A DNA stretch of 64,000 bases from Erodium maritimum (taxonomy: Eukaryota; Streptophyta; Magnoliopsida; Geraniales; Geraniaceae). Under the pieces are notes generated by a model. That model had not been told where the DNA came from. It searched no databases and saw only the letters and a list, made by a program, of their open reading frames with translations. The DNA is taken from positions 7,516,001-7,580,000 of the forward strand of contig OY997588.1 in NCBI GenBank assembly GCA_963921825.1. The letters are read 5' to 3'. Each line of letters starts with the position of its first letter. The first letter of the stretch is position 1. The position numbers and the translations under genes were made by a program. Of the stretch, positions 1 to 64,000 are shown one piece after another.

Positions 1-471
1 ATATGCCCGTGGCTTTATATGTGTCTGCTTCTAACATGAAACTGGCAGGAATAAGCAGCAGCCAGAAGAAGGTAAAGTGGATGCCGAGGACCAAAAAGCC
101 AAAGAAGAAATAGGGTACGACTTTAAGGCTGAAGAGGAAATATGACTTCTCCATGTTTTTTGAAGACTTGTGGGAACTTGTTGCATCTTCTTGAATCTCG
201 AATCTTCGAGTGAGTTGTGGTGTTAAAGGAAAGGAGAATATGACTTCAACACCACAACCCACTCGAAGATTCGAGATTCAAGAAGATGCAACAAGTTCCC
301 AACAGTCTTCAAAAAACATGGAGAAGTCATATTTCCTCTTCAGCCTTAGAGCGGTACCTTATTTCTTTTTTGGCTTTTTGATCCCCGACGTCCACTTTAC
401 CTTCTTCTGGCTGTTGCATATTCCTGCCAGTTTCATGTTAGAAGCAAACACATACAAAGCCACGAGCAGAT
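1..471. repeat. Long inverted repeat (near-palindrome) of a gene fragment
   Basis: Bases 1-224 and 248-471 are reverse complements of each other with about 90% or better identity, separated by a 23-base spacer; the left arm reaches the window edge so the palindrome may be longer. Both arms encode the same membrane-like peptide, beginning MEKSYFLFSL and containing HFTFFWLL and PASFMLEA, on opposite strands (plus strand from 319, minus strand from about 153). A transcript across it would fold into a hairpin of about 220 bp. I do not recognise the parent gene. Confidence 0.85.
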
Positions 472-1399
472 TCTCCTTTGCCTTGACGTACATCGGTGGA
501 TCGGATGCTTTCTTCCACTGTGTAGCCCTTGACAATTTATCCCATCGGTTCTGATAGATTGCAATGCGACGTCCCTGGTTGTCGCATAACTTACTCTTGG
601 ATCATAGTCTGCAGTATGCGGCTCATCGCTAATGGAGGTTTGAGGAGTCTGTACAACTTCTAGAGTAGGGCTGCTTGTTGGGCTTGGGGATGAGATGTGG
701 TCGATTCTTGCTGGCAGGCTTTGGTGGGTTGGTCCACTGGGCAATGGTCTTCTCCAATCCCAATTTCAATCTGGCATTCTCACAATAGAATGCAACCAAG
801 AATAGGAGGGTCTTCTTTAACTTCTCATACGAAAACGGATTGTTTAGTTGATGAAACATTTTGACACGACAGATAATCAACTTGTGCCTCCCCTCACCGA
901 GGCCGCTTCCATAGTGCTTCGAGAAGTCCAATTTGCGGGATCCTTTCATTTCCACAAAATTCTCAGCACTGTTCTTGTGCCCGCCGAAATCCGATCAGAT
1001 AGTAGTTATGCTTCATTATCCTTACCGTTATGCTGTTCTCTTCCTTTGTTCCCCCTTTTACCATACACTATCGGAAGGTTACATCGACGTACCTCTCACA
1101 CCCTGGCTCAGGCAGAGGCGGCAGTACACGTACTCCTATGGTCACATCAGTTTCATCCTTGAATATGGCATCCATTATCCCATAAATGATTTCAGCGGGC
1201 ATAATGCCTTGTATCTCTTGCCCTGCACCCATTGTCCCCAGATGGTACTCGAGACATGGGATGTTTTCCATGTCCCTGCAACAAAATAATAGCAAAATTT
1301 CTTGTAATTTCCACATTTTTGTAATTTAAGATAGGAAACTTTCTTCACTTTTTTTAGCATGCAAGTCTTCTCTAAGAATCTTAGTTCAATGGGGGTAGT
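472..1399 (-). other. Unrecognised degenerate gene-fragment region
   Basis: Minus-strand open stretches at 433-744, 629-955 and 1068-1316 have codon-like composition but switch frame and carry stops. The region is contiguous with the palindromic gene fragment on its left and may belong to the same captured or decayed gene. No domain is recognised and no intact gene is proposed. Confidence 0.3.
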
Positions 1400-3300
1400 C
1401 AGGGCCGGCCCAATCGTTATTGGGACCTAAAGCGAGAAATTTGATCAATGTCTTTTTTTTCTTATGAATGAATGTAGTAGAAAAATAAGAAAATTTGTTC
1501 ATATAGAAAGATTATACTAGATGATATTTAAAAAACGAGCTTCAACATCTACTTATAACACTCAAAATCTAAAATGGATGGGAGAGATTAATTTTTAATA
1601 AGACAACCTCCATTGGATAAGATATACTGTCTAGAATTCTATACAAGAATTCAAAAGTTGAAGGATTCAAATTTATCCATACATAAGATACATTCATGTC
1701 AAGTTCAAATATGATGGGTTCAAGATAATTCTGTATAGTTACACCAAATTATGTTAGTTTATATGTGATGTCATGTATATTCGCTTTATCACCAACTTCT
1801 AGAAATTTCACACTTCAAATATTTTTTAAATACTGAATATAAGTTATAACTAGGATCATTAAAATATAAAGGAAAATAAGAAAAGTCATAACCGACACTA
1901 ACAATGGAAGATAATAGATGACTGAGTATTTTCAAAGACCAACGACATTCGGTATCGAAACTCGCTGGTTAACCGATAAAAACAAGTTAGGACAAGTCCA
2001 ACACATTCGTTTTATTATCTTAGGATATATGTCCAAATTCATTTAACTGTTATTGCTTTCTAAATGTTAAAGAGGTTTATAAACAAACTCAGTACTAAGA
2101 AATCAAAAACAAATAATCATTCATGTTCACGACCTCTAGTCTTTCCTCTCCGTTGAGCATCTCATATCAAGATCAAAAAGCATATCCATCTCATATGAGT
2201 GGATCATTTCCCAGGAGTTTGGGCAATACAACTATATGTGATAGGTATATAAATCCAACTTTATTTATTGTTTTGTTTATTCATGAAATGAAATTTTCAC
2301 AATACTTTTTTTATTGTAATATTTTTTGGAGTTTCTCTTTCTTTTGACTTGTACTTATGGTCAAAATACTCTTGGTTTCTTACTTTCATAGTTTATAGTG
2401 TATATTAGTACTTCTAAGTTTCAATATTTTCAAACTAAATGTGATTCATGATTCTACTCCATGAACTTCATGGATTATTCATCGATAAATGCTTTTATTT
2501 TTACTACAAAGGCAAGACATTTTAGCACCAGTTGTTAATACATGTCATGTTTCTTTTTCAATAAAACAATACTGATATTATTTAAGATTCATATTTAAAT
2601 GTATAGTTTCATTATTTGAATGTCTAATAAATTGATTTACAAAATATTAAAGGAAGTAGGAGATATAAAATCAACACTTAATGGATTTCTCGTATGTTTG
2701 CTTCACATTTTCTGCTGCTGTGATCAGATATCTAGGTCCGATATTGGATTTTATTTTCGATTTTGACGACTTACTTTTCCAAACTATTTTGGTTTGAACA
2801 TTTCCATAATGAAGTTGAAAATTGATTGTCATTCCTAAAAAAAAGTACTAGTGTATGATAAATAAATATCCGCACTTCCTTTCTTTGGTTTGGTCCATTG
2901 TTTTTATCCACGTTTTTAATTCACTAATCACTGGTAAACTGAACTTGCATGTTTTTTTCGTTAATGATAGTTTTTCACTGCGAAATAAAGATCTATAGAT
3001 TTCTTAGAATGTTCAACCATCAAGAAAAATTTGTCGACCATTTGGATGAAAAAAAATTTATCTGAATTTTTTTTGAATCGAGATCAAAATTTGGCCCAAT
3101 TTGTATTAAAATTTGATTTCAAAATTTAAAGTATAATACTTTCGCTTGATTAAGTTTCATCAAATAGTAACAGATCTATAATTTTATAAGACATTTTTTA
3201 TCAGACACCTTATACAACTTTTTATATAATTTTATGGGGTCTTTTCTGATCCGAAGCCTTAGGCGGTTGCTTAATTCGGTTAAAACTTGAGTCAGTCATG
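1400..3300. mobile_element. Degraded non-autonomous hAT-like DNA element
   Basis: The left end starts CAGGGCCGGCCCAA, a terminus often seen in plant hAT-type elements. The right end, read in reverse complement, is a decayed version (CATGACTGACTCAA). Flanking 8-mers GGGGTAGT (1392-1399) and GAGGTAGT (3301-3308) match at 7 of 8 positions, as expected for an old hAT target-site duplication. The 1.9-kb interior is AT-rich and no transposase is visible. Confidence 0.6.
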
Positions 3301-3468
3301 GAGGTAGTTTCATGTTCAAGTAAACATTTGTTCAAAGATAAAATACTCCAAGAGATCCATAAATAACAATACGAACCCTAGGAGTTCATGTTAAAAAGAG
3401 TAGCCAGAATTTGTAAAAGTTTAAAAGAGGAGCGGGAATTTGTCTATTTGTCTACTTTTCTACCGTTC

Positions 3469-3517
3469 AAGTAATTACATAGCATCGTCTCAACAAAAAA
3501 AAGTAATTACATAGCAT
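3469..3517 (+). repeat. Micro-retroposon: 15-nt insert with 17-bp TSD
   Basis: AAGTAATTACATAGCAT occurs at 3469-3485 and again at 3501-3517. Between the copies lie 15 bases, CGTCTCAACAAAAAA, that look like the last few bases and poly(A) of a LINE or SINE. This is the pattern left by target-primed reverse transcription that stopped almost immediately. Confidence 0.6.
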
Positions 3518-3548
3518 TTGTTCAAACGGCCGGCTTTCTTCTCTCTCT

Positions 3549-5078
3549 ATGGATCCGGAGGTGTGGGACGATCCGGAGGAGGCGTTGTCGGTGGAGACGC
3601 TGCCGGTGGTGGAAGGTGCAGATGCAGAGGCGGCTGCGGCTGGAGGAGCCGTGACTGTGGAAGCGGGAGGGGGTGCAGTGATCGGCGCCCCTAATCGTGC
3701 GGTGGAGACGATGGGTTCGGGCCCGACAACGGTGCAAGTGATCCCGCTGTCATCGGGCGATGGGGATGAGACCAGGACTGGAGGGGTTGTTTCCTCGCCG
3801 GGGGAGTCGTGGATGAGGGTGGCCCCGATGCAGGAATTGATCTTCTCGGCGATTCGGGGATCAGGAGAGGCGGCTCGTGGTGGGGAGAGTCGAACTGGAG
3901 CGGCGCTGGGGTCGACCAGGAGTCCGGTACGGGGGCTGCATGCTAGGGCTCGCCGTGGCTCGCACTTCCGGCCGACGGGAGTTCTGCATGCTGATGGAAT
4001 CGGGTGCCGGACGTTGGATCGGGCTCTGGTGGACTCGGAGGAGACGCAGACGGAGTCGCCGGAAGCGCAGGAGCGGCGGCGGCGAAAGGGTAAGGCGGTG
4101 GTCGAGGTAGGGGCTAACCCTAGCGAGATTGGGCCGGGTGGGGGACGGCAGACTAGGCTGGGCTGCGGGGGGACGTTCATGGGGGATGCGCATCGTGCAG
4201 GTTTTGGGCCAGGACAACTGGGTCCCTAGAGCGGGCTGGGGCGGTAGGAATGGTTCGTCTGGGCCGGGTGATGTGCAAAGGTAGGTGGCCCGTTATGGAG
4301 CGGGACGGGCGGGACCTGGGGGGACGGGGTTGGCACCGAGAGCCCAGGCTCGCCGGCCGGAGATAGGGTCGGCCTTGGGTGACCGCGAGGAATGCCCCGG
4401 GGAAAGACTGGTAAGGAGGGGGGCGGGGGTGCCGGACTTGGGCACACGTCTCTCCTCCCTTTGTATTAGGGAGGTAGTCGTCCCGACAGGGGATATTGCT
4501 AAGGAAGGAGGGCAGTTCCAGTTTGCCCTCGCCGCTAAGGTTCTGACCTCGAAGCGGTTCTTCTGGAAATCTCTGGTGGAAAGAATGGAAGATTTATGGG
4601 GGATGAAGGTGGAGGCTCGCCCTCTGGAGGGGGGCCTGGTTGGCTTTTTCTTCCGCACGGCGCGAGAGCGTGCGCGAGTCTTGGCTGGGGAACCATGGGC
4701 TTTCTAGGAGTCCCTGGTCCTTTTTACGGACTTGCGAGCTCATATGCAGGTGAGCGAGCTGAGCTTCCATCAGTTCTCGGTGTGGGCCAGGGTCTCCAAC
4801 TTACCAGTGGGAGCCTGGAACAGAGAGGTGGGATTTCGGATCGGGAGTGCTCTGGGTACCTGTCAGGCAGTGGATGTGGACGGATCGGGGCGATGCTGGG
4901 GAGACTTTATGCGGCTTAGAATCCGGGCAGATATCAGCCATCCTCTGCAGAGTCAGCTTTGGTTCCGGCTATCGGAATAGCAGTTACGGACACTACTCCA
5001 TGTTTCCTATGAGTATTTACCGGATCATTGCTATGGATGTAGCTATGCGGGACACCTATTCCCGTCGTGCAAGGTGAC
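3549..5078 (+). pseudogene. LINE ORF1 (DUF4283 + CCHC zinc knuckle), broken
   Basis: The first open stretch (3549-4229, 226 residues, Ala/Gly/Glu-rich) starts with MDPEVWDDPEE 23 bases inside the element. A different frame (4285-4980) continues with a DUF4283-type region: FFWKSLVERM, GFFFRTARERARVLAGEPW, then WARVSNLPVGAWNREVGFRIGS and LRIRADISHPL. It is interrupted by one TAG at 4705-4707. A frame change then exposes EYLPDHCYGC and AGHLFPSC (about 5012-5075), a zf-CCHC_4 knuckle of CX2CX4HX4C form. This is the RNA-binding ORF1 layout of plant L1 elements. At least two frameshifts and one stop make it a pseudogene. Confidence 0.75.
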
Positions 5079-5080
5079 GG

Positions 5081-5160
5081 GGGGGACCCGAGGTCACTCG
5101 CTGCGTGCCCCGGGGGACCCGAGGTCACTCGCTGCGTGCCCCGGGGGACCCGAGGTCGGC
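5081..5160 (+). repeat. 31-bp tandem repeat, about 2.6 copies
   Basis: The unit contains GGGGGACCCGAGGTCACTC and is repeated head to tail directly after the zinc-knuckle coding region of the LINE. It is GC-rich and probably arose by slippage inside the element. Confidence 0.8.
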
Positions 5161-6156
5161 CCTGGAGAAGGCCAAACATGGGAAGGCGATCCCGGGCACG
5201 AAATGGAATTATGGGGAGGCAAGGAATAAGGGCGGTCGGGGGGACCCCCGGACGCCATCTCCGCGATATAGCCTCGGGAGGGAGCGGGAGGAGACCTATG
5301 AGACGGTGTCCGATGTGGTACCGTCCGAATGGGTGCAGAAGGAGATGAGCCCGACACTTTCTGGGAAGAAACGCCTAGAAAGGGAGGAAGATCAGATCGA
5401 GTAAGAGGACTCGAAAACGTCTGATGGGGAGTCACAGACAACAGCGGCGGGGGGCGTCAAGTACCCCCGCCTGAAGGAATGAGTCCGAGGTGGCCCGGGA
5501 AGGGGTGGGTCAACTTTGGCCCCTTCCCGGCGGATGGATGGAGACGACACCATCTTCAGTTGATACTTATCTCCCTTGCCAGTCCGGAGTCAGCAATCCC
5601 GCGTTCAAGAGCCCTACCATTATCAATCAAGGGAGGACGACGCACGCTGACACACCGGGGGAGATGTAGGTCCACCAGTATTCCCCTAAACTTGGTTGGC
5701 TCGCCTCGTCCCACTTGGAAGAAGCATGCTGCACCGGTGTCACCAAACGCTACTGCATATATCCCTTTTGTCCGCAACCAATTACCAGAGCCGAATTTAC
5801 TGCTTTCCGTTTCAATTCTGTTTATTAGTTGGTTTTGCTTATGTAGGTGGAGTACGTTTATGTACCCACCAAACTATCTTCTTATGATCTAATACAATTG
5901 CACTGGTTATTCTATATAAAAAAGCATTTGTTCAAGATACTACCAAAAAACAATTAATTAATGCACTCAATAAATATAGATCCAACTCAATAAATACAGC
6001 TAAATCGGACAGCGAGAAATCCAAACCAAACATTGATATACCAAGACATCGCTTCAGATCTATGCCTCGCCCGGTCCTGTCTGCTTCGACTTGCCGTGTT
6101 CTCTTCTTTCTATTGTAGAAGAAGAAGCGTCCACACTTATATTAGGGTTTCTTTTT

Positions 6157-7456
6157 TTTGAACAGAAAGATTCATTAATAAATTAATAAACCTTACAAAT
6201 CGAACCGAACCGAACAAGCATTACATCCACCAGTCGGTCTCGGGAATCCGAAAGACGACTAGCGAGATGAATAGCTCTCAAACAGGGCGACGCAGCGCCT
6301 AGATAAACAACTACCAGGTCGATCTTTCTTATCGACTCTCCGGAGAGACCCGTCGATAAATGGACCTGACCGGACACGCCACTAAAGGCAACAGCCACAC
6401 CTGACGGAGATCCAAGATCCCAACAGGGGGAACAAACTAAAACATACAAAAGTACATATAAAATAAACAACAAACGACGGACACGAACTACTCTCGACCG
6501 AGCTCCGATGTCTGGGGTTGAGATTGGAGTGAGGGGGAGAAGTGGACGGCGCTGACGGACACAGATCTTATCCACTTGGGGCGGGTGCACGGGACTGGAC
6601 GGGAGAGCATAATATGTTGGAGCAAACGGCTCAAACTGCGGATCTCCAGCGAAAATTGGGAACAAATCTGACCGCCTTGCCGGAGGAGCGTGGCAAAGAG
6701 CATCGGTCGGAGGTTCTCGGAACTTCGTCGTCGTCAAAATGCCGGCCGCCGTCGACAAGGGGCGAAGCGGTTGAGAAGTATGCCGGCAAATCTGCCAGGC
6801 TTGAGAGCCAGGCCGACAGATCTGGTCGGCAAGGAGGGAGAGCAGCAGTCTGGGGGAGATCGGAGGAAGGAGAGGTCGGTCACGGTCGTCAACGGTGAGG
6901 ACAACGCCGGCTGTCTTCGGCAAGGCCTGGGGTTGTAGCGGGGTGGTGTTTTTCCGGCAGATCTGACCGGCTAGAGTGCTAGGCCGGCAGATATGCCCGG
7001 AAAAGGGAGGGAGAAGAGGCTTGGGCGGAGGGCAGAGGTGGCCGGAGGGGGGTGGCGTCGGTACAAGGCCGGCCGTGGGTTGTATCGGGATGGGGGTTTT
7101 CCGGCAGATCTGACCGGCTGGAGTGTTGGGCCGGCATATCTGCCGGGAAAGGAGAAGGAGGAGGGCAGCGGTGGCCGGAGTGGGCTTGGGCGGAGGGCTG
7201 TGGTGGCCGGAGGGGGGTGGAGGCGGTAAACAAGCGGCTGTGCTCGGGGCAGACGGTTGGAGGCGGCTGGTACGAGAGGAAGTCGAAGACGGGACGTACA
7301 GCAGTGGTGGAGAGCTCCACCGGCAGCCCTCGTGGCCGGAGCCACGGTGACCGCCGACGGAGGCGGCGCGAGATTGTACAGGGACCGGCTAGGATTCGAT
7401 TCGCGCTTCTGCAGAGAGAGAGAGACTTTCTTTTTTGCTGCGTTTCTTGTTCAAAT
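6157..7456 (-). mobile_element. Short LINE copy, minus orientation, 15-bp TSD
   Basis: TTAGGGTTTCTTTTT occurs at 6142-6156 and 7457-7471. A T-run (poly(A) on the minus strand) adjoins the left copy, so the 3' end is at left and the 5' end at right. The interior is GC-rich towards the 5' end and has no RT, endonuclease or recognisable ORF1. Inside it a segment of roughly 140 bp with GGCAGATCTGACCGGCT is duplicated (about 6954-7090 and 7100-7235). Confidence 0.7.
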
Positions 7457-7471
7457 TTAGGGTTTCTTTTT

Positions 7472-9184
7472 ATTGGGCCTTAGGGCCGAATGTTTATATC
7501 GGGCCATGGGTTTTTTATTTGTTCCATACACATACTTACTATAAAGAATTAAATTTACTGAGCATCTCATTCATTAATCATTATACACAAATTCATTCTC
7601 ATTTTTGTCTAAAAGAATTACATTTATCAATACACAACAAACATGAATACTACTCCGTCGTGATGTTTTCTTTGCCTCGACCTCAAAAACCTGTTTTTGA
7701 TGGTAAGTACGATAAACAATAATAACGTAAAATTTATTTATCTACGTATAAAATGTTGTTTGCGTCCATACATCATAACCATGTTTTGTTTTCACCGTCA
7801 TAATACCGACATTACCACTTCACTTTATAATCTCTCTGGTGGCACGCGTTTTCTTTAGGCATCTTAATAACAAGAAAACAGAACGGTTAGTATCGATAAG
7901 AATTCTTTTCACAAAATATTAATACTTATTCCTAGTAGTACTAATAATAACATAAACCCAAAAGGTTGCAACAACAAAGAGATCAACATGAATGCAAATG
8001 CAGGGCAAGGGTAAGGGGAGAAAAACTAAAGGATTCAGGGCGTGAACCGTAGTATCAAAGCCCTCGTTAACACCACCAAAACCATCCTAGTGAAGCAGAA
8101 TCAAAGAAATCATAACTGAATGTGCATTGGTTGAAGTTCGATTTTTTCTTTTACCAAATAGATCAGTAAAAAGGAACATAATCGAACATTTCATGAAATA
8201 AAATCCAAGTTTTTTTCAAGAAAAAACAAAGTTGAAAGTAAAACTCATAACAAATCAGAAAATTATCGTTCTAGGTATAGATCTGAGAAACTTGTTTGAC
8301 GACAAATCATAATCTGATTATAAGAGAAGGAATAAAGGCACAATCACATGGACGGATTAGTTAATAAAGACAGTTTAATGTGTTATTTGAAAAACGTGTA
8401 CATATGCGTGGTGTTTTATGATATTAACCCCTTGTTTATTAGGATTTTATTATTAATATATTCTTGTGTTATCAATGTGAGAGTGATTAATGTTTATTAC
8501 CAATACTCAAATCAGAAGACATGAATTCGTGCAAATTCAGGTACAACTCTTCTTCAACTCAACCCTATAATTATTGGTTCCCAAGATATTGGATTTGTAT
8601 GGCAATAATGGGTGCCAAGTGCCCTAATATGCCTAATAATTTCTTAGAAATCAAACCTAATTCACGTGTCTGATCCAACTGTGAGCTTTTCTTTTCTCAT
8701 CTCAGAACTATTCACTTACGTACTCCTCCCTCCGTGATTTATCCAACCACTTATTTTCCTTGCACACCATTCGATCATTATTTTTAACGTAAATATTGGT
8801 ATTTTATTAATCATGATAACAGACTGTAAATAGAAACCAGGTCCCTGACCCTAAGCTTCAGCATGTGTCCAAGACTTCCGTAGGGTTTTCGGTGGGCCCG
8901 TATTAGTAGCATATTTTATATCGTAGACAATAAAGATAACAAATAAACATAAAGACGAACATAAAAAATTATAGAGCCTGCGATGCCATTCTTCTGAAAC
9001 CTGTAACTTGCGTAGTGGGTCGTTTTGGTATTGCCAACTCATCGTCTTGAGTCTCCGAGATCACCTGATATGTCCCTCCCTGTGATGAGACTTCGTTTAG
9101 ATGTGATAAGGACAACGGAGCATGCTCCGGCTGTGACTTCACTAATACTTCTCGTAGAAACAGATCGCTCTGGCCTCCGTAGAT
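7472..9184. other. Intergenic, no gene seen
   Basis: AT-rich sequence with many stops in all frames. I found no conserved motif, RNA gene or bounded element here. Confidence 0.5.
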
Positions 9185-9204
9185 CACTACTACTGATATC
9201 GACT

Positions 9205-9685
9205 TGGCTGACGGATCAGATCCGTCACCTAGGTTAGCATATCCGTCGGCTAGGTTATTGGCTGACGGATGTATCCGTCGACCAAGAATTTGGGAAACGG
9301 ATGCCTGCATCCGTCGGTAGAGTGTTCACCTTACCCATGAATCCGACCCGTCAATCAAGATTTGAACCTTACCCACGGATCCGACCCGTCAGCCAAGTTT
9401 TGAACCTTACTCACGGATCTGATATGTCAGCCAAGTTTTGAACCTTACTCACGGATCCGATCCGTCAGCCAAGTTTTGAACCTTACCCACAGATCCGATA
9501 TCCCTCACCCAAGTGATAAACCTTACCCACGGATCAGATCCGTCAGGCAAGTATTAAACCTTACCCACAGATCTGATCCGTCAGCCAAGTCTTAAACCTT
9601 ACCCACGGATCAGGTCAGTCAGCCAAGTCTTAAACCTTACCCACGGATGTAAAAGATTGTATCTGTCAGCCAAGTTTATTGTGAA
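9205..9685. repeat. CACTA subterminal repeats, about 46-bp unit
   Basis: Eight or more degenerate units of the form ACGGATCCGATCCGTCAGCC followed by AAGTTTTGAACCTTACCC are arranged head to tail. The GGATCCGTC core is locally palindromic. Arrays of this kind next to a CACTA terminus are where TNPA-type proteins bind in well-studied En/Spm elements. Confidence 0.8.
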
Positions 9686-9739
9686 AAAAAAGGTTTCAAA
9701 TATCTTGCACCCAATCGTGCATTAAAATGTACATGTACC

Positions 9740-10435
9740 CATGGTTGTAAATGGCGCTAGGCGCTAGTCGGTCGGCGATGACCCCTAAGCATTAGGCGGG
9801 GCCTAGTCGGATTTGATTATTTTATTAATAAATAATATATTACATAGTAATAATATAATTTTATATACTAAAATTGATAATATGTTATAATTATATATAA
9901 TTTTTTATATCATATATATATATATTGATTTTATTATATATTTATATCTATAAAATAAATAAATATATATATACATACATGTTAATAAGAGGTACAAACA
10001 CAAAATTAGTCGTTAACAAAAAAACAATACAATAAATATAATTGAAGAAAAAAAGCTATATATTTAATGCTATTTCAATTTGGTTTTGAAACTTTGAGGC
10101 TTGAAGTACCACATCGATAAAAAAGAAAAAACTATTGTGATGTGTTAGTTATAAAAAGGAGAAAGAAGGGGTGAAAGACATACTTCAATAAGTAATCCAT
10201 GTATCGGTGCAAATGCCACAAGTGATAAATTTTTTTTGGATATTGGGCTAGAGGGTATCGGCCGAATTATCCACTCCGGCCTAGTTCGCCGCCCGGTCTA
10301 TGCGTCTTGCCCGCCCAGGCGCCCGCCCCACCTGCCAAATACCCGAAAGTCGTGGAACCGATTTTTTACGCCTGGTCCACATAAATCGTGGCGGAAAGGT
10401 TGTATTTGGCGTCTGGGCCGCCATTTACAACCTTG
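9740..10435. mobile_element. hAT-like MITE nested in the CACTA element
   Basis: Terminal inverted repeats of about 17 bp: CATGGTTGTAAATGGCG at left, and CAAGGTTGTAAATGGCG as reverse complement at right (end 10435). Flanking 8-mers CATGTACC and CTTGTACT match at 6 of 8. The interior is AT-rich with GC-rich shoulders and no coding capacity. Confidence 0.65.
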
Positions 10436-10638
10436 CTTGTACTTGTACCTGTGTTATCAAACCCAGAAAATAGCATACACACCCATCCAAAACACATTAG
10501 TTCCAACAGAATATGAATATAAGTAGTTCCAAGCAATTGTCATAGTTCTAAGCAAGTTTATCAGTTCACATATCCAAATAAGTTTATAAGTTCACATATC
10601 CAAATAAATAATGTTCCGAGGAGAAAGGGGAAGACTGA

Positions 10639-11410
10639 CTAAGGGGCTGATGACGGAGTCGCAAACGGGTTGACGGAAGAAGGAATGATTGTTTGTTGTT
10701 GTGTGGATGCCCAAGAGTTAAACAACTCCCAAAACTGAGCTTGTTTCCCTGCTTGGGCAGCAAGCTTGGCCTCCATCTCTATGCGTTGTTCCTCTATCAA
10801 TTTCCGTTGCTCCTCCAATTGCCGCGCGAACTCAGCCTGTTGATCAGCCATGCGAGTCCTCAGCTCTTCTAGCTCCTCATACGAGCTTACTGAGCACGCA
10901 CTCGAGCACCCACCGCCTCTCACATCCCGTTGTGTTGGGAGCTTCACCGCCTTCTCGATGTTGGATTGGAGTCTTCCCTTTTGTTGTTTACCCGTCATGA
11001 TCTGGATGAGGGGGAGCTCTTCCTGCAGAGTCAATGGCTTGAAAACAATAGGGGATGAACCCTCGCACTCCGTCACTTGTGACTACGATAACTTCTCTCG
11101 GGCCTCCTCCACAATTGCTCTGGCATGTGTCTGAGATACATAACATTAAATTTTATTTAGACTATATATGATACATGATAGAAAAACCCACAGTCGTATT
11201 CACTTAAAACTGTAAAATGCAATAAATGTAATTAAAGAAATATATACCGCTCTTTTCACGTTATCCTCGTTGCGGTCATTTTCCTTTGTGTACACCTCGA
11301 CGTAGGCGTCACAAGACAACGTTTCGCCCGTTTTGCGAGTGGCATACTACCCCCGTGGTGAGCAGTCACGTGATGTGCTCGAGATGCCTTCCCATTATCA
11401 CTCAATATCT
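10639..11410 (-). pseudogene. CACTA TNPA-like (PTTA) protein remnant
   Basis: The minus-strand stretch 10639-11076 encodes 145 residues ending in a Gln/Glu-rich coiled coil (MADQQAEFARQLEEQRKLI). Upstream on the minus strand (about 11250-11400) lies a separate exon-like piece with TGETLSCDAYVEVYTKEND, resembling the C-terminal part of the plant transposase PTTA/En_Spm domain. An in-frame stop lies just upstream of the 10639-11076 stretch, and the 5' exons are absent. In CACTA elements this protein binds subterminal repeats rather than cutting DNA. Confidence 0.6.
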
Positions 11411-11488
11411 ACAATAAACGAAAATGTTTTAATTCACATTAATATAGATCCATATAGTACTTGGCTGGACAATAATTAAACATTTATA

Positions 11489-13384
11489 ATTGTCACGCCC
11501 CAAATCCGATTTTGACCGAACTCGAGACGTGAACTTAAAGGGATAACTAAATAAAGCAGTTCAAAAGGAATAAGTTTTAAAACAATGCTCCAAGATCCAT
11601 AAATCCGGTAAAAAGAGTCAACAGCTCATAGAAAAAACCAGTAATAGAGTATTTAGTTCAAAATCAACAGTACGTCTCTAGACACTAGACAAGACCCTCG
11701 CTGGCTCTCAAGCGCCGAGAATCCTGCTAGCACACATCCCGCTTAAGACCTGAAAAACAACAAGGTAAAAGGGGTGAGCTTTCGCTCAGTAGGAAAAGTA
11801 GTTAAGGCTATGAACATCAGTTCACCACCACAAGTAACCGTCCAATTAGGGCATACTAGCAAAGCATAATTACTAACAACGCCCACGGGAAGTTACCAAC
11901 CACTAATCACTCTCACAAGACCGTAATCACACTTCAAAAAGCGCATATAACCAACCAGCAAGCATAGAACATACATCGGAATAAACACAGATCCCGAACA
12001 ACAGTTTCCAACATCACCTAATGCACACAGCCACTTATATCGTACCGGATCACACAACATCAGTCCCGATATCTTCCCGTTACTAAGACGCGGGGTAACA
12101 TCCTCGACCGACAATACATTCAGTCAGATGTCTTCCCGGCACACAGACTCGGGGCATTACTCACCATACGTACCGGACCGACACATACCTCGGTCGGACG
12201 TCGTCCCGGACCACAAGTCATCGGGGTACTGATCACGTCATCCTTGTCCTCGATATCCTTCTCCGGAACTATCCCTCGGTGTATATATCACACCGGTTAC
12301 ACCTTCTCTTAGAACACACATCAAGAGTATAACACGCATTACATTGCCATAGTTCGACCACGGTATACTAACCGAGTCAATTCACCATAACACACATATC
12401 GGTCTATCACTCACCCGATCATCTCACAGTCAATGGTTCACATCACATCACGCATGGCACACTTGCCCAAACATAGCAACAACATGCTACATCGAGTATA
12501 TCTTATTATGACTCTCAATCAATGGCTACCACAAGTATCATGCATCTTAATCATAGATCATGACATCACAATCAACACGCAATCCTAAGGCTCGACATGG
12601 CCATTCTACCAGCACGAAAATTTCCCAAGAATTGAAAGCGATTATTCTAGTGATTCACATCCTACATGCAACTAAGGCTCTTTCGTTTATTATCGTAATT
12701 GAAAGCAGTTATTCTAGTGAATCACATTCTATATGCAAACTAGGACCTTTCCGGTTATTATTATCATCTTAAAGGCATGCTAGTAACTTTCTGTAATAAA
12801 ACCGGTATTCGCTACTTTCCCTACCTCAAAAGTAAACAACTCTCAACTCCTAGCTGCTGACGACCTGACTAGCTTCCTCCTCCACTCCACGTGTCCAAGT
12901 GCCTCCTCCTCCGTCACGCTCGGGTCCAAGGTCTTGGATCACAAAACAAACCGCGAATCAAGAGTAATTCACAAAGGTTTAACGAGGAAGACAATCCTAA
13001 TTAACCCCAAAAGGACCCAGGTATAGATAACCGTCCCAATTACTCGAAGTTTTAACAAAATGGGCCCAAAAGGCCCAAAACAGGTCTGTCACAGTTCGGG
13101 TCACGGATCCTTGATGGACTGCGCCACGGATCTTGTCACGGATCCGTGGTCCAGGCCGTCATGGGTCTCCTCACGGAGCGGTGACTGACGCCGTCACGGT
13201 CTCCCTCACGGAGACGTGACGTCTCCCGTCACGGATCCGTGACGGGTCTGGAACAGTCCGCCTTCTTCTTCATCCAGCTTCGGTTTTCACGATTTTAACC
13301 CTCAAAACTTCCATTGAAGACCTCCAAAAGCTCCAAAACAGACCCTAAAACGTCTCTACTTCAACACCCAACATGGGTCTTCAT
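11489..13384 (-). repeat. LTR-like block, left part (split by the copia element)
   Basis: It starts at the plus-strand TGTCACGCCCCAAATCC, a terminus style seen in plant LTR retrotransposons (here the reverse complement of an end in CGTGACA). It continues across the copia insertion to 21857-22412, where the minus strand carries CTATAAATATCTCCC, a plausible TATA box. No coding domains are seen. I could not find a matching TSD, so the far end is unresolved. Confidence 0.4.
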
Positions 13385-13389
13385 CAAAA
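13385..13389. repeat. 5-bp TSD of the copia element (left copy)
   Basis: CAAAA here is repeated at 21852-21856, immediately outside the two LTRs. Confidence 0.9.
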
Positions 13390-15077
13390 TGTTGGGTCTC
13401 GAGGTAGGGTTGGAGATGAACCAACTCGCAGCGGAAAATCAATGAAAACCAAGAGACAATTAGAACCATGAAACAACTAACAAAGAATGGATTAACAAGA
13501 GAAAAATTCAGCACTAGTTCTTACCAAAACAAGAACACCGGTTAACGAATGATTGGCTTGAGTCTCCAAGACGCCTACGTATCCACATGGGAATCAAAGC
13601 CACGTAGTTCTTCTCTTTGAGGACTCAAGAACACAAACATGGAGGTGAGAGCTTGCCAAACCCGAAATGGCCATGGAAGAGGGAGAGAAAATGTGTTTCC
13701 TATTCTTGTCTTGTCTTTGTTATGTTGAAAAAAGATGACTTAAACATAACAAAACCCATACTTGTCCAACTAAAGGCATGGGACAAGTATGGTGTCAAGT
13801 AAGGTGTAAATAGGACAAAGTATGGCAAGACAAGATTGGGTTAGGTGGTGAATCACCAACACCTTAATCCTTGTCTTGCTTACTTAGTACTAATTAATCA
13901 AGACTTGATTAATTAGTTCCATGGGCCTTGGTTGCATGGGCCTTTCATGGGCCTCTTGGAACATGGCCCGTGACCATTTCCAACGAGGTCCCGTGATTCG
14001 CTCATCGCCTCCATGCCTTCCATACCGGAAATGTCCAACATTATCCGACGCGATCAATCCCAAGACTCCAAGCCTTGTCTCGATCCGTAAAGTCCTATTC
14101 ACTTACGGGCACATGACCCAAAACCCAGTTTTGGTCATGTCCCGAGACAACTCCCTTTTGGCCATTCTCCATAAATGTGTCAATGAGTTTCATCCTCCGG
14201 TGTGACCCTTAGGTTTATGCATGTCAATAGATCAACGTAAAATCCCATTTTACTTGATCCTATTTAAGTGGCAACTAACGAGACTTTAGTATTGCCTGAC
14301 ACTACATAACGAATCGACCCTGTCGATTCTAACCTTTCCGTCGTCCCTGTCATTATCCTTTTATCTCCGATATCCTGATTGAGATAAGGCATAGAGCCGT
14401 CATCCTTATTATTCTCAATCACCGTTCCTTGATATGTGAGATGACTGAAGATATGATACCCAGTATCATGTGCATGGCCATGCTATTCTTCCAGTCACTC
14501 TCGATCAAGTGGCCGAGAACCGATATCTTTCCCATACCTTAGTATGAGGGATAAATCCCTTAGCCGTCTTTCGTGTCACTCATGTAGCCCGTCCCCAAGC
14601 CAATCCTGGCCGTTATGGAAGCCCTGTTACGGACAACGTTAGGCTCAGGTCAAACTCAGTTGTTGACTACATAGCGATCACAAAGACTCCTTGGTCTAAG
14701 GATACATGACAAGCTACAACACTGAATATGTTCATGACTTAATCTATGGCACATATTCAGGGCGGGTCGTCCAATATCATGTCCCACATGATATCTATGA
14801 TCAGACTCCGGAATCCCATTCCAATGACTAACAGAACGTAAGCCATAAAGAGCCATCTTTCATACTAGTCGCTTCTAGTGAAGCTTTGTTGACTAGGGAC
14901 CCATCGAGTGTGATCTATCTCGATCTATGGTTCTATTCGCATGGTGGGCATAGATCAGAGCACACATCGATATATTACTCCAACACATAAGTAATATAAA
15001 GCCGCTTTAATTTTATTGCTAACGATGATATATACATTTGGACATTTAGGATTGAACTACGGGCACTAAGACTAACA
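13390..15077 (-). repeat. 3' LTR of the copia element
   Basis: 1,688 bp, starting TGTTGGGTCTCGAGG and ending ACTAACA on the plus strand. I found two differences from the other LTR, both transitions: A/G at about 13647 versus 20421, and C/T at about 14026 versus 20800. Confidence 0.95.
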
Positions 15078-15087
15078 ATCTCCCACT
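15078..15087 (-). other. Polypurine tract
   Basis: On the minus strand AGTGGGAGAT lies directly against the 3' LTR, the normal position for plus-strand DNA priming. Confidence 0.75.
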
Positions 15088-15169
15088 TGCCCTAGTTCCA
15101 ATCTAAACTCCAATATGTCCCCATCGACTTTACATGTCTAACATGTTCAGGCAGTGACACTGCCTTAGT

Positions 15170-15430
15170 CAAAGGGTTGGCTATGTTATCATCTGTTGCA
15201 ATATCGGTTATCTTCACTTCACCTCAGTTCAGTATTTATCTGATGAGGTGGATACGCCGCAGTACATGTTTGGATTTGTTATGCGATCTAGGCTTTTAGC
15301 TTGCGCAATGGCCCTTGTGTTGTCGCAAAATGGATTCACCGGACTAGATGGGTTTTTAATTACACCCAGTCCTGCCATGAATTTCCAAATCCACATAGCC
15401 TCCTTAGCTGCCTCTGCAGCATCCATGTAC
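15170..15430 (-). pseudogene. copia RNase H remnant
   Basis: The minus-strand peptide has AAKEAMWIWKF, PFCDNTRAIAQAK and decayed flanks, matching the end of a copia pol RNase H domain (typically EAVW...K and CDN..AI..AK). The frame is lost before the expected C-terminus. Confidence 0.75.
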
Positions 15431-15664
15431 TTGGCCTCTGTCGTAGATTCGGCAATGGTATCTTGCTTTACGCTTTCCCAGCTAAAGCTCTTCCATTCAG
15501 CGTAAACACATATCCTGATTGACTTCTAAAGTCATCTGGATTTGTCTTGGAAAACTAGCGTCTACTCATCCTTCGACGACTAGTTCAGCATCATCTTTCC
15601 CCCGGGTTAGAATGATGTCTACTGGTACAACATAAGGCTTACGAGACGTCTGGTCTCATACATG

Positions 15665-16652
15665 TCATGGCATATATGATCGATCCTGCCCCCAGGCGCA
15701 TAGGATTCTCATCATCCTTTTCAGCTCATCAGGTGTCTTAGGACACTGAGTCTTGCTGAGATGAATGCCATGACTAGTGGGTAAGAGTCCTTTCTTTGAA
15801 TCGAGCATTAAGAACCTACTCAATGCCTTGTTCACATAGGTTCCCTGACTTAAATCCAAGACCCTCTTGGTGCGATCTCTACATATTTTAATCCTTAAGA
15901 TATGAGAAGCATCGCCTAAGTCCTTTATTGAAAAACACTTCCTCAACCAAGCTTTAGTCTCGTGCAAGGTTGGGATGTCGTTTTCAATGAGAAACAGAAA
16001 GGTAATATTGCTCCCACTAGCCTTCTTATAAACGCAAGATTCATCCTCGTTCTTGATTAAGCCAAATCCAATTACAGCTTCATCAAAACGAAGGATCCAA
16101 CTCCGAGAAGTTCGTTTCAATCCATAAATGGATTTCAACAACTTATAAATCTTTCCTTTATTCTTCGGATCGTCAAAACCTTTGGGTCGAGACATACAAA
16201 CGTACTCAGTCAAATTTCCATTTAGGAAAGCGGTTTTGACATCCACTTGCCATATCTCGTAATTATGATACGCAGTTATGTCAAGAAGAATTTGGATCGA
16301 TTTTGACCATAGCCACTAAGGAGAAGGTTTCCTCATAGTCAATCCATTGGATCTGCCTATAACCTTTCGCCACCAGTTGAGCTTTGTAGGTCAGAGGGTT
16401 GCCGTCCATGTCCATCTTCACCTTGAAGATCCATTTGCATCCTATGGTCCTCACACCATTGATGGGATCAACCGGTTCCCAGACTCGGTTGTCCGACATG
16501 GATTGCATTTCCTCCCTCATGGCTCCCAGCCATAACTCAGAGTTGGGCCCATACACGACTTCCTGAAAGGTGGCTGGATCATCGTGATCCACCATGACTT
16601 CATTGTCACCTCCGGATACCATATCTTGGAGGTGGAAGATTGATCCTTTCAA
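15665..16652 (-). pseudogene. copia reverse transcriptase remnant
   Basis: Two open stretches cover RT. 16281-16652 holds ELWLGAMREEMQSMSDNRVWE and VRTIGCKWIFKVK; 15665-16246 holds MDVKTAFLNGNL and KSIYGLKRTSRSW. The catalytic YVDD box is missing: the reading runs ITFLFL directly into IENDIPTL, where intact relatives have YVDD and neighbouring residues between these segments. The two stretches are also separated by a frame break, so this RT cannot be active. Confidence 0.85.
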
Positions 16653-16740
16653 ATCGCCTTGGACCTTCCGGAATTGTAACAGGAATTGGTTCTTACTCTA
16701 CGACAATCTCTGGCTCCTTTCTACTGGGTTGCCAATTGGT

Positions 16741-17977
16741 TTAGACAGATCTGTACCATCCTGAATTTCTTCGAGATGCACAGTCCTCCCAATGACGTCT
16801 TTGGAAACAAAACTTCTTTTCCATAAAGACCCCACCCCAAGCGACGAACACCATGTTCTCACTGGGATTGTAGAAATAGTATCCCCTTGTTGCTTTGGGA
16901 TACCACACGAAGGTGCATATCTCAGATCTTGGTTCGAGCTTAGTCGAAACCAAATGTTTCACATAAGCCTCGCAACCACAAATCTTTAGGAAGGACAAAG
17001 CGGGCATCATCCCGTACCATTTTTAAAATGGTGTCCCTTCCACACCATTCGTCGAAGCCCGATTCACTATGAATGCGGTCGTCTCTAGAGCAAAACCCCT
17101 AAAAGAGATTGGGAGATCAGTCCAACTAATCATGGAACAGACCATTGTCTAACAATGTCCGATTTCTCCGTTTGGCTACACCTTTCAACTACAGTGACCT
17201 AGGAGGAGTCCATTCCAAAAGGATCCCATTCTCTTTTAGATGATCTAATAACTCTGTGGTCAAGTATTTTCCACCTCGATCCAATCGAAGTGCCTTAATA
17301 CCTTTGTCGAGCTGGTTTTCTACTATAGTCTTAAACTCTTTGAATTTATCAAAAGCTTCAGACTTATGTCTCACCGAATAGACATAACCATATTTACTGT
17401 AATCATCAGTAAATGTGATAAAGTAGCTAAAACCCCTCCTGGCAAGTGAACTTATTGGTCTACACACATTCGAGTGTATCAGCCCCAATAATTCACCCGC
17501 CCTTTCATCGCGATCGATAAAGGGCACTTTAGTCATTTTGCCCATCAAACAAACCTTGCACCTATCGATCGAATGGAATTCGAATGAACCTGAAAGCCCG
17601 CACTTCTGAAGTGCTGATAGGCGCTTCTTGTTTATGCGACCCAAATGACAGTACCATAACAGAGTTAGGTTTAAATCATTGGATTTAGACCTCTTGGTAT
17701 TAACGGAATATATAGAACTTGAGGCATTGTTACCCATATCTAATATGTACAATCCTCCAACCATGTCAGTACTGGTATAAAACATATCATTGCATAGAAC
17801 ATTGAAAACTCCATTTCCAATATTAACATTATATCCTTCCTTGTCAAACACGGATACAGATATAATATTCCTACTAAGAGTAGGTATGCAATATACATTA
17901 TACAATACTAAGACAAGGCCTCTTGGCAAAGCAAGACTCATGGATCCTACAGCAGTTGCCACAACTCTGAGGTCCAT
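16741..17977 (-). pseudogene. copia integrase remnant
   Basis: The gag-pre-integrase and core domains are readable (17189-17977), followed by the C-terminal linker with ICGCEAYVKHLV and GYYFYNPSENMVFVA (16741-17010). Against the copia consensus, the first catalytic Asp is Asn (HSNVCRP), the middle Asp remains (FTDDYSKYG) and the Glu is Lys (DRGGKYL). The zinc-binding His pair also appears lost (LWYCHLGRINKK). The two catalytic changes fit G-to-A on the coding strand, as 5-methylcytosine decay would give. Confidence 0.85.
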
Positions 17978-18039
17978 TTCGTGCTTTCCAAATCTCTCCT
18001 ACTTTCAGCCACCATATATTAGTGCATGTGTGAGATTCA

Positions 18040-18606
18040 GTCATGGTATCTAATACCCATGAATCTTTGGAAGTAGAGAGATGTAGCTCTATAGAGTTAA
18101 TACCGATTGAAGGCACGGTCCCACCGCCCTTCCTTAGATCATCCAGGTTTCCTGATGAAGGCGCAGTCTTACTGCCCTTCTTCAGATCATCCAGGCTATT
18201 TGATGAAGGCGCAGTCCCACTGCCCTTCTTCAGATCAGCCGTGAACTTCCTGTAATCCCGGTTCCAATGACCAGGCTGTTGGCAGTAGAAGCAGACATTC
18301 TCAGGTGTCTCATCTTTCCTGCCAAGTGCGCATGGGCCCAGCCCATGCCACTTCCAATTCCCTTGTTGACCATCAGAATATCCTTGGATCCCAGATCCCT
18401 GAGATATTCTTCTCAGCAGTTAATGACACTTCATGTAACTCTGATATGGTCTTAGAGACAGCCTTGTCAAGGACATATTCTTTGCGTTCAGACTTGAGGA
18501 CTATCCTCAAAATTCTGTACCAGTCCAAATAGTTTGTCCCATTTAGCTTGACCCTGTCAAGAATGGTTTTTAATGACAAACTATTAATGTTCGCTGAATT
18601 TGCCAT
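18040..18606 (-). pseudogene. copia gag remnant with damaged zinc knuckle
   Basis: ATG at 18606 starts MANSANINSLSLKTIL and LNGTNYLDWYRILRI, the copia gag N-terminus. The frame ends at 18373 and the middle of gag looks deleted. Further on, CFYCQQPGHWNRDYRKF is a CX2CX4HX4C knuckle whose last Cys is Tyr. A spacer repeated three times and a protease-like segment (SWVLDTMTESH, altered from the usual DTG or DSG context) follow. Confidence 0.8.
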
Positions 18607-20149
18607 TTGATCTACAACAGATAAAATTCAATCAGTAAACTGAATAAATTTTATGAAGATCAAGCTTAAACACCAACAATCGATTCTAAACCTTTAGAAT
18701 CTGAAACCAAGATCCTTGATTCACTCGATTAAGCTGAACTAATGCTCACCACTTAATCGAGCTATGTAGGTAGGACTCCATCCAATCACATCTAATGTGA
18801 CTCTTGGCTAGGGTATGCACTTATGTACACGGCTTACCCTATCTGTTACCCTAGCTCAACCTCAGGCTGAGAATCGTAGTCGGGTCCACCAATTTTCAAC
18901 TATGGCCCGTCACTATGTAGGTGCTCCGCTAATGCGCACGACACCCACATATGTCGTCCAAACCTACTACCCCGCTTTCCCATGGATGCTCCGCTAATGC
19001 GCACGACACCCATAGGACGGGGAGGTAGTAAGGTGTTGATAATTGGGAGGTATCAGACATGACCCGTTTTTACTTGTCCGGTTGTGTTTAAAACTTTGAC
19101 ACATCCTAGATGCGATGAGCACATCAACTACATTCCAAATGCAATGATGCCTCAAATTACATCCAATGTAATTCTTCCTTCGAACCCGTCAACTACATCC
19201 AATGTAATGACGATTCTAAGGGTTCACACACAAGGATTAAAATTCCAATTTTATCTTTGCATGTGAGGTGATATGCTCGGTAAATAAAGTTAAGCATGCA
19301 ATTCTAAAGCACATAGAATTAATCATGCATAAACTAAACCAAGCATAAAGCGATAAATGTGCACATAATAGCCCCCTAAACTAACTCCCACTAGCTTCTT
19401 GAGCTCCACCGACTCCAAGCCGATGCCAACACCCGAAAAGCCACCAAATGACCTTTTCGCCCTTTCTTCATCTTGAGTAAAAAAATACAATTTAATACAC
19501 GACTCGCAGGTCGGGAATAAATAAATATTACAAACAAGTGGTTCGACGACCACACCTTGAAAGAATAATTACACGCTAACACTAACGGCTCGCAGGCCGT
19601 GAAAAGCGATAAATAATTAAATCGAGCTCGGGGCTATTATGTACACCATGCCAACATCACATCACACATCGTGTTATCAAACAAGCATGTTATCAAACAT
19701 CATGTGATTTTCCGGTTTTAATTAATAGCCAAGTTTCGAAATTTTTTGATGCTCGGTTTATCGAAACCGTTCAAAAATGAAACTTTTGAACATTTGATCT
19801 TCGAGTTCATCATGACGGTTCCAAACTCGTCATAACTAACAAAACGGTTTAGCCTTGGCATATCAACCATCCAATGGTCATGCTTGGCCTAGCTCCGTCC
19901 AACGGAGCCCCGTTCGGTCCCGGTTTCGGCTCCCCGAGAGTCCCGCTCCCGAGACCCGAAAAATCAAATTTTTTTTCAAAATTTCCAGATTTGAAATAAT
20001 TTTCAAAAAATCATTTTACATGTATTAAATCCATAAACAATAATTTAAAACATGTTATCAAACAATTTTGCAAAACAACATGCCAAAAACGAAACTTTCA
20101 AGCAAAACCGAAACTTTGAACACCGTCTTGTGAATCCCGAAGGTAGCAC
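18607..20149 (-). other. copia 5' leader, non-coding
   Basis: About 1.5 kb between primer binding site and gag with no open frame. It contains a 27-bp direct repeat (TGCTCCGCTAATGCGCACGA core) at 18922-18948 and 18987-19013, and several copies of ATCCAATGTAAT-like sequence near 19.15 kb. Confidence 0.7.
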
Positions 20150-20162
20150 GGCTCTGATACCA
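20150..20162 (-). other. Primer binding site (initiator-Met tRNA)
   Basis: Minus strand TGGTATCAGAGCC, one base inside the 5' LTR, complementary to the 3' end of plant initiator methionine tRNA. Confidence 0.9.
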
Positions 20163-20163
20163 C

Positions 20164-21851
20164 TGTTGGGTCTCGAGGTAGGGTTGGAGATGAACCAACT
20201 CGCAGCGGAAAATCAATGAAAACCAAGAGACAATTAGAACCATGAAACAACTAACAAAGAATGGATTAACAAGAGAAAAATTCAGCACTAGTTCTTACCA
20301 AAACAAGAACACCGGTTAACGAATGATTGGCTTGAGTCTCCAAGACGCCTACGTATCCACATGGGAATCAAAGCCACGTAGTTCTTCTCTTTGAGGACTC
20401 AAGAACACAAACATGGAGGTGGGAGCTTGCCAAACCCGAAATGGCCATGGAAGAGGGAGAGAAAATGTGTTTCCTATTCTTGTCTTGTCTTTGTTATGTT
20501 GAAAAAAGATGACTTAAACATAACAAAACCCATACTTGTCCAACTAAAGGCATGGGACAAGTATGGTGTCAAGTAAGGTGTAAATAGGACAAAGTATGGC
20601 AAGACAAGATTGGGTTAGGTGGTGAATCACCAACACCTTAATCCTTGTCTTGCTTACTTAGTACTAATTAATCAAGACTTGATTAATTAGTTCCATGGGC
20701 CTTGGTTGCATGGGCCTTTCATGGGCCTCTTGGAACATGGCCCGTGACCATTTCCAACGAGGTCCCGTGATTCGCTCATCGCCTCCATGCCTTCCATACT
20801 GGAAATGTCCAACATTATCCGACGCGATCAATCCCAAGACTCCAAGCCTTGTCTCGATCCGTAAAGTCCTATTCACTTACGGGCACATGACCCAAAACCC
20901 AGTTTTGGTCATGTCCCGAGACAACTCCCTTTTGGCCATTCTCCATAAATGTGTCAATGAGTTTCATCCTCCGGTGTGACCCTTAGGTTTATGCATGTCA
21001 ATAGATCAACGTAAAATCCCATTTTACTTGATCCTATTTAAGTGGCAACTAACGAGACTTTAGTATTGCCTGACACTACATAACGAATCGACCCTGTCGA
21101 TTCTAACCTTTCCGTCGTCCCTGTCATTATCCTTTTATCTCCGATATCCTGATTGAGATAAGGCATAGAGCCGTCATCCTTATTATTCTCAATCACCGTT
21201 CCTTGATATGTGAGATGACTGAAGATATGATACCCAGTATCATGTGCATGGCCATGCTATTCTTCCAGTCACTCTCGATCAAGTGGCCGAGAACCGATAT
21301 CTTTCCCATACCTTAGTATGAGGGATAAATCCCTTAGCCGTCTTTCGTGTCACTCATGTAGCCCGTCCCCAAGCCAATCCTGGCCGTTATGGAAGCCCTG
21401 TTACGGACAACGTTAGGCTCAGGTCAAACTCAGTTGTTGACTACATAGCGATCACAAAGACTCCTTGGTCTAAGGATACATGACAAGCTACAACACTGAA
21501 TATGTTCATGACTTAATCTATGGCACATATTCAGGGCGGGTCGTCCAATATCATGTCCCACATGATATCTATGATCAGACTCCGGAATCCCATTCCAATG
21601 ACTAACAGAACGTAAGCCATAAAGAGCCATCTTTCATACTAGTCGCTTCTAGTGAAGCTTTGTTGACTAGGGACCCATCGAGTGTGATCTATCTCGATCT
21701 ATGGTTCTATTCGCATGGTGGGCATAGATCAGAGCACACATCGATATATTACTCCAACACATAAGTAATATAAAGCCGCTTTAATTTTATTGCTAACGAT
21801 GATATATACATTTGGACATTTAGGATTGAACTACGGGCACTAAGACTAACA
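20164..21851 (-). repeat. 5' LTR of the copia element
   Basis: 1,688 bp, the same length as the other LTR and nearly identical to it. On the minus strand this is the transcribing LTR upstream of the primer binding site and gag. Confidence 0.95.
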
Positions 21852-21856
21852 CAAAA

Positions 21857-22412
21857 CTCCACAAAACTACAATAAATCCAACATCTAATCTCCTTTTCAC
21901 TCCACAAATCACCATCCAACATCCACAAGTTCAAACCCAACCAAAATCTTCATTTTCTTCTCAAAACTCATGAACCCAATCAAGTTCTTCATTTTCACTG
22001 GATTCATTCCCCTATTTCACGAACGTAGGCTTCTTAATCATCCCTAGCTCGAACAAAAAAAACGATCGGACTGTAAACTTTGTGGGAAGTAGAATTTGAA
22101 AGAGAAATGTTTAAGATGAAAAGAAATTTTCGGTGGATTGATGAATGGGATGGGAGATATTTATAGAAGGAAAAAATCGAATTTTTTGATGTATTTTAGA
22201 ATTTTTAATTAAAAAATAATCGTTATAATCAACAGTCTCCTTGTCATGCCAATACCACGTGGTGTATTGTGATTGGTCAACTCACGAATCATAAATCGTA
22301 AGTCGTGGTTTAGGATCCAATTCACGGTTTAGTGAATTAGAACAGTGTACGTAAACCATACACTGTATGACATGGACTATGACCAGCAAGTAAGTATTAA
22401 CTAGTCCACTCT
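21857..22412 (-). repeat. LTR-like block, right part
   Basis: Continuation of the 11489-13384 block beyond the copia insertion. The minus-strand TATAAATATC near 22155-22165 is a candidate core promoter. The right boundary is not resolved before the Harbinger element begins at 22416. Confidence 0.35.
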
Positions 22413-22705
22413 TAAGAGCATGTACAACGGGTCGCACCCGTGCCGCACTCCGCGCGCGCGAGGACCGCGGAACGCGGGCCGTCTCGCTGTAGGAGCGAAA
22501 AAACGCGCTCCCGCTCCCCAAAAATGCGCTCCCACTCCCCGATACGCGCGCCGCGCTCCCCGGTTGCTGCCCGCTGGCCGGTCCTCGCGCCTGCGCTGCG
22601 CTGGCAGCCTCATGTGCCGCCACGTGGCGCCGGCGAGTCTGCCCCTCCAACGGCTAATTTTGCAACGACTATTTTTTTTAATTCAAAAATCAGATAATTT
22701 TAACC

Positions 22706-22713
22706 CTATAAAT
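22706..22713 (+). promoter_or_regulatory. TATA box of the Harbinger transposase
   Basis: CTATAAATAC about 90 bases upstream of the transposase ATG, followed by a pyrimidine-rich leader. Confidence 0.5.
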
Positions 22714-22795
22714 ACCCAACCTCATTCCTCATTTTTCTCACACCATTCTCTACTTTCACTCTTTCATAATCACTTCCTACTTGCTATTTTTGAAA

Positions 22796-24028
22796 ATGTC
22801 CGACGACGAGGTTATGTCCGACGCTAAAGAGATGACGTACGAGGAGCTGGCTCCCCGGATGCCGACGCATGCGGAGATGGCATCCCAACTGCCGACATAT
22901 GAGGAGATGGCAGCCCAAATGCGGCCAGTTGAGCGACGATTCTGGCGGATGATGGAGAGGCACATGCAGAGAGTAATGCCAAGGGTCCAGAGGGCCATCC
23001 GTGGGGAACCAATGCGCCGAGAGATTAACAGAAATCGTGCGGAAGCCCACATCCAATTGATGGCGAACTATTTTGACGAACAACCCCTATATGGCCCTGA
23101 AATGTTCAGGCGCCGGTTCCGTATATGCAGACCACTTTTCCAACGGATTATGAATGCGGTGAAGGCTCACGACCCTTACTTCATTGGACGGAGGCCCGAC
23201 GCTGCCTCACGGCCGGGCTTATCAATGGAGCAGAAGTGCACCGCCGCTATACGGATGCTTGCGTATGGGTCCGCGGCCGATTCATTGGACGAAACTCTGC
23301 GCATGGGGGTAAGCACCATACTTGAATGTTTACGTAAGTTTTGCAAGGCCGTCATTGAGGTATTCGGAGCCGAGTACGAGCGTACACCCACACCGGTTGA
23401 CATGGACCGCTTACTCCGAGAAGGGTACAACCGAGGGTTTCCCGGAATGGCGGGGAGTCTTGACTGTATGCATTGGACGTGGAAGAACTGCCCAACCGAA
23501 GACCAGGGAGCCCATGGACGAGGAGGTGACCACAGGGACAAGACGATTATGCTTGAAGCTGTAGCGTCCCGTGATTTATGGATTTGGCATGCATTTTTCG
23601 GGATGGCTGGATCGAACAACGACATCAACGTCCTCAACCACAACCACCTATTCCAAGACGCTTACTACGGCCGTGATCTAGCTGTGGAGTACGAGATCAA
23701 CGGGCATCGGTACGACCGACCTTATTACTTGGTGGACGGCATTTACCCATCATGGGCACGGTTCGTGAAGACTATTCGGCATCCCTTCGAGCCCAAAGAG
23801 AAGTTGTTTTCTAAATGCCAAGAAGGTGCTCGAAAAGATATTCGAAGGGCTTTTGGAGTACTTCAAGTAAGGTGGCACATCATTTCCCGTCCCGCTCGGT
23901 CTTGGAGCGTAGACTTTTTGGCTGATATCATGCACACTTGCATAATTCTACACAACATGATTGTAGAGGATGAGCGCGACCGGTACGAGTATGGGGAGGA
24001 GGAGTTGTTGTGGGCGCAACCTCCATAA
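22796..24028 (+). CDS. PIF/Harbinger (HARBI1-like DDE) transposase
   Basis: 410 residues, uninterrupted. ATG at 22796 (MSDDEVMSD) is the first ATG after the TATA box. Residues 13-42 hold three imperfect 10-residue repeats (TYEELAPRMP, THAEMASQLP, TYEEMAAQMR). The DDE_4-type nuclease core follows: D223 in GSLDCMHW, D276 in NNDINVLN, then YLVDGIYPSW, and the final block RKDIRRAFGVLQVRW. Family members usually have Glu in (V/I)ERAFGVL; here the residue is Arg350, so the catalytic Glu seems lost. NCPTEDQGAH, LEAVASRDLWIWHAFFG and CIILHNMIVEDER are strongly family-like. With an open frame but a missing acidic residue, it could bind DNA but probably cannot cut. Confidence 0.9.
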   Translation: MSDDEVMSDAKEMTYEELAPRMPTHAEMASQLPTYEEMAAQMRPVERRFWRMMERHMQRVMPRVQRAIRGEPMRREINRNRAEAHIQLMANYFDEQPLYGPEMFRRRFRICRPLFQRIMNAVKAHDPYFIGRRPDAASRPGLSMEQKCTAAIRMLAYGSAADSLDETLRMGVSTILECLRKFCKAVIEVFGAEYERTPTPVDMDRLLREGYNRGFPGMAGSLDCMHWTWKNCPTEDQGAHGRGGDHRDKTIMLEAVASRDLWIWHAFFGMAGSNNDINVLNHNHLFQDAYYGRDLAVEYEINGHRYDRPYYLVDGIYPSWARFVKTIRHPFEPKEKLFSKCQEGARKDIRRAFGVLQVRWHIISRPARSWSVDFLADIMHTCIILHNMIVEDERDRYEYGEEELLWAQPP

Positions 24029-24861
24029 ATGCCGAATTGGACACCACCGGAACGATGGCACCACGGAGGGCCATTGGAATACCAGGCCCGAGTTGATTGT
24101 CAACAAAGTGTCCTAAATCTTGAGATCCACCATCAACTACAAAATGACCTTATGGAGCACTTATGGGATCGATTTGGAGCTGGTTTCCATGACGACGAGT
24201 AGTCGTTTGTGCTCTTGGAGCTGGGTTTTTTGGTGTTGTATTAAAAGGGGTTGAATAAAATTAGAAGTTCATTTATATTCGTGTTGAATTTATTAATTAA
24301 TTATTGATTGTCATTACTTATTTTATTTCCAAAATTGTTTAAATTATAAACAAATTAAACGGTTTCTGATAACGAATTAAATAAAACAGGAAAATATCAA
24401 ATAATAATCCAGTCAGCACTGTTCTGCACTCTCAGGGCCTCAGAGGTCCTTTCTGTTGTAGAGCACCCACTTTTCTGCACTCCCACTCCCTGACTTTTGT
24501 CCGGTCAACACAAGGGCCTCAGGACCAGGGCCTCACCCAAAACCGTTCTGTTGTACAAGCTCTAAAACCCTCAGAGCAAAGTGATATGTGAAGTTTAGTA
24601 CATATTACCAAATACCAAGTTGCATGTAACTCTTCTCCTTTCTCCCCCCGAAACATGCATGCACTCATTCACATGTTGTTTTCATTTCATTACAACCATA
24701 CATATATACAACCTTTCACCTCTTATACATAATATATTTTGTATGTTCACAGGTTCCTCGTCCCACTTTACCCTACTTTTGTTCAAAGTTCTTATTTACA
24801 TATACATATAATTAATTTCAACCCAACCCCAATATAGTACTCAAAACCCCTCCCATATCCC

Positions 24862-27800
24862 ATGAACTCCACCACCAACTCAGGGGACACCCGCATCGAC
24901 GTCAACTTCTCCGGCGAAGAGCCGCCAAGCCATGCCACCGCCGTCGCCACCACCACACCCTTGCTCCTCGAACTAAGACCATCAAAACCATCCCTCTCCG
25001 ACGAGCTGCGCCAGTTCCGAATAGGCCTCAAATGGTGCGCGCTCGACCACTCCACGTGGACCGGCAGGTGCATATCCTACGCGGCCTTCCTCCTCCTCGC
25101 CGTCGTCATCCCCGCCGTGAGCTCCGTCGTGATCCACTCCCCCTCCGGCGACGACCCCCTCTCCATCAACAAGCTGGTCCAGGTCCCGGAGTCCGGCCTC
25201 GCCGCCGTGGCCTTCTTCACCCTCTCCAGCTTCTTCAGCCGCTACGGCCTCCGCCACCTCCTCTTCCTCGACGGCCTCCGCGACGACTCCGCCTACGTCC
25301 GCCGCCGCTACACCCGCGAGCTCAACCGCGCGTTCCGGTACATCGCCTTCATACTCCTCCCGTCCTTCTTTGTGGACGTGGCACACAAGGTGATGTAAGA
25401 TTAGGGTTTCTAGACCTATATCTGATTTTTCTTCTGGCTGCCTCATAGCCTTATTGTTTTCTTGTGTGATAGTTCCTTGAGGTTGTTTTCTAGTTGTACC
25501 GTTCCTGTTTCTTGAGATTCCGGTTAAGGAATGCTCTCTGTTGTATTCACCCCCACCCCGATTCTAAGAATCGGTTTTAATATACCTGTTTTGTTGATTA
25601 AAAAAAGGTGATGCTGTTCTCGAGGGCGAGGGTGGAAGTGCCGTACGTGGGAGGCGGGGCTCCGGTGATGTTCGTGGCGGCGGTGGCGTCGTGGGTGTAC
25701 CGGACGGGGGTGTTCCTGCTGGTGTGCGTGATGTTCAGGGTCACGTGCGAGCTGCAGATCCTGAGGTTCGAAGGGCTGCACGAGATGTTCGAGGGGTGCG
25801 AGTCGGACCCCGGTGCGATATTTGAGGAGCACGTGAGGATTAAGGAACAGCTGTCGGCGACGAGCCATCGGTACAGGCTGTTTATTATTGCTTGTATGTT
25901 TGTGATCACGGTGAGCCAGTTTGGGGCCTTGTTGCTCCTTCTCTCTTCCAGAATGCGCAAGAATTTCTTCAATTCCGGCGATCTCGTGGTAAGTCTAAGT
26001 CAATTCATATATATACCTTGTAAACTACAATATATACAAGTAAAAATAGGTTCTACGGGTTGCTACATGTCTGCCCGTCCACTTTTCGTTTATTGTTAAA
26101 TCCTAACTAAATAAATGTAAATTGTCATGTAGTAACGTTGACCAGCAAGAGCACCCATACTAGGGTTTAATCCGTGACTAATACGTCATTCATTAATCGA
26201 CCTCAAATACAGAAAATGCGTCCCATCCATTGGTCTAATTACGGTCAATGAATCCTTAGGCCTAGTTGTTGTGGGGGTTCGACCATGACTCCCAGTACCA
26301 AACGGTTATATGGCTATATAGCGAGATTGTTAATTATTTCAACAAAATCTTATTTATTAGACTTGATAAATGTAACACCAGAGTCTATCAGTCTAATAAA
26401 AATAAAAACAAAAATAATGATCCCCGACATTAAACTGATTCCTGGGTGCTCTAATAAGTTTAGCCTCCCTCCGCTCGTAGCGTGGCGCTCCGATACACGG
26501 TCTATTTACGATTCATGAGTAACACCTGTAGATAGTGTGAATGAATAGTTTGTTATGGAAAACCCAGTAATAAAACCTTAATAAGTAGCAGTATTTTTTT
26601 CGATCCTTAAGGTTTTTTACTTCTCCTTCCATTTCTGGATCCTCCCTCAGAGTGAAGGTAATTACCGGTCAACCTCCACCCAGAGAAATAGGACTTTGGA
26701 ATGTTCCCTCTTGGAGGGAACGATGGGGCGACCGTAAGGCCTACAAAGTGTCATCGTTGGTTTTCATGAGCCCACTAGGGTATCGCGAAGTGTCTTAGAG
26801 AAGTCACACCTCCGTCCTTAAGGATCAAATACTATCCGACCCAAGCGTCCTCCTTTCCCCGGAATACTCTTTGGCATCATGTCTAGACACCACAAGCTTA
26901 AACGAGTCGAGATGGGGAAAGTCATTTGGATCTGTCGCTCATCAAAAGAATACGGAACCACCCTCTACACTGTCACCTAAAATAGCCGGGTATATTATTA
27001 TAGAGCCAGCGTTCTGAATGTCAACGGAACTTTGTCTTGTTTTTTTGTTTATTTCTAATAATTATACAATCATTTTTTAATTATAAAATTATAATGATGA
27101 AATATCATATTTATGCTAAAAAAGAATTCGGTAAGTATACATTGTGGATTTTTTTTTATCAGCAGTTTTATTTATTTATATAAATACCAAGACTTCAAAG
27201 TGAAGTACAAGGCCAAGGGCGAACCCTCACAAACATAATCTTACAAACAAAGGAAACCCCAGTAGGGGTCCCTAGCGCAAGTAGCTTGGAGTGTAAGAAA
27301 CTAAACCGAAACTAGAACTAGGATGGGTCTAACAATCCTATACCCCGATTTTCAACCATGAAGTAAACTCAGAAACTCGGAGAGAATCGGCCAACCAGCA
27401 CCGTCTCCAAACAAGGGTTCCCAACAAGGGGAACCCAACCAGAACAGGTCTAGAACCAAAATAGCAATACAAGTACAACACCAACAACCTATTACAAACC
27501 AGACCAACAAAGGGCAACCTAACAAAGAAACAACAAACCAGACCCAAAAGAAAAAAAAAGGAAAAAAAAACAACAACACCAACGCCCCTGCGCCACATCA
27601 AGCAAAAGAGATCCAGCTTCAAACACCCTCGATCACTCAACAATGAACAAGTCCGGCCACCACCGGCCGGACCGAGAGAACCACCCACAACAAAGCAAGT
27701 TCACGAAGAGATGTTAAAGCAGCAATCAAAACAGCACCCCAACGGACCTCAAGAGAAAACCGACACCCAACTCCCCACCCCCACGAAACAAGAATCAACG

Positions 27801-29637
27801 AATAAGAAAACTCCGACCTTCCTTTACAACTACACCACCCTATTACCCAATAACCTTATAGAGGCATCAGGACAGTTCTCCCTCACCCCGACGAGCCCGG
27901 TCAAACCCCCCAAATCCCAACCACCAATCTCCCACTCGCCGTTAGGCAGTTCTTAATATTGGCCAACACCAAATATTGAGCCTCATCCCCAGAAATGGGA
28001 AGAGGAGAGGAAGATGTGGAGAGGTACAGAAGAGGAGATCTGGATTCGTACGGGGAAAGGGAAAACGAGGACAGATGAGATCTATTCTCTCAAATCTCAA
28101 CAGATTCCGCCGAAGACCAACATCTACCGACGACCCAAGGAGAGAGGCCAATATCAAACGATAAGGCTAACAGATCTGATCCGGAGGAGTACTTTGTAAG
28201 GAAAGGATTTACAGAAGACTTACCGAGCACCCCATGTCGAAGGGAAGAAGAGAGGCCGCTTCCGCCAAACAGGCTCTGAAGACCCAAGATGAAGCCACAC
28301 CCGCCTCAGATCCGAAGCTTCCACACCAAAGCCACTTGGCTATAACCCCTCGTCGCTCCCGCGAGGCCCGGAAACTTCCGAGAACAAGTGTAGATGAACG
28401 GATCTGGAGAAGAAAGACCACCAGGAGGAAACAAGAATCGGAGATAAGGAGAAACACAACGGCAAACGGCCAAAGCCCGTCATCTACCCGAGAAGAAAAA
28501 CGTCCCACACGCTCTGGAAACGTCGCCACCGATAGAGGAAGGAACCTAAGAGGCCAGAAGAGGGAGGAGCCGCGACAACGCCCACCAATCAAGCCCCCAG
28601 ACCCAGATCTAACCCCAAAACTCTCCCACAGTGTGAAAACCCACACCAAAGACCGGCCAAAACTGGGAAAACGACGATGAAGACATAGAGAGAGACGGGC
28701 TGGAAAAGAGCCTCTGAACCCAAATCGAAGCAAACGGTGAAGAGGAAAGGTAAATAAAGCACGGAAACGTAAGAGGGAGGGCCACCGGTGAATTTCTGGC
28801 GACGAATCGCCGAGAAAAACACCAGCGACCATGGATTTGAACTAGGGTTAGAAGCGGGCGGAGGAGAGAGGGGAGAGAGCCTTGAGAGAGATTTTGTGTA
28901 CGTTAGATGACATCCTTATACATTGTGGATTGATGTCATAATTATATTTGATTTTTCAGTCAGGCATTTTCATCATGGTTTTGAGTATCTTAAAATAGTT
29001 TCTTGGTCAATGTGTTTTTCATTGTATTTTGTTTTTATTGGTTTCTTGCCCTTTTTTTTTTATAGAAATTGTGGATTTATAAATGGTGGACTGATGAACA
29101 CATACGATACGTGTACTGTGTACAGGTATGTTCAGCGGTTCAGCTAAGTGGGTTCTTCTTGGGGTTACTGGGAGCGGCGAGAATCACACACAGAGCTCAG
29201 GGGATCGCAGCCATTGCCACCAGATGGCATATGCTCGTTACAACCGCCGTATCTGACCACCGGAAAGCCACCGTCCTCGTGCAGCCCGGACCCGGAGCCG
29301 ATCAAGACGGCGCCTCTGATTCTTCCTCCGACATATTTGTCACAGTCCCCTCTTCGCCCGACACATCCTCCTCCCAGTTCCATACCAGACAAGCTTTGGG
29401 TCAGTATATATACATACTTGTTTCTATAAATTACAAATTAATGTTGATTAATTGAATAGGACAAGAATGTAACTTGTGAGTGTACATTTATGTGGTGCAG
29501 TGGCATATTTGTCGCACAACAATGGAGGGATCACTCTGTTCGGGTTTGCGCTGGATCGGGGTTTGCTTCACACTCTCTTTGCCTTCGAGTTCTCTCTCGT
29601 TCTGTGGATCCTCAGTAAGGTTGTGGTGCTGTCTTGA
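24862..29637 (+). CDS. DUF3537 / plant gustatory receptor-like (GRL) membrane protein
   Basis: Four exons reconstructed from GT-AG borders: 24862-25389, 25608-25988, 29126-29399 and 29501-29637, giving 439 residues, the usual size for the family. The N-terminus (residues 1-60) is polar; hydrophobic segments include AAFLLLAVVIPAVSS, FRYIAFILLPSFFVDV, FMFVAAVASWVYRTGVFLLV-like, LFIIACMFVITVSQFGALLLL and the last one ending ILSKVVVLS. This fits a seven-helix topology. DUF3537 proteins have been proposed as distant relatives of animal gustatory/odorant receptors; their plant role is poorly known. Intron 1 is a retroposon inserted in what was one exon; if it is not spliced, translation stops at codon 179. 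Intron 2 (3.1 kb) carries an antisense LINE. Confidence 0.85.
25396..25604 (+). mobile_element. 5'-truncated LINE/SINE tail inserted in the GRL coding exon
   Basis: About 209 bp ending in TTTTGTTGATTAAAAAAA, a 3' end typical of plant LINEs. It is flanked by AAGGTGATG at 25387-25395 and 25605-25613. Removing the insert plus one TSD copy rejoins codons for VAHK and VMLFSRARV. The TSD contains AAG|GTGATG: the left copy offers a GT donor at 25390 and the right copy an AG acceptor ending at 25607, so excision as a 218-nt intron restores the frame exactly. Confidence 0.75.
26270..27030. other. Intronic island of unusual composition
   Basis: Inside GRL intron 2 this stretch is less AT-rich than its surroundings and has no long ORF. 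It resembles non-coding organelle-type DNA (for example GGGGCGACCGTAAGGCC), but I cannot assign it. It could equally be an old transposon. Confidence 0.25.
27151..28916 (-). mobile_element. LINE-type retroposon, antisense in GRL intron 2
   Basis: A perfect 15-bp TSD, TATACATTGTGGATT, lies at 27136-27150 and 28917-28931. A T-run after the left copy marks the poly(A) tail, so the element is in minus orientation, antisense to the host gene. The 3' end (AAGTCTTGGTATTTATAT region on the minus strand) is LINE-like. Minus-strand open stretches (28209-28832, 27338-27688) are low-complexity and show no RT, endonuclease or clear ORF1 domain. Confidence 0.8.
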
Positions 29638-30463
29638 CCTCACCTATCATTGGATCATTCCGACAAAGTTGTTTTGTCTCTCTAGAGACTATTCATTAAT
29701 TCGTATTTTAAAGTCAAATCTATTAGATAATCTGTTCATACATATTATTGTAACAGCTATTGAATTAATTTTAAAAACAATATTTTGGCTCCAAGTGAGT
29801 GAAATGAAATATAGGAGTAATTGATCCAATTAGTATCAAATCCATTTTTTTTGTGACTTTGACGTAACATTAAAGGGTGATTAAGTTTTTGCCGCCTCTC
29901 TATTTCCACCCCTATTATCGTTCCCTATTTTTTGGTCGGTCGTTTCCGCCTCCATCAATCCAATAGCTACCATAGTTCATCTCGAAGTTTAGGTTTTCTC
30001 TCGAATTTTAGGGTTTTTTCTAGTTTTCTGCTCGGAATCCAATCGCTGATCGTCGGTCCTCGTCTAATCCGTTCCCTAATCAGGTACGCGGTACTATTGC
30101 CATATCTTCGTCTCCTAGTTCGCTATACATTGGTGTTTTGAGGTTTCGATGGTCATGTGTGCTGGGACGTCTCGGAGCACTCTACTTTTACATGCTTTAC
30201 TATTATTCATGTTTTAGTTTGGGCTGTAATTTTTGTTTCGGTGGTTGAACTTTCTCTGTTTTGTTTTTTTAACATGCTGATAATAAGATGTCTTGAAATA
30301 GTGTTTGGTCGATTCAATATTTTGGACCTAAAACCATTAAGTCCTATCTTATATGATTTATGTTTTACAGTTATGCACATCCATGATTTACTCCAAAAAA
30401 AAATTGTGATTAAAGATAGTGAAGAACTCATTTTCAGTCTAAATCGAAGAACTATTGGTTCGG
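29638..30463. other. Intergenic between GRL and GT64
   Basis: No ORF. At about 29940-30085 the plus strand looks like a plant 5' UTR (C/T-rich, TTAGGGTTTTTTCTAG) ending in a donor-like CAG|GTACGCG. A plus-strand transcript from here would run antisense through the GT64 gene. This is suggestive only. Confidence 0.3.
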
Positions 30464-31459
30464 TTACAGTGAATGATCACACAGTACAAGCTTGCCATCT
30501 TTGCGGCACAGTCCTTGTTCACCAACAGAATTAACGACCTTCCCGTAGCTATACCTCAACGGCATCTTCCCGAGAAGCCTGTGGAACTCCGTCAAGCAGC
30601 CTCCTCTCCTCTTCCTGTGCTCTCCTCTCCGGCTGCTCAGCCCCATCTCCTTCAACCCCTCCTCCTCGTTCCTCGCGTCTCCCCAATCCCTCACCCTCTC
30701 CGCCCCCACCATCACCGGCCCCGCCCCCGTCTCCTCCGCCGCCACGAAGTTCATCAGTATGTCCTCGCAGTTCCTCCTCTCCTCCACCGCCCTCCGCGCC
30801 GCCTCCATCCCCCCTCCGCCGCCGCAGCTGTACTCCCACAGGTACTCGCTCTTCACGATCATGAACTTGGTCAGCACCATCGAGTACCTGTCCTGGTGCA
30901 CCGTGTAGATCCACTCCCGCCTTGTGAGATCGATGTCGTGGGACCTCACGAACAGCCCCACGATCCGGTCGCGGTTCGATCCCCACACCCGGAAGGCGAA
31001 TTCGAACGATTTGGGGTCCACCTCCACGTCGTCGTCGCAGATCAGGACGGATCGGGTTCGGATCAGGGCGGGTCTGGGGAGGAAGCGCAGATTGAGGCTG
31101 TCGGAGGGTTGCCGGACGAGAGAGATCGCGGCGGTGCCGAAGGCGGAGGCTGTGAGGTTGCGGGACAGTTGGGAGAGTAATTTGGGTGAGGTTGAGGGGT
31201 TTCCCCACAGAACGAGCACGGCGGAGACCAGAGGAGACGCGGCGTACGCGGCGGCGATGGATTGGAGGAGAGGGAGGCGGGTCTCCGAGTAGCCATTCAC
31301 GAGGACCGTTATCTGGTCCGACCGGAGGGTCCGTGGGTCTGGGTGAGATTTGGAGATGCAAGGGTCGTCGTCGGAGCCAATTTCCCGTCGACCGGAGACG
31401 CCGAGAGGGGCGAATAGTATGAAGAAGAGAAAGGCTGCGTATGGCGGAATCGGATTCAT
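30464..31459 (-). CDS. Glycosyltransferase family 64 protein (exostosin-like)
   Basis: 331 residues, single exon. The first 23 residues (PPYAAFLFFILFAPLGVSG) form a signal peptide or membrane anchor, fitting a secretory-pathway enzyme. The EXTL2/GT64 fold is seen from about residue 48: ITVLVNGYSETRLPLLQSI, then SAVLVLWGNPS, a basic linker, and the sugar-nucleotide/metal motif CDDDVEVD at 141-148. WIYTVHQDRYSMVLTKFMIVKSEYL (about 182-206) and CEDILMNFVAA (about 230-240) complete the family pattern. Plant GT64 proteins include GIPC glycosyltransferases; this one is closest in size and motifs to the short single-domain C-type members (At1g80290 class), whose substrate is not certain. Its start faces the DnaJ-type gene at 31634. 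Confidence 0.9.
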   Translation of the reverse strand: MNPIPPYAAFLFFILFAPLGVSGRREIGSDDDPCISKSHPDPRTLRSDQITVLVNGYSETRLPLLQSIAAAYAASPLVSAVLVLWGNPSTSPKLLSQLSRNLTASAFGTAAISLVRQPSDSLNLRFLPRPALIRTRSVLICDDDVEVDPKSFEFAFRVWGSNRDRIVGLFVRSHDIDLTRREWIYTVHQDRYSMVLTKFMIVKSEYLWEYSCGGGGGMEAARRAVEERRNCEDILMNFVAAEETGAGPVMVGAERVRDWGDARNEEEGLKEMGLSSRRGEHRKRRGGCLTEFHRLLGKMPLRYSYGKVVNSVGEQGLCRKDGKLVLCDHSL

Positions 31460-31633
31460 CGCAAAACCTGTAAATGGTGAAGAAATGGTTCAGATCGGAG
31501 CAAATTGAGCTGGTTCTAGATTTGGTTCTGCTTTGGCGAGGCGGAGAAGAAGAGTGGCAGTTCCGTGATTTATAGGAATTAGGAGGGTTATGTAGAGTGA
31601 CATCACGCTTATCGTTTATCACTCTCGGATCGG
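31460..31633. promoter_or_regulatory. Short divergent promoter, GT64 / DnaJ-type gene
   Basis: The two start codons are 174 bp apart on opposite strands. On the minus strand CTATAAATCAC (about 31566-31576) is a plausible TATA box about 110 bases upstream of the GT64 ATG. No clear TATA faces the plus-strand gene, as is common for plastid-protein genes. Confidence 0.6.
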
Positions 31634-32812
31634 ATGGGCGAGAAAGCGAGGAGGCGAAGTGGTGCTGAAGCTTCTTCAGTGACAAGTCCAATGGGGATTT
31701 CCACGTTTATGTCTATGGCCCCTGTAAAGCTCACCTTTTTACGGAAATTGCCATCACCATCTTTACCGTTACAGTCCAGGCGTTTGCGTTTCTTCAAGCC
31801 TCTGCATTGTGCACCAATAGAGCAGGTCCAAGACGAGGTACTGTTCTAACCTGAGCTATGGAACTTTGTTGCCTTTTTTCTCAATTTACTTCCATTACCA
31901 AGGAGATTTCTGTGTAGCTCTGTAGTGTGGATTTCAGGTGCAAGATTTGGGTTCAATAAACCCACCTTGTACTGATTCTACAGTTAGACTTTGTTCTCAT
32001 GAGCATGGCAAAGTTGGAAAAAAAAATAGTTTTTATTTATTTTTGTAATGGGGACATGGGTTTCTGGTTTCTTGCTGCATTTCATTGGGAAATGCCTCCA
32101 TTAATTGTTGTGAAAATGAATTCTCAAGCTCACTAAAATGTCTTTGGCTTGCAATTTGGGTGGATGGTTTGAATCTCTATGTCTTGACATTTTTTTTCCA
32201 ACCGGTCTGTACTTTTTTCTTACTATTCTGGTTGTTTTGAAGATTTTGTGTGAATCCTGTAATGGAAAAGGGTGGTTGCTTTGTGATTTTTGTGAAGGGC
32301 AAAAAACCAATGTGAAGTCTAAACGCAATCTATATCACCGATGCCCATCTTGCAAAGCTGTAAGTAGTATTTGTTATACATCTACTAAACTCTGTGGTAG
32401 CTGGCCAGCAAGTTTATGGTATTGGATTCATGTATTGTAGTGGAAAATATCATGTAGATGGTGTGTGGGAAATTCAAGTATGTTGGTGTCAACCACTAAT
32501 TGTATGTGGTGTCGAAACTTTCTCTGATAAAAGAATTGTTTAAACATGCATAGGTCTTGGCAAATGCTGTCCTATCGTATTTGTTATTGCAAATCCTCCA
32601 TTGATTTTTTTAGTGCACATGTTGTACATCACGCCATAAGAACAATGCAACCTTCGAATATGGAAGACTGTCTAGTGGCTTTAATGACGAGCTAAAACAC
32701 GATTTCTCACCTTATACTAAACATATGTGTGCAGGTTGGGTATCTCTTGTGCTCAAAATGCAAAGTTTTCAAGTGTGTTACTTTTCCCGATTACTTTGAC
32801 GGTGAGGAGTGA
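31634..32812 (+). CDS. DnaJ-type Cys-rich zinc-finger protein, probably plastid
   Basis: Four exons: 31634-31837, 31938-31982, 32243-32359 and 32735-32812, all phase 0, giving 147 residues. The C-terminal half has four Cys pairs of the DnaJ zinc-finger kind: CESCNGKG, CDFCEGQK, CPSCKA and CSKCKVFKC. There is no J domain, as in BSD2- and LQY1-like organelle chaperones. The N-terminus is basic and rich in Ser/Arg with few acids, like a chloroplast transit peptide; an internal ATG at 31691 (MGISTFMSMAPVKL) is a plausible alternative start. A polyadenylation-like AATAAA lies near 33000. The role is probably folding or disulfide chemistry of plastid proteins, inferred from the family. Confidence 0.85.
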
Positions 32813-35800
32813 GGACCTGTCCTTTTGATCTCTCTAGTTTCTTTTGGATGGCTAACTTGCTCATTTACGGCTGTGGGGATTCATCTACCTACTTACTCTA
32901 AGTGTTAGCTTTGATTTTTATGAAGAGTTGTCACCCGGGACCCAGGTTCTCTTCTTGTCCTGATGTGTACTTTTCTTTGAAATGTGTATGTAATGTGCAT
33001 AATAAAAGTGTTGACTGATTGGCTCATGTTGGCCTATCTTGTCTCTGATGTTGACGATGAATTTCAGTAAGCAGCAATTGTAGATTTAAATGTTTATGAT
33101 TCTCGATCGTAGAATGTGGTGTTAATGTAACTGGAACACAATATGGCCAGGACCATTTCCTGTTCCTGTCCTTGATATACCATGGGTTGTTCTTGATCAC
33201 ATAATGTCATTAAGGGATAGTTAACAAATTGCACAGTCAGAAGCAAGGACTATAGAATTAACCTATTCTCATTGTGTTCTGTCTAAACCGATTTGTGTGC
33301 AGAATAAGATATACATGTTATCTGAATATACTGTTAGTGTCTTGCTTTCTTGGGTATGTCGATTCTTATCATCTTATGTCTTGAGGCTTTTATAGAGACG
33401 TCTTCAGTTTCATTTGATATGAAACTGACCCAAGAGATTTGAAAACTTTGGATTAGTATATTAAGATGGATATGATGAAAAGATAAAATTGCTGGTGTAT
33501 GCATAGGTGACCAATCCGACGAGATAGGAAAGACTTCCAAAGATGGTTGTTTTCGTGTGCACTGATAAGGAGAGAAAATATTATAAGTTGAAGGTGCTGC
33601 ATTTTGGAGATATCATAAATGTTTGGATGAAGGCCTTCCTGATGCACATAGCTTTGCTAATGAGTCAGAGAAACTTATGAAGCAAAATAGTGGGAACTCT
33701 TAATGTGATTTCATATGAAATATTTACATAACATTTGAATTCTATTTTACATTAATGGCACTTTCTTTTAACCATAATTGCTGCATGCTTAATCTTCGAC
33801 TAAAGACGCTGAGAACTTTTGGGTAGTTGTACCCCTGTACTCAACATTCAGGCTTTTGTTTGACAATGATTTTTTACTCAGGCATTCCAATTTTGCTTAG
33901 ATCATTATCATAGTTTGATAGCTGTTTATATGATTTGTGTCATTCCTTCTAACTATATTGCACTTCTAACTCAGTTCTGTATATTCTACATGCCCTTCTG
34001 CATTCTTTTTGTGTGAAGATATATTATTATTTCTTCAAGCCTGGAAAGTCAATTTACTCTCAAATTTTCTTCCTAAAATCTCTGCTTGACTTCAAATTTT
34101 GGATAGATGACTCTCAAATTTTCTTCCTTTTCATGCTGAAGTCTATTTTATTTCTTACAAATTTTCTATACGAGACAGCAGACAACTTTTCATTATTCTG
34201 ACTGCCCATTTCTGCATGAAACATAGTTTCTACCATTTGAAGGATTTAAATTGAGAAAAAAGCAGGTTTAACAGATAGACTTGATTAACTTACTAACAAC
34301 CATTGCCAAGGTTTAAATAAAGAGCTTTTTCATGCTCTTAACAAGCCTTGGTACAGCTTACAATCCAGAACTATCTTTGTAACCTCTAATTTGTTTTGTA
34401 ATGGCCGATCCTTATAACCATGATATATTGTGAAGGGCTAATGCCTCCAGTTTACATTTCACTCATGAATGGTATTATGGATCATATGGAAACACTTAAA
34501 TATATCTCTGACCTTTCCATTAACAAATTGAAATTAGAATCACAGAGGAAACTTCCATGACTCCGAAACAGTTGAGACGACAGTTGAGTTATAATCTAGC
34601 TGGATGGATTAGGCAATAAGATTTGATGGATTCACTTGTGACTTCAACTAGCTAAAAATTATTCCGGTCTTCACATTTTTCTTTTCCCACCAGTCATTAG
34701 CACATTTCGAGATAACATTGACTATTACGTCGTACAAGTTGCAGCTATACCAGAATTGTTTTAGTAACCAAGAACAGTCCTTGGTTTTGTATGTGGTCCT
34801 CCAGCTAAAAGTAATGGTATGTAAGGACATTAACCACGACAGTCAGTTGCAGCTTATCAAATTCATTGGTAAAGGTGAGCTTATTGCTAATTTCATTTTG
34901 TGCTACTTGCTGACAGATAGAGATAAATACAGTTCAAATGCAGATTTCATGTGCTTTATTATGTTGGATCCTACAATGGCGTTTTGACTTAGTTTCATAT
35001 TATTTTACTCAACAATTATATGGTTTCTTTCTATTGGATCATTATTAGCTTGTGATTGTCTTGCATAAGTTTTGATACACACGGAAGCATGTGAGTTGTA
35101 TAATGATGCCTGAAATTAATCAAAGGTTTAACTTCAGCTCTAGGATAAATGGCTGCATGTGGTACTGATTTGCATTATAATATTTGTAGAGCTTTTGTTT
35201 CCGTAATCAAACACATGGGATACCGTACTCGCGTGAAGTGATACCAATACTTTTATATGTTCAAGTCCGGTAGAGACTCAGACTGGTGATTTGATTATGA
35301 TTCTATTACATTAATAATGGGAGATTAAAGGAAACTTCCGTAGTTCTTCGTCCGGATTGGATAAAAAAATATTTAGCTGTCTTGGGTTTAGAGTAGGTTT
35401 CATGTGGGCACATTCTTGATGCTCTGTAGCTAATCTCAGTGAGATATTGTCAATATTTGGTTTGTATGATTGTAACTGATACTTGGTCGTTTTGACTGAA
35501 CTCGTTATATTGAAAGAATCTGTATTGTTGATTTCCTTTTGTAACAAGCTAATTAATCTTTAAATTATTGTAACTTAAGCTTGTATCATGCACTACTTTT
35601 TTGTGGAAAATAGTTCTTACTGGTTTTGGCAGGACTGTAGCTGATGTCTCCAGCAAGTGTACACCACATGTCTGTATGGTGGATGCTTTTAAGTTACCCT
35701 CTCTTTGAATCTTTCTGTGGAAATGACTTCTAAATTGTGTTTTCTGATCTTCATTAGGAAGGAAAAGAAAATGCAAGTGGATGAGTATTTTTTTAGATAC

Positions 35801-35929
35801 CCTTCCCAGATCCCACAATGGTAAGAGCGTCGTGCACTGTACCACCCTTTTATTGCTAACCACAGAACATAACTATTTTCATTAGAGCAAATGGCATTTT
35901 TCTATCATGTTTGTTCTTCTAAACTAGTA
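32813..35929. other. Intergenic, no gene recognised
   Basis: About 3.1 kb of AT-rich sequence downstream of the DnaJ-type gene. Scattered short ORFs (the longest 104 residues, antisense at 35549-35863) show no domain. It may include the 3' UTR of the DnaJ-type transcript near its left end. Confidence 0.5.
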
Positions 35930-35934
35930 TTATA

Positions 35935-36309
35935 TTGGGTTCATTGCAGATAGTTATTGTGTACTGTACGTCTTTTGCACAAGCTATACCCAATTTTAAA
36001 ACGTTTACAGCTACCTAAACTTTCAAAAACTTGCAGATAGCTCTTTTTTTTTGCCAGAAATCATTTTTTCTTCTTTTTAATAGTTTTATCTTTTAAGTAC
36101 TTTTACTCCTACTAACCATTTTCTACCTCTGATTAAAATGTATTGGGTAGATATGGAGTCTTTTTTAGATTAGGGTCAAGGGCATTTTTGTCATTTTCTG
36201 GTGAAAAAGAGTTTTCTGCAATTTTCCGAAAGGTTAGGTAGCTGGACGCAAAAGTATAAAGTTGTGCAAAAGACGTATAGAACGCAATAGCTATATGCAG
36301 TTAACCCAA
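35935..36309. mobile_element. Foldback MITE, 375 bp
   Basis: Inverted arms start TTGGGTTCATTGCAGATAG (left) and, as reverse complement, TTGGGTTAACTGCATATAG (right). The arms stay similar for about 90 bp, through CGTCTTTTGCACAA. The flanking 5-mer TTATA is present at 35930-35934 and 36310-36314. No coding capacity. Confidence 0.75.
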
Positions 36310-36836
36310 TTATATTTAACTAATTACATTGCGGAAATTTCATTTTTGTGACTGGTAAATGAAAAATATGGCAGTGTAAATCATTTTTATTTTTCTGTCG
36401 CTACAGATGATAGTAGCTTTGGAATGGAGAAAAGTTTGAAGAAGATGGCAGTAGTGCTGGCAACACTAAGAGGTATGTGTAGAGAAAATTTGCTTATCAT
36501 TACCACCAGATTTTTGTTCAATGACCATTTTGTGGAGATGTGGAGTTTGAACAACTGAGGTGTCCCCTTGGAGATTTTCCCCTTTAAATTTTTATAGCTG
36601 AGCAGGAGTTGGTATAGGAAATGGCCTGTGATAAAACCAAATTAGACTATTCTGCAAGAACAAATCTGCAAAACTGAGCATAATATTCTCCATTACATTT
36701 CAAATGCTTGCTTTCTACATTGCTAGAACAATTATTCAAACCTCTCTTTTGCCCTCCCTCTTTAATACATTGCCTCATCCAAAGAAATAAAAACAAAAGG
36801 GGGTTAAGTTAAATAAAAAAGAAGAGAAGCACAAAG
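36310..36836. other. Intergenic, downstream of SAUR
   Basis: No ORF. A 64-base segment at 36408-36471 is framed by CTACAG and GTATGT and could be a small exon on the plus strand, but no partner exons were identified. Confidence 0.3.
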
Positions 36837-37373
36837 TTATCTACACATTGGGCTTTGTGGGTGGTGAGATTGGGACAAGGGGCTGTCAATTGGGTAGCAT
36901 CCCATGGCATCCTCTACGCCGTACCTGTAATCATTCATAGCATAGAGCTCCTTCTTCTCCCCCACCATCTTCAGGATACTTTGAAACATGGGTACATCAC
37001 ATGGGATCCTCAAGACCCCTGCCTGTTGGAACCCAAACTCCTCCTCTGCTTCCCTCAGCAGCATGTGAAACGCTTGGTGACCCAAGTACTCTGTGGGGAT
37101 GATGAATCTCATCTGTTCCTCTCCAACGCTCACCGCCAAGAACCCTTTAGGCACGACATTGCTCGAGGCCTCACCGCCAGACCTCTCCGACAAAGACAGT
37201 GTCCTCTTGAGAAACTTGATGCTCTTACTGCTGCTATTGTTATTGTTGTTGTTGTTGCTGCTGCTGCTGCAGCTGCTTGCTTTGGATGAGCTTGCTTGCT
37301 TTCTCCACTTCTTGAGGAGTTGCTGAAGTCTAACTATTTCTCTGATTTTATTAGACTTCTTTGATGAATCCAT
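36837..37373 (-). CDS. SAUR: SAUR-family auxin-responsive protein
   Basis: 178 residues, intronless, as usual for SAUR genes. The N-terminal 60 residues are basic, with a leucine-rich segment REIVRLQQLLKKWRKQA and a Ser/Asn tract (residues about 28-49, including seven Asn in a row). The SAUR domain spans about 73-150: VPKGFLAVSVGEEQMRFIIP, then YLGHQAFHMLLREAEEEFGF and GVLRIPCDV. SAURs typically inhibit PP2C.D phosphatases and so promote plasma-membrane H+-ATPase activity and cell expansion; this is family knowledge. The long N-terminal extension and acidic/His C-terminus suggest the larger SAUR subclass. The Asn tract is encoded by a trinucleotide repeat that may vary between individuals. 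Confidence 0.93.
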   Translation of the reverse strand: MDSSKKSNKIREIVRLQQLLKKWRKQASSSKASSCSSSSNNNNNNNSSSKSIKFLKRTLSLSERSGGEASSNVVPKGFLAVSVGEEQMRFIIPTEYLGHQAFHMLLREAEEEFGFQQAGVLRIPCDVPMFQSILKMVGEKKELYAMNDYRYGVEDAMGCYPIDSPLSQSHHPQSPMCR

Positions 37374-37446
37374 GGTGTTTTGATTAGCTCAGCTCTTCTC
37401 TTCTTCTCTGGTGCTTTTGCCAATATCAGCCTCAGATGGGTGCTCT

Positions 37447-37455
37447 GTATTTATA
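37447..37455 (-). promoter_or_regulatory. TATA box of the SAUR gene
   Basis: Minus strand TGTATAAATAC about 75 bases upstream of the SAUR start codon, leaving a leader of roughly 45 bases. Confidence 0.65.
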
Positions 37456-37971
37456 CAAGGTGGGGCTCTTGGGTTGCTGAATTTTTTTAAAGTCCTTATT
37501 GGTTAAGAGAATATTATTATGTCAGTTTTGTATTGCATAGAAACTTTAAATTATTATATAATATAACTAAATGCTGCCATCAAGAAGTTAATCATCCTGC
37601 AACTTGTTTTTTATTTATAAATAAAGTTCTTAAGCTTTGTTCTTGGAGTTTTGTGTAGTTAAAAATTGGGATTCTGAAGATTAACTATTGTATTTTGTTT
37701 ATCTTGCAGTTTCTCTAATGAGTGATGGGTGATTTGGTTTCCAATGCGCCACCACATGAACGGTCAAAGGTACTTTGTACGATTAAACTGTAACTCTAAT
37801 GTTTTTAAATCACTTGGGTTTTAGTGCATTTATGACTTCAGAGAGAGCTGTGTGAAACTGAAAATGCATCTTATAATGATTGGATAAAAAAAATACAATT
37901 AGCTATATAGTTGCTGGAGTTTTTTCAGGATCCCAATAAGTCTTCCCTGCTCAATTTAGCTATACATTTGT

Positions 37972-38069
37972 CTCTGATACCATGGGAGGTTGAGAAAATA
38001 ATACCAACCATTTCCATTTATTAGCTTGACCTCTCAAGTAACTAACGAAGGTTTGACATGGTATCAGAG
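37972..38069. repeat. Inverted pair of tRNA-Met primer-binding-like sites
   Basis: CTCTGATACCATG (37972-37984) and CATGGTATCAGAG (38057-38069) are perfect inverse copies 72 bases apart. TGGTATCAGAG is the initiator-Met primer binding site of plant LTR retrotransposons. The right site is preceded by a CA dinucleotide as at an LTR end. Possibly a TRIM-like remnant; full LTRs could not be found. Confidence 0.4.
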
Positions 38070-38739
38070 TATAGTATGTTATATGTAGATCAATAACTCG
38101 CCTATTGTTTCATGAGCAGCCGCATATAATATGGTTCTCTCAATTCAATTCGTGCGTGAGGTGCGTTGGCTTCTCATGTCTAGAGAATCTGAATCCCATC
38201 TCCCCTTGATAATTATTTTACGCATCTAGTCATCGATTTGGACTTGTAGACTTGTAGGTAGTTCGATACTTTAACAACATTGATCTTTTAACATTGTATT
38301 ATATCATTCTTTTCACCTATATGTTAATACGTTGATCTGGTTTACGTAAATTTGTAATATTATTAGTGGATGTTGATGTTATGTTGTGTTGAATGAATAT
38401 TTAAAAGAGGTTGTGGAACTAAATCTTTTTAGTTTGTTAAAGATAATTTTTGTATAACGGTTGGGACTATTAGGATCCAAGAACTTTTTGGGCAGCAAGG
38501 TTTGGCAGGAAGTAAAGCTAATAGTTATATTTAAACCCGTGTTTATGTTTTCTAATGAAGCGGAATGTAGTTGATATTTGTAGGTAGTGTTAGGTTGTGA
38601 CTACCTTGGTTTGGTTGAAAGATAGTAACCTATTTATTACATAAACAGTTTCATATGTTGACTATAGTCTATATGGGCCACATCATGTAGACGAGTGAAT
38701 CATGCTAATTTTGTCCGTTGTTTGTGCAGCCAATTTGAT

Positions 38740-40060
38740 GGATACATCTGGCGAAAGCAGCTTGATTTAGCATATTCATGTACCTACAAACATGAATCGA
38801 GGCGTTAGGCTCCGGATTAGGGGAGCTCTTGGCACGTATTTGTCAGTTGATGACTATGTCAACGGAATAAGTTGGGAGACTTCATGCGGATTCATGTTTG
38901 TCTTGATGTACAACTTTTTCTTTAGCGACAATTGTGGTTTCGGCTATCGAAATCTGAGGTATGACCTTTTCTCCAATTATCTTACGAGAATCTACTAGAC
39001 CATTGCTTCAACTGTAATTATGTTGGACATATGGCCACAACCTTCCTTGGAAGTACGGGGTGAGAGGGCTCTCGATGAAGGCCTCTATTGATCCTCGGGC
39101 AGCCAGGGTCAATGCTCGTCATGGACGCGAGGCGCTGGGGATGGGACGAGGTTACTGAAGAGGGCGTCCCGCACACCGATGTCCAAGGGTGCGACTATGG
39201 CTTCTGGATTTGGAACGAAGTCTCGACCGCTTCCTCGGTCGGGTCCGATGGACCGCAAAAGGAGGGTGATAGACGGGGCGATTGGCCGGACAAGACAAGT
39301 AAAGACATCCGCCGTCAAGAGTGAGCATGTATCTCATACTTCACACTCACTAGTGAGGATACTCTAATCACGGGCATCATAATTGGATGATAGGTGGAGG
39401 TTGTCTATCAAAAGGAATCCTCAACGGGGCCCGACTTTTGTCGGAGGCCCGTCCCAAACCTTCCCACGAGTAGCGGCCAAATGGACATACAGGCCCAACT
39501 ATGGGATCTCCTTCGGGATAGGGGAAACATTCGGTGGGGGACTTCCTGAACACATAATCAGAGGACCCTACACACCCCGATGGAGCTTAGTGAACAACGG
39601 CAGGGGGCGCAAGCACCCTCGCCTCGACCAATAGGGAGTGACGAGACCAGTACAGGTTTGCGGATATCACTGCCTCACTGATAGTATAAGGTGGTAGAGG
39701 TTGCACCAAGTCCCGATACAATACTCATCTACAATCTCGGGAGCCAGCATTCTCGCGTTCTTGGAGCCCTCTTATATCATCCGATGGAGGATGACGCACG
39801 CTGGATCCTTGGGAGAGTACTTAGTCCGTCACGCGTCACTTTTATTCTAGAAATAGGTTAGCTCTGTCCTAGCTCATCGTCGTTAGTCGATGTATCGTTT
39901 GCTTTGGCAGCTATCACCGTATCCCCATATCAACAATTTTGAAGCATTCCGATCAATGAGCATGTTGTTCGATTTTTTGTTTCGTCTTTAGACTTCTAGG
40001 TTTTGTTGTTACATTTTCAGCTAGACTTTGTCTTTTCTGTTTGACCCAATTTGGGTCAGT
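38740..40060 (+). pseudogene. Degraded LINE (ORF1 fragment and 3' region)
   Basis: MNRGVRLRIRGALGTYLSVDD (from 38792) and the following CGFMFVLM match the DUF4283 end of the LINE ORF1 at 4.8-4.95 kb (NREVGFRIGSALGT). Further right, 39700-39810 resembles the 3' region of that element near 5580-5660 (shared CGCGTTC and GACGCACGCTG blocks). Multiple frameshifts and no TSD; an old relative of the 3.5-5.9 kb LINE. Confidence 0.6.
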
Positions 40061-41511
40061 ATCTTCGAACGTTTATCGCTATTAATATATGTATTCCCCA
40101 TTCAAAGAAAGTGTATCGACAAACAATGTGTCAAATAGTATTCGTGTAAACACTACTTAATTTCATACGAAATTTGATTTGTGTTCGTTTAATATCAGAT
40201 CGAACTTAATCGACGGTATCAAAATAATAATATAGATATCAAAATCAACACTAAATATGCTGTGGACATGAAGTTTGAAGGAGACGAATATGTTTTCGAG
40301 CTGTGTAATTTAGTGTGTATTTTAGAGAAAAGAGAGATGAGTAGTGGGGTGGGTTGAAAGGACAAGGGAACGTGATCCGCACTTCAGTTCCCTACACCTT
40401 TTAATTTAGAATATAACTCATAACAAAGAGTAATCATATATATATGGTTTTGTCATCAGTCCTCACATGATCATTAATTCATGACGCAAACAATTTTTTA
40501 TTCAACTTATTTACCAGATTCTTTTCTTTTTTATATTCATTAATAGGATGTAATATAATATATATACACCCGATATAATTCTTATCGAATGATAATCGTT
40601 AAAATCAAATTTCTCATTTCCTTTTATTTTTTAATCTTCTCTCTAGAAACTCTTATATTTCTCTCCTTTTCGATGTTCTTGATGAAATATTCGTTCTTTG
40701 TTAATATAAACAATTATTGGGAGGTGTGAATAATGAACAATGTTAATGTTATGTATTAATATTTTGACTTTTTTTGTACCTCCTATTGACTTTTGGAATG
40801 ATTGGGGCGATAATTGTTTTATATAAAGAATATGAAGAACCACTCGATAACATGATATGCACTAAATATGAATCTCCATTTATATACACATTTTATTGTT
40901 TTATTTGTTGGGAATTAGCATACGTTCGGCAGAAAGGTGTACATTATATGGATGAACAAATGATTATGACAGCAAGGAGATGCTTTGCAAAGAAGTGTCT
41001 ATTAGCTGTTTCTGTCTCTCTCATATATATGCATATTTGGTGATTCCAGTCCAACCCTTGTGCAATCTGGGCTTCCGGTCGGTCTCTTGCATCATGTTTA
41101 GATTTGGCGAAGATTTTTCCCCCAAATTCGGATTTTTAGGTTTCATCGTCTTCCCCCCTTAACCCGTCGACAAGTTTTGATCAAGACTTCCCAGTTTGGT
41201 CACCAGAAACTATTCAAACGGTTAAAGGGAAAAGAAAAAAGAAACCTCACCAGCCTTTTCGAGTTTCGACTCGTTCACTCTATTTGACAAAAAATTGGGG
41301 TCTATTGTGTAAATCTACATTGTGGGCATCGAATCCACATTACAAGAGAAAGAAGGCGAAACCGTCTCTATAAGAGACTCTCCTTTCGAACGGCTTTATT
41401 GATGCGACGGAGGAGAGAGAAAAAAAAAAACTTTTTCACCTAGGTTCTCCCATTTTTTGCTTATTCGGTCGGACATAATAGGCCCACAACAAAATGCTCG
41501 TAGTAGCTACT
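40061..41511. other. Intergenic, no gene seen
   Basis: AT-rich, stops in all frames, no repeat boundaries found. Confidence 0.5.
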
Positions 41512-41985
41512 TTTTTTATAAGCTCCAAATTTTATTAATGAGATCTATTTTAAGGAAAGAATCGGAAGGTCTTGTTCTGAAAAGAACTAGATTAAAAAGA
41601 CAACGATTACAAAAGAGCTCTCGTACAGAGCTAAGGGGCCAAAGCCCCTTAAAAACAAAAGGACTATAATTCCAATACATACACGATTACGAACGAAACA
41701 AAATCAAACATCATCGATTACTCACTCTTCATCTTCTGAAGTTAAGTTTGGATCATCAAAAGCTTTCGCCTGAGTAGGCTGAGCATTTTGAGCGTTTAGA
41801 GTTTGTGCGATATGCTTACAGACGTCAACAGGTTCACGACTCAAAGAACGGGCTCTTGGTTTTATATTTAGCAATATAATAATCTGATAGATGCTTAGGA
41901 GGACAACTCTTGTGCTTCGGGGGATTGAGAAGGGTATCTTTCCATGGACTATCATGATCCGCCGAAGGGCCACCTTACTTTAAAT
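41512..41985 (-). mobile_element. 5'-truncated LINE 3' end, copy 1
   Basis: A T-run then TATAAGCTCC..ATTTTATT at left is the reverse of a LINE tail. The minus strand carries an ORF end, KAFDDPNLTSEDEE then stop (41722), matching the peptides at 56.8 kb and 60.8 kb. No TSD could be matched. Confidence 0.6.
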
Positions 41986-44764
41986 TCTTTACCTAGTCAT
42001 CCTTATCAGACGTCTTCGAGGCCTGCTCAACTTGAAAAATGCATGAAACTCGTAAGTATTTTTCAATGTGCAAGTAAAATATTATTTTGTTGAAGGCAAA
42101 TAAAGTAGTACATGTTCTTAGATATCGTTTTGTTTTATAATATTACGTTAGTTTAGCTGGTAGTGTCCATTTTGTTCAAGTGTTATATCTTGAATTGGCA
42201 TGGATTCACGTTATTTATCTTTTGTCTAGTTGGGCAAATCTGATGGTGAATAGCTCTTCACGTCTCACCTCTCATTTAGATCATAAATTCGGATCCCAAT
42301 GGGTACACTTGTTTGTGAGCATGTGTAAGTGGTGGGTTGAAAACATGTGTGGGTGGTGGGTTAGACGAAGCTAAAGTATGATTCCCATATTATTGAAATG
42401 ATAGAGGTTTAATTTTAAAACGTACCTTAAAAATATTGTCTACGATAACAAATATCTTATCTTTAGTCCACGTATATAAGGCGTACAAAACTATTTTTTC
42501 CATGGTCGTCTATTAAAAATATGTAATTTTCCACAAACCATTGTCCATCGATATACAATTGGCCAAAAACATAAGGCTAATCCCATCAAGCCTTCCGCAT
42601 GCTCTTCTCCAAATCTTCATATTACTTCTACGCCGAGTTCGTATATATATATACCCACCTGCATCAATTACAACGATCTTTAATAATCAAAAGAAAATAT
42701 CTCAAATCATATTTGTATTATTTAATTCTTGAATGTTGTTTCACTCTACTAACTATTCAAGTAGTTTTAGGTTAAAATCCGACAAAATCCGGCCTTGTCT
42801 GATTATGGTATTCTAGTTTCATAAATACCATACTTTAGTTTAACACATAATTTTATACTCCCCCAAAGCCATCTCACAAGTGTTATGGCCGAGGAAAAAG
42901 AAGTATGCACATGATGTATGAGTTTGACTTATATCTTGTGGGCAATTTCAGAGCAATCGAAGGAAATAAGCATTATCTATCTTCATTGAAACATGACGTA
43001 CCGAGATTTCTCCAAGGACATTGTACTTGTACTCATTTTGGAACCCCAATATCGAAGAAAAGTACCATAGATACATCTCAAACCTCCTCGGGTGCCTTGC
43101 AATGGTGGCAACCACATGGGTGAAGCCCTAACAACTCTCTAATCTAATTTAATCTAATCTAATCTAATTATACCGATTAAGTCACCCGATGACTATTCTC
43201 TCATGATTAATTTGATTATCCATTTAGATTTTTGCTTAATTATACCGTTTGAATCCAATACTAACATCTTAGGTAATGATATTTCTTAATTGACAACTTA
43301 TAATACAAACAAATGTTATGACCACATCAAAATATATAGAACGTACTCGTATATCATACGAGATGAAATTCAGGTTGTGACATGATTTTTTTGTGTGCTT
43401 TTATTTTGTTTCTATATTCTTTTAGGATCAATTGTAACCGTCTTTCACTATCCATCCTAACTAATGGACTTGGAGGGACATATTAAAGATCGATGACGAT
43501 AATGTTAAATCCCAACCGTTTATGCAGAGGCCGTTTTTTTTTTGTTTTTATTGTGTGCCGAAGTAGTTTTATGGATCACAAGTTGTATCACGCGAAATCA
43601 AGGAGCGTTACTTGAATGTTGTTGTAGATGCATATGAACAAATTGTGAAAACAGTTGTGTTTGTCAGAAAATTAAGGGTTTTTATCGTAAAGTGTCGAAT
43701 ATTCGTCAGAACATAATGATAAATTAGATTTTCATAGAATAAGGACTAGAGTTTAACATGAAAATAAATTTTGAGCACAAGCAGGTACCTTAACGAGACT
43801 CGTACCAAACCGATGATGCACAAATATTATTTACATAAAAAAATGTATCTTTAGTCTCGAAATAAATATTTTTGACAAATTTCTAGAGCCTATCAACGAA
43901 ACAGATTGGGTTTAGGCCCTTAGGTATTTTTTGAGGCCCAACACTTTTGTTGGGGCAAAATATAAATGGGTTGAACAAATACTTAAAAAGCCCCAAGATA
44001 AGCCCATTCTTAATCTAACGTGTGGGGACTAGGGAGAGGTTCTAGAATGATTTTTAATTTTAGAGTATTTATTTTAAGCAAATAAGGTCATCATTTTAAT
44101 TTAACGTAGTGTAGTAATAACTCGATCTCATAAATTTGGTAGGTTAAACCTTAGCCAAGTTACTCTACATCGTACTTTAATGGTTGCTCCGTCGTCTCCT
44201 CCTTCCATCCCACATTTTATTGTGTCCACCTCTTCTTTGAAAACACGGTTGGTGCGCGATCAGTTGTTGTTGGTTCCCCCGTCATGTCCGTCTACGATTT
44301 TCTCCAAACCGAATCGTAGGAGGATGCTCTATAAAAGTCCCTCGGCCTCATTTTGTAGTCAACAACTTAATTATATCTCAATCATTATACGGTTTTTAGG
44401 TTAAGACAAGATTTCTATTTGATTTATTCTCTGAGGATATATATCTAAAATACAAAAGCTTATTCTTTTGCATGTCTAAACTATAAGGTTTTGCAAGAAC
44501 AATTTCTTCTTCTTCTTCTTCTTCTTCTTTTTTGTCTTACAATCCACATGTCATATGAACTAGTCGGGTAGGATAATATCCGATCCGAACGGATAAAAAT
44601 CAGGTAGGGTATTGACCGGATATGGGTATAATACAGGTATTAAGTATGAAAATCGGATAAGATACGGGTATCACAAAACCCGACCCATTGACATCCCTAG
44701 ACGTAATTGTGGTATGATCAACTGAAACTTAAGCCACACAAATATAAAGTATATTTATGCCACC

Positions 44765-44802
<38 letters not shown>

Positions 44803-45016
44803 TGTTTCATCGAAATAAAAGTTGTCCTTTAATGGAGTCTATAGTATACCATGGTTATAATGTATATATTGTGCATAACACCTTGTTCTCAACTAGTCCT
44901 GATGATCATGAAAATAAGGCATATTCTTCAATAATAATAAAAATCCAAACTGGCAATATATGACCACCAACTATGAACAGAAGTGGAATGAAGTATATTC
45001 TTTAATTTACCTTCCA
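41986..45016. other. Intergenic with simple repeats
   Basis: No gene recognised. Contains a TAATC-type pentamer run (about 43138-43170), a CTT run (44500-44531), and a TA run (about 44766-44795). A short block near 44560-44700 (GACCGGATATGGGTATAA, ending GACATCCCTAG) looks like a decayed transposon end. Confidence 0.5.
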
Positions 45017-45025
45017 AATAAAGTA

Positions 45026-45414
45026 GGGATAACTTTGTTTCCTAATCTTTATAAACGTTTCATTATCAGATCCTAATCCAGGCCAACGTTTGGTCTCAAT
45101 TCCTAACATAATAGGTTTGGAATTTCTCAGAAACTATAAAAAAACCGTCTAAACTCACGATTCCGTCAACTCATCCAAGCGTTGTTGTTGTTGGCGTACA
45201 TTACCCATGGTGATTTCCTCGACGTTGAACTTATCCTCGTTCTCAAGCAACCGAACCCAATGCTCGACGAGTTGACGGAATCATGAGTTTGGACGGCTTT
45301 TTATAGTTTCTGAGAAATTCCAAACCTATCATGTTAGGAATTGAGACCAAAAGTTGGTCTGGGTTAGGATCTGATAATGAAACGTTTGTAAAGCTTAGGA
45401 AACAGAGTTTTCCC
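45026..45414. mobile_element. Foldback MULE-type MITE, 9-bp TSD
   Basis: Arms of about 150 bp. The left begins GGGATAACTTTGTTTCC; the right, as reverse complement, GGGAAAACTCTGTTTCC. Flanks AATAAAGTA (45017-45025) and AATAAAATA (45415-45423) differ at one base, the 9-bp TSD length typical of Mutator-like elements. The loop holds a GTTGTTGTTGTTGG run. The right terminus matches that of the element in the DUF599 intron. Confidence 0.8.
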
Positions 45415-45589
45415 AATAAAATACAACTTATGGATACTACTTATTACAGTAGAAAATATTATCGTGTGGAGTTGGATAATATCACAATACTTAAGGCCTA
45501 ATTTTAAGAATTATGATTTAGATTTATTTATTAAAGTACCAATTCAACTTATGATAAAAAATAAAAAAAACTCATGATCTCCCCTGCTC

Positions 45590-46560
45590 AGAATGGGACG
45601 CTTACTTGTACTGTCACAGACAAGGAGGTCCGGATTACAGTGTTTCAAATAGGACCGTTTAAGTCTGCGGGTCCAAACGGACTCAACCCTATGTTCTTCT
45701 AACACTATTATAGGACACCTTCAGACCTGAGAGGTAACTGAATTTGCCATATTGGCAGTGTCTACAAGGTAGATAGACAGTGAGATTAATAAAATAATCC
45801 CGGTTCTGATCCCTAAAATCCAAACAAACCCCGAGGATTACAGACCTCCGGCCTACTGTATTATGTAATGTTATTTTCAGGATCCTATCAAAGGTGTTGG
45901 CAAATCGAATAAAACCACTTCTGGACATGATCATTTCTATCAACCAGGGAGCTTTTGTCTCAGGGCGAGCGATACATGATGATATTTTTATCTCCTATGA
46001 AATCATGCATGCACTATGTAGACGAACATAATGAAAAAACGGTTTCATGGCCCTTAAGCTCAACATGAGTAAGGCGTATGATCGTGTGGAATGGTCTTTC
46101 ATTTTGGTCATGCTAGGGGCTTTCGATTTTGGACCCCATTGACGCTGCATAATGCTCGCATGTATGCAGTCCATACAATATACAGTCAGTTGATCTAGAG
46201 GAAAGAACATACCTCTTTTTACAGCACACAGAGCATTAAATATAGAGATCCCCTCTCTCTTTATTTATTCTTATTTTGTATGGAGGGCTTGTCTCATATG
46301 TTAGCATAGACGGAGCACAATGCAAAATTGCATGGGGATTCGGTAGTCAGAGGAGCACCGGTTGCATCACTTTTGCAAATAACTGCTATATTTTCTGCAA
46401 GACCAACAATAAAGAAGCTGAACACCTGCAACAGATACTCACGACTTTCGAAACTATATCAGAACAAGTCATCAACAAGATCAAATCCTTCATATTCTTC
46501 AGTACGAATGCTTCCTCCACTAACCGTGCTAAGATGTCCTGTCGGACACAATCATTCTTA
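45590..46560 (+). pseudogene. Degenerate L1-type LINE reverse transcriptase
   Basis: RT blocks can be read across frames: FQIGPFKSAGPNGLNPMFF, NQGAFVSGRAIHDDIF-like, [19 protein letters not shown], and finally FANNCYIFCKTNNKEAEHL with QVINKIKSFIFFS. The catalytic FADD box has become FANN, and LDMSKAYD is LNMSKAYD. Numerous stops and frameshifts. This is the only LINE RT sequence I found in the window. Confidence 0.85.
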
Positions 46561-46810
46561 TGAACTTCCATTTTATTACATCAAATTTAAAGATCATGTT
46601 AACTTATTATTGTTGATTTATTCAAAATATAAAATGAATACAAACTGATGAAAAATCACAAAGAGAGGTCATTAATATATCTATGTTTTAGCATTTTATT
46701 AAACTTGGAATTGGTATTAACTTTATATATTATACTTGAGTGTTGCGTATTTGGGGCCCTCAACAGCCGCCTCCTTCTGTCCATACATCCAAATACGAAC
46801 CTGCATGTTA

Positions 46811-46912
46811 CTATAAATATTATTTTTCCAAAGTTGTTAATATAAATATTATTTTTCGAAAGTTGTTACTATAAATATTATTTTTCGAAAGTTGTTACTA
46901 TAAAATTAATTA
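46811..46912. repeat. AT-rich tandem repeat, about 35-bp unit
   Basis: Three near-identical units of TACTATAAATATTATTTTTC followed by GAAAGTTGT. Confidence 0.85.
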
Positions 46913-48397
46913 GTTAGTAATTGACAAACAATGAACTCTTTATTTTTGCTCTGTGAAAAAAAAAATTAGTTGATCAATATTTTTTAAATGAATCCAAATA
47001 TGGGTTTAAGGTTGCATCCACCAGCACAATTGTTATTGGATTGTTGCACAACCACTAAGAAATTTACTTCTTTCTGGACGATAAAGTATGGTCAGATAAG
47101 GCATGTTCGGTGATCTGGAGCACTACCCCGACACTATTATTGTATTTTTTTTCCAGCATTAACAAATCCAATAAATATAACTTATCCGTTTCACTCTAAA
47201 TGTTGTGTTTTATTTAGCAAAAGAAACAATGTATGTACAGGAATTGGTATGTTGGATTCCTCTCAAAATCAATATCTTTAAACTAAAGTTTAAACGTTGA
47301 GACGAGTATTCAGAATTATGGAAGGGAATATGAGATCATTAATCGAAACTGAAGTAGAGAAAAATATAGGAGGATGTCGGTTTTATTGAGGTGGTTCGGC
47401 GGAATGATTTGTTACATGGGAGAAAATCAAATATTGTTGTTCATCACTTATAGGTTAGGGAATTTGAGACGGGTTCTATAACCCTCGTCCATTCTGTGCA
47501 AAACTTTGATGTATCTAGAGTTTTTGATGATGTTATTGGATTAAGCGATTGACGAATAAGGTTGTTCATGAGATCGCAAAGGTTGTTGAAATATGAATCT
47601 ATACTGATTAAATATAAATAAAAAAAACTACTTATAGCTAAGGCTACATCTTACTAACAAGATTGACATTTTAGTTATGAAAATCCGACCCAATATAAGT
47701 AGCTCGTTTTAAACAAAATTTACATGTTATCAGAACTGGTTTGGTTCACAACCCGTTTGTTACCTCCATCATGTGGTCTCCGGTCCATATGCAAATGTCC
47801 AATTTTGCTATGACCCCGTATAGTTAAAATATAGAGAGAATTTAAGTTAAGAAAGAAACCACCCGTTGCACGCATCAAATATTATTCGTAGAGATTATCT
47901 CTCGAGCTAATAAAATTCTCTTAACTTTTCTCAAAAGAAAAAAAAACTTAATACATGACTTATGCTTTAATCTTTATAAAGAAAATACATATTAATATTT
48001 TATCATGAAACGTCAAAAAATAATTACTAATATAATTAGATGAACGTGTACTGCACTGGAATTAGAACAAGTAAAACAAAATGGACTTATGTGAACACCA
48101 TAAGCCAATGAGTTTCAATAGGGTTGTTGGCCACCCACTAATTGTATGACACACCATTACCCCGATATTGATTGGACTAGACCCTAAGTGATTAGGTCTT
48201 TAATATTGAGCTATTTATTAATCAATAAAACTTTAATGTAGTCAAATATTTATATAAAATAATATGTATAAAGAGCTTTATGTACTATCGTGCATGCATG
48301 GCCCTTTACTAGAAAGACGCTCACGTACAAATGTTTCAACACTATATTATTACTTCAGCCTAAATTTGCATCTATTTTATTGAAGTACTCCTGCCTG
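46913..48397. other. Intergenic, no gene seen
   Basis: AT-rich; no ORF above 60 residues, no repeat structure recognised. Confidence 0.5.
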
Positions 48398-48934
48398 AAA
48401 TTAGGAAAGTATTTTTTTTTTTTGAAAGGAGTATAGCTGGATTTTATATATCAATCGATGAAGACATACATACGATCCTTCACAGCTTACAACCAATGAA
48501 AGCACAAGTATAACGGTAAATATTACAGACTCCAGACAAGCTAGACCATAATATTACCGACTCTTAATGAAAACCTGCAACGCAAAAACATGCGCCCAGA
48601 ACGTGCAACATAACGTGCACGCCAAAAGTGCACACCAAACCGTGCCACAGCGGGCACACCAAAAATACAACTAGTGCACACAAACTGTGCAACTAGTGCA
48701 CACCTAATCTGCACCAAGTGCAGTTTATTAAAAACTGTAAAAAACGACCCGAACAAACCACGAACCGAACCTTCCGCGGAGTAACTCGGACCGTCGTAAA
48801 CGGGATAAGGGCTGGAGGGAGGGAGCTTCGCCTGAATGCTCGAGGCCGGCCGCCGGTGGGAACTGTCGGGGAAGTAGTTGGAGCGAGTAGCGCCAGCAGA
48901 TCTGTCCGGCTTGTGTGCCACTAGTACAGAAGCA

Positions 48935-49315
48935 TTCATTACCGACCCAATTATTGAGTCGGTAATGAATATGATTGGGTCGGCCATATTCATACCCGAC
49001 CCAATGGTGGGTCGGTAATGGTGGGTCGGCTATGAATCAAAAAATGGATTCATTACCGACCCAATAATTATGGGTCGGTAATGAAAGTTCATTGCCGACC
49101 TAATAATTATGGGTCGGCAATGAATGTTCATTACCGACCCAATTATTGGGTCGGCTATGAGTCCGTTACCGACTCAATAAGTAGGTCGGGAATGAATATT
49201 CATTGCCGACTCAATAAATAGGTCGGGAATGAGAATTCATTACCGACCCAATAAGTGGGACGGTAATGAAAATTTAGAAAATTCATTACCGACCCAACTA
49301 TTGAATTGGTTATGA
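48935..49315. repeat. CACTA left subterminal repeats
   Basis: Many copies of ATTACCGACCCAAT and its complement ATTGGGTCGGTAAT in alternating orientation, the expected binding array for the element-encoded protein. Confidence 0.9.
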
Positions 49316-49608
49316 ATTGTATGAGTCGGATAAGTGTTTTGACAGGTTTTAAAAAAAATATCTGAAAAACAGGCACCCAATCGTGCAATATGATCAAATA
49401 AACCTGTAAACTGAACACAATCAACAATCTAATTGATCCAAAAATTAAAACTATTCATTACACATCAAAGTTGTTCAAACAAACTTACTGAATATATAAA
49501 AATGTTTTAAAATTTATGTCCCTGCGACTGCAAAGCTTTCATAAGCATTTCTACTTTAACTGTCAATGCCTCTTGTGTTTTTTGGGACTGTTCTTGGATC
49601 GCCTTTTG

Positions 49609-50998
49609 CTACTCTCTTTCCTCGGCCATTTGAGCAAGTTGACGCTCCTTTTCCTCGGCCATTTGAGCAAATTGTAGCTCCCTTTCCTTGTCCAATTGAG
49701 AAAATCGTTGTTGTTGATCCTCAACAAGACGGGTTAGATGGTCTATCTTCTGCAAGGATTCAACGGATGTAGAACTGGACCCGACAATATTCTTGAACCC
49801 CTTCATCGAGCGTTTCTTCCCAATCCCAGCCTGAAACTGTCCTTGAGACTTACCCATATACTTGATAATCGCATTGATCTCCAAGGCCTCCTCATCAATG
49901 GGTGTGAGTAGTGTGGCATCGACACCCGACTCTTGCGTGGTGGCTACGGCGTCAAGGTAGTCTTTTTGGGCCGCTAGAAATTTTTGCTGCGATAACATTC
50001 GACAATGATAACAGTTAGTTGAAAAAATATAATAGTGCAATAGAACAAGTAAATGATAGAAATATTAGAACAAGTAAATGATAGAAATATTACCCCATGT
50101 ATCCTAGTAGGTGAGTGTGGATCGTCTATCGGGAAATACTTCATTCCAGCACTGCAGTAGGGAGATTGGGACTGGGCAGTATTTCCGGATTTGAAGGACT
50201 CTACATGCTCGTACATGGGCTTACTGCCCCCGCGTGTTTTCAAATCATGCGCTTCACGAGCCTTCTTACCATGTTTCGCCCGAGGCTTCAATTTATAGAG
50301 TCATCATATGTGAGACTATTATGAAGAAAATAAAAGTAAAAATAGAGTAAAACATATACCTGGCCTATGTCTGAATTCCAATAACCACGGAGTTTCATCC
50401 ATTCGTTGGGGCGGGTTATGAACTCTTCCGGGATGACAAGATCAGGATCATTGCCTTTCTTCTCCTCATCATCCTCGTACCAAGTCCACCATGCCTTGCA
50501 CTCGCTTTTCCATTCCGAGTACTTATTCTTTGCCTCCTGCTCAATTTTAATCACGAGCGGTCGAAGAACATGATCATCAACATCATTATTCATCACATTA
50601 TCATTATCAACCACAATATTGTTACGGAATGGAAACGCATCTTCCACATACTCCCTTGTTGGATCATATCTCATGACTTCTTCTGTCGCCACACTTGACG
50701 TCGATGCACGATTAGCCTTATCTTGCCTGTTCCGTTCTGCGAGTTCTGCAAATGTCTTGGGCACTAGGTGCTCTTCACCGTGATATTTCCATACTGTGTA
50801 AGTTGACATGAACCCTCGTTTTTGCAAGTGCTCCACAATCACATCAAATGGATGGTGATGGACATTGCAACATTTTATACATGGACACTTAATTACATTA
50901 CCATAATATGGAATACAATTGTTGACCAAATGTTCGAGAAATAACCTCACGCCGGCTTTATGCATTTTATGTTTCGCTGGCAAACTCGTCCAACTCAT
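49609..50998 (-). CDS. CACTA-encoded Transpos_assoc + PTTA (TNPA-like) protein
   Basis: Three exons on the minus strand: 50998-50360, 50285-50094 and 49986-49609, all phase 0 with GT-AG borders, giving 402 residues and no internal stop. Residues 1-75 resemble the transposase-associated domain normally at the N-terminus of CACTA TNPD: GVRLFLEHLV, IKCPCIKC, VEHLQKRGF and YTVWKYHGEE. Residues about 150-277 resemble plant transposase PTTA/En_Spm: WWTWYEDDEE, EEFITRPNEWMKLRGYWNSD, then KHGKKAREAHDLKTRGGSK. Residues 278-402 end in a coiled coil with LAQMAEE repeats. It probably binds the subterminal arrays. The domain pairing may result from deletion of the TNPD core. Confidence 0.75.
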
Positions 50999-51166
50999 GT
51001 CATCCTACGTTCAAATTTATATTACAAGTAATTAAAATGTATTAATACGTCCATATAAATTTTTTTAACAAAATATAACTAATATATATATATATATGAA
51101 AAATTCATTAATCAAAAAAATATACAATCAACAAATATATATATAAACAACAAAACTAAACAAATA

Positions 51167-51207
<41 letters not shown>

Positions 51208-51474
51208 TAAAATAAACAATATTAATATCATTAACTAAAAAATCAATGAATACTACGAAACTTACCATTTTTCGTATGTTGTAGTGTATATTGTTAACAC
51301 TAAAGAGTATATCAAAATTTTGGAAGACAAATTTTGAGTTTTGTTGAAGATATGATGAGTTTTGGGAGGAAAATGAGGTAGAAATTGGAAGTAGGAGAAG
51401 AAGGAGTAAGAAGATGGTAGATGAATTTGTAGGTAGGAAAGAATTGATGGGAATTTAATGAATCTGTAAAAACT

Positions 51475-51845
51475 TAGCCGACCTAATTAAAGATTCATTA
51501 CCAACTCAGTTTATTGGGTCGGTAATGAAAGTTTCATTACCGACTCATCAGCAAATTGGGTCGGTCATGAACATTTTATTGCCGACCCAATAAACTGAGC
51601 CGGTAATGAAAATTTCATGACCGACCCAATTTACTGATGGGTCGGTAATGAAAGTTTCATTACCGACCCGTTTTGTTTGAGTCGGTAATGAAATTTCATT
51701 ACCGACCCAATTTACTGATGGGTCGGTAATGAAATATCATTACCGACTTAGTAATATTGGGTCGGTAATGAAGTTTCATTACCGACTCAAACAAAACGGG
51801 TCGGTAATGAAACTTTCATTACCGACTCCTTTATTTAATTGGGTG
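51475..51845. repeat. CACTA right subterminal repeats
   Basis: Dense alternating copies of TTTCATTACCGACCC and GGGTCGGTAATGAAA, closely matching the left array. Confidence 0.9.
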
Positions 51846-52250
51846 GGGAATGAAACATTATGGTGTAGTGTGCTATGCCAGTAGATCTGGCCGGAGAGGG
51901 TCGGCGGCGACGTGGAGAGAGGGTCGGCGGCAGATCTGAGAGACAAACACAGCGCGGCGGAGGGTCTGCGGGGTAATGAGGGCGGCGACGGGACTGAAGC
52001 CCTCACCGGCGAGGGAGAATGAGGGGCGACGGCGTCGGAAAGTGAGGGGACGTGAGTGGCGGCGGCGGCGCGGCGGCAAGACTGGATCTAAAGGGTCACG
52101 GGTAGGTGGATCTAAGGGAGAGAAGCAAGCCCCGCCGGCAACAGCCACCGTCATGACAGCCGTGGCCGTCGCCGGCAAGGGAGAAGGGGCGGCGTGAAGT
52201 TGAGGCTTCGGGTCTTTTCTCTGTAGAAGTTGGTTAAATTAGGAAAGTAT

Positions 52251-54940
52251 CTTAATTGTTATCAATCGGATGGATGGTATAATAAAAACATTGTTGAGTT
52301 ATAACTCCCGTCCTCATATTGCAGATTTAGTGTGACTAAATTGTCTATTCTCTGAACATGAACACGAACAATTAGATAAATTTGAAACCTCGTATATTTT
52401 TAACATCAAAATCTATTTATAAATCAGAAATAAAAATGCATCTGTTCCTGTAGTCCATGGTCACGAATGAACAAGTCAAGTCCGGACATCCCTGACTATA
52501 ATGAAGTACTGGATGCCAAACGTTTATTTTTTTGTAGCAACATGATTAACATGTTTTCGATGAGTTTAATCTCATCCATCCCATTACTATAGGCTTGATT
52601 TGCTTCTAATGAACTAGTGCAAGATCAAAACTCTATAGCTTAAAATAAAATTCTGGAATTAGTGTATCAGTTTTCAATATTTACAAAGATTTATTTTATT
52701 CATAGAGGTTTTGATCATGAATATAAATAACTTTTACCATGAAATGATGATTCAATGCTAAAAATACCTTTTCACCTAAATAACAGTAATACTGCTAACC
52801 AACTTTTTTCGTAGTCATACGTGTGCACCTGCCTAAAACGGATAACAGTTATAGCTGTCCAGACGCCCACCTCCCCTCTTCGCTCTGATCCTAGCTTCAG
52901 ACAACAAAGCCGGCCACGAATAGTTCAAGCTTGTCGTTGTTGGTTATTTTGTTTGTACCATTGTTCGTCTCTTTTACTGGAATCTCGGATATTCGATAGG
53001 TGTGGTTGTCACCTTTGGTGACGTGTTCGATCAAGTCTTTCTATCACCGAATATTTTTGGAGAGCTGATAAAGAAAACCGACCTAGTAGTGGTTATTTAT
53101 TTAGGCGATGTGTCACCCTTTTCATCTTATTTAGTTGCGGTACTAGCTTTTTCAGTGAGGGGGGCACCGAAATTTTTCAATGACAATACGTGACAGTAAA
53201 AAAATTGAGGGGACACAACTACGAAATTAGAAGAAATTAAGGAGTATTTTTTTATAAAAAAAAACCGTAAAACATATAAAAAAATTCCAAAAACATTGAG
53301 GGGGCACGTCCCTCCTGGGGCCCATGTGGCTCTGCAATTGATCTTACTTATCGTTATTTAGATTTCCAAGATCGACTGTCAGATACGACACTTATATTGT
53401 TTGATTTATGTTGTAAGGTATATTAATTTATGAATGAATTATTTTGTTCAAATAAAAGAGGAGGAAGAAGGAAACGTCCGAGGGTTATTTTTTGTCAGGT
53501 AGAATGACAACATCGATTAGGCACAATATGTGTGTCCTTTTCTTATCTTCTTACTACCTTTCCTTTCCTGCGCCTTGTCAGATTCTCACTCTCATTTTCC
53601 CATCCCAATTTTGCCCTCTATATCTTCTCAAAATAACAACAATGCCCTCCCAAAACGAGACAACAAGAACATGGATACCATGTTAAATGGTCAAGTAGTC
53701 AGGCCTTTGATTTGGACTTGAAGTGTGTTATTTAAATTTAAGTTTTAACAATGACATAAAAATTAAAAACCGTTCATGAAAAAAATAATAATAAATTAAG
53801 TATCACATTCTCCACATGTGAAAAAAATCACATGTAATGATGTAAGAAGTTTTTGTTTTTTTGAATGTTGAAGTGTAGAAGATGTAACCTTTCCTGCACT
53901 CAACCCCAACTGCTATAATGCTATTTGTATTTATTAACGTAGACAGAGAAACTAAGGTCATGGGTCCGAATTCGGACAGTACATATATTAGGTAGGTTAG
54001 TATCAACAAGCTAACTTCCAAAACGAGAAAATAAATACTTATTTTAGATAATTTAGTTTTGCAAAAGCTATCATATTTATCACGAGACAATGGTATAAAA
54101 TTAATTACTTTCTATAATGGTGCCAATCAAAATCAATGATTCGCACTTATGTAGGGAAAAAAAAAAACAAAAGCTTTCTTCTATGATCGGATTTGAGCAT
54201 AAAAATAGCAAACTATTGGGTGAGCTGGTCAGTGTTAATTAGCCTAGTAATGTTTGGAGTGTAGCTACTAGTTTGATCTGATCACAAAGGAAAAGTTGTG
54301 ATCAACCTATAATTTTTTTATTAATATTATCTAAATTGAGATTCGAATAGTTAAAACTGTGTTGGGGTATGAAATTATAGTTAAACTTTCAATTATTATC
54401 TTGAGTTTTTGGTTGAGTGTTCTTCTAATATGATACTTGAGTTAAATCCTTTTCGAAATCCATTACTTATATAAAAAAAATATTTTTCTATCGCTTTTAA
54501 GAAAGTCTGGGCTCTTATCATCTTCTAATATGTTATCTTCTTCTAAATTATTCACTTCCGAACCCATAAATTATATTTTACTTTGTTCTCTCGGGCCAAC
54601 CTTTATCTATATTCTCTATAATCTCAAAACCCATAAACAAATTTGTTTGTAAAGACGAGGATGCGAGTTAGAATATAACATCATAATTTGACCTTGTGAA
54701 TGGACTGTTTAATCGTTCAAATTCTTCTTGTACTTGTAATTGGACTCGTAATTTTTTAGCTCGTGCTAAGTAAGACGGTCTAGTGTATTCATATACTACA
54801 TCATTTATTAGGTCGTGTTTGTCTGGACCAACAGAATTATCTTACACTGACGATTTGCATATTTTATGTCTAGCTTTGCAAGTACACTTTAGGAATTGGA
54901 ATCGGGCACTCAAAGTAGTCCAAATTCATCGCATAGCAAT
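52251..54940. other. Intergenic, no gene seen
   Basis: No recognisable gene. At 53150-53340 the motif GAGGGGGGCACCGAAATTTT and later GAGGGGGCACGTCCC with GGCCCATGTGGCTC resemble a decayed hAT-type repeat; its ends are not defined. Confidence 0.45.
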
Positions 54941-54943
54941 CCA

Positions 54944-54953
54944 TTATATATAC
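54944..54953 (+). promoter_or_regulatory. TATA box of the DUF599 gene
   Basis: TTATATATAC about 95 bases upstream of the start codon at 55046, with a GA-rich leader between. Confidence 0.5.
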
Positions 54954-55045
54954 AGTAAGGTTTGGCTCAAAAAGAGAAGGTGGAAGCAAAAGAGAGTTGC
55001 ACTTTGAATCGAACAGGAAACAAAGTAAGGAGAGAGAGAGAGTCT

Positions 55046-56353
55046 ATGGAGGGTTGGAGGCAGAGCTATTTGGACGCCGTGTTGGTGCCGTTAGGGCTCT
55101 CGACAATGGTTTGTTACCACTTGTTCCTCTGGCACAAGGTCCGCACTCAACCCCTCACCACCATCATCGGCACCAACTCCGTCGGTCGCCGTTCTTGGGT
55201 CTCCTCCATCATGAAGGTATACTTCTCCTCGATTCTCGATAACCCATTTCTCTTTCGAAATGAAAAATTCCTAACACCATTTAAGATTTGTTTTTCAATT
55301 CCTAATCTAGGTTTACCTTTGATGACATTTCTCAACTGTCATCTTTCAATTTTTTGCAGAAAGTATCAAAAATAGTCAAAACTGACGCTTCCGTTAGTTT
55401 TTTGCCTACGTGTCGGCCACGTGTCGTCACGATGAAGTGACACGTGACAAAAAAAACTAACGGAATCGTCAAAATAAAGGGTAAACGATACTTTCTGCAA
55501 AAAATTGAAAGGTGACAGTTGGGAAATGTCACCAAAGATAAACCTAAGTTAGGAATTGAAAAACAAAGTTCAAATGGGGATAGGAAACAGAGTTTCCCCA
55601 AAAATAAATAACCCGTTCACAAAACGAAATCCATCAAGATAATATTTTCCATCACTTATGTAACAATTGTGCTACAATTATGTTACATCCATTTTCGTGT
55701 CGTCGTAAAAGATCAGATAAATAACACACGATCGACTGAATAAATCATATTACTACTAATTTACAAACATTTGGGCACATTTATTTCAGGACAACGACAA
55801 GAAGAACATCTTGGCGGTCCAAACCCTGAGGAACACGATCATGGGATCAACCTTAATGGCCACGACATCGATCCTGCTCTGCTGCGGCCTGGCGGCTGTA
55901 ATAAGCAGCAGCTACAGCATCAAAAAGCCGATAAACGACGCCGTATTCGGGGCCCACGGAGAGTTCATGCTGTCCCTGAAGTACGTGTCGCTCCTGACCA
56001 TCTTCCTCTTCTCCTTCTTCTGCCACTCCCTGTCGATCCGGTTCATGAACCAGGTCAACTTCCTCATCAACTCGCCCCAGGACCCGACCGACCCGGTCTG
56101 CGTGGTGACGGCGGAGTACGTGTCGGAGCTCCTGGAGAGGGGTTTCTTGCTCAACACGGTAGGGAACAGGCTCTTCCACGGCGCAATGCCGTTGCTGCTC
56201 TGGATTCTGGGGCCTGTCCTGGTGTTCCTGTGCTGCGCGGCTCTGGTGCCGGTACTGTACAACCTCGACTTTGTGTTTCTCAACGACAAGAAGATGTCTA
56301 CGCTGCGACACGACGCCGGTTGCGACAAAAATAACGGTGACTTGATGATTTAG
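55046..56353 (+). CDS. DUF599 family multi-pass membrane protein
   Basis: Two exons, 55046-55216 and 55790-56353 (phase 0), 244 residues, a normal length for the family. The start MEGWRQSYLDAVLVPLGLSTMVCYHLFLWHKVR is highly typical of plant DUF599. Membrane segments: about 10-28, 76-96 (LMATTSILLCCGLAAVISS), 117-137 (YVSLLTIFLFSFFCHSLSI) and 195-218 (LLLWILGPVLVFLCCAALVPV). HSLSIRFMNQVNFLIN and ERGFLLNTVGNRLFHGAMPLLLW are conserved family stretches. Function is not established in plants. The intron contains a foldback MITE. ATG 55046 is in good context and matches the usual N-terminus. Confidence 0.93.
55255..55599. mobile_element. Foldback MITE in the DUF599 intron
   Basis: Arms of about 110 bp: the left contains CAATTCCTAATCTAGGTTTA and TTGCAGAAAGTATC, the right their reverse complements. 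Both arms translate to the same peptide on opposite strands (NLGL..TF.NCHLSIFCRKY). The right terminus TAGGAAACAGAGTTTCCC matches the right terminus of the 45.0-kb element, so they are one family. A clear TSD is not visible. Confidence 0.75.
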
Positions 56354-56614
56354 TCTAAAATGTGTGGTATTGGAGTTTGAAGTGTGGTGGTGGTGGGTAC
56401 GTTACGTTGTGGATTTTCATGTGTAATATGTCATGGAGCATTATATGATCAGACACACAACTTTAGTTTTCTTTGTCTTGTTCGGAAGAATGAAAGTATT
56501 GGTTTTATGACTAGCCCTCCTTTCATGTATATTATGCTTTATCTAATTTCAAATTGAGGTATATACATACACCAAAATTGAGTTTTATATATAAACGGTC
56601 AACTATTATACTTT
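56354..56614. other. DUF599 3' flank
   Basis: Probable 3' UTR and flanking DNA; no further gene. Confidence 0.5.
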
Positions 56615-56965
56615 TTTTTGTTTATTTTGGATAAGCTCGAAAAAATTTATTCAGAAAAAAGTCAGATGCAAGAAGTATCTAACCTAAAGAAACCATTACA
56701 AAAGAACTCTTGTAGGGAGTTGCGAGAACAATTCCTGAAAACACAACTAAGAAAAAACCAAATTAACTATCAGTGACCCACTCTTCACCTTCCGAAATCA
56801 AGGTCAGATCATCGAAAGCTTTAGCTCCATGTGCTAGCTGATCAGCTTGAGTTTGTAGGCAACGTGAGCTGAATCTGTGGTGAGCAGCTTGAGTCTGTAA
56901 GACCTGTTTGTCAATGTCCACAGGGTTTACAACTCTCTCCCGACTCAAAAAAATGATTCATTTCT
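56615..56965 (-). mobile_element. 5'-truncated LINE 3' end, copy 2
   Basis: Same family as copies at 41.5 and 60.6 kb: GGATAAGCTCGAAAAAATTT at the tail end and, on the minus strand, KAFDDLTLISEGEE near the stop (56763). TSD not found. Confidence 0.6.
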
Positions 56966-57355
56966 TGTCATGTAGTATATATCCATGATGAAAATATTCA
57001 TATCAGATTGTACGTACAAAACAAACGTAATGTTACATACTTTGAAGTTCAGACTTATTAGACCATTGTATTCTAGACTAAGCTAAAGAAGAAACGACAT
57101 AACGTGATTAGTGTGTAAAAACGATACAACAAGTGTACATATGTGAATAACGCAATCACTATCCTCGTTATAATTCGATCATGGGAGATCAAGGGAAAAA
57201 TCACGCCTTTTAATAAATTGACTATGCATCTTTTTTTATTGGACTTGTGATTTCATATCATAATTATCCTATCTTTAGTTGAAATTGAACAAGCACATAT
57301 ATTCTTTCAAGAAAAAAAGAACAAGCACATATATTCATAATGATAAAATGTCTAT

Positions 57356-59082
57356 TTTTTTTTTATAAATGATGATTTATTGGTAGACTTTGAAATAAAG
57401 AGAATTACAAAGCCTGAGGAGTACCGCTAAAAAGCTATCCCAAATAACCTGCAAAAGAGACTCTACCACAATGTGATAAGAGAATCTTCCTAAATAACGA
57501 AAAAACAAAGAGACAAAGGGACAACGGCCTAAACACTAAACGATAGAATGAGGAACGTCATCCTTAAGTTATAACTGCAGCCTAGTCCCTGTATCGATAA
57601 AGTGTCTCCAAGCCTCGTGTCTACGTTGAGCCTCGAGCATCTCCTTGTCACTCGTACGGAGTGAACGGGTCGTCACTGTAAAAGTCTGTTGAGGTTTCTT
57701 CCTTCTTTTCCCCTTGCCTTTCTTTACTGTTTCAGGTGACAACACAAGGAATTCCTGATCGAAACTTGAATGTAGAGGAAGGGAGGGAGTCGGTGACACA
57801 ACCGATAAAGGTTGAACACCCTCAATCCCGACATTAACCACCAGCTGATCCAACGGCGCTGATGGAACAGGAGACAACGTGCTCGAAGAAGTGTTTCCAT
57901 TTGTCTTTGAGTTAGGGCTAGTGTCAGGCCCAACAGATGCACCACTAGCTATCTGACCCATCAAAAGAAATGGGCTGGAAACAGCTCCACCTACATATTC
58001 AGGCCCAAGATTGAGCCCAGTTTCAGAAGATGATAACCCTTCATCTTCGCGCACGCTGTGGAGTCCAGAAACTGAGGCAGATGGGATCGTAACAAGCGAT
58101 TCTCGAAAATCACTCTGATTTGAAATTGAAATCAGGGAAGAATCGTGATTCACGGGATCACGGATCGATTCGGTAACCTGCGGATCTTCAACTCGTCGAG
58201 AAATCGGAACACAGTCGCGGCGAGAAAGCGTCTCCGGTGAGTTGTCGGAACCAACCGAGTGAACGTTTGCGGCCGACTCCGAACCACCATTCCCACCCTC
58301 AACCAAATCTCGTTTACCATGCGTCGTCTCATCAACCAAAGGTAAGATTTGTTTCTGTAAAATCAGAAACAGAGCATGTGCTCTATTTTTCGTACCTAAC
58401 ATAATCCGGCACCAAGTCGAGCCGGCGTCGAGAGAAGGCCACAAAAAGCGAAAATCCATTTACCTTGAACCCGTTTAAACCCTCTACTGCTTGAGCAGCT
58501 ACATGTTTGGATTCAAAACGTACGAAACCGAAGCAGCACCTTTTGCGATTCAATCGTTTCGAGACGGAAGCTTCAGAGATTGAACCATAAGAGCCGAATA
58601 CGTTCCAGAGCCAGGAATCCGATGTCTCCAGAGGTAGATTACACACAAAAACCTCATCCTCTTGAACCTTGAATCCGGCAGCAAATATTGAACGCCGGGG
58701 CACTGACAAGGTACCTTTCTCCTCTGCTCCTATGCCTCCCTTGTTTTTCATCACATCTGTGACTGAACTGGCCAGAAGGGTCTTCGAGTTGCGACCCTCC
58801 TTGGTCACAACTGGACCAGTTTTGATAGTGGTGTTCAATTCCTTCCCAACCGCCCTAACGTCCTTGGCCTTTCGAACGGAGCCATTTTCAGGCGTCTGTT
58901 TCTGTGACTTGGCCACACCTGTTCTCTTGGCTCTAGCCGAAACCGGGGCTGTCTTGTTGCTTGAACAGGCTACGATTTTACAATAGTGATCGTAGCTTGA
59001 CAAAAGAACCGAACAAAAGGAATCAAAGGGAAGGGGAACTCTTGGAGAAGCCTGAGTCGCCATTCATATGTGTTTGAAACTC
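57356..59082 (-). mobile_element. LINE with RRM-containing ORF1, 14-bp TSD
   Basis: GATAAAATGTCTAT lies at 57342-57355 and 59083-59096 (perfect), with a T-run after the left copy: a minus-orientation LINE of 1,727 bp. The ORF1 start codon is 20 bases inside the 5' end. No endonuclease or RT follows; the element ends soon after ORF1-like sequence. Confidence 0.85.
57569..59063 (-). pseudogene. LINE ORF1 with RRM domain, frame-shifted
   Basis: The first frame (59063-58383, 226 residues) begins MATQASPRVPLPFDSF, has a Lys/Arg-rich linker, then an RRM at about 138-215: VFVCNLPLETSDSWLW (RNP2) and RCCFGFVRFESKHVAAQAV (RNP1). The second frame (58459-57569, 296 residues) overlaps it and continues with a Ser/Pro-rich tail ending KKGKGKRRKKPQ and RHEAWRHFIDTGTRLQL. 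RRM-bearing ORF1 is known in a subset of plant L1 elements. The split could be a frameshift mutation or an internal deletion junction; I call it a pseudogene with moderate certainty. Confidence 0.65.
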
Positions 59083-59096
59083 GATAAAATGTCTAT

Positions 59097-59559
59097 GATA
59101 TTGATTATTGAGTATTTTGTTATTTAAATTAATTAACCAAAATATCTAACAACATGAAGATGAATTTTCCAAAATATCTAACAACATGATGGTGAATTTT
59201 GTGTGGAACTGATCATTTGTAAACATTTATATATTGAATGAAGATTGTGATTGTAATAAATACAAAAGGGTGACCACACAACAATACTCACCAATCACCA
59301 TCCAGATTTTAATTCTGGAACTCCAATGCTTACATATCTTGATTTTTCTTTTTCGTTGGATATGTGACTTATATACTTGGACATCATGTCTTAAATGGGC
59401 TTTAAAGCATCGGGAAAAAAAGTGGGCCGGACAGGGATATCGGGCTACCAAATGGGCTTTAAAGCATTAAATGGGCCGTGTTTGAACTCGATAAAGATAT
59501 GGCAGGGCTAGGGAAGAGACCAAGAACCCTCCCTCTCTTCCAAATTCAATTGAATTTCA
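59097..59559. other. Intergenic, no gene seen
   Basis: AT-rich flank with small direct repeats (AAATGGGCTTTAAAGCAT-like, twice near 59395 and 59450). Confidence 0.45.
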
Positions 59560-59568
59560 TAAATTTTA

Positions 59569-59980
59569 GGGTAAATTACAAATACATACCCAAACTTATA
59601 GCATTTAACTGATATCTATCTTAAATTTTTTTTAATTGATATCTACTTAAATGTTTAGTTATATAACAAATAGCTCAAGCCGTTAGGTAAAATGACGAAA
59701 ATGCCCTCAACTACACTTCAATAATTATTTTAAAAAAATTATTTTAAAAATCACTTTTGTTATATATACATATTTAATTATTAAATCACTTCAGTTTTAT
59801 TTAAAAAAATCACTTTAGTTTTATTTTTAAAAAATTATTAATTTTTTTTTGTCATTTTAACTGACGGCTTGAGCTATTTGTTATATAACTAAACATTTGA
59901 GTACGTATCAGTTAAAAAAAACTTTAAGATAGGTTTCTGTTAAACGTTACAAATTTGGGATATGTGTTTATAGTTTACCC
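59569..59980. mobile_element. Foldback MULE-type MITE, 9-bp TSD
   Basis: Left end GGGTAAATTACAAATAC, right end (reverse complement) GGGTAAACTATAAACAC; arms of about 140 bp share AACAAATAGCTCAAGCCGT. TAAATTTTA at 59560-59568 and 59981-59989 is a perfect 9-bp TSD. Non-coding, AT-rich. Confidence 0.85.
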
Positions 59981-60583
59981 TAAATTTTAAGATGCAAACT
60001 TTCTTGTTCTTGTTATATTGTTTGACATAAGGTCATGATTTTGAATTTTCTTGGGTGTGCTTGAAAAGTCATCTAGGATATATTTTCCTACTCGTTGGAC
60101 CTATGAGTTATAATCCTAACACGTGGACATGTGTATGGAGGATATATTTGGTCCTAATTTTAATTTTATTTACATCGTTTTATTTGGCTTTCGCATTGTA
60201 GCCATCAACCATAGGTCCACATGTATACATTACCATGCTCCATCTTCAATGATTTTTACACCAACATCCTTGAGACGAGAAGTTTTTTATGTTGTTAGTC
60301 ATGAGACGAGATATTTTTTGTACTGTCGATCAAGAGATGAGATGTCATTTGCATCATAAGCTCTAAGAAGTGTAGACGAGCCATCCAAAGACATGTGAAG
60401 TGATCGTTCTATGGTATTCTTTTTAAGTTGACCATTACGAATCTTCATGGTCAACTTAAGAATGATGTTATGGATAAACAAATCAAAATAAATATAATTG
60501 ATTTCATCTGATTTGATTTAATCACGGTAATTAAATTATAATATTATTGTATTGTTACTATTTTTTTAAGAAATCATACATTT

Positions 60584-61067
60584 GTTTTTTATAAGCTCGA
60601 AAATTTATTGATAAGACCAATTATAAAATAGGAACCGGAATGCCCTGATTCAAGAAGAAGCAAGGTAAGAGGCAACGGTTACAGATGAGTTCTCGAATAG
60701 AGCTACGGGGCCTAACCCCGAAAACAAGAGAATATAAGTCCTCAAAAAACCAAACATGTAATAAACAGAATCAACCCTCGTCGGTGACTCACTCTTCACC
60801 CTCCGAAGTGAGATTCAGATCGTCGAAATTCTTCTGAGCAGGCTGACCTAGTTGAGCGTTTCGAGCGTCTGCGACCTGCTTCCAAGAGTCAATAGGGACA
60901 ACGCGCCTTTCACGACTCAGAGATCGATTTCTTAGTTTACATGTTGCAGTTTAGTAATCTGAAAAGTGCTTAGAAGGCCGACTCTTCCGTTTTAGAGGTT
61001 TAAGAAGCGCGTCTCTACAAGCACTACCCGCATGAACCCCTAGAATATCACCCCCTTTACCCATAAC
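60584..61067 (-). mobile_element. 5'-truncated LINE 3' end, copy 3, 16-bp TSD
   Basis: AAGAAATCATACATTT at 60568-60583 and 61068-61083 bounds a 484-bp insert with its T-run at left. The minus strand holds a decayed C-terminus, NFDDLNLTSEGEE. It is the best-bounded member of the family also present at 41.5 and 56.6 kb. Confidence 0.85.
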
Positions 61068-61083
61068 AAGAAATCATACATTT

Positions 61084-62205
61084 CGATTCATATTTTATGT
61101 CTAGAAAATTAGGTATTAGGTGATGATAAAGGAAAAAGGAGAGGGAAAGCAAAACTGAAAAGGCCGAGTGCATTAGTGGAAATAAAAGGTGAAAACTTGT
61201 ACATATTTTAAGTGTGTGTTTGTGGGAGGAGTTGCGTAGGGTACAAGGAATGTGTTGGGGTGAGAAGGGGAAGCTAGGACAAAGACGGCAAGTTTGTTGA
61301 TTAAGATGGCCACTTTGAATTATTAACCGCTAAACTCATTTGGAGTTTTAACAAACTGCTCCTATTTAATGCAATGGAGCTCCCGGCTTACTAGATGAGT
61401 TTGTGGCGGAACGAAATAAAATTAACATGGTATAATCAAACTAATTAAAAACGTAAACGTATCGTGTCTTTGAGACGTGTTTACAAAAGGGCCATATCAT
61501 ACCGTTGTTATTTGTATAGTCTCATGAAGTTTTATTTAGACTTTCTTGTTATAAGGGTGTCAAATTATTGTCAAACTTGGAGAGCAAAAGCCATAAACCT
61601 CTATACATGCCCATATTAGCTAAAGGGTAAACATATATATATAAATAATCATTAATAAAACTTTTCTCTCAGTCCGAAGAAAAAGAACTTTGGACCCCTA
61701 GCTTTACAACATTGCTTCGTCCCTAAGATCACTACACTTTCAATCAAAAGCAAAAGTGCATGTACATGCCCTATGAAAGTTTCATACAATATATAATTAC
61801 AATATTGTTCTAGAATGTGTTTTTAGATTTTACTAACAACCAAAAACATCATATATTAATAGATTTAGAATTATAATCTTTAAAGACACATACGAAAATA
61901 TCACGTGTTAATATAATCATTGAGGATTAATCGGACCATTGCAATGTGTATGTGTGAATATCAAAATGGTATATTAATGATTTCAATGATAAACACTTAA
62001 TTGTTGCACAATATCATATTGTCGTTAAAGCTTAAGAGAATTTGACAACCAAAGTCTACCATTAAGTTCTGGACGTCAAAATGCATTGTAATAACGTGAT
62101 AATAATAGGTTGATAAAGGGAGTAAAGAGGATTTCACGTTCATGTGGCGTCCACTACATTTCAGTCCCTCTCAGGCCTTAGTGTCTTTTCTTTAGCAATA
62201 TATCC
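61084..62205. other. Upstream region of the bZIP gene
   Basis: No gene or bounded repeat; AT-rich, probably containing the bZIP promoter. Confidence 0.45.
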
Positions 62206-62207
62206 AC

Positions 62208-62235
62208 TACATATATATATATATATATATATATG
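62208..62235 (+). repeat. TA-dinucleotide microsatellite in the bZIP promoter
   Basis: About 13 TA units end 73 bases before the bZIP start codon; a separate TATAAATA lies at 62267-62274. Either could supply the TATA box, so core-promoter geometry may depend on repeat length. Confidence 0.7.
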
Positions 62236-62307
62236 GCTTTCTCTTGCTCTCCGACCTTGAAGTTATTATAAATAGAGAAGAAGTCACTAACCGGTGGGTC
62301 TGCCAAT

Positions 62308-64000
62308 ATGAAGAGGAGTCCGTCGGAGCTGGCTCTCGAGGAGTTCTTAAGGAAGAGTCCCGACGATGACAAGTTCGGCGATGCCTCCGATGGCTTTTAC
62401 GGTGATGTTTGCTACGCCGATCTTGGTTTCAAAGACCGGGTACTTACTCTTCAATCCCTCCTTATATCTCATCATTTATTTATTTGATATGAGCTTATAT
62501 ATACTTTATTATAGATTATGTTTTTGTTGTTGATTTATGTAAAATTAAAGATTACGCCGTTTTTACTTAACTAGCTTAGTTGGAAAAATTGTCGGGATGA
62601 TACCCTAAGTTTTTAAAAAAATTTAGTTACTTTAAAAAGACAGGGAGTAACGTGAAAATCAGGTACGTAGGATACCATAAAGACGAGTTTTTTAGGTAGA
62701 ATAGTTAAATGTAATTATCCCGAAAATACAAAAATACACATTTAAAATTTTCTGATATGATGCATATATATAAATTTGATGCAGGAGACGATGAATGGAT
62801 TTTTAAGCAATGGAGGAATAGTAGACACCCTTGTGTGGTCACAAAATTTCATCATGTCCAACGAAAACTCCAACATCTCAGCCGCAACCATGGATTCTCA
62901 GTCTTCAATCTGTGGTACACATAATTAACATTAAATTTCAAAAATTATATATGGTACGTTTTAAATTTAAATTAATTAAAATATGAATGATTTGTGATCA
63001 GTTGGTAGCCCAACATCAGCTAAGGAGCCAGCAAAGAAGAGCAACCAGAGCAGTTCCGACGATGAAGACTTGGAGATCGAAGCCGGCGCTTGTGAACAAA
63101 GCGGCAATCCTGTTGTCCTCAAACGTATTAGAAGGTAGGTACTCTTGAAATTTTAAAATTAAATACGAATTTACGATTAAAAAGTCAACTTTATCAATCG
63201 AGTCGCGTGATTTTGTGACGTTTATATCTATAGGATGGTTTCGAATCGGGAGTCAGCAAGGCGATCTCGGAGGAGAAAGCAAGCCCACGTGGCGGATCTT
63301 GAGTTGCAGGTGGATCAACTAAGGGTAGAAAATGCCGCTCTCTTCAAGCAGCTTACTGGTGCTACTTATCAGTTTCGTGACGCTGACACTGACAATCGTG
63401 TTCTTAAATCTGATGTCGAAGCTTTGAGGGCCAAGGTAGGTTAGGTTATATAATTTTTAGTACCATGTCTAGTACTTTTAGAGTTTCACTTCTAAAAATA
63501 CGGATCATATCACCACATTTGGATCGGGTTTTATAACGTTGGACATGTGTGATATGTTTGTGTTTATTTTCCATTGATTTATTCTTTGTGTATTATGACT
63601 TTTTAAACATACCACAGCACGATTAAATCACTTCATTTATAAGTCACTTCATTTCTTTAAGTTAAATCTCGATCCAAAAACCCGAGTTATCAATTGGTTA
63701 CTTGGATATGAGAAGATCAGGAGGCCTCAGATATGATATCATGTTAAAGCCTGATACAACCTCAAAATTAAATCCGATGAGCGAAGACATCAATATGCTT
63801 ACAAAACAGTTTTGATCGAGGAAGCGATTTATGTTGTTTTGTGATTTGTTTCAGGTGAAGTTGGCTGAGGATATGGTTGCTAGAGGGTCACTAACGAGCA
63901 GTTTAAATCAACTACTTCAGAGCAACATAAGGTCATTACAGCAACATCAGGTGAGCACAAACAACATGTGCGGGGTGGTGTCTCCGACCATCACTGTCGG
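62308..64000 (+). CDS. bZIP9-like: Group C bZIP transcription factor (bZIP9-like), 5' part
   Basis: Exons 62308-62439, 62785-62914, 63002-63134, 63234-63435 and 63855 to the window edge; about 247 residues are present and the 3' end lies outside. The N-terminus [16 protein letters not shown] is bZIP9/Opaque2-like. [16 protein letters not shown] before the basic region is a group C hallmark. The basic region has [15 protein letters not shown] (N136, R144 in N-x7-R), followed by a zipper with regular Leu heptads ([10 protein letters not shown], then ENAALFKQL) that is long, ending near [13 protein letters not shown]. It should bind ACGT/G-box-like sites, often as a heterodimer with S1 bZIPs in energy and amino-acid signalling (family knowledge). 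A GTGAGC at 63951 looks like a donor, but the frame reads on into SPTITV, a conserved family stretch, so I keep it as exon. Confidence 0.93.

Follow-up and report, generated by a model that had tools for sequence, protein, structure and literature searches.

Work on maize Dissociation by Giroux in 1994 and on plant catalase genes by Iwamoto in 1998 is cited in a review that covers introns made by transposon insertion into AGGT sites. The review tabulates 35 events of this kind from Oryza, Drosophila, Oikopleura and Zea, and describes intron creation by AGGT insertion as not demonstrated in vivo (PMC3443670). A large survey of introners reports no land-plant families, and among land plants and animals places introners in only two animal groups (PMC9860276). 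For duplicated genes of rice, two of five gained introns are stated to resemble transposable elements (PMC1779517). No LINE-made intron in a plant was recognised in the open-access literature searched, which does not imply absence from print. New introns can rarely be followed back to their origin, since the sequence that gave rise to them decays; at the locus described here the source family, the insertion site, the duplication and the ancestral exon are all still legible.

Results

Structure of the DUF3537 gene

The window, a stretch of 64,000 nt from Erodium maritimum, carries a gene for a DUF3537 protein on its forward strand. DUF3537 proteins are described as plant relatives of insect chemoreceptors (PMC9998090). 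Translation of the unspliced frame from the ATG at 24862 gave ...VAHKVM followed by a stop, two codons past the left boundary of an insert, as the original prediction had stated. When positions 25390-25607 were left out the frame ran on as ...VAHKVMLFSRARVEV..., a continuous DUF3537 protein, and the predicted restoration of the frame by removal of 218 nt was thus reproduced. Counting the insert as an intron gives a gene of four coding exons and a product of 439 amino acids with no further defect seen; its introns elsewhere are GT-AG and the remaining frame is entire. Residues 1-304 of the joined frame matched PF12056 (E 6.1e-91; 305.6 bits against a curated cut-off of 25), and a search for solved-structure relatives of the protein returned none up to E 1. 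The features are as follows, with the basis of each assignment in brackets and slashes marking splice or insertion points.

24862-25389, + strand: DUF3537 coding exon 1, ending at the insert, codons 1-176 (sequence, paralog alignment)
25387-25395, + strand: left copy of the target-site duplication, AAGGTGATG, holding the candidate donor AAG/GTGATG (exact repeat)
25390-25607, + strand: candidate new intron, 218 nt, phase 0 (frame, site enumeration, paralogs)
25395-25400, + strand: competing donor GTAAGA, where the duplication meets the element (matrix score, site enumeration)
25396-25604, + strand: 5'-truncated LINE-type retroposon tail, sense, ending in an A-run (genome copies, alignment)
25605-25613, + strand: right copy of the target-site duplication, AAGGTGATG, giving the candidate acceptor AG at 25606-25607 (exact repeat)
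25608-25988, + strand: DUF3537 coding exon past the insert, in which the competing acceptor AG ends at 25624 (sequence, paralog alignment)
25989-29125, + strand: family-shared intron after residue 303, phase 0 (paralog alignment)
29126-29399, + strand: DUF3537 coding exon (sequence, paralog alignment)
29400-29500, + strand: family-shared intron after residue 395, phase 1 (paralog alignment)
29501-29637, + strand: final DUF3537 coding exon with the stop codon (its end calculated from a coding-sequence length of 1320 nt)

A separate element was observed at window positions 13390-21851, where two direct repeats of 1688 bp (13390-15077 and 20164-21851) differ by 2 mismatches, have TG...CA ends and are bordered on both outer sides by CAAAA. 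From this structure it is probably a very young LTR retrotransposon.

Insertion and target-site duplication

Two exact 9-bp copies of AAGGTGATG lie 218 nt apart and bracket a 209-bp insert in the DUF3537 exon, which bears out the proposed retroposon insertion with its flanking duplication. The insert shows the traits of a LINE-type insertion (an A-rich 3' end, 5' truncation and a target-site duplication) as well as that of an AGGT-site intron, in that the duplication holds AG/GT, as had been noted beforehand, and precise excision restores the frame. At the 5' junction the family reads TTGTAAG and the target gives ATG, a 2-nt microhomology in which TG is assignable to either; given this ambiguity, the alignment puts the true duplication at 7-9 bp. 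The restored frame alone proves little, because a cut at the same point in both copies of any target-site duplication restores the original sequence. The informative coincidence is the AG/GT inside the duplication. AGGT was present in 30 of the 1312 nine-nt windows of the DUF3537 coding sequence, a proportion that gives no clean probability since the case was picked for this very coincidence.

The source retroposon family

The plant's own genome (763 Mb in 40 contigs, the window lying on contig C1) was searched with the insert, and matches were obtained at 36 or more places including the insert itself. The closest other copy among the matches listed was 89% identical. Of 36 matches, 30 were taken as loci, 25 of which were aligned (19 ingroup copies including the insert, and 6 more distant ones), with 5 short matches left out. 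Other copies of the family extend about 1 kb upstream of the 5' end of the insert and 11 of 19 inspected copies start with GGTTTCTAG, and from this common start the element length is put at about 1.2 kb (in L012, locus bases 500 to 1711). A full-length SINE was rejected on the same two observations. Of the 'LINE/SINE tail' in the original prediction, the LINE-type part therefore stood, as a 5'-truncated copy, and the SINE part did not. Exact repeats of 10-18 bp adjoined the A-tail in 10 of the 19 inspected copies, and in the other nine they were shorter than 10 bp or absent. No open frame longer than 241 amino acids was found on either strand in four neighbourhoods of about 8 kb around family copies, from which we infer that the family probably depends on another LINE for its mobility. 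On these features it looks non-autonomous and about 1.2 kb long.

Four copies (L016, L021, L024 and L026) carry about 9-30 copy-specific extra bases between the duplication and the common start, and the common start is itself an inverted repeat (GGTTTCTAGAGAG...CTCTCTAGAAACC). The same DUF3537 gene holds a second retroposon, which lies in antisense orientation within the intron that follows residue 303 (window 27136-28931). Two copies of TATACATTGTGGATT (27136 and 28917) enclose about 1.77 kb. The tail of this element on the reverse strand, CTGCTGATAAAAAAA, resembles the family tail of the exon insert.

Paralogs of the gene

A family search located eight other DUF3537 loci in the genome, and the DUF3537 protein was spliced-aligned to all of them. 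Seven were usable; the eighth, L046 (G000:C1:98708000-98710000), is a fragment with stop codons that stops short of the site and is apparently a pseudogene piece. An intron at the same codon boundary in orthologs from distant species had been named as what would refute the proposed gain; within this genome, codon 176 was uninterrupted in all seven usable paralogs. An intron after residue 155 was present in all seven and absent without trace from the window gene, where the exons are cleanly fused. The tree joined the window gene with L045 (support 100, both long-branched), and since L045 has the intron after residue 155, its absence from the window gene looks like loss. The absent intron and the candidate gain lie 21 codons apart in the same gene.

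The intron after residue 303 is common to the window gene and six of the seven usable paralogs, the paralog without it being L039 (G000:C2:26466000-26469500). The intron after residue 395 was found in all seven, with a doubtful GC donor in L042 that reflects the choice of the aligner. The segment from K176 to P188 is of equal length in 6 of 7 paralogs. The window protein keeps 55 of 78 columns that are identical in the seven paralogs; the same kind of count gave 55/91 for L045 and 55/55 to 55/60 for the other six, and by these counts the window protein is among the divergent members of the family. When the exon part downstream of the insert was used in a DNA search, only the gene itself matched, with no spliced retrocopy.

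Splice signals of the candidate intron

Splice sites were scored with a matrix built from 21 introns of the DUF3537 family at three shared positions, two of the introns coming from the window gene itself. The matrix excludes the doubtful GC-donor intron of L042, an extra short intron of L040, the intron at residue 58 of L045 and the new intron. Because the 21 introns occupy only three shared positions, the -3 and -2 columns are family-biased, and the ranking of sites by this small, biased matrix is read as a lead. The donor in the duplication, AAG/GTGATG, scored 1.99, below 20 of the 21 family introns, the only lower donor being the window gene's own after residue 395 (-0.14). The acceptor in the duplication, TTGATTAAAAAAAG, scored -9.71, below all 21 family introns; the earlier caution had been that an A-run in place of a strong pyrimidine tract leaves the efficiency uncertain. 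Five nt downstream of the duplication donor, the competing donor GAT/GTAAGA scored 6.71, with 9 of the 21 family introns higher, and the exonic acceptor ending at 25624 scored -1.51. The top-scoring of the 40 GTs in 24870-25600 was an exonic GT at 25338 (7.65), which pairs in frame with 25624 and 25630.

Enumeration of GT or GC donors (25300-25619) against AG acceptors (25385-25719) yielded 26 pairs that keep the frame and contain no stop; 11 of these use GT. The full 304 residues to 25991 were obtained only with the pair 25390/25607. The pair 25395/25624 was in frame and stop-free with 300 residues, the residues LFSR being lost (read by hand), and the donor at 25395 joined to the acceptor at 25607 gave a frameshift.

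Plant intron recognition favours a contrast in A+T and T content between intron and exon. The candidate intron is 62% A+T and 42% T, and the flanking exon parts are 35% and 42% A+T. TTGAT and TTAAT near its 3' end fit the loose branch-site pattern YTNAY. The predicted RNA fold of the insert region was unremarkable (z -0.53; 54 of 200 shuffles folded as well).

Age of the insertion

Private substitutions, counted among the 19 ingroup copies only, were most numerous in the insert, with 10 in 212 bases and 7 of 214 in the runner-up. In both trees the insert also had a longer terminal branch than any other ingroup copy (0.107 with FastTree, 0.081 with IQ-TREE); that of the distant copy L030 was longer. 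Such a branch is an upper bound on the age of the insertion, because an unsampled source lineage may carry part of it. The insertion is probably not fresh, and the original prediction that the locus is seen close to the event runs counter to the substitution count.

The chance that a dead gene keeps an intact frame was simulated with an assumed indel rate and without indels. At 4.7% divergence this chance was 0.0017 with the assumed indels and 0.24 without, and at 1% divergence it was 0.26 and 0.74, respectively. An unspliced gene should decay, and the age of the insert therefore favours splicing, moderately; the argument from intactness shrinks if the insertion is young.

Recurrence in the genome

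A pattern of the family tail followed by AGGT with G three bases after the GT, which the window's own site does not fit, gave 97 genome matches (two of which overlap) versus 12 for a reversed-pattern control. Of the 97 places, 30 were inspected together with flanks of 1.5 kb. Five of these 30 showed exact repeats of 15-26 bp, and 25 were left out with an upstream repeat of 10 bp or less or none; one of the five, L080, is doubtful, as its repeat occurs four times and the outermost two were joined. At the five empty sites, judged by stop-free length alone, there was no evident coding frame (78 stop-free codons or fewer, versus 347 for the site in the window). The 30 of 97 places read gave no sign of recurrence in the manner of introners.

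Discussion

The arrangement of the locus suggests the following course. LINE-type machinery would have put a 5'-truncated copy of about 209 nt of the approximately 1.2-kb retroposon, in sense orientation, into the site CAC/AAGGTGATG, and target-primed reverse transcription, a step suggested by the structure of the insert, would have duplicated AAGGTGATG. Because the duplicated stretch holds AG/GT, a GT came to lie at the left edge of the insert and an AG at the right. Target-site duplications in target-primed insertion often start with A or AA, so that insertion at AAG/GT would automatically supply an AAG acceptor. The spliceosome would then excise 25390-25607 at these predicted sites and leave the protein unchanged, which would account for the survival of the DUF3537 gene, and codon 176 would be followed by a newly gained phase-0 intron. 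It is directly observed that a member of an identified family inserted here, that its target site is duplicated, that the frame is restored exactly, that all seven usable paralogs lack the intron and that the remainder of the gene is intact; that the precise new intron 25390-25607 is spliced is a reading of the sequence to which we give a probability of roughly 0.47, above that of any single rival.

The weak splice sites of the duplication are a reason to consider that the insert stays unspliced and that the early stop leaves a null allele or pseudogene, either dead or segregating. With seven other usable family members, possibly redundant, such a loss could be tolerated, and use of the strong GTAAGA donor with the acceptor at 25607 would throw the gene out of frame. 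Set against this are the remaining frame and the other splice sites, intact in a gene whose insert has more private substitutions than any other of the 19 ingroup copies, and the circumstance that the duplication happens to hold AG/GT. We regard a null allele as unlikely, though with an appreciable share of the probability. The same GTAAGA donor would serve a functional gene if, partly element-derived as it is, it were joined from 25395 to the exonic acceptor CTGTTCTCGAG at 25624, an imprecise gain that keeps the frame and is free of stops but loses LFSR at the end of a membrane-segment-like stretch (residues read by hand). The two sites outscore those of the duplication (6.71 and -1.51 versus 1.99 and -9.71), and imprecise gain through transposons is mentioned in PMC3443670. 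However, the matrix behind these scores comprises 21 introns, all from three shared positions, the acceptor at 25624 sits in a GC-rich exon, and the constant length of K176-P188 in 6 of 7 paralogs indicates that a loss of four residues may not be neutral. On balance this pairing seems improbable, a little more so than a null allele; if it is used, the locus would show that an intron was gained imprecisely, at the cost of a slight change to the protein.

An ordinary inherited family intron later invaded by a LINE is by far the least credible reading. A moved intron is imaginable, since the intron found after residue 155 in all seven paralogs is missing 21 codons upstream of the insert, but the interval between the AAGGTGATG copies is wholly retroposon, position 155 is cleanly fused and codon 176 is uninterrupted in all seven usable paralogs. 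Intron sliding or an old intron is likewise disfavoured by the gene structures of the paralogs.

For the precise new intron, a wider claim can be put forward tentatively, with the odds tilting somewhat against it: that a LINE-class retroposon of a seed plant made a working intron with both splice sites drawn from the target-site duplication, and that gene function was kept through up to 5-10% neutral divergence. If this is true, LINEs would be a steady, low-rate source of introns in plants. Intron gain via a transposon at AGGT has already been described, and the present case adds a testable member with a readable history.

Rice offers a comparison within plants. The locus resembles the rice cases in being a plant gene that gained an intron; the two transposon-like rice introns show similarity to a Ty1-copia element and to the transposon Rim2-M341, unlike the LINE found here (PMC1779517). 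With introners it shares a mobile element as the intron, and some introner families also take both splice sites from the insertion site or its duplication, whereas introners form families with many intron-making copies, most of them with at least one DNA-transposon trait (PMC9860276). It is also like the AGGT-site transposon introns, in which the duplication provides AG/GT on the left and AG/G on the right and the coding sequence is unchanged (PMC3443670). The locus differs from them in that the element is a 5'-truncated LINE-type retroposon, an A-run directly precedes the acceptor and splicing is a prediction.
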